Shown here: in pieces, positions 1-32,291 of the stretch
How positions within the stretch are numbered: the first letter of the stretch is position 1
Layout of the letters: the number at the start of each line of letters is the position of its first letter
Origin: a virus
Length of the DNA: 32,291 nucleotides
IMG/VR virus record: IMGVR_UViG_3300042010_000072
Coordinates: 1-32,291 of that record
Reading direction: 5' to 3' (one strand)
Position numbers and translations under genes: made by a program
Notes under the pieces: model-generated
Databases searched by the model: none
What the model saw: the letters and a program-made list of their open reading frames with translations, nothing else
Told to the model about the DNA's origin: nothing

Positions 1-328
1 AGGTGTTGGCTACATTGTAACCGGCACTGGCCGTCACATCCCTGCCGATGCTGGCAAGATGTACACTTTGACCAACTACACGCTTCAGGGTACTGCTGCT
101 GAACTGATGAAGAAGGCCATCGTCCGACTTGACGCTGCGGGTTACGGAAAATTTATGCAAATGGCTATACATGACGAAATGATCTTCTCCATGCCGGAAC
201 ACATGGTTGAGAAGGCTCTCCCGGAGATCGAGGCCCTTATGTCCTACGTCAATGGAGAATTTGACGTGGATCTTCCGGCTGAACCCGAAATCATTGGGGC
301 TGTGAGTTGGGGACAGAAATATGAGTAA
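1..328 (+). CDS. DNA polymerase I (family A), C-terminal fragment
   Basis: Open at the left edge; the reading frame starts at base 2 and ends at TAA 326-328, giving the last 108 residues. This is the C-terminal palm/fingers end of a family A DNA polymerase, the phage replicative enzyme. The fragment carries the segment NYTLQGTAAELMKKA, typical of the O-helix-to-palm region, and IHDEM, the motif C His-Asp-Glu whose Asp binds a catalytic metal. Nothing can be said about a 3'-5' exonuclease domain because the N-terminus lies outside the window. The next gene starts 3 bases after the stop, so they are probably co-transcribed. Family identification rests on these two motifs and is strong. Confidence 0.93.
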   Translation, partial: GVGYIVTGTGRHIPADAGKMYTLTNYTLQGTAAELMKKAIVRLDAAGYGKFMQMAIHDEMIFSMPEHMVEKALPEIEALMSYVNGEFDVDLPAEPEIIGAVSWGQKYE

Positions 329-331
329 TAC

Positions 332-856
332 TTGGTAAAGAAGGGCGAGAAGGGTATTCCTAGATCCGCCGAGACCAGATTGAAAATTGGGATCGGTTCT
401 AGGAATACCCGCCTCGCGGAAAAGAAACCATGCCCTTATGGTTGTGGAAGTATATTCAATTCAGGAAATCTCGTTACTCATATCCGAAAGTATCACGAGT
501 TTATGTGTAAGATAGAAGGATGCACACGGGATGGCTCAGGTAAAACAGGGTTAGGCTATTGTGGTCCGCACTACCGATTGCATGCTTTCTGTGTGAAGGT
601 AGGTACTACAGTAGAGGAATACTTTAGAGTATATAAAGAGCAGGGCGGTAAATGTAAACTGTGTCCGCGTGAAGGTACCTTACAGTGCGTAGGTGGGGTA
701 GAAGACCGGCACAAGGTTCTTGTAATAGATCACTGCCATAGCTCAGGTAAATTTAGGGGATTGCTTTGTTACCGATGCAACCTAGCTCTGGGGCAATTAG
801 GGGATGATATCTCAATTCTAGAGAATGCCATAGCCTATCTGAAAGAGAACCAATGA
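332..856 (+). CDS. Endonuclease VII-like HNH/His-Me finger nuclease
   Basis: 174 residues from a TTG start (332). The C-terminal third contains VIDHCHSSGKFRGLLCYRCN, the signature of the recombination endonuclease VII family (T4 gp49 type). In this family the DH..H residues form the His-Me finger site and the Cys pairs bind zinc. Upstream Cys pairs (CPYGC, CKLC) suggest additional zinc binding, and GNLVTHIRKYH resembles a zinc finger. It could resolve branched DNA or act as a homing endonuclease. Its position squeezed between the polymerase and the resolvase, and its more A/T-rich codon use than the neighbours, favour a mobile nuclease. The stop overlaps the next ATG by 4 bases (ATGA). Confidence 0.85.
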   Translation: MVKKGEKGIPRSAETRLKIGIGSRNTRLAEKKPCPYGCGSIFNSGNLVTHIRKYHEFMCKIEGCTRDGSGKTGLGYCGPHYRLHAFCVKVGTTVEEYFRVYKEQGGKCKLCPREGTLQCVGGVEDRHKVLVIDHCHSSGKFRGLLCYRCNLALGQLGDDISILENAIAYLKENQ

Positions 857-1314
857 TTTACTGTAAGTGTAAATGCCGCTACCTCCTCGCTATCGACCCC
901 GGACTGATGACAGGTGCCTGTCTCATCGATCTTATCGATCCTGAGAATCCTGTCAAGGTCTGGGCTGCGGAAGTCACAATTCAGGAGTTCCATGACAAAA
1001 TTGCGGAACTTATTGCACATGAGGAAACACATGTTGTTATAGAGGACTTCAAGATCACAGTGGAGACGGGAAAACTCTCGGATGCCCCGTGGTCTTTGGA
1101 ACTCATCGGAGTCGTCCGGTACCTTTGCTACCTCAATGGCAAGGTGCTGGACCTCCAGCTTCCCTCTCAGAAGCCTTTTGCCGACAATGACAAGCTCCGT
1201 GCTGTGGACTTCTGGCATGTCGGAGGGGCAGGCCACGCTAATGATAGCCTTCGCCACGCCATGGTCTGGATCGTGGACCGCAACCGAAAGTGGACAAGGA
1301 AGCTCCTTGTGTGA
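853..1314 (+). CDS. RuvC-like Holliday junction resolvase
   Basis: 153 residues starting at ATG 853, overlapping the previous stop. RNase H-fold resolvase: LLAIDPG near residue 11-17 supplies the first catalytic Asp, VVIEDFK in the middle supplies Glu, and GHANDSLRHA near the C-terminus supplies the final Asp pair region, in the RuvC order. It is expected to cut branched DNA during replication and packaging. It sits between the HNH nuclease and the helicase, in the recombination block. It is slightly shorter than bacterial RuvC (about 170 residues), as usual in actinobacteriophages. Confidence 0.85.
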   Translation: MIYCKCKCRYLLAIDPGLMTGACLIDLIDPENPVKVWAAEVTIQEFHDKIAELIAHEETHVVIEDFKITVETGKLSDAPWSLELIGVVRYLCYLNGKVLDLQLPSQKPFADNDKLRAVDFWHVGGAGHANDSLRHAMVWIVDRNRKWTRKLLV

Positions 1315-1320
1315 TACAAT
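1291..1320 (+). promoter_or_regulatory. Sigma-70-type promoter before helicase
   Basis: TGGACA (1291-1296), 18-base spacer, TACAAT (1315-1320) preceded by TGA, which makes an extended -10. It overlaps the end of the resolvase gene and lies 26 bases before the helicase ATG. Assignment is by motif only. Confidence 0.5.
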
Positions 1321-1345
1321 GTTAAACTATTGACGAAAGAGAAAT

Positions 1346-3208
1346 ATGGCGCTAATTGCTGAGATCGATGAGACCGATCCCACTAAGATAAAGATAGCAG
1401 AGTTTGAATGGAAGGACAAGGTTCTTCTCAACTCAGTTCCATCGGCGCACTTCAAGGCCAAGGATAGCTCTTGGACGTACAGCCTTACATGGCAGACCTG
1501 TTTGGCGCTGCAATCCACCTTCAAGGAAAAGCTCACCGTTGGGCCTAAGTTGAAAGCGTGGGTTCAAGACCTATACAATAACGTAGTTCTGCCAGCCTAT
1601 GGTATGCGTATGGAGATCACTCCTCCCGGTTGGGAAGAAGTGATGCCCGATGTGGGACTGTACCCACACCAGAAGGGGGATGTCGCTTTCCTTTCCACGG
1701 TGAAACGTGGTATGCTGTTCAACGGAATGGGTTCCGGCAAGTCGATCTCCTCGACCGGAGCCATTCGTCAGTTGGCTGCACAGGGAGACCGTGTGTTTCC
1801 GATGCTTGTAGCGTGCCCGAACTCAACCAAAATGGGTTGGAAAAAGGAAATCCTCAAGGTCTGGCCGGGGCTGAAGATCAATGTGATCGACGGAACGGCC
1901 ACTCAACGGCGCAAGCTGCTGGAGGAAGAGGCACACGTATATATAATCAACTGGGAATCCATTCGAGCACATTCCAAGCTGAAACCCTTCGGCTCCATTG
2001 CGCTCAAGCGCTGTACAGAGTGCAAGGGACTTGACAACAAAATCAAGGCAGCGACCTGTGAGGCTCACGCCAAGGAACTGAACGCAATTGAGTTCAAGTC
2101 TGTTATCGGTGACGAAATCCACCGTATCAAAGATCCTGCATCCAAGACCGCCCGTGCGTTCAAGGCTGCTACCGGAGATGCGGAGATCAGGATTGGACTT
2201 TCGGGTACTCCGATTGCCTCGAATCCTGAAGACCTGTTCTCTCCGCTGAACTGGCTGTTTCCGGAGGCTTACCCGTCCCGGAACAAGTTCATCGACCGAT
2301 TTTGCATCACTGCGGATTCGGCATGGGGCGGTAAGATCGTCATTGGTATCCGTCCTGAGATGGAGCAAGAGTTCTTCAACGGCATCGACCCGTTCACGCG
2401 TCGTATGTCCAAGGAAGTAATTCTACCGTTCCTGCCTCCGGTTGTCTACGAACGTAGAGACGTGGAGATGGGCACCAAGCAGGCCAAGGCGTACAAGCAG
2501 ATGCAAGAGCAGATGATCGCTGAGGTAGAGGGTGGAGACATCATCTACACCACATCGCCGCTCACCAAACTCACAAGGCTCCTGCAATTCTCTTCGGCCT
2601 TCGCTGAGGTAGAGTATCGTGATATTTACGATCCTAAGCTCGCAGCAGTGGTCAACAAGGCGTACGTCCGTCTCTCCGACCCATCGTGCAAGCTTGATGC
2701 TTTCATGGATGATCTGGAAGACTATGGCGACGAATCATTGGTAATCTTTGCAGTGTCCTCCCAGCTTATCAACATGCTATCAGCACGTCTGGATAAGCTC
2801 AAGATTCCGCACGGACTAATTACCGGTGATCAGGATGCCAAAGAGCGCGAAATGCACATGGAAAACTTCCAGTCTGGAAGGACCAAGTACATTCTGTGCA
2901 CCATTGCTGCCGGTGGAACCGGTATTACCCTCACAAAGGGCAGTACAGCCGTCTTCCTCCAGCGCTCTTGGTCCATGATCGAGAACCTACAGGCTGAGGC
3001 ACGAGTTCACCGTATCGGTTCGGAAGTCTATGACTTTATCCGGATCGTGGATTACGTCACAAAGGATTCCAGTGAGGAGATTGTCTTCAAGGCGGTAGAG
3101 GAGAAATCCAACCAGCTTGAGTACATCCTGAGGGACAAGCTACTGATGGAGAAGTTCATCAGGGGCGAACTATCAATAAAACCAGAAGAAACGAAAGAAA
3201 ACGAATGA
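1346..3208 (+). CDS. SNF2-type DEAD/DEAH-box (SF2) helicase
   Basis: 620 residues from ATG 1346 with GAAAGAG upstream. Motif I is NGMGSGKS (126-133). Motif II is DEIH (about 256), motif III SGTP (about 286). Domain 2 carries AAGGTGITLT (motif V) and QAEARVHRIG (motif VI, arginine finger). This is the SNF2/Rad54-like branch of superfamily 2: an ATP-driven duplex translocase acting in replication or recombination. The insert with Cys residues (RCTECKG...TCEAH) between motifs I and II could bind zinc. The last codon overlaps the thyX start by 4 bases, which suggests translational coupling. Confidence 0.92.
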   Translation: MALIAEIDETDPTKIKIAEFEWKDKVLLNSVPSAHFKAKDSSWTYSLTWQTCLALQSTFKEKLTVGPKLKAWVQDLYNNVVLPAYGMRMEITPPGWEEVMPDVGLYPHQKGDVAFLSTVKRGMLFNGMGSGKSISSTGAIRQLAAQGDRVFPMLVACPNSTKMGWKKEILKVWPGLKINVIDGTATQRRKLLEEEAHVYIINWESIRAHSKLKPFGSIALKRCTECKGLDNKIKAATCEAHAKELNAIEFKSVIGDEIHRIKDPASKTARAFKAATGDAEIRIGLSGTPIASNPEDLFSPLNWLFPEAYPSRNKFIDRFCITADSAWGGKIVIGIRPEMEQEFFNGIDPFTRRMSKEVILPFLPPVVYERRDVEMGTKQAKAYKQMQEQMIAEVEGGDIIYTTSPLTKLTRLLQFSSAFAEVEYRDIYDPKLAAVVNKAYVRLSDPSCKLDAFMDDLEDYGDESLVIFAVSSQLINMLSARLDKLKIPHGLITGDQDAKEREMHMENFQSGRTKYILCTIAAGGTGITLTKGSTAVFLQRSWSMIENLQAEARVHRIGSEVYDFIRIVDYVTKDSSEEIVFKAVEEKSNQLEYILRDKLLMEKFIRGELSIKPEETKENE

Positions 3209-3960
3209 CAGAACCAACAACAGCCAAGCGTCCCGTCAACATTGATGAGATCGAACTTATTCCGGCAAGGTTTCGCAGTGACGTGACAGTTCAGCTTGTG
3301 GACTCCATGGGCACGGAGGAGAATATTGTACGCTCCGCTAGGGTTTCCACCAAGGGAGCCGATTCTAGGGGCACAGAAGCCAACACAGGGCTTGTCAGGT
3401 ACCTTTACCGCGAAGGACACGGTACTCCGTTTGAATCATGTGTCCTTCAGTGGTACTTTGAGACTCCCATCTTTGTGGACCGCCAGATCATGACCCACCG
3501 TATCGCTTCCACCAACGGTGAGTCTGGCCGGTATAAGACGATGGAAGGCGAGTTCTACGTCGTTGGAGAGGACCGTCCCTTGGTACAGGTAGGCAAGGTC
3601 GGAGCGTATACTTTCGAACTTGGCCGTCCTGACCAGCGTGGCGCTGTCCAGTTCGTGCAAAAGGCAGCAGCGGAATCAGCATGGGAGAACTACCAGAAGC
3701 TCAAGGCTTATGGGATCTCCAACGAGGTAGCACGGGAGCACCTTCCTACTACGCTCTACGTGTCCCGCTATTGGACGGCAAATTTGAGGGCAACCCTCAA
3801 CTTCATGTCTCTTCGTAAGGACTGGGGACCGGATGCTCTGCACCAGTCCAAGGCCCAGTACGAGATCGCGCTCATGGTTGAACCCATGGCAGAAATTGTC
3901 AAAGAGAAGTTCCCCACAGTGTGGGAGTGCTTCGTTGAAAGCGGCTACCGAGCCGTTTGA
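3205..3960 (+). CDS. thyX: FAD-dependent thymidylate synthase ThyX
   Basis: 251 residues. Converts dUMP to dTMP with methylene-tetrahydrofolate, FAD and NADPH. Recognised by VDRQIMTHRIASTNGESGRY (about residues 92-111), the ThyX signature region. The usual RHR-x7-S reads THR-x7-S here, so the first Arg is replaced by Thr while the second Arg and the Ser remain. GTPFE upstream and the C-terminal region with LRKDWGPDALHQSKAQYEIA are also typical of the family. The length matches ThyX proteins (about 220-250). The start overlaps the helicase stop. It belongs functionally with the ribonucleotide reductase block further on. Confidence 0.93.
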   Translation: MTEPTTAKRPVNIDEIELIPARFRSDVTVQLVDSMGTEENIVRSARVSTKGADSRGTEANTGLVRYLYREGHGTPFESCVLQWYFETPIFVDRQIMTHRIASTNGESGRYKTMEGEFYVVGEDRPLVQVGKVGAYTFELGRPDQRGAVQFVQKAAAESAWENYQKLKAYGISNEVAREHLPTTLYVSRYWTANLRATLNFMSLRKDWGPDALHQSKAQYEIALMVEPMAEIVKEKFPTVWECFVESGYRAV

Positions 3961-3983
3961 CATTCAAACAAAGTTAGGCTAAA

Positions 3984-4952
3984 ATGGGATACAATACAGA
4001 GCCTTTCTTGGGGAGGAATCCGGAGTCGGTGTCTATCACCAACTCCGAGATTCAGACCTTCAAGGATTGCCGACGCAAATGGTGGCTTGGGACATACCGA
4101 GCGCTGAAGCCGAAGAACAAGACCTATGTCGGCCCTCTTACCCTTGGTATCCGCATTCACAATGCGCTGGAGTTGTTTTACACGACTGGTGAGAATCCGG
4201 TTGATGAATATGAACGTCTTCAGCGCATTGACAATGCGTTGTTCGAAGCCAGTAATGATGCGAACTTTGAGGACAAGGTAAAGAAGTTCAACAGCGAAGC
4301 CGAACTAGGGCGTATCATGCTTGAGGGCTACATGGAGTGGATGGCAGAGACCAATCCCGACGCGGATATTGAAGTGATCGCGGCTGAATCGAAGCTCTCC
4401 ACCCGTCTGGAAATGGACCCGCGTGTTGAACTGATGGGAAAGACCGACCTCAAGGTCCGTAGAGCCTCCAGCGGTCGGCATGCACTGATGGACCATAAGT
4501 CGGCAGCATCCTTCAACTCATACTACGAGACTTCCCACATGTCAGAACAGCTTATGCTCTACGTCATTTTGGAGAAGCTGGATACCGTGAACGGTGATCC
4601 CAAAGTAGATGGGGGAATCTACAACCTTCTCAAGAAGGTCAAGCGTTCCTCAAAAGCAAGTCCTCCGTTCTACGAGAGGCTGGATGTCAGATTCAACGAC
4701 AAGCAGCTTCAGTCGTTCTGGATTAGGACAATGGGTACTGTTCGTGATATAATGGAACTACGCGACAGGCTGGATGCCGGTGAGGATCACCGTTTCTATG
4801 CATACCCAAGCCCCACAAAAGATTGCACATGGAAATGCCCATTCTTCCAAGTGTGCCCCATGTTTGATGATGGATCATCCGCAGAAGCTATGCTTGAAGA
4901 ACTCTATGAACAAGCAGATCCTAATGCGCGTTATGAAGAAGAAAACGAATAA
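3984..4952 (+). CDS. Cas4/RecB-like PD-(D/E)XK exonuclease
   Basis: 322 residues from ATG 3984. C29 in KDCRRKWWLG, together with the C-terminal CTWKCPFFQVCP, gives the four-Cys arrangement that binds an iron-sulphur cluster in Cas4/AddB-type nucleases. The nuclease core shows GKTDLKV and LMDHKSA, the D...DxK of the PD-(D/E)XK fold, followed by QLMLYVI. It is expected to resect DNA ends for strand annealing or exchange. It directly precedes a RecA-like ATPase and an SSB-like protein, a recombination trio common in phages. There is no CRISPR array or cas1/cas2, so a CRISPR role is not implied. Confidence 0.85.
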   Translation: MGYNTEPFLGRNPESVSITNSEIQTFKDCRRKWWLGTYRALKPKNKTYVGPLTLGIRIHNALELFYTTGENPVDEYERLQRIDNALFEASNDANFEDKVKKFNSEAELGRIMLEGYMEWMAETNPDADIEVIAAESKLSTRLEMDPRVELMGKTDLKVRRASSGRHALMDHKSAASFNSYYETSHMSEQLMLYVILEKLDTVNGDPKVDGGIYNLLKKVKRSSKASPPFYERLDVRFNDKQLQSFWIRTMGTVRDIMELRDRLDAGEDHRFYAYPSPTKDCTWKCPFFQVCPMFDDGSSAEAMLEELYEQADPNARYEEENE

Positions 4953-4966
4953 GAAAGTGGTACTAA

Positions 4967-5788
4967 ATGTCCGATAGATCGCTAACGATGCTTGTTCACG
5001 GCATGTCTGGAGCAGGTAAATCTACGCTAGCAACCTCGGCACCCAAGCCTCTACTGTATCTCGACGTAGAAATGGCAAGCAGGTTCCTCCGTGGCCGAAA
5101 GAAGAAGTGGAATCCACTTACGGAAGCGCCGCCTGAAGCTGATGGTTCTTGGGATATCTGCGTTGTAACTCTTGATGAGTTTGCAAAGGCCCAGAAAGCG
5201 TACGAGTACCTGAAGAGTGGCCGTCACCCGTTCAAGTCGGTAGTCGTTGACTCGATCTCCGAACTCCAGTCCAAGGCTGTAGAAAACATCAAGGGTCGTC
5301 AGCAGCTTCAAACACAGGACTGGGGAAAGCTCCTGTCTGTCATGTCGTTCTTCTGTCGAGATCTGCGAGACCTAGCCGGAACAGATGACAAGATTGACGC
5401 GGTAGTTATCACCGCCATGTCCCGTGACTACGATGGAATTGTGAAGCCGTACCTTCAGGGTCAGATCGCTTCTCAGGTTCCTTACTGGTTCGACATTACC
5501 GCGTACCTCTACATTCAGCAGGTCGCTGATCCCGTCACCGGAGAACTGCGCGATACGCGAAACCTCCTTGTAGGTAATCACCCGAACTACGAAGCCAAGT
5601 CACGTGTTCCCGGACTGCCTACAGTCATCGAGAACCCCGACGTAACGGTCATGCTCAACAACATCTTCGGTGAAGATGTTGCGGCTGCTCCAGTAGCGGC
5701 TCCTGTTCAGGATCTACCTCCTCAGGGTCCGTCCTTCGTTTCTCCGGATCTCGTTTCAGCCGGTCAGCCGGAACCACCTAGCCTCTAG
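4967..5788 (+). CDS. RecA-like NTPase, Sak4-type recombinase
   Basis: 273 residues from ATG 4967, 14 bases after the exonuclease. Walker A is GMSGAGKST (about residues 13-21). VVVDSISEL supplies Walker B. The domain is a compact RecA/AAA core with a C-terminal Pro/Ala-rich tail (AAPVAAPVQDLPPQG onward) that is probably flexible. Sak4-type proteins are single-strand annealing or exchange proteins that work with an SSB. The neighbouring exonuclease and SSB-like gene fit this. A simple AAA protein of other function cannot be excluded. Confidence 0.75.
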   Translation: MSDRSLTMLVHGMSGAGKSTLATSAPKPLLYLDVEMASRFLRGRKKKWNPLTEAPPEADGSWDICVVTLDEFAKAQKAYEYLKSGRHPFKSVVVDSISELQSKAVENIKGRQQLQTQDWGKLLSVMSFFCRDLRDLAGTDDKIDAVVITAMSRDYDGIVKPYLQGQIASQVPYWFDITAYLYIQQVADPVTGELRDTRNLLVGNHPNYEAKSRVPGLPTVIENPDVTVMLNNIFGEDVAAAPVAAPVQDLPPQGPSFVSPDLVSAGQPEPPSL

Positions 5789-5847
5789 TCCCTCCAATAT
5801 AACTGAATACGCAAACAAAAACAATAACTGATAGGAAAATAACGAAA

Positions 5848-6453
5848 ATGCCAGCACAGTCTTGGAAAGACCTCATGAACAAAGCCGAAGAGGGCGCAAA
5901 GGAATTTGCTATTCTTGATCCCGGTATGTACACGTTCGTGATCAAAGAACCCGCTAAGATCGGTCAGACCTCCAAGGAAAACCCCAAGTGGACTATCAAC
6001 CCTTCGGTTGAGTCCGGTCCTCGTGCAAATGCCCGTGTATTCCACGACTTCATTGTCTCCGACAGCGCCTACGCCATGAAGACTTTCTTCTTCGGTGACC
6101 TTGCCGTTCTCGGTCTGGACGCGTCGTTCTTCGACCAGAATCCAAGCGAACAGCAGATTGCACAGGCTCTTCAGGGCCGTCGCTTTGTGGCAGAGGTTTA
6201 CCACGAAGAAGGAAACAACGGGAAGACTTACGCTCGTCTGCGTAACTTCGCTCCTCCGACTTCGGCCCCGCCTGCTGCTGGGGTTCCGGGTGGGCTTCCG
6301 ACCGCAGCGCCGATTCAGGCTGCTGCTCCGGTAGCTCCTCAGGTCCAGCCGACCATCGATGCAGGTTCACCGTGGGCAACCACTCCCGCCCCTGCTGCTC
6401 CCGCAGCACCGAGCTTCAACAACTCGGTCCCGCTCCCGCCGTCCTTCGGCTAA
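5848..6453 (+). CDS. Probable ssDNA-binding protein (recombination-associated)
   Basis: 201 residues from ATG 5848. Residues about 20-130 form a compact beta-rich domain (FVIKEPAKIG, ARVFHDFIVSD, RRFVAEVYHEEG) like the phage SSB-like proteins paired with Sak4. From about residue 135 to the end it is low complexity, rich in Pro and Ala, and ends SFNNSVPLPPSFG. SSB proteins usually have such a disordered tail with a protein-binding tip, though here it lacks the acidic tip. Function is inferred mainly from context. It is the last gene before a strong terminator. Confidence 0.6.
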   Translation: MPAQSWKDLMNKAEEGAKEFAILDPGMYTFVIKEPAKIGQTSKENPKWTINPSVESGPRANARVFHDFIVSDSAYAMKTFFFGDLAVLGLDASFFDQNPSEQQIAQALQGRRFVAEVYHEEGNNGKTYARLRNFAPPTSAPPAAGVPGGLPTAAPIQAAAPVAPQVQPTIDAGSPWATTPAPAAPAAPSFNNSVPLPPSFG

Positions 6454-6465
6454 GCACTACCCCCT

Positions 6466-6506
6466 AAGGTGTGCCCTCGTAACTTCGGTTGCGGGGGCAC
6501 ACTTTT
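6466..6506 (+). terminator. Intrinsic terminator with UUCG tetraloop
   Basis: A 15-bp stem pairs 6469-6483 with 6488-6502 and is closed by cUUCGg. It extends with A/T pairs (AAGG against TTTT) and is followed by TTTT (6503-6506). It ends the recombination operon. Confidence 0.88.
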
Positions 6507-6531
6507 CCTATACACTACCAAGAAAGACAAA

Positions 6532-7116
6532 ATGACTCTCGCTCAAGTAAAAGAATTCAATGAAACCTTCGGTGTGGCAATGTCCGCCACTCCTACGACT
6601 CGTGTCCCGACTGCGGGCCTACGTTACGAACTGATCCGAGAAGAACTTGAAGAGTTTTCGGAGGCAATGAATGCTCTTGATATTGTCGAGGTAGCTGACG
6701 CTCTTGGAGATATCCAGTATGTCGTGCACGGAGCGGTACTCGTATTCGGGCTGGAGCATCAGGATCTACACGTTGGTGTGGATTTGAGCGCATATTCCAT
6801 CTTCATTGAGAAGGATCGTGAAATGTTGCTTTTCCATCTACATCGAGCCATACTGCATAACGACACCCGGAAACTCACGAGAGTTCTTGACAAACTTGCC
6901 GTTGAGGTCAAAAAGGTTGCGAAGGAACTAAGCATTGACCTTGAAGCCGTGGTAGATGCCATCCATGAGTCAAACATGAGCAAGCTTGGCGAAGACGGGA
7001 AACCCATCTACCGCGAAAATGATGGAAAGGTTATGAAGGGTCCAAACTACAAGACCCCGACCGATGACATCCGGAAGCTAGTCTTTGGGGATAACTATGC
7101 TCCAACCGGAGAATGA
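6532..7116 (+). CDS. MazG-like nucleotide pyrophosphohydrolase
   Basis: 194 residues from ATG 6532; the frame is open further upstream but that part would run through the terminator. The all-alpha MazG/HisE signature is visible: RYELIREELEEFSEAMN (ExxEE metal-binding helix) followed by EVADALGDIQYVVHG (ExxD helix). MazG-like enzymes hydrolyse (d)NTPs to NMP and pyrophosphate. In phages they may tune dNTP pools or alarmone levels. The C-terminal segment NMSKLGEDGKPIYRENDGKV is shared with phage phosphoribosyl-ATP pyrophosphatase-like proteins. Two central helices form an insert. It starts the nucleotide block and overlaps the next gene by 20 bases. Confidence 0.83.
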   Translation: MTLAQVKEFNETFGVAMSATPTTRVPTAGLRYELIREELEEFSEAMNALDIVEVADALGDIQYVVHGAVLVFGLEHQDLHVGVDLSAYSIFIEKDREMLLFHLHRAILHNDTRKLTRVLDKLAVEVKKVAKELSIDLEAVVDAIHESNMSKLGEDGKPIYRENDGKVMKGPNYKTPTDDIRKLVFGDNYAPTGE

Positions 7117-7573
7117 CTTTGAAGGCCTACGCGAGAAGCTGACCGGCCTCGGGTATACGGGACTGCGGGAAGACGATGAGAGCCTTATACAGGCCCTCGT
7201 AGCGGTCCACCTGACCTTGGAGACCTTCGAGCTTTCTGAGGCCGCGAGAGGGGCCGTTATGGACCTCCTGAGTGCCAATGGGCGGAACGCTCTAGAGTCC
7301 GTCCCAGTGTTCGGAGAGGATGCTTGGAGAGACTTCGACTACGGAAACGTGAAACTAGGGGAATTCGTTCGGATCAAACCTGATGCATATGACTCTCCAT
7401 CTGGAGTACGCCACAACGGTTTGGTGGGAATCCTCGCCTTCATGAATGGCGGAAAATGCACCGTAAAGTACATCGGATTGGCCTCCGGAAACAGCCAACC
7501 ACACCCAATGGAAAAACTGGACTCTCTCAAGGGAGGGTACAATAGAAGACCCGCTAAAATTAATAAGGAGTAA
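7097..7573 (+). CDS. Hypothetical protein
   Basis: 158 residues. I choose ATG 7097 (MLQPENDFEG) with GGGG 6-10 bases upstream; a TTG at 7085 is in the same frame. No family recognised. The N-terminal half (residues 1-60) is helical and acidic. Residues about 85-145 look beta-rich, with a pattern (GEFVRIKPDAYD, HNGLVGILAFMNGGKCTVKYIG) like an SH3-type small barrel. It overlaps the MazG-like gene and is followed 3 bases later by nrdH, so it is probably translated with the nucleotide enzymes. No function is assigned. Confidence 0.75.
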   Translation: MLQPENDFEGLREKLTGLGYTGLREDDESLIQALVAVHLTLETFELSEAARGAVMDLLSANGRNALESVPVFGEDAWRDFDYGNVKLGEFVRIKPDAYDSPSGVRHNGLVGILAFMNGGKCTVKYIGLASGNSQPHPMEKLDSLKGGYNRRPAKINKE

Positions 7574-7576
7574 AAA

Positions 7577-7819
7577 ATGGTGACAGTTTACACCAAGCCC
7601 TCTTGCGTTCAGTGCAACGCAACCTACCGAGCACTTGACAAGAAGGGCATCGCCTATAACTCGCTGGATATCTCTCAGGATGCTGAAGCACTGGAGAACT
7701 TGAAGGCTCTCGGATACCAGCAGGCCCCAGTCGTGACCACTCCGATTGGTGACTGGTCAGGGTACAATCCGGGGAAGATCGAGGAACTTGCAGAGTACTA
7801 CGCGACTCCGGTAGGGTAG
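7577..7819 (+). CDS. nrdH: NrdH-like glutaredoxin
   Basis: 80 residues from ATG 7577 with AAGGAG upstream. Thioredoxin fold; YTKPSCVQCNATYRAL contains the redox C-x-x-C (CVQC), and APVVTTP is the conserved cis-Pro loop. NrdH is the electron donor for class Ib ribonucleotide reductase. The order nrdH-nrdI-nrdE-nrdF is preserved here, which confirms the role. Confidence 0.93.
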   Translation: MVTVYTKPSCVQCNATYRALDKKGIAYNSLDISQDAEALENLKALGYQQAPVVTTPIGDWSGYNPGKIEELAEYYATPVG

Positions 7820-7821
7820 CT

Positions 7822-8214
7822 TTGTTGGTGTTCTTTAGCTCTACGTCTGAGAACACCTTGAGATTCATAGAAAAACTAGATGTACCTGCTTTGAGGCTCC
7901 CCTTGAAGACCGCTGATGCTGGACTTGTCCGCGTTGATCAGGACTTTGTTCTGGTGACTCCTACTTACGGGGCCGGTGGTAAGGGGTTTGTCCCAAAGCA
8001 GGTCATCTCGTTTTTGAATCAGGAGGAAAATAGGGTAAGATGTAGAGGAGTAATCGGTTCTGGGAACATCAACTTCCATGGAGATTACTGTAAGGCTGGC
8101 GAGATCGTTTCCGCCAAGCTACAGGTACCCCTACTCTACCGATTTGAGCTAGCAGGTACCTCCGAAGACGTAACTAAAACAAAAGAAGGATTGTATACAT
8201 TTTGGCAAAATTGA
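7822..8214 (+). CDS. nrdI: NrdI flavodoxin-like activator
   Basis: 130 residues from TTG 7822; GTG 7828 is a possible alternative. [16 protein letters not shown] is the FMN phosphate-binding loop, [10 protein letters not shown] and [11 protein letters not shown] are the other NrdI motifs. NrdI delivers an oxidant that assembles the dimanganese-tyrosyl radical of NrdF. It overlaps nrdE by 13 bases. Confidence 0.92.
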
Positions 8215-10340
8215 CCGAAGAAAGCCCCATTGAACTAAACGCAGAACTAAATCTCTGGGATGCCGACCACAAGATCCAGTTCGACAAGGACAAGCTTGCT
8301 GCCCAGCAATTCTTTTTGCAGGTTGTGAATCCGGCCACCCAACATTTCTATAGTCTAGAGGAAAAGCTCAAGTTTCTCTTCGATAACGAGTACTATGAGC
8401 GCAAGGTCTGGGATCAGTACAACTTTACGGAAGTGAAGGATCTCTATAAGTTCGTGTACGGATTCGAACACCGTTTCGAGACCTACTTCTCTGCCTACAA
8501 GTTCTATGTCCAGTACGCCATGAAGACCTTTGACGGCAAGGCATGGCTGGAACGCTACGAGGACCGAGTTGTGGCAAACGCTCTGTTGCTTGGCCGTGGA
8601 GACATCAAGGTTGCCCGCCAGATCGCTGAGCAGATCATTACAGGCCGTCTCCAGCCTGCTACTCCTACCTTCTCCAATGCTGGAAAGGCTCAGCGTGGCG
8701 AATTCGTTTCCTGCTTCCTGCTCCGTATTGAAGACAACATGGAATCCATCGGGCGCTCCATCAACTCTGCCCTCCAGCTTTCCAAGCGTGGCGGTGGAGT
8801 TGCGCTTCTGCTCTCCAACATCCGTGAGATGGGCGCACCGATCAAGCACATTGAGGGAGCCTCATCAGGCATCATCCCGGTCATGAAGATGCTGGAAGAC
8901 GCCTTTAGCTACGCCAACCAGCTTGGCACCCGTCAGGGCGCTGGAGCGGTCTACCTGAATGCCCATCACCCGGACATCGCCAAGTTCCTTGACACAAAGC
9001 GTGAGAACGCAGACGAGAAGATCCGAATCAAGACCCTCTCACTTGGTGTCGTGGTTCCGGACATCCTGTTCGAGCTTGCCAAGAACGGCGAAGAGATGTA
9101 CCTCTTCTCTCCGTACGATGTTGAGCGCGTCTATGGAAAGCCGTTCGCGGACATCTCGATCACGGAGGAGTATCGTGAAATGGTTGCAGATCCACGAATC
9201 AAGAAGACCAAGTTCAAGGGCGGCGCTCGCGCATTCTTCACCCAGATTGCCGAACTGCTCTTCGAATCCGGGTATCCGTACATCCTCTTCGAGGACAACG
9301 CAAACAGGGATCACGCCATCGATGGTGGACGCATCAACATGTCCAACCTCTGTACCGAGATCCTTCAGGTAAACACTCCTTCCGAGTTTGCAGATGACCT
9401 CTCATATGATACGCTGGGCCGCGACATCTCCTGCAACCTTGCGTCTTTGAACATTGCAAAGACCATGGAAGGCGGTAACCTTGGGAAGACGGTCGCTACG
9501 GCTATCCGTGCGCTGTCTGCGGTCTCTGATCTGTCGGAGATTGATTCCGTTCCGTCTGTCCGTGAGGGTAACAACAGGAGCCGTGCAATCGGCTTGGGAC
9601 AGATGAATCTCCACGGATTCTTTATCAAGCACGGCTGGAAGTATGGTAGCCCGGAGTCTTTGGACTTTACCAACGCATACTTCGGCGCTGTAGCCTATCA
9701 CGCTTACCTTGCGTCTCATTTGCTTGCCAAGGAAACTGGAAGCCCGTTTGACGGATTCGAGAAGTCAAAGTATGCTGATCCGATGTACCTCACCCAGAAG
9801 TACAGTGCGGAAGGTATGCTTGACTACAGTGAAGACACCAAGGCGCTCTTTGAAGAGTACGAGATCTCCCTGCCCACTTTGGACGACTGGATTTATCTCG
9901 CAAACCAGATTGCCAACAATGGTGGCCTCTACAATGCCTACCTTCAGGCTATTCCTCCGACAGGCTCCATCTCGTACATCAACTACAGCACATCCAGCAT
10001 CCACCCGGTAGCTGCCGCTGTAGAGGCGCGTAAGGAAGGTCTGACTGGGCGAGTTTACTTCCCTCAGCCGTACGTGACCAACGAGAACTTTGCGGACGTG
10101 GAGGACGCCTACGCCGTAGGCTGGCAGCGCACAATCGACGTATATGCTGAGGCAACAAAGCATGTCGATCAGGGTCTCTCCCTGACGCTGTTCTTCCCCG
10201 ACACGGCCACGACGCGTGACATCAACAAGGCCCAGATCTACGCGTGGCGCAAGGGCATCAAGACGCTCTACTACTCTAGGGTACGGCAGGCAGCGCTAGC
10301 TGGTACTGAATCGGAAGAATGCGTCAGTTGCTCACTCTGA
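8202..10340 (+). CDS. nrdE: Class Ib ribonucleotide reductase alpha subunit NrdE
   Basis: 712 residues from TTG 8202 (MAKLTEES), inside the end of nrdI. It reduces NDPs to dNDPs. Visible elements are the substrate-site Cys in [12 protein letters not shown], the active-site loop MSNLCTEI carrying the thiyl Cys and Glu, PPTGSISYI near the C-terminus, and the terminal ECVSCSL whose Cys pair shuttles electrons from NrdH. There is no N-terminal ATP cone, as expected for class Ib. The length is normal for NrdE. Confidence 0.96.
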
Positions 10341-10348
10341 TCTAACCT

Positions 10349-11374
<1,026 letters not shown>

Positions 11375-11375
<1 letters not shown>

Positions 11376-11827
11376 TGATCAAGGTTACACCGTTTAACGA
11401 GGCTACTGCTACATATCAAGAGTGGTTCAAGAGACTGGATGAAGAGGGGCTAACACCGGAGCAGGCCTTCGATCCTTACAATGCTTTTCACTACTACACA
11501 TACGCTGATTTGGAGTCGGTAGGCCTCGATATCGGACAGCACGAACAGGAGTATCCTTACACTATCTCAGGATCAACCGTAGGGGTGAACCCAGACGGAT
11601 CGTACGTCACAAGCTTGACGATCCTTGTAGGGGGTGAGGAACAGTCAGTGAGTAATGTGGATCTACGTTGGATTCTTGGTCCTTCCTTTCCTGACATTGA
11701 GATGGACCCCGAATCGGATCAGTTCTTCGCCTACGCCAAGACAGAAGAGGATGCACAACTACTAGTTAGACTGCTGAATCAACCGGACCAGTTTGGTGCT
11801 TTGATTGAGGAAGTCCTGAATAGTTAA
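11375..11827 (+). CDS. Hypothetical acidic protein
   Basis: 150 residues; the ATG shares a base with the nrdF stop (TGATG), so translation is coupled. No family recognised. The sequence is acidic, with an N-terminal helical part (YQEWFKRLDEEGLTPEQAF). A middle beta-rich part (YTISGSTVGVNPDGSYVTSLTILVGG) and a C-terminal helix (DAQLLVRLLNQPDQFGALIEEVL) follow. It ends just before a terminator, closing the nucleotide operon. Confidence 0.75.
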
Positions 11828-11833
11828 CAAGGA

Positions 11834-11860
11834 GGTCCAACTGCTACGGCGGTTGGACTT
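11834..11860 (+). terminator. Intrinsic terminator with UACG loop
   Basis: A 10-bp stem (11835-11844 with 11849-11858) is closed by a UACG tetraloop. It is flanked by G.T and A/T pairs and followed by CTTTCCTG. It ends the nrd operon. Confidence 0.7.
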
Positions 11861-11888
11861 TCCTGTTCGTTCATGGTAAGCTGAAGAC

Positions 11889-12314
11889 ATGAAAATCGGA
11901 ATTGACATCGGAAACGTAATCATCGGTGGCGGTGGAGAAGACACACAATTCTTCACTGATCTCTACCTTGCGACCCCTGAAGTAGAGGGAGCTTGGGATT
12001 TTATACGAATCCTCTCCAAGGCTGGGCACGAGCTACATCTCGTTTCCAAGTGTGGCCTTAAAACTGAAGAGAAGTCTCTAAAGTGGTTGGACGCCAACAG
12101 CTTCTTTCAGTGGCTACGCTTGCATCGAACCCATTTCGTCCGTAAGCATCATCTGAAGGCTCCGATGGCACAGGCTCTTGAGCTTGACATCTTCATTGAT
12201 GACCGGCAGGATATAATTGACTCCATGGACGGTATCGTGGAGTACCCGATCCTGTTCACGTCATGGGAACAGACAAACACGGAACTGGAGAAAATTTTTG
12301 CTACGCAAGGGTGA
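11889..12314 (+). CDS. HAD-superfamily-like protein
   Basis: 141 residues from ATG 11889. KIGIDIGNV at the N-terminus aligns with HAD motif I and DIFIDDRQDIID with motif IV (paired Asp for Mg). The Lys in KHHLKAP may be motif III. In motif I the usual DxD is D-I-G, so the acid/base Asp is missing. Classic phosphomonoesterase chemistry is therefore doubtful, and it may be a divergent phosphatase or a binding protein. Related small phage HAD proteins act on nucleotides, but nothing here proves a substrate. It overlaps the next small gene by 17 bases. Confidence 0.65.
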   Translation: MKIGIDIGNVIIGGGGEDTQFFTDLYLATPEVEGAWDFIRILSKAGHELHLVSKCGLKTEEKSLKWLDANSFFQWLRLHRTHFVRKHHLKAPMAQALELDIFIDDRQDIIDSMDGIVEYPILFTSWEQTNTELEKIFATQG

Positions 12315-12456
12315 TATTGTCAAGGTGGTGTGTCCAGACGGCTCAGACAAGCTGGGTTTGATTTCTGAAGTCGGAGATGATACAATGATACGTATCGCAA
12401 AGAACTGGTTTGATCTTACTGATTGTGAAGTGACCGTGCTTCACAGAGAAAGTTGA
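12298..12456 (+). CDS. Small SH3/KOW-like hypothetical protein
   Basis: 52 residues. I choose TTG 12298, which has GGAG 7 bases upstream; the frame is also open upstream to ATG 12217, but that part reads as a shadow of the HAD-like gene. The sequence begins MLRKGDIVKVVCPDGSDKLG and continues with alternating hydrophobic residues, like a small beta barrel of SH3 or KOW type. No function can be assigned. The stop codon lies inside the -35 box of the tRNA promoter. Confidence 0.55.
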   Translation: MLRKGDIVKVVCPDGSDKLGLISEVGDDTMIRIAKNWFDLTDCEVTVLHRES

Positions 12457-12482
12457 CACAAGGCTTCTGAGTATGGTATACT
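12453..12482 (+). promoter_or_regulatory. Promoter of first tRNA cluster
   Basis: TTGACA (12453-12458), 18-base spacer, TATACT (12477-12482), 17 bases before tRNA-Trp. The TGA inside TTGACA is the stop codon of the upstream small gene. Confidence 0.75.
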
Positions 12483-12498
12483 GTTACTTAGAAGTTAT

Positions 12499-12572
12499 AG
12501 GTCAGTAGCGTAATTGGTTAACGCAACGGTCTCCAAAACCGTAGAGTGCAGGTTCGAGTCCTGTCTGGCCTG
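12499..12572 (+). tRNA. tRNA-Trp (CCA)
   Basis: Acceptor AGGTCAG pairs with CTGGCCT. The anticodon arm ACGGT-CTCCAAA-ACCGT gives anticodon CCA. Standard T arm; 3' CCA not encoded. Confidence 0.95.
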
Positions 12573-12604
12573 CAAGGTTCGCACATCCGTTAAAAAGTGC
12601 ATCT

Positions 12605-12678
12605 CGGGGTGTGGCTCAGCTTGGTAGAGCGCCTGATTTGGGATCAGGAGGTCGCATGTTCAAATCATGTCATCCCGA
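12605..12678 (+). tRNA. tRNA-Pro (TGG)
   Basis: Acceptor CGGGGTG pairs with CATCCCG. The anticodon arm CCTGA-TTTGGGA-TCAGG gives TGG. T loop TTCAAAT. Its 3' end is adjacent to the HNH gene. Confidence 0.94.
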
Positions 12679-12711
12679 CGTAATAAACAAAGTATTTGGA
12701 AGGAAATTTGT

Positions 12712-13437
12712 TTGGCTAGGAGACCCAAGAGTATTTGGGAAGATAAAGACTCTCTTCTGAAAGCTTCTCAGTCGTCCAAGTCCATAGCAGATGCCGTCCG
12801 ATCTCTAGGACTAGCTTCGAATAGTGGCAATAGGAAGCAGTTCAAATCCTATTGTAGTAAGTATGGTATAGATCTTCCTGTCTGGGACTATTCTTCAGGT
12901 GGGGGAGGGGCTAAGAAAACTTTAACTAATGCTGAAGTATTCTGCAACCCTAGCAAGGAACGTAATGGATCTAGGTTAAAGAGTATTCTACTCCGAGACT
13001 ATGGATACGTGGACATCTGTGATGAATGTGGGTTGGGTCCGGAATGGAACGGCAAGCCAATTGTACTACAGTTGGATCACATTGATGGTAATAGACTGAA
13101 CAATGAGATCAAAAATTTGCGAATATTGTGTCCAAACTGTCACACACAGACGGACACTTTCTCCAATAAGAGATCTACTCCTGATATTAGAGATATCTGC
13201 GCCTGTGGTTCAAAGAAGACTAGAAGTGCCTTCCAATGCTACAAATGTAGGGCATGCGACAGTGTGGGCGAAACAAAAGTTGACTATCCGGAACTTTCTG
13301 ATATAATTAAGTTGATCAACTCAACCGGAAGTCTAGTTGGGGCCTCAAGGATCATCGGGGTTTCTGATAACGGCTTAAGGAAACATCTCAAGCGAAACGG
13401 GGTAGATCCCAGAGATGTAAATGCGTACGTCGTATAA
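12712..13437 (+). CDS. HNH endonuclease (homing type) between tRNA genes
   Basis: 241 residues from TTG 12712 (MARRPKSIWEDK), which has GGAAGGAA 6 bases upstream. ATG 12667 is also in frame but lies inside tRNA-Pro. Order of parts: an N-terminal DNA-binding region; CDECGLGPEWNGKPIVLQLD with the following HIDGNRLNNEIKNLRILCPN, the zinc-stabilised HNH site; a Cys-rich ribbon (CACGSKKTRSAFQCYKCRAC); and a C-terminal helix-turn-helix (GASRIIGVSDNGLRKHLKRNG). The gene fills the space between tRNA-Pro and tRNA-Gly, and its last 15 bases form the 5' end of tRNA-Gly. It is more A/T-rich than its surroundings, consistent with a mobile nuclease gene. Confidence 0.88.
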   Translation: MARRPKSIWEDKDSLLKASQSSKSIADAVRSLGLASNSGNRKQFKSYCSKYGIDLPVWDYSSGGGGAKKTLTNAEVFCNPSKERNGSRLKSILLRDYGYVDICDECGLGPEWNGKPIVLQLDHIDGNRLNNEIKNLRILCPNCHTQTDTFSNKRSTPDIRDICACGSKKTRSAFQCYKCRACDSVGETKVDYPELSDIIKLINSTGSLVGASRIIGVSDNGLRKHLKRNGVDPRDVNAYVV

Positions 13438-13494
13438 CGGCTAATATAGGGCGCTTCCACCGCTCTGATGAGGGTTCGATTCCCTCCGTACGCT
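13423..13494 (+). tRNA. tRNA-Gly (TCC)
   Basis: Acceptor GCGTACG pairs with CGTACGC. The arm GGGCG-CTTCCAC-CGCTC gives TCC. Discriminator T, as usual for Gly. The first 15 bases overlap the HNH coding sequence. Confidence 0.93.
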
Positions 13495-13514
13495 CTCAGT
13501 TCAGAAAGGTAAAC

Positions 13515-13637
13515 ATGGATCTTTTCAGTATTATCTTCATTGGAGGGATCGCCTTTCTTCTCTACGTCGGGAAGAACGAGGACGATCTCGAAAAAGAACT
13601 GGACGAAGAGATTGATAATCTCTTGACGCCTTCTTAG
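13515..13637 (+). CDS. Small membrane protein (40 aa)
   Basis: ATG 13515 with GAAAGG upstream. It encodes 40 residues: a single hydrophobic segment (FSIIFIGGIAFLLYVG, residues 4-19) followed by an acidic tail (NEDDLEKELDEEIDNLL). It is probably a membrane-anchored peptide of unknown role. The last 10 bases overlap the 5' end of tRNA-Thr. Confidence 0.6.
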   Translation: MDLFSIIFIGGIAFLLYVGKNEDDLEKELDEEIDNLLTPS

Positions 13638-13700
13638 CTCAGATGGTAGAGCACCTGTCTTGTAAACAGGATGTCGCCGGTTCGATCCCGGCAGAAGGCT
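13628..13700 (+). tRNA. tRNA-Thr (TGT)
   Basis: Acceptor GCCTTCT pairs with AGAAGGC. The anticodon loop CTTGTAA gives TGT. It overlaps the end of the 40-aa gene. Confidence 0.94.
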
Positions 13701-13711
13701 CACAGTATTAT

Positions 13712-13786
13712 GGCACTTTAGCTCAGTTGGACAAGAGCGCTGGCTTGAAACCCCAGAGGTCGCTGGTTCGAATCCAGTAGGTGCCG
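13712..13786 (+). tRNA. tRNA-Phe (GAA)
   Basis: Acceptor GGCACTT pairs with AGGTGCC (one G.T). Anticodon loop TTGAAAC gives GAA; the innermost pair of the anticodon stem is a C/C mismatch. T loop TTCGAAT. Confidence 0.88.
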
Positions 13787-13790
13787 CTTT

Positions 13791-13861
13791 TGGTCTATAG
13801 TGTAATGGCAGCACTCGATGCTTTGGACTTCGCAGTCGAGGTTCGATCCCTCGTAGACCAG
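13791..13861 (+). tRNA. tRNA-Gln (TTG)
   Basis: Acceptor TGGTCTA pairs with TAGACCA. The arm CGATG-CTTTGGA-CTTCG (one T/T mismatch) gives TTG. Confidence 0.88.
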
Positions 13862-13865
13862 CGTG

Positions 13866-13874
13866 TGATATAAT
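13866..13874 (+). promoter_or_regulatory. Extended -10 promoter
   Basis: TGA followed by TATAAT (13869-13874), no clear -35. It lies 32 bases before the ATG of the 58-aa gene. Confidence 0.5.
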
Positions 13875-13906
13875 AGGTGTGTTACGTAACAACTCTAGGA
13901 GTACTA

Positions 13907-14083
13907 ATGGCTAATCCAGCTACCAACAAGGTGTCTGAAGACACTCTCTTCACCCAGCAGGGCGCACGTCCTACTGAGGTCTCTGAAAACGAGCGCATTA
14001 ACCTTGCCGACGCTTCCACAGGTGAAGTCGAAGCTACCGAAAACTCGGAAAACAAGCGTATTGAGACCGTAGTCTATCCGTAA
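13907..14083 (+). CDS. Small acidic hypothetical protein (58 aa)
   Basis: ATG 13907 with CTAGGAG 6 bases upstream. The longer in-frame TTG version would start at or before the promoter, so it is rejected. The protein is hydrophilic and rich in Glu, Thr, Ser and Asn (EVSENERINLADAS), with no hydrophobic core or Cys, so it is probably disordered. It has its own promoter and terminator, so it is a monocistronic unit within the tRNA cluster. No family recognised. Confidence 0.65.
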   Translation: MANPATNKVSEDTLFTQQGARPTEVSENERINLADASTGEVEATENSENKRIETVVYP

Positions 14084-14096
14084 TCTCTAGTGATTA

Positions 14097-14131
14097 GGGG
14101 CTGACTACTAAGTAGTTGGCCCCTTTTCTTT
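14097..14131 (+). terminator. Intrinsic terminator
   Basis: A 12-bp stem (14097-14108 with 14112-14123, two G.T pairs) has a TAA loop and is followed by TTTTCTTTT. It ends the 58-aa gene. Confidence 0.85.
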
Positions 14132-14132
14132 T

Positions 14133-14205
14133 ACCCATATCGTCTAACTGGCAGGACACCTGACTCTGACTCAGGCAATCGTAGGTTCGAATCCTCGGGT
14201 GGGTG
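14133..14205 (+). tRNA. tRNA-Gln (CTG), imperfect
   Basis: The arm CCTGA-CTCTGAC-TCAGG gives CTG. Acceptor ACCCATA against GGTGGGT has one mismatch and the T stem has two mismatches, so it may be poorly functional or slightly degraded. Confidence 0.7.
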
Positions 14206-14208
14206 CGT

Positions 14209-14237
14209 TTGACAATTTCAACCTTAGGACGTAAGAT
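14209..14237 (+). promoter_or_regulatory. Weak promoter candidate
   Basis: TTGACA (14209-14214), 17-base spacer, TAAGAT (14232-14237). The -10 overlaps the ATG of the 64-aa gene, so it could only serve the downstream genes or a shorter product. Confidence 0.3.
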
Positions 14238-14430
14238 GGACTTTACTAAGCTAATCGAAACCCGCAGAAACAGAATCAAGAGGATTCACGAGCACATCAG
14301 CGCGGCGCAACAGAACTTGGAGTATGAAGAGGGAGTTCTGGAGGCACTGGTCAGACTTTCTCAGCAGGAAGTCTACACTCTTGAAGACCTAAATTACCTC
14401 TACGAGCGAATGAACGAAAATTCCTACTAA
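14236..14430 (+). CDS. Small helical hypothetical protein (64 aa)
   Basis: ATG 14236 with TAGGA upstream; a GTG at 14203 is in frame but lies in the tRNA-Gln. The protein is almost entirely helical and charged (LIETRRNRIKRIHEHISAAQ, then LEALVRLSQQEVYTLEDLNY), likely a short coiled coil. No family recognised and no function assigned. Confidence 0.6.
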   Translation: MDFTKLIETRRNRIKRIHEHISAAQQNLEYEEGVLEALVRLSQQEVYTLEDLNYLYERMNENSY

Positions 14431-14449
14431 ACTTTATACAACTTTATAC

Positions 14450-14521
14450 GGGCATGTGGTGTAACGGTAAACACAAGATCCTGATAAGATCTAGACCGCA
14501 GTTCAACTCTGCGCTTGCCTA
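14450..14521 (+). tRNA. tRNA-Ile (GAT)
   Basis: The arm AGATC-CTGATAA-GATCT gives GAT. D stem GTGT/ACAC, T arm CGCAG-TTCAACT-CTGCG. Acceptor GGGCATG/CTTGCCT has one T/T mismatch. Confidence 0.88.
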
Positions 14522-14553
14522 CGTAAGATAAAAATCTACGGAAGGAGACTGAA

Positions 14554-14739
14554 ATGGACGCTCTAGGTGTTGTACTTGCTATAATCATTGGACTTTTCTT
14601 TCTTCTTGTAGTATCGTATGTTGTGTGCATTGTTGTGGTACTCTTCAAAGGATTTATTGGCCTCAAGAGGAAGCAGGCAGAGTTCGAGAGGCGTTTCAGT
14701 AAGAATTACGAGCGAAGGCCACCGCGCAATTACAAGTAA
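14554..14739 (+). CDS. Small membrane protein (61 aa)
   Basis: ATG 14554 with GGAAGGAGA upstream, a strong ribosome site. Residues about 4-33 are one long hydrophobic segment (VVLAIIIGLFFLLVVSYVVC and following). A basic tail follows (GLKRKQAEFERRFSKNYERR) that should stay in the cytoplasm by the positive-inside rule. It is a single-pass membrane protein of unknown role. Holin function is conceivable from size but has no support, since the endolysin is 6 kb away. Confidence 0.7.
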   Translation: MDALGVVLAIIIGLFFLLVVSYVVCIVVVLFKGFIGLKRKQAEFERRFSKNYERRPPRNYK

Positions 14740-14744
14740 ATAAT

Positions 14745-14817
14745 GGTCCGTTGGAGTAGCGGTTATCTCGCCTAACTTTCACTTAGGAGATCGCCAGTTC
14801 GAATCTGGTACGGACTA
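14745..14817 (+). tRNA. tRNA-Glu (TTC)
   Basis: Acceptor GGTCCGT/ACGGACT. The arm CCTAA-CTTTCAC-TTAGG gives TTC. Confidence 0.93.
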
Positions 14818-14822
14818 CGCAA

Positions 14823-14895
14823 GCTCCTGTAGAGTAATGGTTATCTCGTTTCCCTCTCAAGGAAAAGAGTGCCGGTTCGAATCCGGTCAGGAGTA
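14823..14895 (+). tRNA. tRNA-Glu (CTC)
   Basis: Acceptor GCTCCTG/CAGGAGT. The arm TTTCC-CTCTCAA-GGAAA gives CTC. Five bases after the previous tRNA-Glu; probably a duplicate with a changed anticodon. Confidence 0.93.
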
Positions 14896-14971
14896 CATGG
14901 TGGTTGCTCGCAACAGCTACCGTCTGCGGATATGGAAGAGTGCGTAGTGTCCATGTCACGGCAGATAAATT

Positions 14972-15056
14972 GGAGAGTAAACCGGACAGGCGCACCGGCA
15001 CGGTCTTGAAAACCGATGGTACCGAAAGGTATGGCTTTCAAATAGTCTGCTCTCCG
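14972..15056 (+). tRNA. tRNA-Ser (TGA)
   Basis: Acceptor GGAGAGT/GCTCTCC. The arm CGGT-CTTGAAA-ACCG gives TGA. Long variable arm (GTACC...GGTAT). The T stem is weak. Confidence 0.85.
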
Positions 15057-15078
15057 CTTAGAATAAAGGTTGGTGACT

Positions 15079-15648
15079 GTGCGAGAAAGAATTTTGGAGC
15101 TTCGTGGACGAGGATACTCCTACAATAGGATTATAGAAATCTTAGGATGTTCCAAAAGCACGGTCTCGTATTATATTGGTAAAGGTCAGAAGGAAAAACA
15201 CGCGGATCGGCAAAAATCGAGACGTAAAAATGACATACTTCGTCAGAGAACAGAGAGATTTAAAAGTACACCCGCAAAAGGTAACCCTAAACCAGTGCCA
15301 AAGGCGGATTATGCGAAGAGGATGCGGCACAAAATCGAAGACTTCCATAGAACCACAGATGGATACGATGATCGAAACTTTACCCTAGCTGATGTTTGGA
15401 AGAAGATCGGAGATCGACCTATATGTCATATCTCAGGTAGAGATATTGATCTAAGTGATCCTCATGCTTTTGCCTTTGATCATATCATTCCGAGGTCCAA
15501 AGGCGGCGATAACTCACTAGAGAACCTAGGTGTCGCAACAAAGGAAGCCAACTTAGCTAAAAGTAACCTCACCATGGAAGAACTCTTGAATCTCTGCTCA
15601 GACATACTCAGACATAATGGATATTCAGTAACAAAATCTGGAGAGTAG
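15079..15648 (+). CDS. HNH endonuclease with N-terminal helix-turn-helix
   Basis: 189 residues if the start is GTG 15079 (MRERILEL), 9 bases after AAAGG; TTG 15070 and GTG 15073 are in frame but too close to that site. Residues about 1-35 are a helix-turn-helix (GYSYNRIIEILGCSKSTVSY), then a basic linker. The C-terminal HNH site contains ICHISGRDIDL, FAFDHIIPRSKGGDNSLENL and the closing EANLAKSN. Homing endonucleases of this layout are common in phages. The gene lies between tRNA-Ser(TGA) and tRNA-Ser(GGA), and its last 9 bases are the 5' end of the second. It is A/T-richer than its neighbours. Confidence 0.88.
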   Translation: MRERILELRGRGYSYNRIIEILGCSKSTVSYYIGKGQKEKHADRQKSRRKNDILRQRTERFKSTPAKGNPKPVPKADYAKRMRHKIEDFHRTTDGYDDRNFTLADVWKKIGDRPICHISGRDIDLSDPHAFAFDHIIPRSKGGDNSLENLGVATKEANLAKSNLTMEELLNLCSDILRHNGYSVTKSGE

Positions 15649-15723
15649 CCCTGTAAGGTTGCAGGCCACGCTTGGAAAGCGTGTGGCAGTGAAAGCTGTG
15701 GGATTCGAGTTCTCTGCTCTCCG
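15640..15723 (+). tRNA. tRNA-Ser (GGA)
   Basis: Acceptor GGAGAGT/GCTCTCC, identical to the Ser(TGA) gene. The arm CACGC-TTGGAAA-GCGTG gives GGA. Long variable arm. Overlaps the HNH stop. Confidence 0.93.
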
Positions 15724-15727
15724 CGAA

Positions 15728-15736
15728 TGATATACT
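15728..15736 (+). promoter_or_regulatory. Extended -10 promoter
   Basis: TGA followed by TATACT (15731-15736), 31 bases before the protease ATG. No clear -35. Confidence 0.5.
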
Positions 15737-15767
15737 TTAGGAGTTAAAAAACTTCTATGGAGGACCG

Positions 15768-16469
15768 ATGTCCGAGGAAAAAACTTTCAACTGGAAGCCA
15801 ACGTTTGATGCACGTTCAAAGGCTTTCCCAATCCGCGCCGCAATTCCGGAACGTCCCAAGCGTCGTACCAAGAAATGGCGCAACGGGGTCATCCTAGATC
15901 AGGGCCGTGAAGGTGCCTGTGTGGGCTTCGGATGGGCCGCTGAGGCCCTTTCAACTCCTGTTGCAGTAGATCTTACTCGACTCAAGGCCGATGCGCCAGA
16001 AGACCCTACAGCGTTTGCCCAAGCTATTTATCACCGCGCAAAACAGATCGACTGGTGGGATGGCGAAGATTATGAGGGAACATCTGTTTTGGCTGGTGCC
16101 AAGGCAATGCAGGAGCTTGGGCTGCTCAAGGAATACCGTTGGTGCTTCAACATTGAAGATGTCATCGACGCGATCCTTGTCAAGGGTCCGGTTGTTCTCG
16201 GGATTTACTGGTACGAGAGCATGTATGAGGCTCCAAACGGAATTCTGAAGGTAAATGGTCCAATTGTTGGTGGACACTGTATCACTGCTGTTGGCTTCAA
16301 GCTGGCAAAGGATTCAGCAACCGGCGAAGACACCGTAATCCTTCAGAACTCTTGGGGGTATAGCTGGGGAGAGTGGGGTCTCGCTGAGATCCGGGTCTCT
16401 GATCTGGCCGCACTTCTCAGGAACGACGGTGAGGCTTGTGTACCGTCAAAGCGCAGTTACGGAAGATAA
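15768..16469 (+). CDS. Papain-like (C1 family) cysteine peptidase
   Basis: 233 residues from ATG 15768 with ATGGAGGA upstream. The catalytic order is intact: Gln and Cys in LDQGREGACVGFGWA, His in VGGHCITAVGF, Asn in LQNSWGYSWGEWG. This is the papain fold without signal peptide or propeptide, so it acts inside the infected cell unless exported another way. C1 peptidases are uncommon among phages. Being between tRNA genes and just before a secreted peptide does not point to head maturation. The substrate is unknown; a host protein or the neighbouring peptide are possibilities by inference only. Confidence 0.88.
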   Translation: MSEEKTFNWKPTFDARSKAFPIRAAIPERPKRRTKKWRNGVILDQGREGACVGFGWAAEALSTPVAVDLTRLKADAPEDPTAFAQAIYHRAKQIDWWDGEDYEGTSVLAGAKAMQELGLLKEYRWCFNIEDVIDAILVKGPVVLGIYWYESMYEAPNGILKVNGPIVGGHCITAVGFKLAKDSATGEDTVILQNSWGYSWGEWGLAEIRVSDLAALLRNDGEACVPSKRSYGR

Positions 16470-16491
16470 ACATCTAAGAGAAAGATACACT

Positions 16492-16737
16492 TTGAAGAAA
16501 CTGAAGAAGGCCTTTGTATCCGTTGGTGTGGCTGTTGCCCTGACCTTCGGTCTGGCCGTGGGGGGATCTACGGTTGCTGCCCAGCCAGCACAGGCGTACT
16601 CTGGATCATATGATTACTACACCTACGCATGGTGCCATATCTACTACTACAAGTGGAGAGACTACAGTTGGTGGGAAGAGTTCTGGTACTTCAAGAGGGA
16701 CGGCTATGAGATAGTCGCCATCGAGCGCTATTGTTGA
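16492..16737 (+). CDS. Small secreted aromatic-rich protein
   Basis: 81 residues from TTG 16492 (MKKLKKAFVSVG) with a GAGAAAG site upstream; upstream in-frame ATG 16429 lies inside the protease gene. Residues 1-34 are a classical Sec signal peptide: KKLKK n-region, hydrophobic core VSVGVAVALTFGLAVGG, and AQA before the likely cut at AQA/YSG. The mature part, about 45 residues, is strikingly rich in Tyr and Trp (YDYYTYAW, YYYKWRDYSWWEEFWYF) and has two Cys that could pair. No family recognised. It would be exported into the Gram-positive envelope, possibly for superinfection exclusion (inference). Confidence 0.75.
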   Translation: MKKLKKAFVSVGVAVALTFGLAVGGSTVAAQPAQAYSGSYDYYTYAWCHIYYYKWRDYSWWEEFWYFKRDGYEIVAIERYC

Positions 16738-16763
16738 CACGCCTTTTCAAAAGGTGGTATAAT
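16734..16763 (+). promoter_or_regulatory. Consensus promoter of second tRNA cluster
   Basis: TTGACA (16734-16739), 18-base spacer, TATAAT (16758-16763); both boxes are perfect consensus. The stop codon of the secreted protein is embedded in the -35. It lies 36 bases before tRNA-Val. Confidence 0.85.
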
Positions 16764-16799
16764 AGTTAGACAGTTAGGGTTCTGTAAAAACCCACACTC

Positions 16800-16872
16800 G
16801 GTTCTTTAGCTCAACTGGTAGAGCGCCAGTCTTACACACTGGATGTTATGGGTTCGAGTCCCTTAGGAACCA
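16800..16872 (+). tRNA. tRNA-Val (TAC)
   Basis: Acceptor GGTTCTT/AGGAACC. The arm CCAGT-CTTACAC-ACTGG gives TAC. Confidence 0.95.
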
Positions 16873-16882
16873 CGGCAGTAAT

Positions 16883-16967
16883 GCTCCTGTGGTGAAATTG
16901 GCAGACACGCCGCACTCAAAATGCGGTCCCTTCGGGGGTGTGGGTTCGAATCCCACCGGGAGTACCA
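16883..16967 (+). tRNA. tRNA-Leu (CAA)
   Basis: Acceptor GCTCCTG/CGGGAGT. The arm CCGCA-CTCAAAA-TGCGG gives CAA. Variable arm CCCTTCGGGGG. CCA is encoded at 16965-16967. Confidence 0.93.
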
Positions 16968-16968
16968 G

Positions 16969-17044
16969 TGGGTCATAGCTCAGCCGGTAGAGCACCTTGC
17001 TCATAACAAGAGTGTCGCGGGTTCAAGTCCCGCTGGCCCAACCA
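16969..17044 (+). tRNA. tRNA-Met or Ile2 (CAT)
   Basis: Acceptor TGGGTCA/TGGCCCA. Anticodon loop CTCATAA gives CAT. CCA is encoded at 17042-17044. Whether it is elongator Met or lysidine-modified Ile cannot be told from this alone. Confidence 0.85.
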
Positions 17045-17045
17045 A

Positions 17046-17117
17046 GCCTCTATAGCTCAGCGGAAGAGCGTAACCCTACGAAGGTTAGCGTCGGCGGTTC
17101 GAATCCGTCTAGGGGTA
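17046..17117 (+). tRNA. tRNA-Arg (ACG)
   Basis: Acceptor GCCTCTA/TAGGGGT. The arm TAACC-CTACGAA-GGTTA gives ACG. Confidence 0.93.
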
Positions 17118-17121
17118 CTTT

Positions 17122-17205
17122 GGAGAGTAACGCTAGAAGGTTCTAGTCTCTGATTGCTAATCAGAAGGCGGCAAAGTTCGTGGGTTTCGAATACTCTGCT
17201 CTCCG
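17122..17205 (+). tRNA. tRNA-Ser (GCT)
   Basis: Acceptor GGAGAGT/GCTCTCC, same as the two other Ser genes. The arm TCTGA-TTGCTAA-TCAGA gives GCT. Long variable region. Confidence 0.88.
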
Positions 17206-17206
17206 C

Positions 17207-17235
17207 TTTACAAGATTTATTTAGTCTGGTATAAT
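17207..17235 (+). promoter_or_regulatory. Promoter within tRNA cluster
   Basis: TTTACA (17207-17212), 17-base spacer, TATAAT (17230-17235), 11 bases before tRNA-Leu(GAG). Confidence 0.75.
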
Positions 17236-17246
17236 AGATTTACAAT

Positions 17247-17330
17247 GTCAGAGTGGCGCAATTGGTTGACGCGTAACGTTGAGGTCGTTATGGACTTATG
17301 TCCGTGTGGGTTCGAGTCCCATCTCTGACA
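17247..17330 (+). tRNA. tRNA-Leu (GAG)
   Basis: Acceptor GTCAGAG/CTCTGAC. The arm TAACG-TTGAGGT-CGTTA gives GAG. Long variable arm. Confidence 0.92.
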
Positions 17331-17352
17331 CTTTACAATTGAATAATATTAT

Positions 17353-17436
17353 GGGTGCGTGGCGGAATTGGCGAGACGCGCAGGGTTTAGGTTCCTGTAC
17401 TATGATACATTGTGGGTTCAAGTCCCACCGCGCCTA
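17353..17436 (+). tRNA. tRNA-Leu (TAG)
   Basis: Acceptor GGGTGCG/CGCGCCT. The arm CAGGG-TTTAGGT-TCCTG gives TAG. Long variable arm. Confidence 0.92.
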
Positions 17437-17448
17437 CGGTATATAAAT

Positions 17449-17521
17449 GCCTTTATAGCTCAGTGGACAGAGCGGGGAGCTTCTACCTCCTAGGTCGTGG
17501 GTTCGAATCCTACTAAGGGCA
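17449..17521 (+). tRNA. tRNA-Arg (TCT)
   Basis: Acceptor GCCTTTA/TAAGGGC. The arm GGGAG-CTTCTAC-CTCCT gives TCT. Confidence 0.92.
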
Positions 17522-17537
17522 CGTAACAACTAAATAA

Positions 17538-17618
17538 GCCGGTACCCTAGTGGCCTAGGAGCGAGACTGTAAATCTCGTGTCATTGCGACAATGTGGGAT
17601 CGATACCCTCTGCCGGTA
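17538..17618 (+). tRNA. tRNA-Tyr (GTA)
   Basis: Acceptor GCCGGTA/TGCCGGT. The arm CGAGA-CTGTAAA-TCTCG gives GTA. Long variable arm as in bacterial Tyr; T loop ATCGATA. Confidence 0.92.
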
Positions 17619-17630
17619 CGTAGTAAACTA

Positions 17631-17701
17631 GCCTCTATAGCTGAGTGGTATAGCACCGTCCTCTTAAGTCGGGGAGCTTGGTTCGATTCCAAGTGGGGGC
17701 A
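17631..17701 (+). tRNA. tRNA-Lys (CTT)
   Basis: Acceptor GCCTCTA/TGGGGGC. Arm CCGTC-CTCTTAA-GTCGG (one T/T mismatch) gives CTT. Confidence 0.88.
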
Positions 17702-17702
17702 C

Positions 17703-17785
17703 GTTGGATTAGTGTAAGGAAATTCTAGATATTAGCACTCTCCCATGTTCAGGGAGAAGTTCCAGTTTGACTCTGGAGTCCACAG
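17703..17785 (+). tRNA. Aberrant tRNA-like gene, possibly Asn (GTT)
   Basis: Anticodon-like arm CTCCC-ATGTTCA-GGGAG gives GTT, and the T arm TCCAG-TTTGACT-CTGGA is sound. The acceptor stem holds only 5-6 pairs (TGGATT/AGTCCA). The only D-stem candidate (AGTG/CACT) encloses about 21 bases, and base 37 is C. Probably a decayed tRNA or a tRNA-like RNA; a normal tRNA-Asn exists at 24847. Confidence 0.45.
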
Positions 17786-17791
17786 CCACTT

Positions 17792-17870
17792 GCCTTTGTA
17801 GCTCAGTCTGGTCTAGAGCAGCGTACTTTTAATACGCGGGTCTTGGGTTCGAATCCCAACGGGGGCACCA
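17792..17870 (+). tRNA. tRNA-Lys (TTT)
   Basis: Acceptor GCCTTTG/CGGGGGC. The arm GCGTA-CTTTTAA-TACGC gives TTT. CCA is encoded at 17868-17870. Confidence 0.93.
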
Positions 17871-17873
17871 TAC

Positions 17874-17881
17874 TGTATAAT
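17874..17881 (+). promoter_or_regulatory. -10-like box
   Basis: TG immediately followed by TATAAT (17876-17881), 26 bases before the membrane-protein ATG. No convincing -35, so weak support. Confidence 0.35.
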
Positions 17882-17907
17882 TGAACCTACCAACAGTAGG
17901 AGAAATT

Positions 17908-18228
17908 ATGCACGACCTCAAGTCGAAAATCCTTGACTTCTGGGAACTCTTCCAGAACGACATGGCATTCAATAAACGACTCCACGGCTGGCTAACCCTT
18001 ATCTGGTTCGTAGCCGCCTTCCCAATCGCAATCTGGCTCTCCGAGTCTGTACCGTTTCTGGTTTTTGTTTCGGTATACGCTGTGGTAGGATTCCACTGGA
18101 GTATTTGGTTCCAGACCAAAATTGAGAAGAAACACGAAGACAAGCCGGTAGAAGATCAAGTTCTAGGCAAGCTTGACGAAGATACCGATGTCGAAGTAGA
18201 CTCGGACAAGAAGATTCACTCAAGTTGA
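17908..18228 (+). CDS. Membrane protein with acidic tail
   Basis: 106 residues from ATG 17908 with GTAGGAGA upstream. Two adjacent hydrophobic stretches (LTLIWFVAAFPIAIWL and VPFLVFVSVYAVVGFHWSIW, residues about 37-76) look like a two-helix hairpin. A charged C-terminal tail follows (KIEKKHEDK... DEDTDVEVDSDKK). Both ends would lie on the same side of the membrane. No family recognised. It resembles small holin-like or immunity proteins in layout only. Confidence 0.7.
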   Translation: MHDLKSKILDFWELFQNDMAFNKRLHGWLTLIWFVAAFPIAIWLSESVPFLVFVSVYAVVGFHWSIWFQTKIEKKHEDKPVEDQVLGKLDEDTDVEVDSDKKIHSS

Positions 18229-18253
18229 CACTCAAACAGTCGGGTGGTAGACT
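18225..18253 (+). promoter_or_regulatory. Promoter of the conserved 244-aa gene
   Basis: TTGACA (18225-18230), 17-base spacer, TAGACT (18248-18253), 40 bases before the ATG. The TGA in the -35 is the upstream stop codon. Confidence 0.65.
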
Positions 18254-18293
18254 TGAAACATAACGACGAACGACTAACAGAAAAGGAACACTT

Positions 18294-19028
18294 ATGACTA
18301 AGCTCAATCAGATCATTGCCGTAGAAAAGGGCGTCAAGTCCAAGGCAACCCGCGATTTCACCGACCTCCACCGCGGAGTCCTCAAGACCCCTCTTCTTCA
18401 GGGTCTCTCCCGTACCTACCAGCCGAAGGATGAGGAAGGCGATCAGCTTCCTCCGGAGTCCACGCTGGTTCAGGTTAAGGCCGAAGAGGTCATCGGCAAG
18501 GTGGCTGACACCCTCACCAACCTCTTTGATGTCACCCTGACCAAGGAGAAGGCCAACGCTGTCGCTACCGCCGACGTAAAGGTTGGCGACAAGACCATTC
18601 TCCGTGACGTTCCGGTGACCTACCTGCTCTTCCTTGAGAAGCAGCTTAACGACGTTCACACGTTCGTCTCCAAGCTCCCGACTCTTGACCCGTCTCAGGA
18701 GTGGACCTATGACCCAGCAGCAGGCCAGTACTCCACTGCTGTCACCCAGACCGTTCGCACCAAGAAGGTGCCGAAGAACTGGGTCAAGGCTGAAGCCACC
18801 GACAAGCACCCTGCTCAGGTTGAGATCTTCCACGAAGATGTCATCGTGGGTACGTGGTCCAAGAAGGAGTTCTCCGGTGCGCTCCCGGCCACCCGAGTCA
18901 ACGAACTTATTACCCGTGTTGAAGCCCTCCAGACCGCTGTGAAGTTTGCACGCGAAGAGGCCAACAACACCGAAGTCACGAATGCCCAAGCTGGCAAGGC
19001 CGTGTTTGACTACTTGTTCGCCAAGTAG
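18294..19028 (+). CDS. Conserved phage/actinobacterial protein of unknown function
   Basis: 244 residues from ATG 18294 with AAAAGGAACA upstream and its own promoter. The beginning KLNQIIAVEKGVKSKATRDF, the segment RTYQPKDEEGDQLPPEST and the end VKFAREEANN recall a protein family often seen in Streptomyces phages and in actinobacteria. Its function is unknown to me. It is soluble, mixed alpha/beta, without signal peptide or recognisable catalytic motif. Codon use is strongly G/C-ending compared with neighbours, suggesting high expression. Transcription probably runs on into the permuted tRNA region. Confidence 0.85.
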   Translation: MTKLNQIIAVEKGVKSKATRDFTDLHRGVLKTPLLQGLSRTYQPKDEEGDQLPPESTLVQVKAEEVIGKVADTLTNLFDVTLTKEKANAVATADVKVGDKTILRDVPVTYLLFLEKQLNDVHTFVSKLPTLDPSQEWTYDPAAGQYSTAVTQTVRTKKVPKNWVKAEATDKHPAQVEIFHEDVIVGTWSKKEFSGALPATRVNELITRVEALQTAVKFAREEANNTEVTNAQAGKAVFDYLFAK

Positions 19029-19039
19029 TCCCCTAGATT

Positions 19040-19071
19040 CCCTGTTGAGCACAGGGTAGCGCGTGTAGCGC
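19040..19071 (+). other. Two hairpins in the leader of the permuted tRNA
   Basis: CCCTGT/ACAGGG (19040-19045 with 19051-19056, 5-base loop) and GCGC/GCGC around GTGTA (about 19059-19071) precede the permuted tRNA-Leu. There is no T-run, so they are more likely processing or stabilising elements than a terminator. Confidence 0.45.
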
Positions 19072-19076
19072 ATAGA

Positions 19077-19172
19077 CTGAAGTTAAAATTCAGACTGATA
19101 GCCCAGACCGCCCAGTGATGGTTCGACCCCATCCCCTCCGACTCGACGGAGGGTAGCCCAATGGTAGAGGCA
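19077..19172 (+). tRNA. Circularly permuted tRNA-Leu (TAA)
   Basis: The 3' part comes first. Anticodon arm CTGAA-GTTAAAA-TTCAG (19077-19093) gives TAA with U33 and A37. A variable region of 23 bases with ACTG/CAGT ends is followed by T arm GATGG-TTCGACC-CCATC (19117-19133), acceptor CCCTCCG (19134-19140) and discriminator A. After 5 bases (CTCGA) the 5' part follows: acceptor CGGAGGG (19147-19153), TA, and a Leu-type D arm (19156-19171) with GG in its loop. The acceptor halves pair perfectly over 7 bp. The gene break lies between tRNA positions 26 and 27. Leu(TAA) is the isoacceptor missing from the ordinary Leu set here. A linear reading is impossible. Confidence 0.72.
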
Positions 19173-19251
19173 CGGAGTAAGCGTATCAAGTTCAGATTAT
19201 TGCTCCAGACTAAGCACAACTACCGCACACGTCTAATCGACCGTCCAAAAA

Positions 19252-19352
19252 CTAAATTACGCGGCAGGGGTTCGAATCCCCTTCCGGCCTCTGTGTCCAA
19301 GACACTGCACCAATCCATGGCCGGATAGCTTAGTGGCAGAGCGCTTAATCTC
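19252..19352 (+). tRNA. Second circularly permuted tRNA, anticodon unresolved
   Basis: The 3' part has T arm AGGGG-TTCGAAT-CCCCT (19266-19282), acceptor TCCGGCC (19283-19289) and discriminator T. A 28-base spacer carries hairpin GTGTC/GACAC. The 5' part has acceptor GGCCGGA (19319-19325), TA, and D arm GCTT...GAGC with GG (19328-19342). The acceptor halves match over 7 perfect pairs. The break seems to be in the anticodon loop: CTTAA (19344-19348) faces TTACG (19257-19261). Beyond it, TTTTTGGAC (19360-19368) pairs fully with GTCCAAAAA (19243-19251), and ACGTGT with ACACGT. Assembling the loop gives no unique anticodon. Discriminator T suggests Cys or Gly, otherwise Arg(CCT). Confidence 0.65.
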
Positions 19353-19362
19353 AGAATGATTT

Positions 19363-19392
19363 TTGGACTTAAACGTGTAGATGTGATAAACT
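19363..19392 (+). promoter_or_regulatory. Promoter candidate for the 57-aa gene
   Basis: TTGGAC (19363-19368), 18-base spacer, TAAACT (19387-19392) preceded by TGA (extended -10). It overlaps the 3' flank of the second permuted tRNA. Confidence 0.35.
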
Positions 19393-19409
19393 ATGTGGAC
19401 ATTAGCTAA

Positions 19410-19442
19410 GACCTCCAGTCGTCGGATATGCGACTGGAGGTC
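19410..19442 (+). other. Perfect 12-bp hairpin in the leader of the 57-aa gene
   Basis: GACCTCCAGTCG (19410-19421) pairs fully with CGACTGGAGGTC (19431-19442) around a 9-base loop, 22 bases before the ATG. There is no T-run; it may be a transcript-end or leader structure, or an operator. Confidence 0.6.
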
Positions 19443-19464
19443 GTCCCACATTCAAGGAGAACCC

Positions 19465-19638
19465 ATGCCACAGTCCCGAGAAGATAGAATTTACCTAGCC
19501 TACAAGACAACTAAGGCGAAGCTCCAGAGCGAAGGCTTGACAGATCGACTGCATGGGCGTACACTTCTATATATCGCACAGGTTTTCAATGTTTCTCCCC
19601 TAGTGATTCAAAAGATCGTTAGGGATAGGCAAAAGTAA
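19465..19638 (+). CDS. Small helix-turn-helix-like protein (57 aa)
   Basis: ATG 19465 with CAAGGAGA upstream. An in-frame upstream ATG (19393) would run through the hairpin and is rejected. The protein is basic and helical. Residues about 30-55 (LHGRTLLYIAQVFNVSPLVIQ followed by KIVRDRQK) resemble a helix-turn-helix, so it could bind nucleic acid. No family assigned. It sits between the permuted tRNAs and the tRNA-like region. Confidence 0.6.
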   Translation: MPQSREDRIYLAYKTTKAKLQSEGLTDRLHGRTLLYIAQVFNVSPLVIQKIVRDRQK

Positions 19639-19641
19639 CAA

Positions 19642-19760
19642 CGGAAGTTAGTTTTGAGTCCAAAGGCCACGTTTCTAAAGTACACGGAAACAAAAGAGGC
19701 TGGGCAGGCAAAACACTGGGTGTAGTCCCAGAGACGAAGGTTCGAACCCTTCACGTCCGA
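19642..19760 (+). ncRNA. tRNA-like structured RNA element 1
   Basis: T arm GAAGG-TTCGAAC-CCTTC (19736-19752), acceptor-like ACGTCCG and discriminator A. The best 5' partner is CGGAAGT (19642-19648, 6 of 7 pairs), followed by TA. Between them no normal D arm is visible. There are hairpins GTTTC/GAAAC with an 11-base loop (19671-19691) and CTGGG/CCCAG with a 6-base loop (19716-19731). At 119 bases it is too long for a standard tRNA. It may be an interrupted or decayed tRNA, or part of a larger RNA. Confidence 0.4.
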
Positions 19761-19814
19761 CGAGTCTGGTGGCGCTCTTGTTTTACAGCCACTTGGGTAG
19801 GGTCGCTCCCTACA

Positions 19815-19883
19815 GGGCCGGATGGACGCATCCACGGTAGAAAGTCCGCGCAGGACGAAGAGGTTCGAATCCTCAAGGCCCAC
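19815..19883 (+). ncRNA. tRNA-like structured RNA element 2, no anticodon arm
   Basis: GGGCC (19815-19819) pairs with GGCCC (19877-19881). A possible D arm GGAC/GTCC encloses GGTA. The T arm GAGG-TTCGAAT-CCTC (19860-19874) is clear. Only about 12 bases separate the D and T arms, so there is no room for an anticodon arm. Upstream hairpins GTGGC/GCCAC and GTAGG/CCTAC (up to 19813) and downstream ACGG/CCGT and GAC-TTCG-GTC continue the structured stretch to about 19960. Confidence 0.4.
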
Positions 19884-20034
19884 TGCAAGCACAACGGACA
19901 AGGCTATGGACCGTAACAGAAAGTTCAAGCGGTAGGAGACTTCGGTCGCTTTTACTACTCAATGATTTCTCAGCCGGTTTGGGATGCGCGTGGTTGACCA
20001 GCTTGCTTCATTTAGATAGAACTATAGGAAATGT
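19884..20034 (+). other. Non-coding stretch before the nuclease gene
   Basis: No ORF is supported. It contains a UUCG hairpin (GAC/GTC near 19940) and an enclosing GTAG/CTAC pair. A weak TTGACC box (19994-19999) lies 17 bases before TAGAAC. It may belong to the structured RNA of 19.64-19.98 kb. Confidence 0.4.
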
Positions 20035-20364
20035 ATGAATTCGATCCAATACAGGTATAAAGCTCAGGTCGTCAAGTGGGTGGATGGAGATACCGTAGAC
20101 ATGTTGGTGGATCTAGGATTCTACCATTTCGTCAAGACCCGATTCCGACTCTATGGAATTGACACCCCGGAACGAGGCGATGCCCTCTGGGGAGAGGCTA
20201 CTACCTTTGCTGAGCTTATGGCTCCGGAAGGAACTGAGGTAGTTATCGATGTCTATAAGAGCGCAGACAAGTACGGTCGTTGGCTGGTGAACATATTTGT
20301 TGAGGGCCAGTCCGTCAACGAATCCCTTGTATCGTCTGGATTTGCAGTCCCTTACTCGGTCTAG
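20035..20364 (+). CDS. Thermonuclease (SNase)-like nuclease
   Basis: 109 residues from ATG 20035 with TAGGAA upstream. Staphylococcal nuclease-like OB fold: VKWVDGDTVDMLVDLGF (first metal-binding Asp), TRFRLYGIDTPERG (Arg, Asp and Glu of the active site) and KYGRWLVNIFVEGQSVNESL (second Arg region). It cleaves DNA or RNA non-specifically with calcium. No signal peptide is seen, so it probably acts in the infected cell, for example in host DNA turnover. It is shorter than secreted SNases (about 150). Confidence 0.88.
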   Translation: MNSIQYRYKAQVVKWVDGDTVDMLVDLGFYHFVKTRFRLYGIDTPERGDALWGEATTFAELMAPEGTEVVIDVYKSADKYGRWLVNIFVEGQSVNESLVSSGFAVPYSV

Positions 20365-20392
20365 TTGACAAAGATCTAACATAGAGTATAAT
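20365..20392 (+). promoter_or_regulatory. Strong promoter of the endolysin gene
   Basis: TTGACA (20365-20370), 16-base spacer, TATAAT (20387-20392), beginning right after the TAG of the nuclease gene and 50 bases before the endolysin ATG. Confidence 0.8.
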
Positions 20393-20427
20393 AGTCGGAT
20401 GCTAAAATAGAGTATACCATACTCTAT
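20381..20427 (+). repeat. Operator-like direct and inverted repeats
   Basis: ATAGAGTATA occurs at 20381-20390, overlapping the -10 box, and again at 20407-20416. The second copy is followed by the inverted ATACTCTAT (20419-20427), giving a 9-bp palindrome with loop ACC. The placement suits repressor binding at the endolysin promoter, or a leader hairpin in the mRNA. Confidence 0.6.
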
Positions 20428-20441
20428 CTTAGGACTCCGAC

Positions 20442-22058
20442 ATGGCACTCTCATGGCCGGTCGATGCCCCTGTTACCCAGCAGTTTGCATCGAATCCCAA
20501 CTCTATTCAGCCTAACGGCCACACCGGAATTGACTTCGGTGTTCCTACAGGCACGCCCATTTACGCAGCCGATTCCGGAAACGTTATGTTCGCTGACTGG
20601 GCTTGGAAGCTCTCTCCATCGAACCAATGGTGGATTGCTCCGGACTACGCTGGTATTTGTGTTGTCATCAACCACAACGACGGATTCCTGACCCTTTACG
20701 CTCACCTGAACTCCACTGACCTGAACGACGGCCAGTTTGTTGAGAAGGGCCAGCTTATCGGCCTCTCAGGGTCCACAGGACTCTCTACCGGACCTCACCT
20801 ACACTTTGAGGTACTTGGCTGGCCGCTACAGCCTTACAACGGCTTCTACGGGCGTCTGGACCCGAACGCGTACTGTGGAGGACTTGCACAGGCTCCTACA
20901 GTTGCTCCTAACCAGCGAGTAGTTGGTCAGTATGGAGCCATTGAGCGTACAGCAGCCAGTTCCAAGTCGGCAGCAGGTAAGACCTATGGGCATGGAGATG
21001 TACTGACCTTCAAGGGCTATGTTCACGGTGAATTCGTCAATGGAACAGACCTTTGGTTCGTTGGTGCGTACTCAGGAACTTTCTTCTCTGCTTCGGCATT
21101 TGACGACGGTGGAGTTTCCGGCCTTCAGGATCTAACCCCGGCCCCTGCTCCTGTCGAGATCGGAGCTACCCAAAGACGTGTGTCCATCGAGAAGGCGAAC
21201 TACCGTAAGACTCCTAGCGTCAGCGGTGAACTCATTCAGCAGTTCAACAAGGGAGATATTCTAAACTTCTCGCACTGGACTTACGGTGAGATGTTTGAGG
21301 GAAAGAACATCTGGCTCAAGGGTGCAATCTCAGGCGGATACGTCTGGGAAGGAGCCTTGGAAGGCAACCCGACCAATGGACTGATCCAAGAAACATCAAC
21401 TCCGACACCAGCGCCTACCCCGACTCCTGCTCCTGAGACACCTTCCGTCCCGGTTCCAGCGAAGTACTCATTTACACCTGACTTCGACTTCGTTGAGGTC
21501 ATTCCGGCAGCGCTCCCGAACTTCATGTTTGGGAACTTCCCGCAGAATCAGGAAGACGTGGTTATCCACCAGTTCGGAACGCTGGGTGTGGATACTCTCA
21601 ACAGTACCATCAACACCTTCACAAACGGAGGACTTGAGAGGGTGGCTTCCGCACACTTCGTGGTCTCAGGCAAGCGCATCATTCAGATGGTAAGCCTCAA
21701 GGACCGTGCGTACCACGCTGGAGCAGTTGGAAACAACTATGTCGGAATCGAGACCGATCCGGCACAGGACGCAGATACCATTGCGTCCACCAAGAAGCTT
21801 CTTGCGGCTCTCAAAGAGAAGTACGGCAAGGAACTGAGGAAGCATCTCCACAAGAATATCCCCGGAAATTCGACAAACTGCGGAGCTTCGATTACACTGT
21901 CCAAGTACGATCTAGACATTCCGGTCGTACCCGACCCAACTCCGGTCCCAGTACCGGTACCAACTCCCGAGCCAACACCGGCTCCGGTAGTCGATGAGGA
22001 AGCCATCATTGATGACTTCCTTGGCTCGCTGAAGAAGATTTACTTCGACAGCAAGTAA
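20442..22058 (+). CDS. Endolysin: M23 peptidase + SH3-like repeats + amidase
   Basis: 538 residues from ATG 20442. Residues 1-145 are an M23/LytM endopeptidase: H27 and D31 in GHTGIDFG, H88 in LYAHL, H119 and H121 in PHLHFE. Two SH3-like repeats follow (RVVGQYGAIERTAASSKSAA and RVSIEKANYRKTPSVSGELI, about 155-305), for wall binding. After a TPAPTPTPAP linker, residues about 345-495 are an amidase_2/PGRP domain. Its motifs are VVIHQFG, AHFVVSG, YHAGAVGNNYVGIE and HKNIPGNSTNC, where the two His and the Cys bind zinc. A second Pro-rich linker and a short acidic tail end it. No signal peptide, so release needs a holin or another route. It should cut both cross-bridges and the glycan-peptide bond. 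Confidence 0.93.
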   Translation: MALSWPVDAPVTQQFASNPNSIQPNGHTGIDFGVPTGTPIYAADSGNVMFADWAWKLSPSNQWWIAPDYAGICVVINHNDGFLTLYAHLNSTDLNDGQFVEKGQLIGLSGSTGLSTGPHLHFEVLGWPLQPYNGFYGRLDPNAYCGGLAQAPTVAPNQRVVGQYGAIERTAASSKSAAGKTYGHGDVLTFKGYVHGEFVNGTDLWFVGAYSGTFFSASAFDDGGVSGLQDLTPAPAPVEIGATQRRVSIEKANYRKTPSVSGELIQQFNKGDILNFSHWTYGEMFEGKNIWLKGAISGGYVWEGALEGNPTNGLIQETSTPTPAPTPTPAPETPSVPVPAKYSFTPDFDFVEVIPAALPNFMFGNFPQNQEDVVIHQFGTLGVDTLNSTINTFTNGGLERVASAHFVVSGKRIIQMVSLKDRAYHAGAVGNNYVGIETDPAQDADTIASTKKLLAALKEKYGKELRKHLHKNIPGNSTNCGASITLSKYDLDIPVVPDPTPVPVPVPTPEPTPAPVVDEEAIIDDFLGSLKKIYFDSK

Positions 22059-22074
22059 AACCCTCTAGAATCAG

Positions 22075-22115
22075 AAGAGCAGGGATTTGCGATTTGCGTC
22101 CCTGCTCTTTCTGTT
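22075..22115 (+). terminator. Intrinsic terminator after endolysin
   Basis: An 11-bp stem AAGAGCAGGGA/TCCCTGCTCTT (22075-22085 with 22099-22109) has a 13-base loop and is followed by TCTGTT. Confidence 0.8.
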
Positions 22116-22122
22116 ATAGAAT
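22094..22122 (+). promoter_or_regulatory. Promoter candidate for the secreted NlpC/P60 gene
   Basis: TTGCGT (22094-22099), 17-base spacer, TAGAAT (22117-22122), 75 bases before the ATG. The -35 lies within the terminator loop. Confidence 0.35.
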
Positions 22123-22196
22123 AGTTACCTGTCCATGCCACTCCCCTACAAGAAAGAAAAAGGCAGCCTAGCAATTCGTTCAACCACACAGGAATT

Positions 22197-22844
22197 ATGA
22201 ATACTAAAACTAAACTCACAGCCCTCGTAACTTCTACCCTGCTCACGGTGGCCCTCGCAGGACCAGCAAACGCCGCCAGCCCCACAACAGACGAACCACT
22301 ATCCGAGTCAGTACCAACCAACTCGATCCCCGTTGTGGCTTCCCCTGTCTCCATCATCTTCGAGAGTCCAGCAGTCACCACGACTCCTGCCGACTCCCCA
22401 ACTGCCCCAGTTGTTGAGGTAGCTGCACAGCCAGCCGCTCCAGCAAAGGCAACTCGAATTGAAACCACACCGAACGGTTTTGGTGGCATCGCTACGGCTA
22501 TTGCGGTTGCAGACACTCCCGCATCCTCAAAGGGCGCTTCCATAGCCGCAGCAGCGTACGCTCAGATCGGTGTCCACCAAGACTGCACCATGCTTGTCAC
22601 CAATGCCCTACGTGCAGTCGGAATCAACCACCACGGATGGCCCGCCAGCTACGCAGCCCTAGGAACTCAGGTTTCCGTCCCACAGGCCGGTGACATCCTG
22701 ATCTACCAGAACGCGGGTGCTGGTGTTCCACACGTTGCCATCTACGTCGGCAATGGTAAAGCCATCCACGGAGGATTCAACGGCTCCACTGTCCTCTTCT
22801 CCGCAAACGTCGGCTCCGGTTACGCAGCTTACCGAGTTGCATAA
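22197..22844 (+). CDS. Secreted NlpC/P60-type cell wall hydrolase
   Basis: 215 residues from ATG 22197. It starts with a Sec signal peptide (KTKLTALVTSTLLTVALAG, cut near ANA/ASP at 27). A long Pro/Thr/Val-rich linker (about 28-110) follows. The C-terminal domain has Cys in VHQDCTMLVTNALRAVG, then GDILIYQNAG and His in VPHVAIYVGNGKAIHGG, the Cys-His order of NlpC/P60 (CHAP is the alternative). It would act on peptidoglycan from outside. It could help lysis, be part of a virion, or block superinfection; the sequence does not decide. The start has only a weak GGAAT ribosome site. Confidence 0.82.
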   Translation: MNTKTKLTALVTSTLLTVALAGPANAASPTTDEPLSESVPTNSIPVVASPVSIIFESPAVTTTPADSPTAPVVEVAAQPAAPAKATRIETTPNGFGGIATAIAVADTPASSKGASIAAAAYAQIGVHQDCTMLVTNALRAVGINHHGWPASYAALGTQVSVPQAGDILIYQNAGAGVPHVAIYVGNGKAIHGGFNGSTVLFSANVGSGYAAYRVA

Positions 22845-22865
22845 CTAGTAAACCTACGATATAAT
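22837..22865 (+). promoter_or_regulatory. Promoter before tRNA-Met and vWA gene
   Basis: TTGCAT (22837-22842), 17-base spacer, TATAAT (22860-22865), 9 bases before the tRNA. The -35 overlaps the end of the upstream gene. Confidence 0.6.
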
Positions 22866-22874
22866 TGAATAGTG

Positions 22875-22947
22875 CGCTCATTCGACAGGAGAGGTTCCTG
22901 CCCCGTCTCATAAGCGGAGTACAGTGGTTCGAGTCCACTATGAGCGA
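22875..22947 (+). tRNA. tRNA-Met or Ile2 (CAT), second copy
   Basis: Acceptor CGCTCAT/ATGAGCG. Anticodon loop CTCATAA; T arm AGTGG-TTCGAGT-CCACT. The D arm (CAGG/CCTG) is displaced by two bases. Confidence 0.85.
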
Positions 22948-22979
22948 CTGGTAAGTAAAATAACGACGAAAGATAAACT

Positions 22980-23561
22980 ATGACAAACCCTGATTACACA
23001 GCACTCCTCTTCATCATCGACCGATCTGGCTCCATGGCTCTGATCAAGGACGACATGGAAGGCGGAATCAACGGCGTCCTCGAAGAGCAGAAGGCTCTCC
23101 CCGGAAAAGTTACGGTGGATATCGCCTACTTCGACAGTGAGCTAACCTATGATGAGCAATTCCTGTCCCTTGATTCTGCTGCAATCGAAATCCATCCTCG
23201 TGGCCTGACGGCACTGCATGACGCCATCGTGGTCAGCACCACGAAATTCGGAGAGGCCCTGTCTCAGCTTCCGGAAGACGAGCGACCCGGAAACGTTCTG
23301 GTCATTATCGTCACAGACGGTGAAGAGAACGCTTCATGTGAGGTCTCGATCTCCGATGTCAAGGAAATCATCACCCAGCAGCAGGACGTGTATAACTGGC
23401 AGTTCCTTTTCCTAGGCGCAAATCAGGACGCCATCGAAACCGGAGAATCCTTCGGATTGCGTAAGGGCGCTTCCATGACCTACGATGCCAACGCCCGTGG
23501 TGTTGCAGATGCATCCATTCTCATTGCCGGTACGATCTCCAATACACGTCTAGGGTACTAG
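22980..23561 (+). CDS. von Willebrand factor A (vWA) domain protein
   Basis: 193 residues from ATG 22980. LLFIIDRSGSM near the N-terminus is the metal-ion-dependent adhesion site DxSxS. RGLTALHDAI supplies the Thr, and VIIVTDGEENA the second Asp. One whole vWA domain and nothing else. Phage vWA proteins are usually of unknown role; in bacteria the domain mediates metal-dependent protein binding. No signal peptide. Its TAG overlaps the GTG start of the exonuclease, so the two are co-translated. Confidence 0.88.
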   Translation: MTNPDYTALLFIIDRSGSMALIKDDMEGGINGVLEEQKALPGKVTVDIAYFDSELTYDEQFLSLDSAAIEIHPRGLTALHDAIVVSTTKFGEALSQLPEDERPGNVLVIIVTDGEENASCEVSISDVKEIITQQQDVYNWQFLFLGANQDAIETGESFGLRKGASMTYDANARGVADASILIAGTISNTRLGY

Positions 23562-24280
23562 TGACAGATTTTTTTGACGGCCCTCTCCTCGGATTTGATA
23601 TCGAATCAACCGGAGTCGATCAGTTCGAGGACAGGATCGTAACCTTCTCTATGGTCTATTCTCCAGCAGAGGGAGCAACCCCTACCGTTCTGGAGTGGAA
23701 GCTAGATCCGGGTGTTGAGATCGCTGAGGGTGCCACGGCTGTCCACGGAATCAGCACAGCCTACGCCCGAGAGTTCTTCATGGATGCTTCGAAGGCAATG
23801 CCCTTCATTGCCCGAAGACTTGAGGCTGTGGTACAGGGCGGTATTCCTCTGGTAATCTATAACGCTCCGTTCGATACAACCATGCTGTGGGCTGAGTTTG
23901 AGCGCTACAACGTACCTCTGACCTTCACCAAGGAACAGATGTACGCTAAGGTCATCGACCCGCTGGTCATTGACAAGGCGTGCGACAAGTTCCGAAAGGG
24001 AAGCCGCAAGCTGACAGACACCGCTAAGCTCTACGGTTACGATCTCACGAACGCCCACAACTCGACGGCGGACGTTGAGGCAACCCTTCACATTGCCCGA
24101 CGTATGAAGAAATTCTTCAAGCCCGAGATGACGATTGAACTGTTGCAGGAATTCCAGAAGGATGCTAAGATCGAACAAAGCGAGTCCTTCCAAGAGTACA
24201 AACGTAAAGCAGAGAATGACCCCACCATCGTAATCAACAGTGAGTGGCCGTATCAGACGAAAGAGACAAATGCCGTATAA
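23561..24280 (+). CDS. DnaQ-like DEDD 3'-5' exonuclease
   Basis: 239 residues from GTG 23561. Exo I is GFDIESTGVD (Asp, Glu), Exo II IYNAPFDTTML (Asp), Exo III HNSTADVEATL (His, Asp), giving the DEDDh pattern of proofreading and RNase T-like exonucleases. In the phage it could trim DNA ends or RNA, including tRNA ends given its tRNA-rich setting; this is inference. The C-terminal 60 residues are charged and helical with no match seen. Confidence 0.88.
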   Translation: MTDFFDGPLLGFDIESTGVDQFEDRIVTFSMVYSPAEGATPTVLEWKLDPGVEIAEGATAVHGISTAYAREFFMDASKAMPFIARRLEAVVQGGIPLVIYNAPFDTTMLWAEFERYNVPLTFTKEQMYAKVIDPLVIDKACDKFRKGSRKLTDTAKLYGYDLTNAHNSTADVEATLHIARRMKKFFKPEMTIELLQEFQKDAKIEQSESFQEYKRKAENDPTIVINSEWPYQTKETNAV

Positions 24281-24338
24281 CGATCCAAGACTCCCTGATT
24301 TCAATCCCCTCATCGACCTCGCCTCTGGCAATCGCTGA
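24270..24338 (+). CDS. Possible 22-aa peptide
   Basis: ATG 24270 overlaps the end of the exonuclease, with GAAAGAGA upstream. It encodes MPYNDPRLPDFNPLIDLASG plus two residues. Too short for statistical support; it may be chance. It covers most of the gap to the next gene. Confidence 0.25.
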   Translation: MPYNDPRLPDFNPLIDLASGNR

Positions 24339-24369
24339 CCGATACATTTCACTACGCTAAGGAAAAACA

Positions 24370-24600
24370 TTGACAAATCATCTAGTAATCAGCCCCAAAC
24401 AAGGCTCTCTTGGAGAATTGACTCTTCAGAGTTCTGACGGTAAGTTCCAACTCACCTTCCCTAGGGTAAGGGTGGAGACTCTTCCCGAAGTTCTTGAAAT
24501 CTTTAGTACACAATATGAGAGCTATGTGTCTGCATTGGACAAATTTAATGGAGACCATCCAACACCAAAGGTAAGTCAAAAACTTTACCCTCTCGTCTAG
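24370..24600 (+). CDS. Hypothetical protein (76 aa)
   Basis: TTG 24370 with AAGGAA upstream. Mixed alpha/beta, with a beta-rich start (LTLQSSDGKFQLTFPRVRV) and a helix (LPEVLEIFSTQYESYVSALD). No family recognised. It lies between the exonuclease and a promoter-led tRNA. Confidence 0.6.
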   Translation: MTNHLVISPKQGSLGELTLQSSDGKFQLTFPRVRVETLPEVLEIFSTQYESYVSALDKFNGDHPTPKVSQKLYPLV

Positions 24601-24630
24601 TTGACACACAGTTAAATGGTATGGTATAAT
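24601..24630 (+). promoter_or_regulatory. Promoter of third tRNA cluster
   Basis: TTGACA (24601-24606), 18-base spacer, TATAAT (24625-24630); both boxes are perfect consensus. It starts right after the upstream stop codon. Confidence 0.85.
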
Positions 24631-24643
24631 TAATTTTATACTT

Positions 24644-24720
24644 TGCGGGGTAGGGGAGTTCGGTTGTCCCCGCTGGCCTCATAAGCCAGAGATCATGGGT
24701 TCAAATCCCATCCGCCGCAA
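24644..24720 (+). tRNA. tRNA-Met (CAT), third copy, irregular acceptor
   Basis: Arm CTGGC-CTCATAA-GCCAG; D stem GGGG/CCCC; T arm ATGGG-TTCAAAT-CCCAT. Acceptor TGCGGGG/CGCCGCA has one G/G mismatch and needs one extra base after the T stem. Confidence 0.75.
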
Positions 24721-24846
24721 CGATGTGTGGTACAGTTAGTAGCTCCTGAGGCTCTTGTCGGTTGTCAGATATGCGCTTTCTGTGCGCTGGACTTAGCGGT
24801 CTAGTAAATTCTCAAGAGGCGATAAGTGAGAGAACACACATTTTAT
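24721..24846 (+). other. Unassigned intergenic RNA-like stretch
   Basis: No ORF is supported. CTCTTG (about 24752) can pair with CAAGAG (about 24823). GCGC-TTTCTGT-GCGC forms a 7-base-loop hairpin like an anticodon arm, but there is no T arm. Possibly a decayed tRNA or small RNA. Confidence 0.3.
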
Positions 24847-24918
24847 TCCGCACTAGCTCAACGGCAGAGCACCCGACTGTTAATCGGGCGGTTCTTGGTT
24901 CGAATCCAAGGTGCGGAG
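24847..24918 (+). tRNA. tRNA-Asn (GTT)
   Basis: Acceptor TCCGCAC/GTGCGGA. The arm CCCGA-CTGTTAA-TCGGG gives GTT. Confidence 0.95.
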
Positions 24919-25001
24919 CGCAATTTAATGCCGCGAGGCCGTTAAACATCCCAACAGTGTAGTGAACCAGCCACTCGGTTGACTGTCCGTTAACAGTCAT
25001 T

Positions 25002-25073
25002 GGGGAATTGGTGCTAATGGAAACACATCTGTTTTGCAAGCAGAAGTCAGGGGTTCGACTCCCCTATTCTCCA
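25002..25073 (+). tRNA. tRNA-Ala (TGC)
   Basis: Acceptor GGGGAAT/ATTCTCC contains the G3.U70 pair that marks tRNA-Ala. The arm TCTGT-TTTGCAA-GCAGA gives TGC. Confidence 0.9.
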
Positions 25074-25145
25074 CTCGGTTTTCAGGTTGTCCGCAACAAT
25101 CTGTCTCTATAGGTTACAATGTTGTCCTATTAGAAAGGTATTTCC

Positions 25146-25277
25146 GTGGCCCTTCGTCTTCACCAGTGTTTTGAATGTGCAACCCTCGTCAATGAGGAAC
25201 CGAACCAGTATGGTAACGTTTATTGCGACAGACATAAGACTTGCGAGGATAGAAATACCTGTGTTATGCTGACTTGA
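25146..25277 (+). CDS. Small zinc-ribbon-like protein (43 aa)
   Basis: GTG 25146, 8 bases after AGAAAGG; TACAAT at 25115 may be its -10. It encodes 43 residues with CFEC (8-11), YCDRH (27) and further Cys at 33 and 39, a likely single zinc ribbon. Such proteins often bind RNA, DNA or another protein. It lies between tRNA-Ala and tRNA-Asp. The Cys spacing is the only support. Confidence 0.6.
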   Translation: MALRLHQCFECATLVNEEPNQYGNVYCDRHKTCEDRNTCVMLT

Positions 25278-25334
25278 GCGGAAGTTTCGGATAGGTCCAC
25301 ACGTCACTGGAGCGTGGCTCAAAAATCCAGTTAT

Positions 25335-25409
25335 GGTCTTGTGGAGTAGTCGGGAGTACTCGTCACCCTGTCAAGGTGAAGATCGCGGGTTCAAATCCCG
25401 TCAGGACCG
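25335..25409 (+). tRNA. tRNA-Asp (GTC)
   Basis: Acceptor GGTCTTG/CAGGACC. The arm CACC-CTGTCAA-GGTG gives GTC. Confidence 0.94.
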
Positions 25410-25411
25410 CT

Positions 25412-25485
25412 GTGGCTATAGCTCAAAGGTAGAGCGCCTGTTTGTGGCACAGGATACGTCGGATCGTTACCGACTAGTCACCCCA
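25412..25485 (+). tRNA. tRNA-His (GTG)
   Basis: Acceptor GTGGCTA/TAGTCAC, discriminator C. The arm CCTGT-TTGTGGC-ACAGG gives GTG. CCA encoded at 25483-25485. T loop ATCGTTA is unusual and no G precedes position 1. Confidence 0.9.
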
Positions 25486-25527
25486 TTTAATGAAAAACAA
25501 AGATAAAGTACAATAGAAGGAGCATTT

Positions 25528-26499
25528 TTGCGTCAGCTTGTCACGCTCGAAACCATTTCAGAAATCAACGAACACACAAATGCAGATGACCTTGAAATTG
25601 CCAAGGTGCGCGGCTGGAACGTTGTAGTCAAGAAGGGCGAATTTCAGCCCGGAGACGAAGTGGTTTACTTCGAAATCAACTCTTTCCTTCCCATTTCCGA
25701 CCCTCGGTTCTCTTTCCTTGAACCTCGCGGTGTCCGCGTCCTTGACGGTGTAACGGGCCACGTTCTCGGTACTATCCGCCTGCGTGGTCAGTGGTCACAG
25801 GGCCTCATCAAGCCAGCTTCCGAATTCCCTGAAGGTCTCCCTGAGATCAAGAAGTGGGAGAAGCCTATTCCGGCTGAGATCGAAGGCACCACCGAAGGCC
25901 ACTTCCTCTACGAGTTCGCCCCGAAGACTGATGCTGAGCGTATCCAGAATCTCGGTCGAGTCCTTGACGAAATCCTCACACATGAGTGGATCGCCACCGA
26001 GAAGATCGATGGAACCTCAACCACCATCGTCAATGATGGCGGCAACATCCGCATCTGCTCCCGCAACTGGGAGATCAGCCGACCCAGCGCCCGCTTTGAT
26101 CTGGCCGACAAGCTCAACCTTGTTGAGATTCTACCTGAAGGCCACGCTCTTCAGGGAGAATACTACGGCGAGAACATCCAGTCCAACCCTCTGAAGATCA
26201 AGGGAACCGACTTCAAGGCGTTCAACCTGTACAAGAAGACCGAAAACGGCCCTGTCGTTGTTCCGTTCGATGAGTGGCCCGACGCATTGGTCCCTCTCCG
26301 CGTCCCTGTGCTGCCTCTGACGCTCCCGCAGACCATCGATGAGATTGTGGATCAGGCTGACGGAATGATGTCTGTAATCGCCCCACAGCGCCGCGCAGAG
26401 GGCATCGTGTGGCAGGGTCCGAAGGGCTTCCAGTTCCTCGGGAACCGTCCCGGCTTCAAGGCGATCTCCAACACCTACGCCGCAAAGCACGACAACTAA
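25528..26499 (+). CDS. RNA ligase with N-terminal OB domain
   Basis: 323 residues from TTG 25528 with GAAGGAGC upstream. Residues 1-115 look like an OB-type domain (KVRGWNVVVKKGEFQPGDEV). The ligase core begins with motif I EKIDGTSTTI (K159 takes AMP). RNWEIS, ALQGEYYGENI, FKAFNLYK (motif IIIa), EGIVWQ (motif IV) and FKAISNTY (motif V) follow in order. The N-terminal OB arrangement matches the Deinococcus-type RNA ligase branch. It seals RNA nicks and could repair tRNAs cut by host anticodon nucleases. Given the permuted tRNAs 6 kb upstream, it could also join their ends. It directly follows tRNA-His. Confidence 0.88.
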   Translation: MRQLVTLETISEINEHTNADDLEIAKVRGWNVVVKKGEFQPGDEVVYFEINSFLPISDPRFSFLEPRGVRVLDGVTGHVLGTIRLRGQWSQGLIKPASEFPEGLPEIKKWEKPIPAEIEGTTEGHFLYEFAPKTDAERIQNLGRVLDEILTHEWIATEKIDGTSTTIVNDGGNIRICSRNWEISRPSARFDLADKLNLVEILPEGHALQGEYYGENIQSNPLKIKGTDFKAFNLYKKTENGPVVVPFDEWPDALVPLRVPVLPLTLPQTIDEIVDQADGMMSVIAPQRRAEGIVWQGPKGFQFLGNRPGFKAISNTYAAKHDN

Positions 26500-26511
26500 A
26501 GGAAAGGACAA

Positions 26512-27294
26512 ATGAACCCTGTACTTATTGGCTCAAGTGCCATCCGCTACCACTTCCCCGATTTCCCTAGGGAACCCAAGGACTCTGATTTCTTTGGAGA
26601 CAAGAACCTCCCGGAGAACCAAGGAAACCGTCCCGTCGAATCGTTCCACCACCCTGACCTAGAAAAGTGGCACTGGACTCCGTTCGTAGCATCTGTTGAT
26701 GAGCTATACACTATCAAGGTTTCCCATGCTTTCTGGGAACTGAAGAACGGCTCTTGGAGCAAGCACATGATGGACGTTTTGTTTTTGCAGTCCAAGGGTG
26801 CTAAACTGATCCCAGAGTTGTACAAGATCCTGTACAAGGTCTGGGAAGACACCCACGGCAAGAAGAAGGCCAACCTTGAAGCGGACCCCGAAGAGTTCTT
26901 CAACGACAAGATTGTCAAGCGTGTCTACGACCACGACTCCATCCACGAATCCGTAGCCTACTACGACAGGCCTCTGTTTGAGCGCATTCTTCGTGATGAC
27001 TCGGACGTGGCCGTAGACAAGTCAAAGTGGGACGCCCTGCCTCACGAGGACAAGCTGAAGATGGTTCGTGAAGAGGTCTACGCGACCGCCCTTGAGCGGA
27101 AGCTGATCCCTAGCGACTACAAATCCAGTCCCGGAGCAGCCTACAACTGGACCCTCCGCAAAACCATCACATCCCTGACCAAGGGCTGGTTTGCCTTGTT
27201 CGTTGTCGAAAACTTCAAAGACCTGACCAAGGCCGATGTCGATTACGTCAAACGACACAAGGACAACGCCCACATGCTTCGACCGTATAAGTAA
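26512..27294 (+). CDS. Nucleotidyltransferase-like protein
   Basis: 260 residues from ATG 26512 with AAAGGACAA upstream. It begins VLIGSSAIRYHF, then KDSDFF (D24, D26), and has a later Asp in HMMDVLFLQ. This GS...DxD...D arrangement is that of the pol-beta-like nucleotidyltransferase fold. The rest is helical and charged with no clear match. It is 12 bases after the RNA ligase and so probably in the same operon, which suggests RNA end processing (inference). The substrate is unknown; toxin-type (MNT-like) or kanamycin-type transferases are alternatives. Confidence 0.6.
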   Translation: MNPVLIGSSAIRYHFPDFPREPKDSDFFGDKNLPENQGNRPVESFHHPDLEKWHWTPFVASVDELYTIKVSHAFWELKNGSWSKHMMDVLFLQSKGAKLIPELYKILYKVWEDTHGKKKANLEADPEEFFNDKIVKRVYDHDSIHESVAYYDRPLFERILRDDSDVAVDKSKWDALPHEDKLKMVREEVYATALERKLIPSDYKSSPGAAYNWTLRKTITSLTKGWFALFVVENFKDLTKADVDYVKRHKDNAHMLRPYK

Positions 27295-27313
27295 TCGAAA
27301 GGTAAACACTAAC

Positions 27314-27673
27314 ATGGCAGTAACAGATATTTCACAGGAAATCCTCGACTGGTACAACGTCAACGAGACGGATGAGACCGCTGAACACGTGTACGAGGCT
27401 TGGGAAGACTTCTACGAAGCTCTCTCCAGCAAGGAACACATTGCAAAGTACGGATACAACACGGCTGTTCTTCCGTCCGGTCCTGCCTACGTAGTTGAGG
27501 ACTTCGGCGGCGAAGGACAGGGCGAGACCCGCTATGTCGTCTTCCAAGTAGGTGAGCAGTTCTTCCGCGTGGACGGCTACTACGCCTCATGGGACGGCAC
27601 CACATGGGAAGACCCGACCCCGTACGAGGTTACCCCCAAGGAAGTCACTGTGATCCGATACGAGGCCATCTAA
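27314..27673 (+). CDS. Tandem paralogue 1
   Basis: 119 residues from ATG 27314 with GAAAGG upstream. First of four adjacent related genes. It shares with the others an N-terminal helical start (ISQEILDWYNVN) and a beta-rich C-terminal half, where YVVFQVGEQFFRVDGYYASW, then PYEVTPKEVTVIRYE, are the common elements. No known family recognised. Followed immediately by the GTG of paralogue 2. Confidence 0.75.
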   Translation: MAVTDISQEILDWYNVNETDETAEHVYEAWEDFYEALSSKEHIAKYGYNTAVLPSGPAYVVEDFGGEGQGETRYVVFQVGEQFFRVDGYYASWDGTTWEDPTPYEVTPKEVTVIRYEAI

Positions 27674-28039
27674 GTGGCTACAGTAGAAGAACTCAAGCAG
27701 GACATCATTGACTGGGTAAACACTAATCAGGGCAGCACATACGGTCATGCCAGTTTCTCCAGTGCGTTCTACGACTTTATAGAAGACCTCACATGGCGGG
27801 ACGCTGAAATTGAACTCCGCTCCGGGACGGCCAAGGTTGTCGAGTTCATCGATGCTGGAGAAGGAGACTACTCCGCTGACACCCGCCTTGTCTTCTCAGT
27901 AAACGAGCAGCTTTTCCGTGTGGACGGACACTACGAATCGTGGGCTGGCAGCGAGTGGAATTCCGATGACATCTATGAAGTCTCTCCGGTTCCCGTAGTG
28001 GTAATCGAATATCAAAGGAAGGATCTCAATGGCATTTAG
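27674..28039 (+). CDS. Tandem paralogue 2
   Basis: 121 residues from GTG 27674, touching the previous TAA. Common elements: LKQDIIDWVNTN at the start, LVFSVNEQLFRVDGHYESW, then YEVSPVPVVVIEYQR. It is closest to paralogue 1. It overlaps the next gene by 11 bases. Confidence 0.75.
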   Translation: MATVEELKQDIIDWVNTNQGSTYGHASFSSAFYDFIEDLTWRDAEIELRSGTAKVVEFIDAGEGDYSADTRLVFSVNEQLFRVDGHYESWAGSEWNSDDIYEVSPVPVVVIEYQRKDLNGI

Positions 28040-28361
28040 CTTCAAGACCATAGGTCAGGAAATTCACGTATGGTATCTCCTGAACAGGCCTCCGTACGAC
28101 TACGACGGACCTAACAAGATGTTCTTTGATGCAATCGCTGACGGTACCGGCGTGGAGCTTGCTGAAGGTTTTGCCTTTCCGGTCGCCAAGAGCGAGACCG
28201 AGAGGTATCACGGCAACTCGTGGGTCGTCTTCGAGTACAGGGGGAAGCACTGGCGCATGGACATCGACGAGTACGATTCGTGGGAGGACGGCGACGAGCC
28301 TACTGAACCCTATGAGGTCTCGGCATCACCCGTCACCGTGATCGAGTATGTGAGGGTATAA
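28029..28361 (+). CDS. Tandem paralogue 3
   Basis: 110 residues from ATG 28029 with AAAGGA upstream. It keeps GQEIHVWYLLN, WVVFEYRGKHWRMDIDEYDSW and PYEVSASPVTVIEYVR. It is the most divergent of the four and has a shortened middle. Its stop shares bases with the next ATG (TAATG). Confidence 0.72.
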   Translation: MAFSFKTIGQEIHVWYLLNRPPYDYDGPNKMFFDAIADGTGVELAEGFAFPVAKSETERYHGNSWVVFEYRGKHWRMDIDEYDSWEDGDEPTEPYEVSASPVTVIEYVRV

Positions 28362-28672
28362 TGAGCGTTAAGGCACTGCAACAAGAAATCCTCGACTGGG
28401 CTGCTGCACAGGGAAGTCACTACCATAATACGGACTTGGATCTGTTCTGGTCACATCTGGAGTCCGGAGACGTTGAGCTTCCTTCCGGCACGGCAGAGTA
28501 CGTGGATATGGAAACCAATATCGGTGATGGCGAGTCCATGGCGATCTTCTCCGTGGGAGGAACCTTCTACGGCTTGGTCGGAACCTACAGTTCGTGGGGA
28601 AGTGAATGGGACGCTGGGCCTTATGAGGTCGAAAAGCGCACCGTGACCATTGAGCGCTGGGAAACGCTCTAA
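28361..28672 (+). CDS. Tandem paralogue 4
   Basis: 103 residues from ATG 28361. Common elements: LQQEILDWAAAQ, MAIFSVGGTFYGLVGTYSSW and PYEVEKRTVTIERWE. It ends the array just before a long hairpin. Confidence 0.72.
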   Translation: MSVKALQQEILDWAAAQGSHYHNTDLDLFWSHLESGDVELPSGTAEYVDMETNIGDGESMAIFSVGGTFYGLVGTYSSWGSEWDAGPYEVEKRTVTIERWETL

Positions 28673-28683
28673 CCAATTTGAAT

Positions 28684-28716
28684 GTATGGCCCTAGTCTGT
28701 TAGACTGGGGCCATAC
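28684..28716 (+). terminator. Terminator-like hairpin after the paralogue array
   Basis: A 14-bp stem (28684-28697 with 28703-28716, one G.T pair) has loop TGTTA. The 3' side is followed by CCAATTTA, with no strong T-run. Confidence 0.6.
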
Positions 28717-28734
28717 CCAATTTATGAAGGCAAA

Positions 28735-29025
28735 ATGACAGCACCAATCACAGACATACTCGGAAACCAGCTTGACGTAGGGGATGAAGTTGCGGTAGCA
28801 TTTCCTAATGGAAGGAGCAGCGCCGAACTCCGCGTAGGGGAAATCATTTCCTTCACCGAGAAGGAAAGAGATATCTGGAATCCGAGCCTAAGGGCGTGGT
28901 TTCCCGGACCTCCGATTATTCAGATTGAAATCAAGTGGGACAAAGACCGTTCAGCCGGATACAGTGTCCCGGAGAAGCCCACCAAGCTCAAGGACCATCA
29001 AGGCCGAATGGTCAAGATAAACTAA
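28735..29025 (+). CDS. Hypothetical protein (96 aa), SH3-like
   Basis: ATG 28735 with GAAGG upstream. LDVGDEVAVAFPNGRSSAEL and the end GRMVKIN suggest a small beta barrel of SH3 type. No family assigned. It precedes the RIIA-like gene. Confidence 0.65.
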   Translation: MTAPITDILGNQLDVGDEVAVAFPNGRSSAELRVGEIISFTEKERDIWNPSLRAWFPGPPIIQIEIKWDKDRSAGYSVPEKPTKLKDHQGRMVKIN

Positions 29026-29051
29026 CATACACTACAGGAAAAGGACTTAAT

Positions 29052-31169
29052 TTGAAGATCGAAACCAAAGAAGCCACAGTCATTAGTAATGTCCCCGTTA
29101 CCAAGAAGCGTGCAATGTCTATTGACGCAAGCGGGATGGCCCACATCATGGGACTTCTGACAAACCTGTACAACGACCGGGAACTCGCGGTCATCCGTGA
29201 ATACTACACAAACGGTCTGGACGCCCACACAGCAGCCGGTATCACCAAGGCTGTAAAGATCACCCTGCCGACGTGGGACAAGCCTAACTACGTCGTTCAG
29301 GACTTCGGGATTGGTATGACTGAAGATGACATCCTCAATGTCTACTCCCAGTACGGAGCGTCTACCGGACGGGACAGCAACGATATCGTAGGAGGTTTCG
29401 GTCTCGGGTCTAAGTCCGCGTTCACTATCGCCAACCAGTTCACCGTCGTTTCTACCAAGGATGGAATCCGGACAACTGCCCTGTTCTCCAAGACGGCGAA
29501 CGGTGTCTATGATGCCCAGATCGTGAACTCTCTTCGAACCACAGAATCCAACGGCACTCTGGTCAGTATCCCGATCAACACGCACATCTCCACTTTCAAC
29601 AACAAAGCATACAAGTTCTTCGCTTTCTCCAAGCCGGGAACAGTACTTGTGGACGGTTCTGAGCCGCACTACGCTCTCCACGATGCACAGTGTTTGGAGA
29701 ACCCGAACAACCCTGACATGGAGATCTTCCTGAAGCCCAAGCAGGACGGGGAATCGTATGTTATCATGGGAAGCGTCCCGTACGTGCTCTCCAATAGCGA
29801 AATCCAACTTAGCCTCTCCCGACTCAACGTCACGGCTTCCGCTGGATTCGTCCGGATGCCCAAGTACTTCCCAGTTCCGATTGGCTCCGTTGACCTCTCA
29901 CCGAACCGTGAGGGCCTTCAGATGACCGACAAGACAAACGACCTGATTGACAGCTACATGTCCTTCATCGTCAATGACCTTCAGGAGATCGCCAAGAAGG
30001 AAATCGATGAGGTCAAGACTCTTGAGGAATTCTATGAAGCTCATTCCCGCTGGAACAACATCATCAGCGTCCCCAAGAAGTACAAGGGGGAAGCTGTACC
30101 GAACGAAATCAAGCTGGATAAACTTATCCGTATCATAGTCAAGACTAACTGGGGCAATGCATCCCACACCGAAACCGACTGGCTCAACGTCAAGGTACTT
30201 AGTCCTCGAATCGTTGTCACGGGGTACTCCTCTGAGAACTACAAGAAGGTCAACGGATATCTTACTCCTTACATGACGGCCAAGGATATCGACAGGGCTA
30301 CCTTTATCATTACGGACAGCAAAGACATCCTGACGGACAAGTGGGTCCAGATGAGTGAGCACTTTACTTTCGTCTCCGGTGATGATATCATTGCTATTGG
30401 ACGTGAGCAGCGTAAGAAGGAGCGTCAGGAGGCTTCCAAGCTCAACGGAACCGCCAAGAAGTCCAAGATCAAGTACCCTGTCCTCTTTGTGGAAGAGTCG
30501 GAAGTTCGATGGGTGGATCATGACGAGATCGATCAGTCTACACCGTACCTCCATGCAGCCGACATGATGGGAAGCATGTCAGATACCATCAAGAGCGTCT
30601 ACAAGGCCTTCCAGTATGACATCCCTGTATCAGATACCACGAGTAAGTACTTCGAACTGGTGACTGACGCCACTGAAATCATTCTTCTTGGGAACACCCG
30701 GACTACCAGTGCCTTGCAGCAGCGAGTCAAGGAAACGCGTCCGCTGATCAACGAGATCAAGGAGGCAGTATCCAAGCTGGATACCATCATTACGGATGAC
30801 CTTGTTCGCTACCACGCCGTAAATCAGAGTACATGGAAGAGGTTCCTCGTCAGTTCCGGGATCAACGACATGATTGATGATGTCAAAGACCCTGCTATCA
30901 TTGAAATTATCAATCCTACGGCCAAGACTCTGGAGGATTACGAGCGTTTTGAGACTGTTACGGGAGCATTTGAGTGCTTCCGATTCCCCGGAATGGGCGG
31001 GATCAAGAGCATCGATATTACCAAGGACAAGACCGTGGAAAAGCTGGATGCAAAGTACCCGCTTGTTTCTGCTCTGAACGCATGGAGCCTGAAGCGTAAC
31101 GGTGTGAAGCATGTTGTCAAGTACCTCAACATGGTACACGAGGACTCCAAGCTTCCTATCGGAGCTTGA
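29052..31169 (+). CDS. rIIA-like: RIIA-like GHKL-fold protein
   Basis: 705 residues. I choose TTG 29052 (MKIETKEATV) with AAAGGA 6 bases upstream; the frame runs upstream through the previous gene. The N-terminal GHKL ATPase domain shows EYYTNGLDAH (N box), VQDFGIGMTEDD (G1 box) and GGFGLGSKSAF (G2 box). The remainder is a long alpha/beta region without recognised domains, ending with helices. T4 rIIA and related membrane-associated proteins affect lysis timing and exclusion; here the partner RIIB-like gene follows. Identification is by domain and gene order. Confidence 0.82.
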   Translation: MKIETKEATVISNVPVTKKRAMSIDASGMAHIMGLLTNLYNDRELAVIREYYTNGLDAHTAAGITKAVKITLPTWDKPNYVVQDFGIGMTEDDILNVYSQYGASTGRDSNDIVGGFGLGSKSAFTIANQFTVVSTKDGIRTTALFSKTANGVYDAQIVNSLRTTESNGTLVSIPINTHISTFNNKAYKFFAFSKPGTVLVDGSEPHYALHDAQCLENPNNPDMEIFLKPKQDGESYVIMGSVPYVLSNSEIQLSLSRLNVTASAGFVRMPKYFPVPIGSVDLSPNREGLQMTDKTNDLIDSYMSFIVNDLQEIAKKEIDEVKTLEEFYEAHSRWNNIISVPKKYKGEAVPNEIKLDKLIRIIVKTNWGNASHTETDWLNVKVLSPRIVVTGYSSENYKKVNGYLTPYMTAKDIDRATFIITDSKDILTDKWVQMSEHFTFVSGDDIIAIGREQRKKERQEASKLNGTAKKSKIKYPVLFVEESEVRWVDHDEIDQSTPYLHAADMMGSMSDTIKSVYKAFQYDIPVSDTTSKYFELVTDATEIILLGNTRTTSALQQRVKETRPLINEIKEAVSKLDTIITDDLVRYHAVNQSTWKRFLVSSGINDMIDDVKDPAIIEIINPTAKTLEDYERFETVTGAFECFRFPGMGGIKSIDITKDKTVEKLDAKYPLVSALNAWSLKRNGVKHVVKYLNMVHEDSKLPIGA

Positions 31170-31194
31170 GTTTCTAGTAAAAACCTGCTATACT
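31166..31194 (+). promoter_or_regulatory. Promoter of the RIIB-like gene
   Basis: TTGAGT (31166-31171), 17-base spacer, TATACT (31189-31194) preceded by TGC (extended -10). The -35 contains the RIIA-like stop codon. Confidence 0.65.
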
Positions 31195-31221
31195 GTAAAA
31201 TAAATGAAAGGTTATATCTGA

Positions 31222-32291
31222 ATGACAATGTTTTCCCTGACTGAGGATGCCAAGGGTAAGTCCCTTGCGCTCTTCTACGCTGACGGTGACAGCGAAACGA
31301 TCCCCGAAACCCATGTAAGCTTCCAGCCAATCATCGATCTTCTCTTTTCTGGAAAAGCTACTGATGAGCAGGTCCGGGATCTGACAGGAGTCCTTGAGAC
31401 CGTTGCCCGTAAGATGTCCGCGCTCTCTGAGCGGGTGTCTGTGGACGGCAAGACCGTGTACTTCGATGGCGATCCGCTGGCCGGTGAGCTTTCCGAAGTC
31501 ATCAAGTCGCTGTTTGCCGAAGGCAACACGAACTTCAAGCCTCTGGTCAACTTCCTTGAGAAGGCCAAGACCAACCCGTCCCAGCAGTCCGTGGATGACC
31601 TCTACCGCTGGATCAGGAAGGGAGACTTGGTTATTGATGCCGATGGCGATATCATCGCCTACAAGGGCGTTGGTAAGGACGCGAACGGTGTCTCCCAGTC
31701 CATCCACAAGGGCACCGCGTTTGTGAACGGTGTCGAGCACACCGGACACATTCCGAACGCTCCGGGCACGGTTATTTCCATGCCTCGCTCCGAGGTCGAT
31801 CCGAACCAGATGGTTGGCTGCTCCACGGGCCTCCACGCCGGTACGTACGACTACGCCATGGAGTTCCTGAGATGGAACAGCGAAACCCGTCTGATCCTTG
31901 TCAAGATCAACCCGCGTGACGTTGTATCGGTTCCGACCGACGAGCAGGACCGCAAGATGCGAGTCTCCCGTTACTCCGTCCTTCAGCAGATCGAAGCCCG
32001 TCTCGAATCCGCCATCTACCAGCCTGCCCTTGGTGAAGATGAGGAAGACGAGGACTACGAAGAGGACTACGACGAGTCCTACGAGGACTACGACGAGGAC
32101 GAAGACTACGAGGACGAGGACTACGAGGACGACGAGGCATGGGACGACTATGCCGACTGGGAGAAGGCTCTTCTCGATCCCGAACGCTACGAACTTGAGC
32201 TTGAGGAACGAAAGGCTCAGGAAGAAGTCGAAGAGGAGCCTGAAGAGGACTTGTCTGACTCTCTGCGTGCGGCTCTGACCCGATTCACCCA
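31222..32291 (+). CDS. rIIB-like: RIIB-like protein, right end truncated
   Basis: Starts at ATG 31222 (a second ATG is at 31228) and remains open to the window end, giving 356 residues so far. LVIDADGDIIAYKGV (about 138-152), VISMPRSEVDPNQMVGCSTG and LHAGTYDYAMEF match the RIIB-like family seen in T4-type and actinobacterial phages. A very acidic stretch follows (about 270-320), alternating Asp, Glu and Tyr with repeated YEDYDED-type units. It is probably disordered. The C-terminus lies outside the window. It has its own promoter directly after the RIIA-like gene. Confidence 0.8.
   Translation, partial: MTMFSLTEDAKGKSLALFYADGDSETIPETHVSFQPIIDLLFSGKATDEQVRDLTGVLETVARKMSALSERVSVDGKTVYFDGDPLAGELSEVIKSLFAEGNTNFKPLVNFLEKAKTNPSQQSVDDLYRWIRKGDLVIDADGDIIAYKGVGKDANGVSQSIHKGTAFVNGVEHTGHIPNAPGTVISMPRSEVDPNQMVGCSTGLHAGTYDYAMEFLRWNSETRLILVKINPRDVVSVPTDEQDRKMRVSRYSVLQQIEARLESAIYQPALGEDEEDEDYEEDYDESYEDYDEDEDYEDEDYEDDEAWDDYADWEKALLDPERYELELEERKAQEEVEEEPEEDLSDSLRAALTRFT

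Follow-up and report, generated by a model that had tools for sequence, protein, structure and literature searches.

In the permuted tRNA genes of algae and archaea, the 3′ half lies ahead of the 5′ half, a linker separates the two and the acceptor strands are complementary. The circularly permuted two-piece tmRNA also has its permuted halves in one gene and is reported to function as unligated pieces (PMC3978253); linker excision by tRNA-processing enzymes has been proposed for permuted pre-tRNAs in the same paper. The bacterial Y RNA YrlA (Rfam RF02553), the partner RNA of Ro60/Rsr, is described as having D, T and acceptor arms in a tRNA-like domain (PMC8394870). Its module has the permuted order T arm–acceptor–D arm, the RNA lies near its own protein gene and modules can occur in pairs.

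The window analyzed here (the whole stretch of 32,291 nt, positions 1 to 32,291 of viral record IMGVR_UViG_3300042010_000072) contains an RNA element of ~340–400 nt that is located directly 3′ of a DUF7873 gene and includes two permuted modules. Unlike the permuted tRNA genes, it has no conserved anticodon loop (U33, anticodon) and is not a stand-alone tRNA. Unlike the two-piece tmRNA, it has two tRNA-like bodies rather than one, no match to the tmRNA model and no evident tag frame. It differs from YrlA in carrying two modules in one RNA beside DUF7873, together with hexamer tracts and a predicted pseudoknot, and in that TROVE was not found in the DUF7873 phages tested.

An RNA with two permuted tRNA-like bodies and a linked protein seems to have been unnamed so far. 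No Rfam family matched the RNA at threshold in the stretches scanned, and a literature search in which most subscription journals were outside scope returned neither DUF7873 nor, among titles and abstract openings, a paper apparently describing such an RNA. Our preferred interpretation, to which we assign a probability of roughly 60%, is that the DUF7873 protein and this RNA form an undescribed ribonucleoprotein (RNP), in which the RNA would be a dual tRNA mimic whose linkers are probably excised by host tRNA enzymes.

Organization of the RNA element

The element begins with two hairpins and a YUNARN hexamer tract, after which comes module 1. A second tract, which includes the pseudoknot partner, separates it from module 2, and the last part is a terminal hairpin (Table 1). 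Within each module the chain runs from the T arm through the acceptor 3′ strand, the linker and the acceptor 5′ strand to the D arm. To judge from the sequence, the modules have the shape of a tRNA body, and each has an anticodon-type stem that opens at its end into the hexamer tracts.

Table 1. Positions in the window of the DUF7873 gene and the parts of the RNA element
Feature	Position	Strand	Evidence
DUF7873 protein gene (PF25283), presumed protein partner, 244 aa	18294..19028	+	Pfam E 4.8e-108; AlphaFold pLDDT 87.6; upstream of RNA in most loci tested
Hairpin H1, CCCTG-TTGAGCA-CAGGG	19040..19056	+	Stem by eye; loop GAGCA predicted to pair with TGCTC 19201–19205 (pseudoknot)
Hairpin H2, GCGC-GTGTA-GCGC	19059..19071	+	By eye; varies among relatives
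Hexamer tract T1, CATAGA CTGAAG TTAAAA TTCAGA CTGATA	19071..19100	+	0/300 shuffles; family-wide tract score; includes the anticodon arm of the earlier note (19077–19093)
Module 1 T arm, 5/5 pairs	19117..19133	+	Sequence, permuted-module detector, RNAalifold, covariation
Module 1 acceptor 3′ strand CCCTCCG	19134..19140	+	Detector, covariation
Module 1 linker ACTCGA, presumed excised	19141..19146	+	Detector, processing-mark counts
Module 1 acceptor 5′ strand CGGAGGG 19147–19153 (7/7) and D arm 19156–19171	19147..19172	+	Detector, RNAalifold, covariation
Hexamer tract T2, with conserved TGCTC 19201–19205	19185..19214	+	Comparison with relatives, tract score
Predicted closing helix, 5′ strand, partner 19378–19383	19230..19235	+	RNAalifold on 14 RNAs, columns 330–335 with 496–501
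Module 2 outer helix, 5′ strand GTCCAAAAA, partner 19360–19368	19243..19251	+	Mimi equivalent GTCAACA/TGTTGAC (by eye)
Module 2 T arm 19266–19282 and acceptor 3′ strand TCCGGCC 19283–19289	19266..19289	+	Rfam, detector, RNAalifold
Module 2 linker, 29 nt	19290..19318	+	Detector
Module 2 acceptor 5′ strand GGCCGGA 19319–19325 and D arm 19326–19343	19319..19343	+	Rfam, detector, RNAalifold
Module 2 outer helix 3′ strand 19360–19368, conserved CTTAAACGT, closing helix 3′ strand 19378–19383	19360..19383	+	Relatives' alignment, RNAalifold
3′ terminal hairpin with CGGATATG loop, likely transcript end	19410..19442	+	By eye; similar hairpins in L008, L027, L074

Module 1 lies within a tRNA array and was recovered by a mechanical permuted-module detector that gives 5 hits per 1.57 Mb of shuffled sequence. 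ARAGORN and Rfam, which both expect the normal order of arms, made no call there at their own thresholds. With a loose threshold over 17400–20400, Rfam places a weak YrlA match on module 1 (19116–19171, 17 bits, E 4.9) and another, scoring higher, across module 2 (19242–19372, 32.9 bits, E 1.3e-4). An earlier note on this DNA, made from the letters alone, had recognized module 1 and overlooked the second module at 19266–19343, ~150 bases downstream.

Module 1 and the permuted tRNA-Leu reading

The earlier note took module 1 for a circularly permuted tRNA-Leu(TAA) gene. The T arm, the 7/7 acceptor and the D arm that it described are present at 19117–19172 and are found by the detector, and in relatives the pairs of the acceptor and T arm covary, which is the compensating change that it had proposed to look for. 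One comparison is with the related Arthrobacter phages Mimi, Talia1610 and Racecar, which are near-identical to one another and are therefore counted as a single independent comparison. Their sequence aligns well with the window in this region, but the acceptor reads CCCCGGC/GCCGGGG where the window has CCCTCCG/CGGAGGG. Exchange of the acceptor for a different, fully paired stem is strong evidence of selection on pairing. By this comparative evidence, the circularly permuted arrangement is genuine and subject to selection.

The anticodon arm proposed for 19077–19093 does not survive the same comparison. Its loop, GTTAAAA in the window, is GATGAAA in the three phages, with loss of both U33 and TAA; in L007 the loop reads GTTGAAA and the stem has one broken pair. 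The hairpin sits inside the six-base YUNARN repeat run, and across 14 relatives RNAalifold gives tract 1 a 4-pair hairpin whose pairs differ from those of the proposed stem.

That this is a true tRNA-Leu(TAA) gene whose product matures by some unknown route, perhaps via a phage RNA ligase, is very unlikely. The order of the parts and the stems do match those of permuted tRNA genes, and the window has an RNA ligase gene at 25528–26499. Joining the halves in rotated order, as the earlier note had suggested, gives sequences that ARAGORN accepts in 49 of 50 cases for module 1 and 52/52 for module 2 (mismatched halves, 19–30/50 and 17–26/52), but the joins yield no consistent anticodon. The discriminator base, which has a role in charging, is A, T or G across modules; varied acceptor stems and discriminators argue against charging by one synthetase. 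The identity as tRNA-Leu is further contradicted by the varying anticodon loop and by the occurrence of the module beside DUF7873 in bacterial genomes, and it leaves the second module and the conserved tracts unexplained.

Linkage to DUF7873 genes

Relatives were fetched mostly via the protein, with the RNA disregarded; a DNA search supplied the three Arthrobacter phages. A strict module was defined by a T stem of 5/5, an acceptor of 7/7 and a D arm. The first phage set of 36 loci comprises the window, the three Arthrobacter phages, 19 viral contigs and 13 other phage records, and includes near-duplicates (L009 is nearly identical to the window, L001–L003 are near-identical and L012 duplicates L008). 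Strict modules lie within 747 nt downstream of DUF7873 in 35 of these loci; the sole miss, L033, has a match further downstream to R1, a covariance model of module 1 and its tracts. Two larger sets were ranked by protein, taking the best 80 of 177 viral relatives and the best 80 of at least 439 bacterial ones, the latter from Streptomyces, Nocardia, Lentzea, Actinomadura and others. Four of the 80 viral loci were omitted because the flank was too short, and the contigs of L007–L025 recur among L040–L119. Strict modules are found within the same 747 nt downstream of DUF7873 in 67/76 viral contigs and 80/80 bacterial loci, and there are two or more in 44/76 and 55/80, respectively. Other same-strand segments of the same loci gave 6/322 in the first set, and 6/522 (viral) and 2/937 (bacterial) in the larger sets, whose segments overlap by half. 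Additional controls in the first set gave 1/1800 for shuffles and 0/394 for the opposite strand.

The nine misses in the 76-contig viral set are L050, L074, L077, L081, L082, L100, L101, L114 and L118. R1 recovers L050, L074, L077, L100 and L101, and gives a doubtful match in L114 (14.4 bits). DUF7873 is present in L081, L082 and L118, where neither the strict detector nor R1 detected the RNA.

DUF7873 is patchy, with 6 of 198 genomes positive in one phylum sample. Whole-model R1 matches of 115–127 bits occur in 5 of the 198, all among those six; the sixth, G203, had no R1 match in that search, which used stricter filters. Weaker matches (34–45 bits) are seen in G055, G225, G096 and G130, with extra ones in G139, G160, G193 and G214. 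Those in G096 and G130 are tRNA clusters, G225 also has an ordinary tRNA cluster and some matches of 34–44 bits span the whole model. Among phages, 73 records with DUF7873 are named for Vibrio, Gordonia, Rhizobium, Klebsiella, Serratia, Arthrobacter, Pseudanabaena, Rhodococcus and Microcoleus, and the RNA was sought in 16 of them. The RNA–protein pair is common to phages with hosts of several phyla and to Streptomyces, Nocardia, Lentzea and their relatives. Examination of 10 ORFs at 8 bacterial loci revealed no common partner among the neighboring genes.

These counts bear on two other explanations. The first, that the modules are decayed tandem tRNA genes or chance matches, draws on the position in a tRNA array and on the resemblance of a 3′ half–spacer–5′ half to the junction of adjacent tRNA genes. 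We regard it as exceedingly improbable and reject it, given the compensating changes across phages and bacteria and the DUF7873-linked counts set against near-zero controls; moreover, ARAGORN calls no tRNA in the fetched sequence of 57 of the 80 bacterial loci. The second is that the element belongs to the 3′ untranslated part of the DUF7873 mRNA and regulates expression of that same mRNA, without forming a separate RNP. The location of the RNA 3′ of DUF7873 on the same strand in most loci is what this would predict. Full tRNA-like elbows, NCCA in the encoded sequence, a pair of modules and a terminal hairpin exceed the needs of a stability element, however, and some of the RNAs lie ~500 bases further on (L019, L020 and L104), making this explanation unlikely.

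ARAGORN places ordinary tRNAs inside some modules, which is a warning for annotators. At L126 (3767–3853) and similar bacterial loci, its tRNA calls (Phe, Ala, Ser) fall within module 1 and are likely misannotations.

Covariation and long-range pairing

Applied to 14 RNAs with no structure supplied, RNAalifold finds the three arms of both modules and a helix around module 2; for 33 of its 46 pairs, at least one sequence carries a change on both sides. Three long-range pairs are also predicted, linking GAGC, assigned by eye to the H1 loop, with a GCTC conserved in the stretch that separates the modules. The third of these pairs is G-C in 6 and A-U in 5 of the 14 RNAs. In a wider set it is standard in 39/58 loci (a count with no control), the 58 being those left after 84 loci were set aside (35 without a GAGC hairpin, 35 without GCTC and 14 with long linkers). 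For module 1, the named structure scores 0.553 for covariation in 40 sequences, compared with 0.159 when shuffled and at most 0.138 when slid. Since 38 of the 40 were picked by the strict detector and a linker length of at most 10, their 100% pairing is partly due to selection and is not independent evidence.

The two strands that make up the anticodon-type stem are the one preceding the variable loop and the one following the D arm. All five pairs are possible in 19 of 50 copies of module 1 (partner-shuffled mean 3.4, maximum 8, 200 rounds) and in 29 of 52 copies of module 2 (mean 5.1, maximum 10). That of the window is weak, with 3/5 pairs in the near-identical contig L042. Modules with a 5/5 stem are, by their predicted pairing, complete tRNA bodies minus the anticodon loop, with their ends entering the hexamer tracts.

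Hexamer tracts and the tmRNA comparison

Runs of YUNARN-type hexamers are present at p 0.05 in 23 of 29 loci; no significant run was detected in the other six (L010, L011, L030, L035, L036 and L037). For 42 two-module viral loci, the tract scores exceed the maximum of 20 shuffles at T1 (4.5 versus 1.56), T2 (2.44 versus 1.65) and T3 (2.30 versus 1.51). Complementarity of the free N position was used to look for pairing between tracts. The signal is weak for tracts 1 and 2, where 10/200 shuffles score as high, and absent for 1 with 3 (122/200) and 2 with 3 (150/200); tract 1 with itself scores above 199/200 shuffles.

The tracts could be viewed as tag codons of a tmRNA-like translation RNA, a permuted multi-piece molecule that enters the ribosome. 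The two-piece tmRNA is a precedent for a permuted RNA that works unligated (PMC3978253), and the present element adds a predicted pseudoknot, a candidate protein partner and hexamers that can be read, by eye, as alternating basic and hydrophobic codons. The codons themselves speak against this reading. The tracts carry AGR, whereas the DUF7873 genes of the same loci use CGN 792 times to 67 for AGR, so the tracts look like an RNA motif and a coding tag is unlikely. No stop is conserved (by eye) and the tmRNA covariance model has no match in 17400–20400 of the window up to E 5. We consider a tmRNA-like function improbable.

Relationship to Y RNAs

The similarity to YrlA raises the question of whether the element is a Y RNA of the YrlA/YrlB type that binds a Ro60/Rsr protein from phage or host. 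Besides module 2, YrlA is matched by modules in L120, L133 and L198, three of five bacterial loci tested. Y RNAs bind Ro through a basal 5′/3′ stem, for which the outer helix of module 2 might be a candidate counterpart. The 32.9 bits of module 2 fall below the YrlA gathering score of 69, a weakly informative shortfall given that examples near TROVE are also below it (42.5). A Ro-like gene occurs together with a permuted module in Arthrobacter phage Atuin, pairs of YrlA-like modules lie ~1 kb from TROVE in G055 and G225, and in one DUF7873 genome (G027) TROVE is on the same contig, ~7.7 kb from DUF7873, which is mild evidence for a link.

The distribution of TROVE nevertheless makes Ro60 an unlikely partner. 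It was found in 0/16 DUF7873 viral records (possibly fragments) and was not found in Mimi, Talia1610 or Racecar, the three closest complete phages, or in the window, itself a fragment. Atuin is not among the three Arthrobacter phages with DUF7873. Of 16 DUF7873-bearing genomes, 6 have a TROVE match and 10 do not, and in 5 of the 6 it is on another contig or >500 kb away. The RNAs also differ: R1 aligns to the module pairs near TROVE over positions 43–105 or less with at most 45.3 bits, but to the DUF7873 RNAs over 1–145 with at least 115 bits. Because R1 covers the YrlA-like RNAs near TROVE only over the module, the two kinds of RNA are separable, though possibly related. Together with the failure to find TROVE/Ro60 in those 19 DUF7873 virus records, 16 of which may be fragments, this leaves a Y RNA identity quite unlikely.

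Phage Atuin (L004) carries its Ro-like protein gene at 3039–4682 and its permuted module, which is YrlA-like, at 5136–5198. L205 and L206 have two tandem YrlA-like modules at about 1240–1600 on the minus strand, near TROVE genes; the linkers in L206 are a tight TTCGG in one module and ACCACAC in the other. Deinobacterium chartae, a non-actinobacterial control genome, has both a DUF7873 family match and a TROVE match.

Possible processing marks at the linkers

If host enzymes excise the linkers, traces of tRNA processing would be expected at their borders. Of 102 distinct viral modules, 37 carry NCCA after the acceptor, compared with an expectation of 2.75. A T at base −1, where RNase P prefers U, occurs in 68, and a G-C first acceptor pair in 84. 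The marks are weaker in bacterial modules, where the corresponding counts (not deduplicated) are 27/135, 40/135 and 113/135. The linkers appear expendable. In L050, a 607-nt stretch with an ORF that is HNH-like by eye (2815–3421) occupies the module 1 linker, between the acceptor strands. We infer linker excision by tRNA enzymes from the NCCA, the T at −1 and these expendable linkers. The NCCA could instead be a relic of descent from tandem tRNA genes; ACCACAC is the linker of one Y RNA module close to TROVE.

The DUF7873 protein

The AlphaFold model of DUF7873 is confident (pLDDT 87.6) and the protein is not basic (pI 6.5). Sequence comparisons gave best E values of 0.0028 against PHROGs (in 3/18 members), 0.003 against PADLOC (in 1/18 members) and 0.14 against PDB sequences. 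No clear fold match was obtained with Foldseek PDB, VIA-align or BFVD. Foldseek PDB showed weak enrichment for Cas7 (E 0.011 and up, TM about 0.1), a protein with six-base RNA periodicity; Cas7 is absent among the 50 VIA-align matches listed. The one structural match in BFVD is A0A7M1RW91, an uncharacterized protein of uncultured phage cr118_1 (probability 1.00, E 0.027, TM 0.45/0.59).

A model for a proposed RNP

That the RNA and DUF7873 belong to one RNP is proposed because they are adjacent and occur together. In our model, the RNA and the adjacent DUF7873 protein would assemble into one particle. Since both modules offer tRNA elbows and acceptor ends, they would probably be recognized by host RNase P, by tRNase Z or exonucleases and by the CCA enzyme, and would lose their linkers to them, leaving a multi-piece RNA held by its acceptor stems. 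The particle may act via tRNA mimicry in the manner of Ro/Y RNA RNPs, with DUF7873 replacing Ro. Several observations count against the RNP: (i) DUF7873 is not basic and has no clear fold match; (ii) the RNA was not detected beside DUF7873 in L081, L082 and L118, nor an R1 match in G203 and (iii) 6/29 loci are without a significant hexamer run and the bacterial processing marks are weaker.

A more specific version, which we offer tentatively and think somewhat less likely to be right than wrong, is a phage and actinobacterial RNP in which RNase P and tRNase Z excise both linkers. This would yield an RNA in three pieces that has CCA ends and is kept together by its acceptor stems, with the lattice of six-base YUNARN repeats bound by DUF7873 subunits. 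If so, circular permutation of a tRNA would serve the building of a scaffold rather than the making of a tRNA. The RNP as first proposed, with or without these details, would add a further natural tRNA mimic to tmRNA and Y RNA and provide a tractable bacterial system for study.

Neighboring sequences

The tRNA array contains further genes that ARAGORN missed. A Tyr-like tRNA gene is located at 17538–17618 (Rfam 25.6 bits), and Ser-like genes with unusual T arms can be seen by eye at 14972–15058, 15641–15724 and 17123–17206; Mimi has annotated Ser tRNA genes in the corresponding part of its array. ORFs resembling HNH endonucleases (by eye) lie within the array at 12667–13437 and 15070–15648. 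The RNA ligase gene of the window combines a PHA02142 OB fold with an RNA_ligase domain, is annotated in Mimi as well and could bear on RNA repair or processing.

Downstream of the element, the stretch at ~19763–19885 is missing from Mimi, Talia1610, Racecar and Atuin. The segment that follows (19885–20010), which starts with GCAAGCAC and ends with GCTTGC, is conserved in these four phages and has a T-arm-like element upstream of it at ~19738–19756. Its ends can pair, so it is perhaps another structured RNA.
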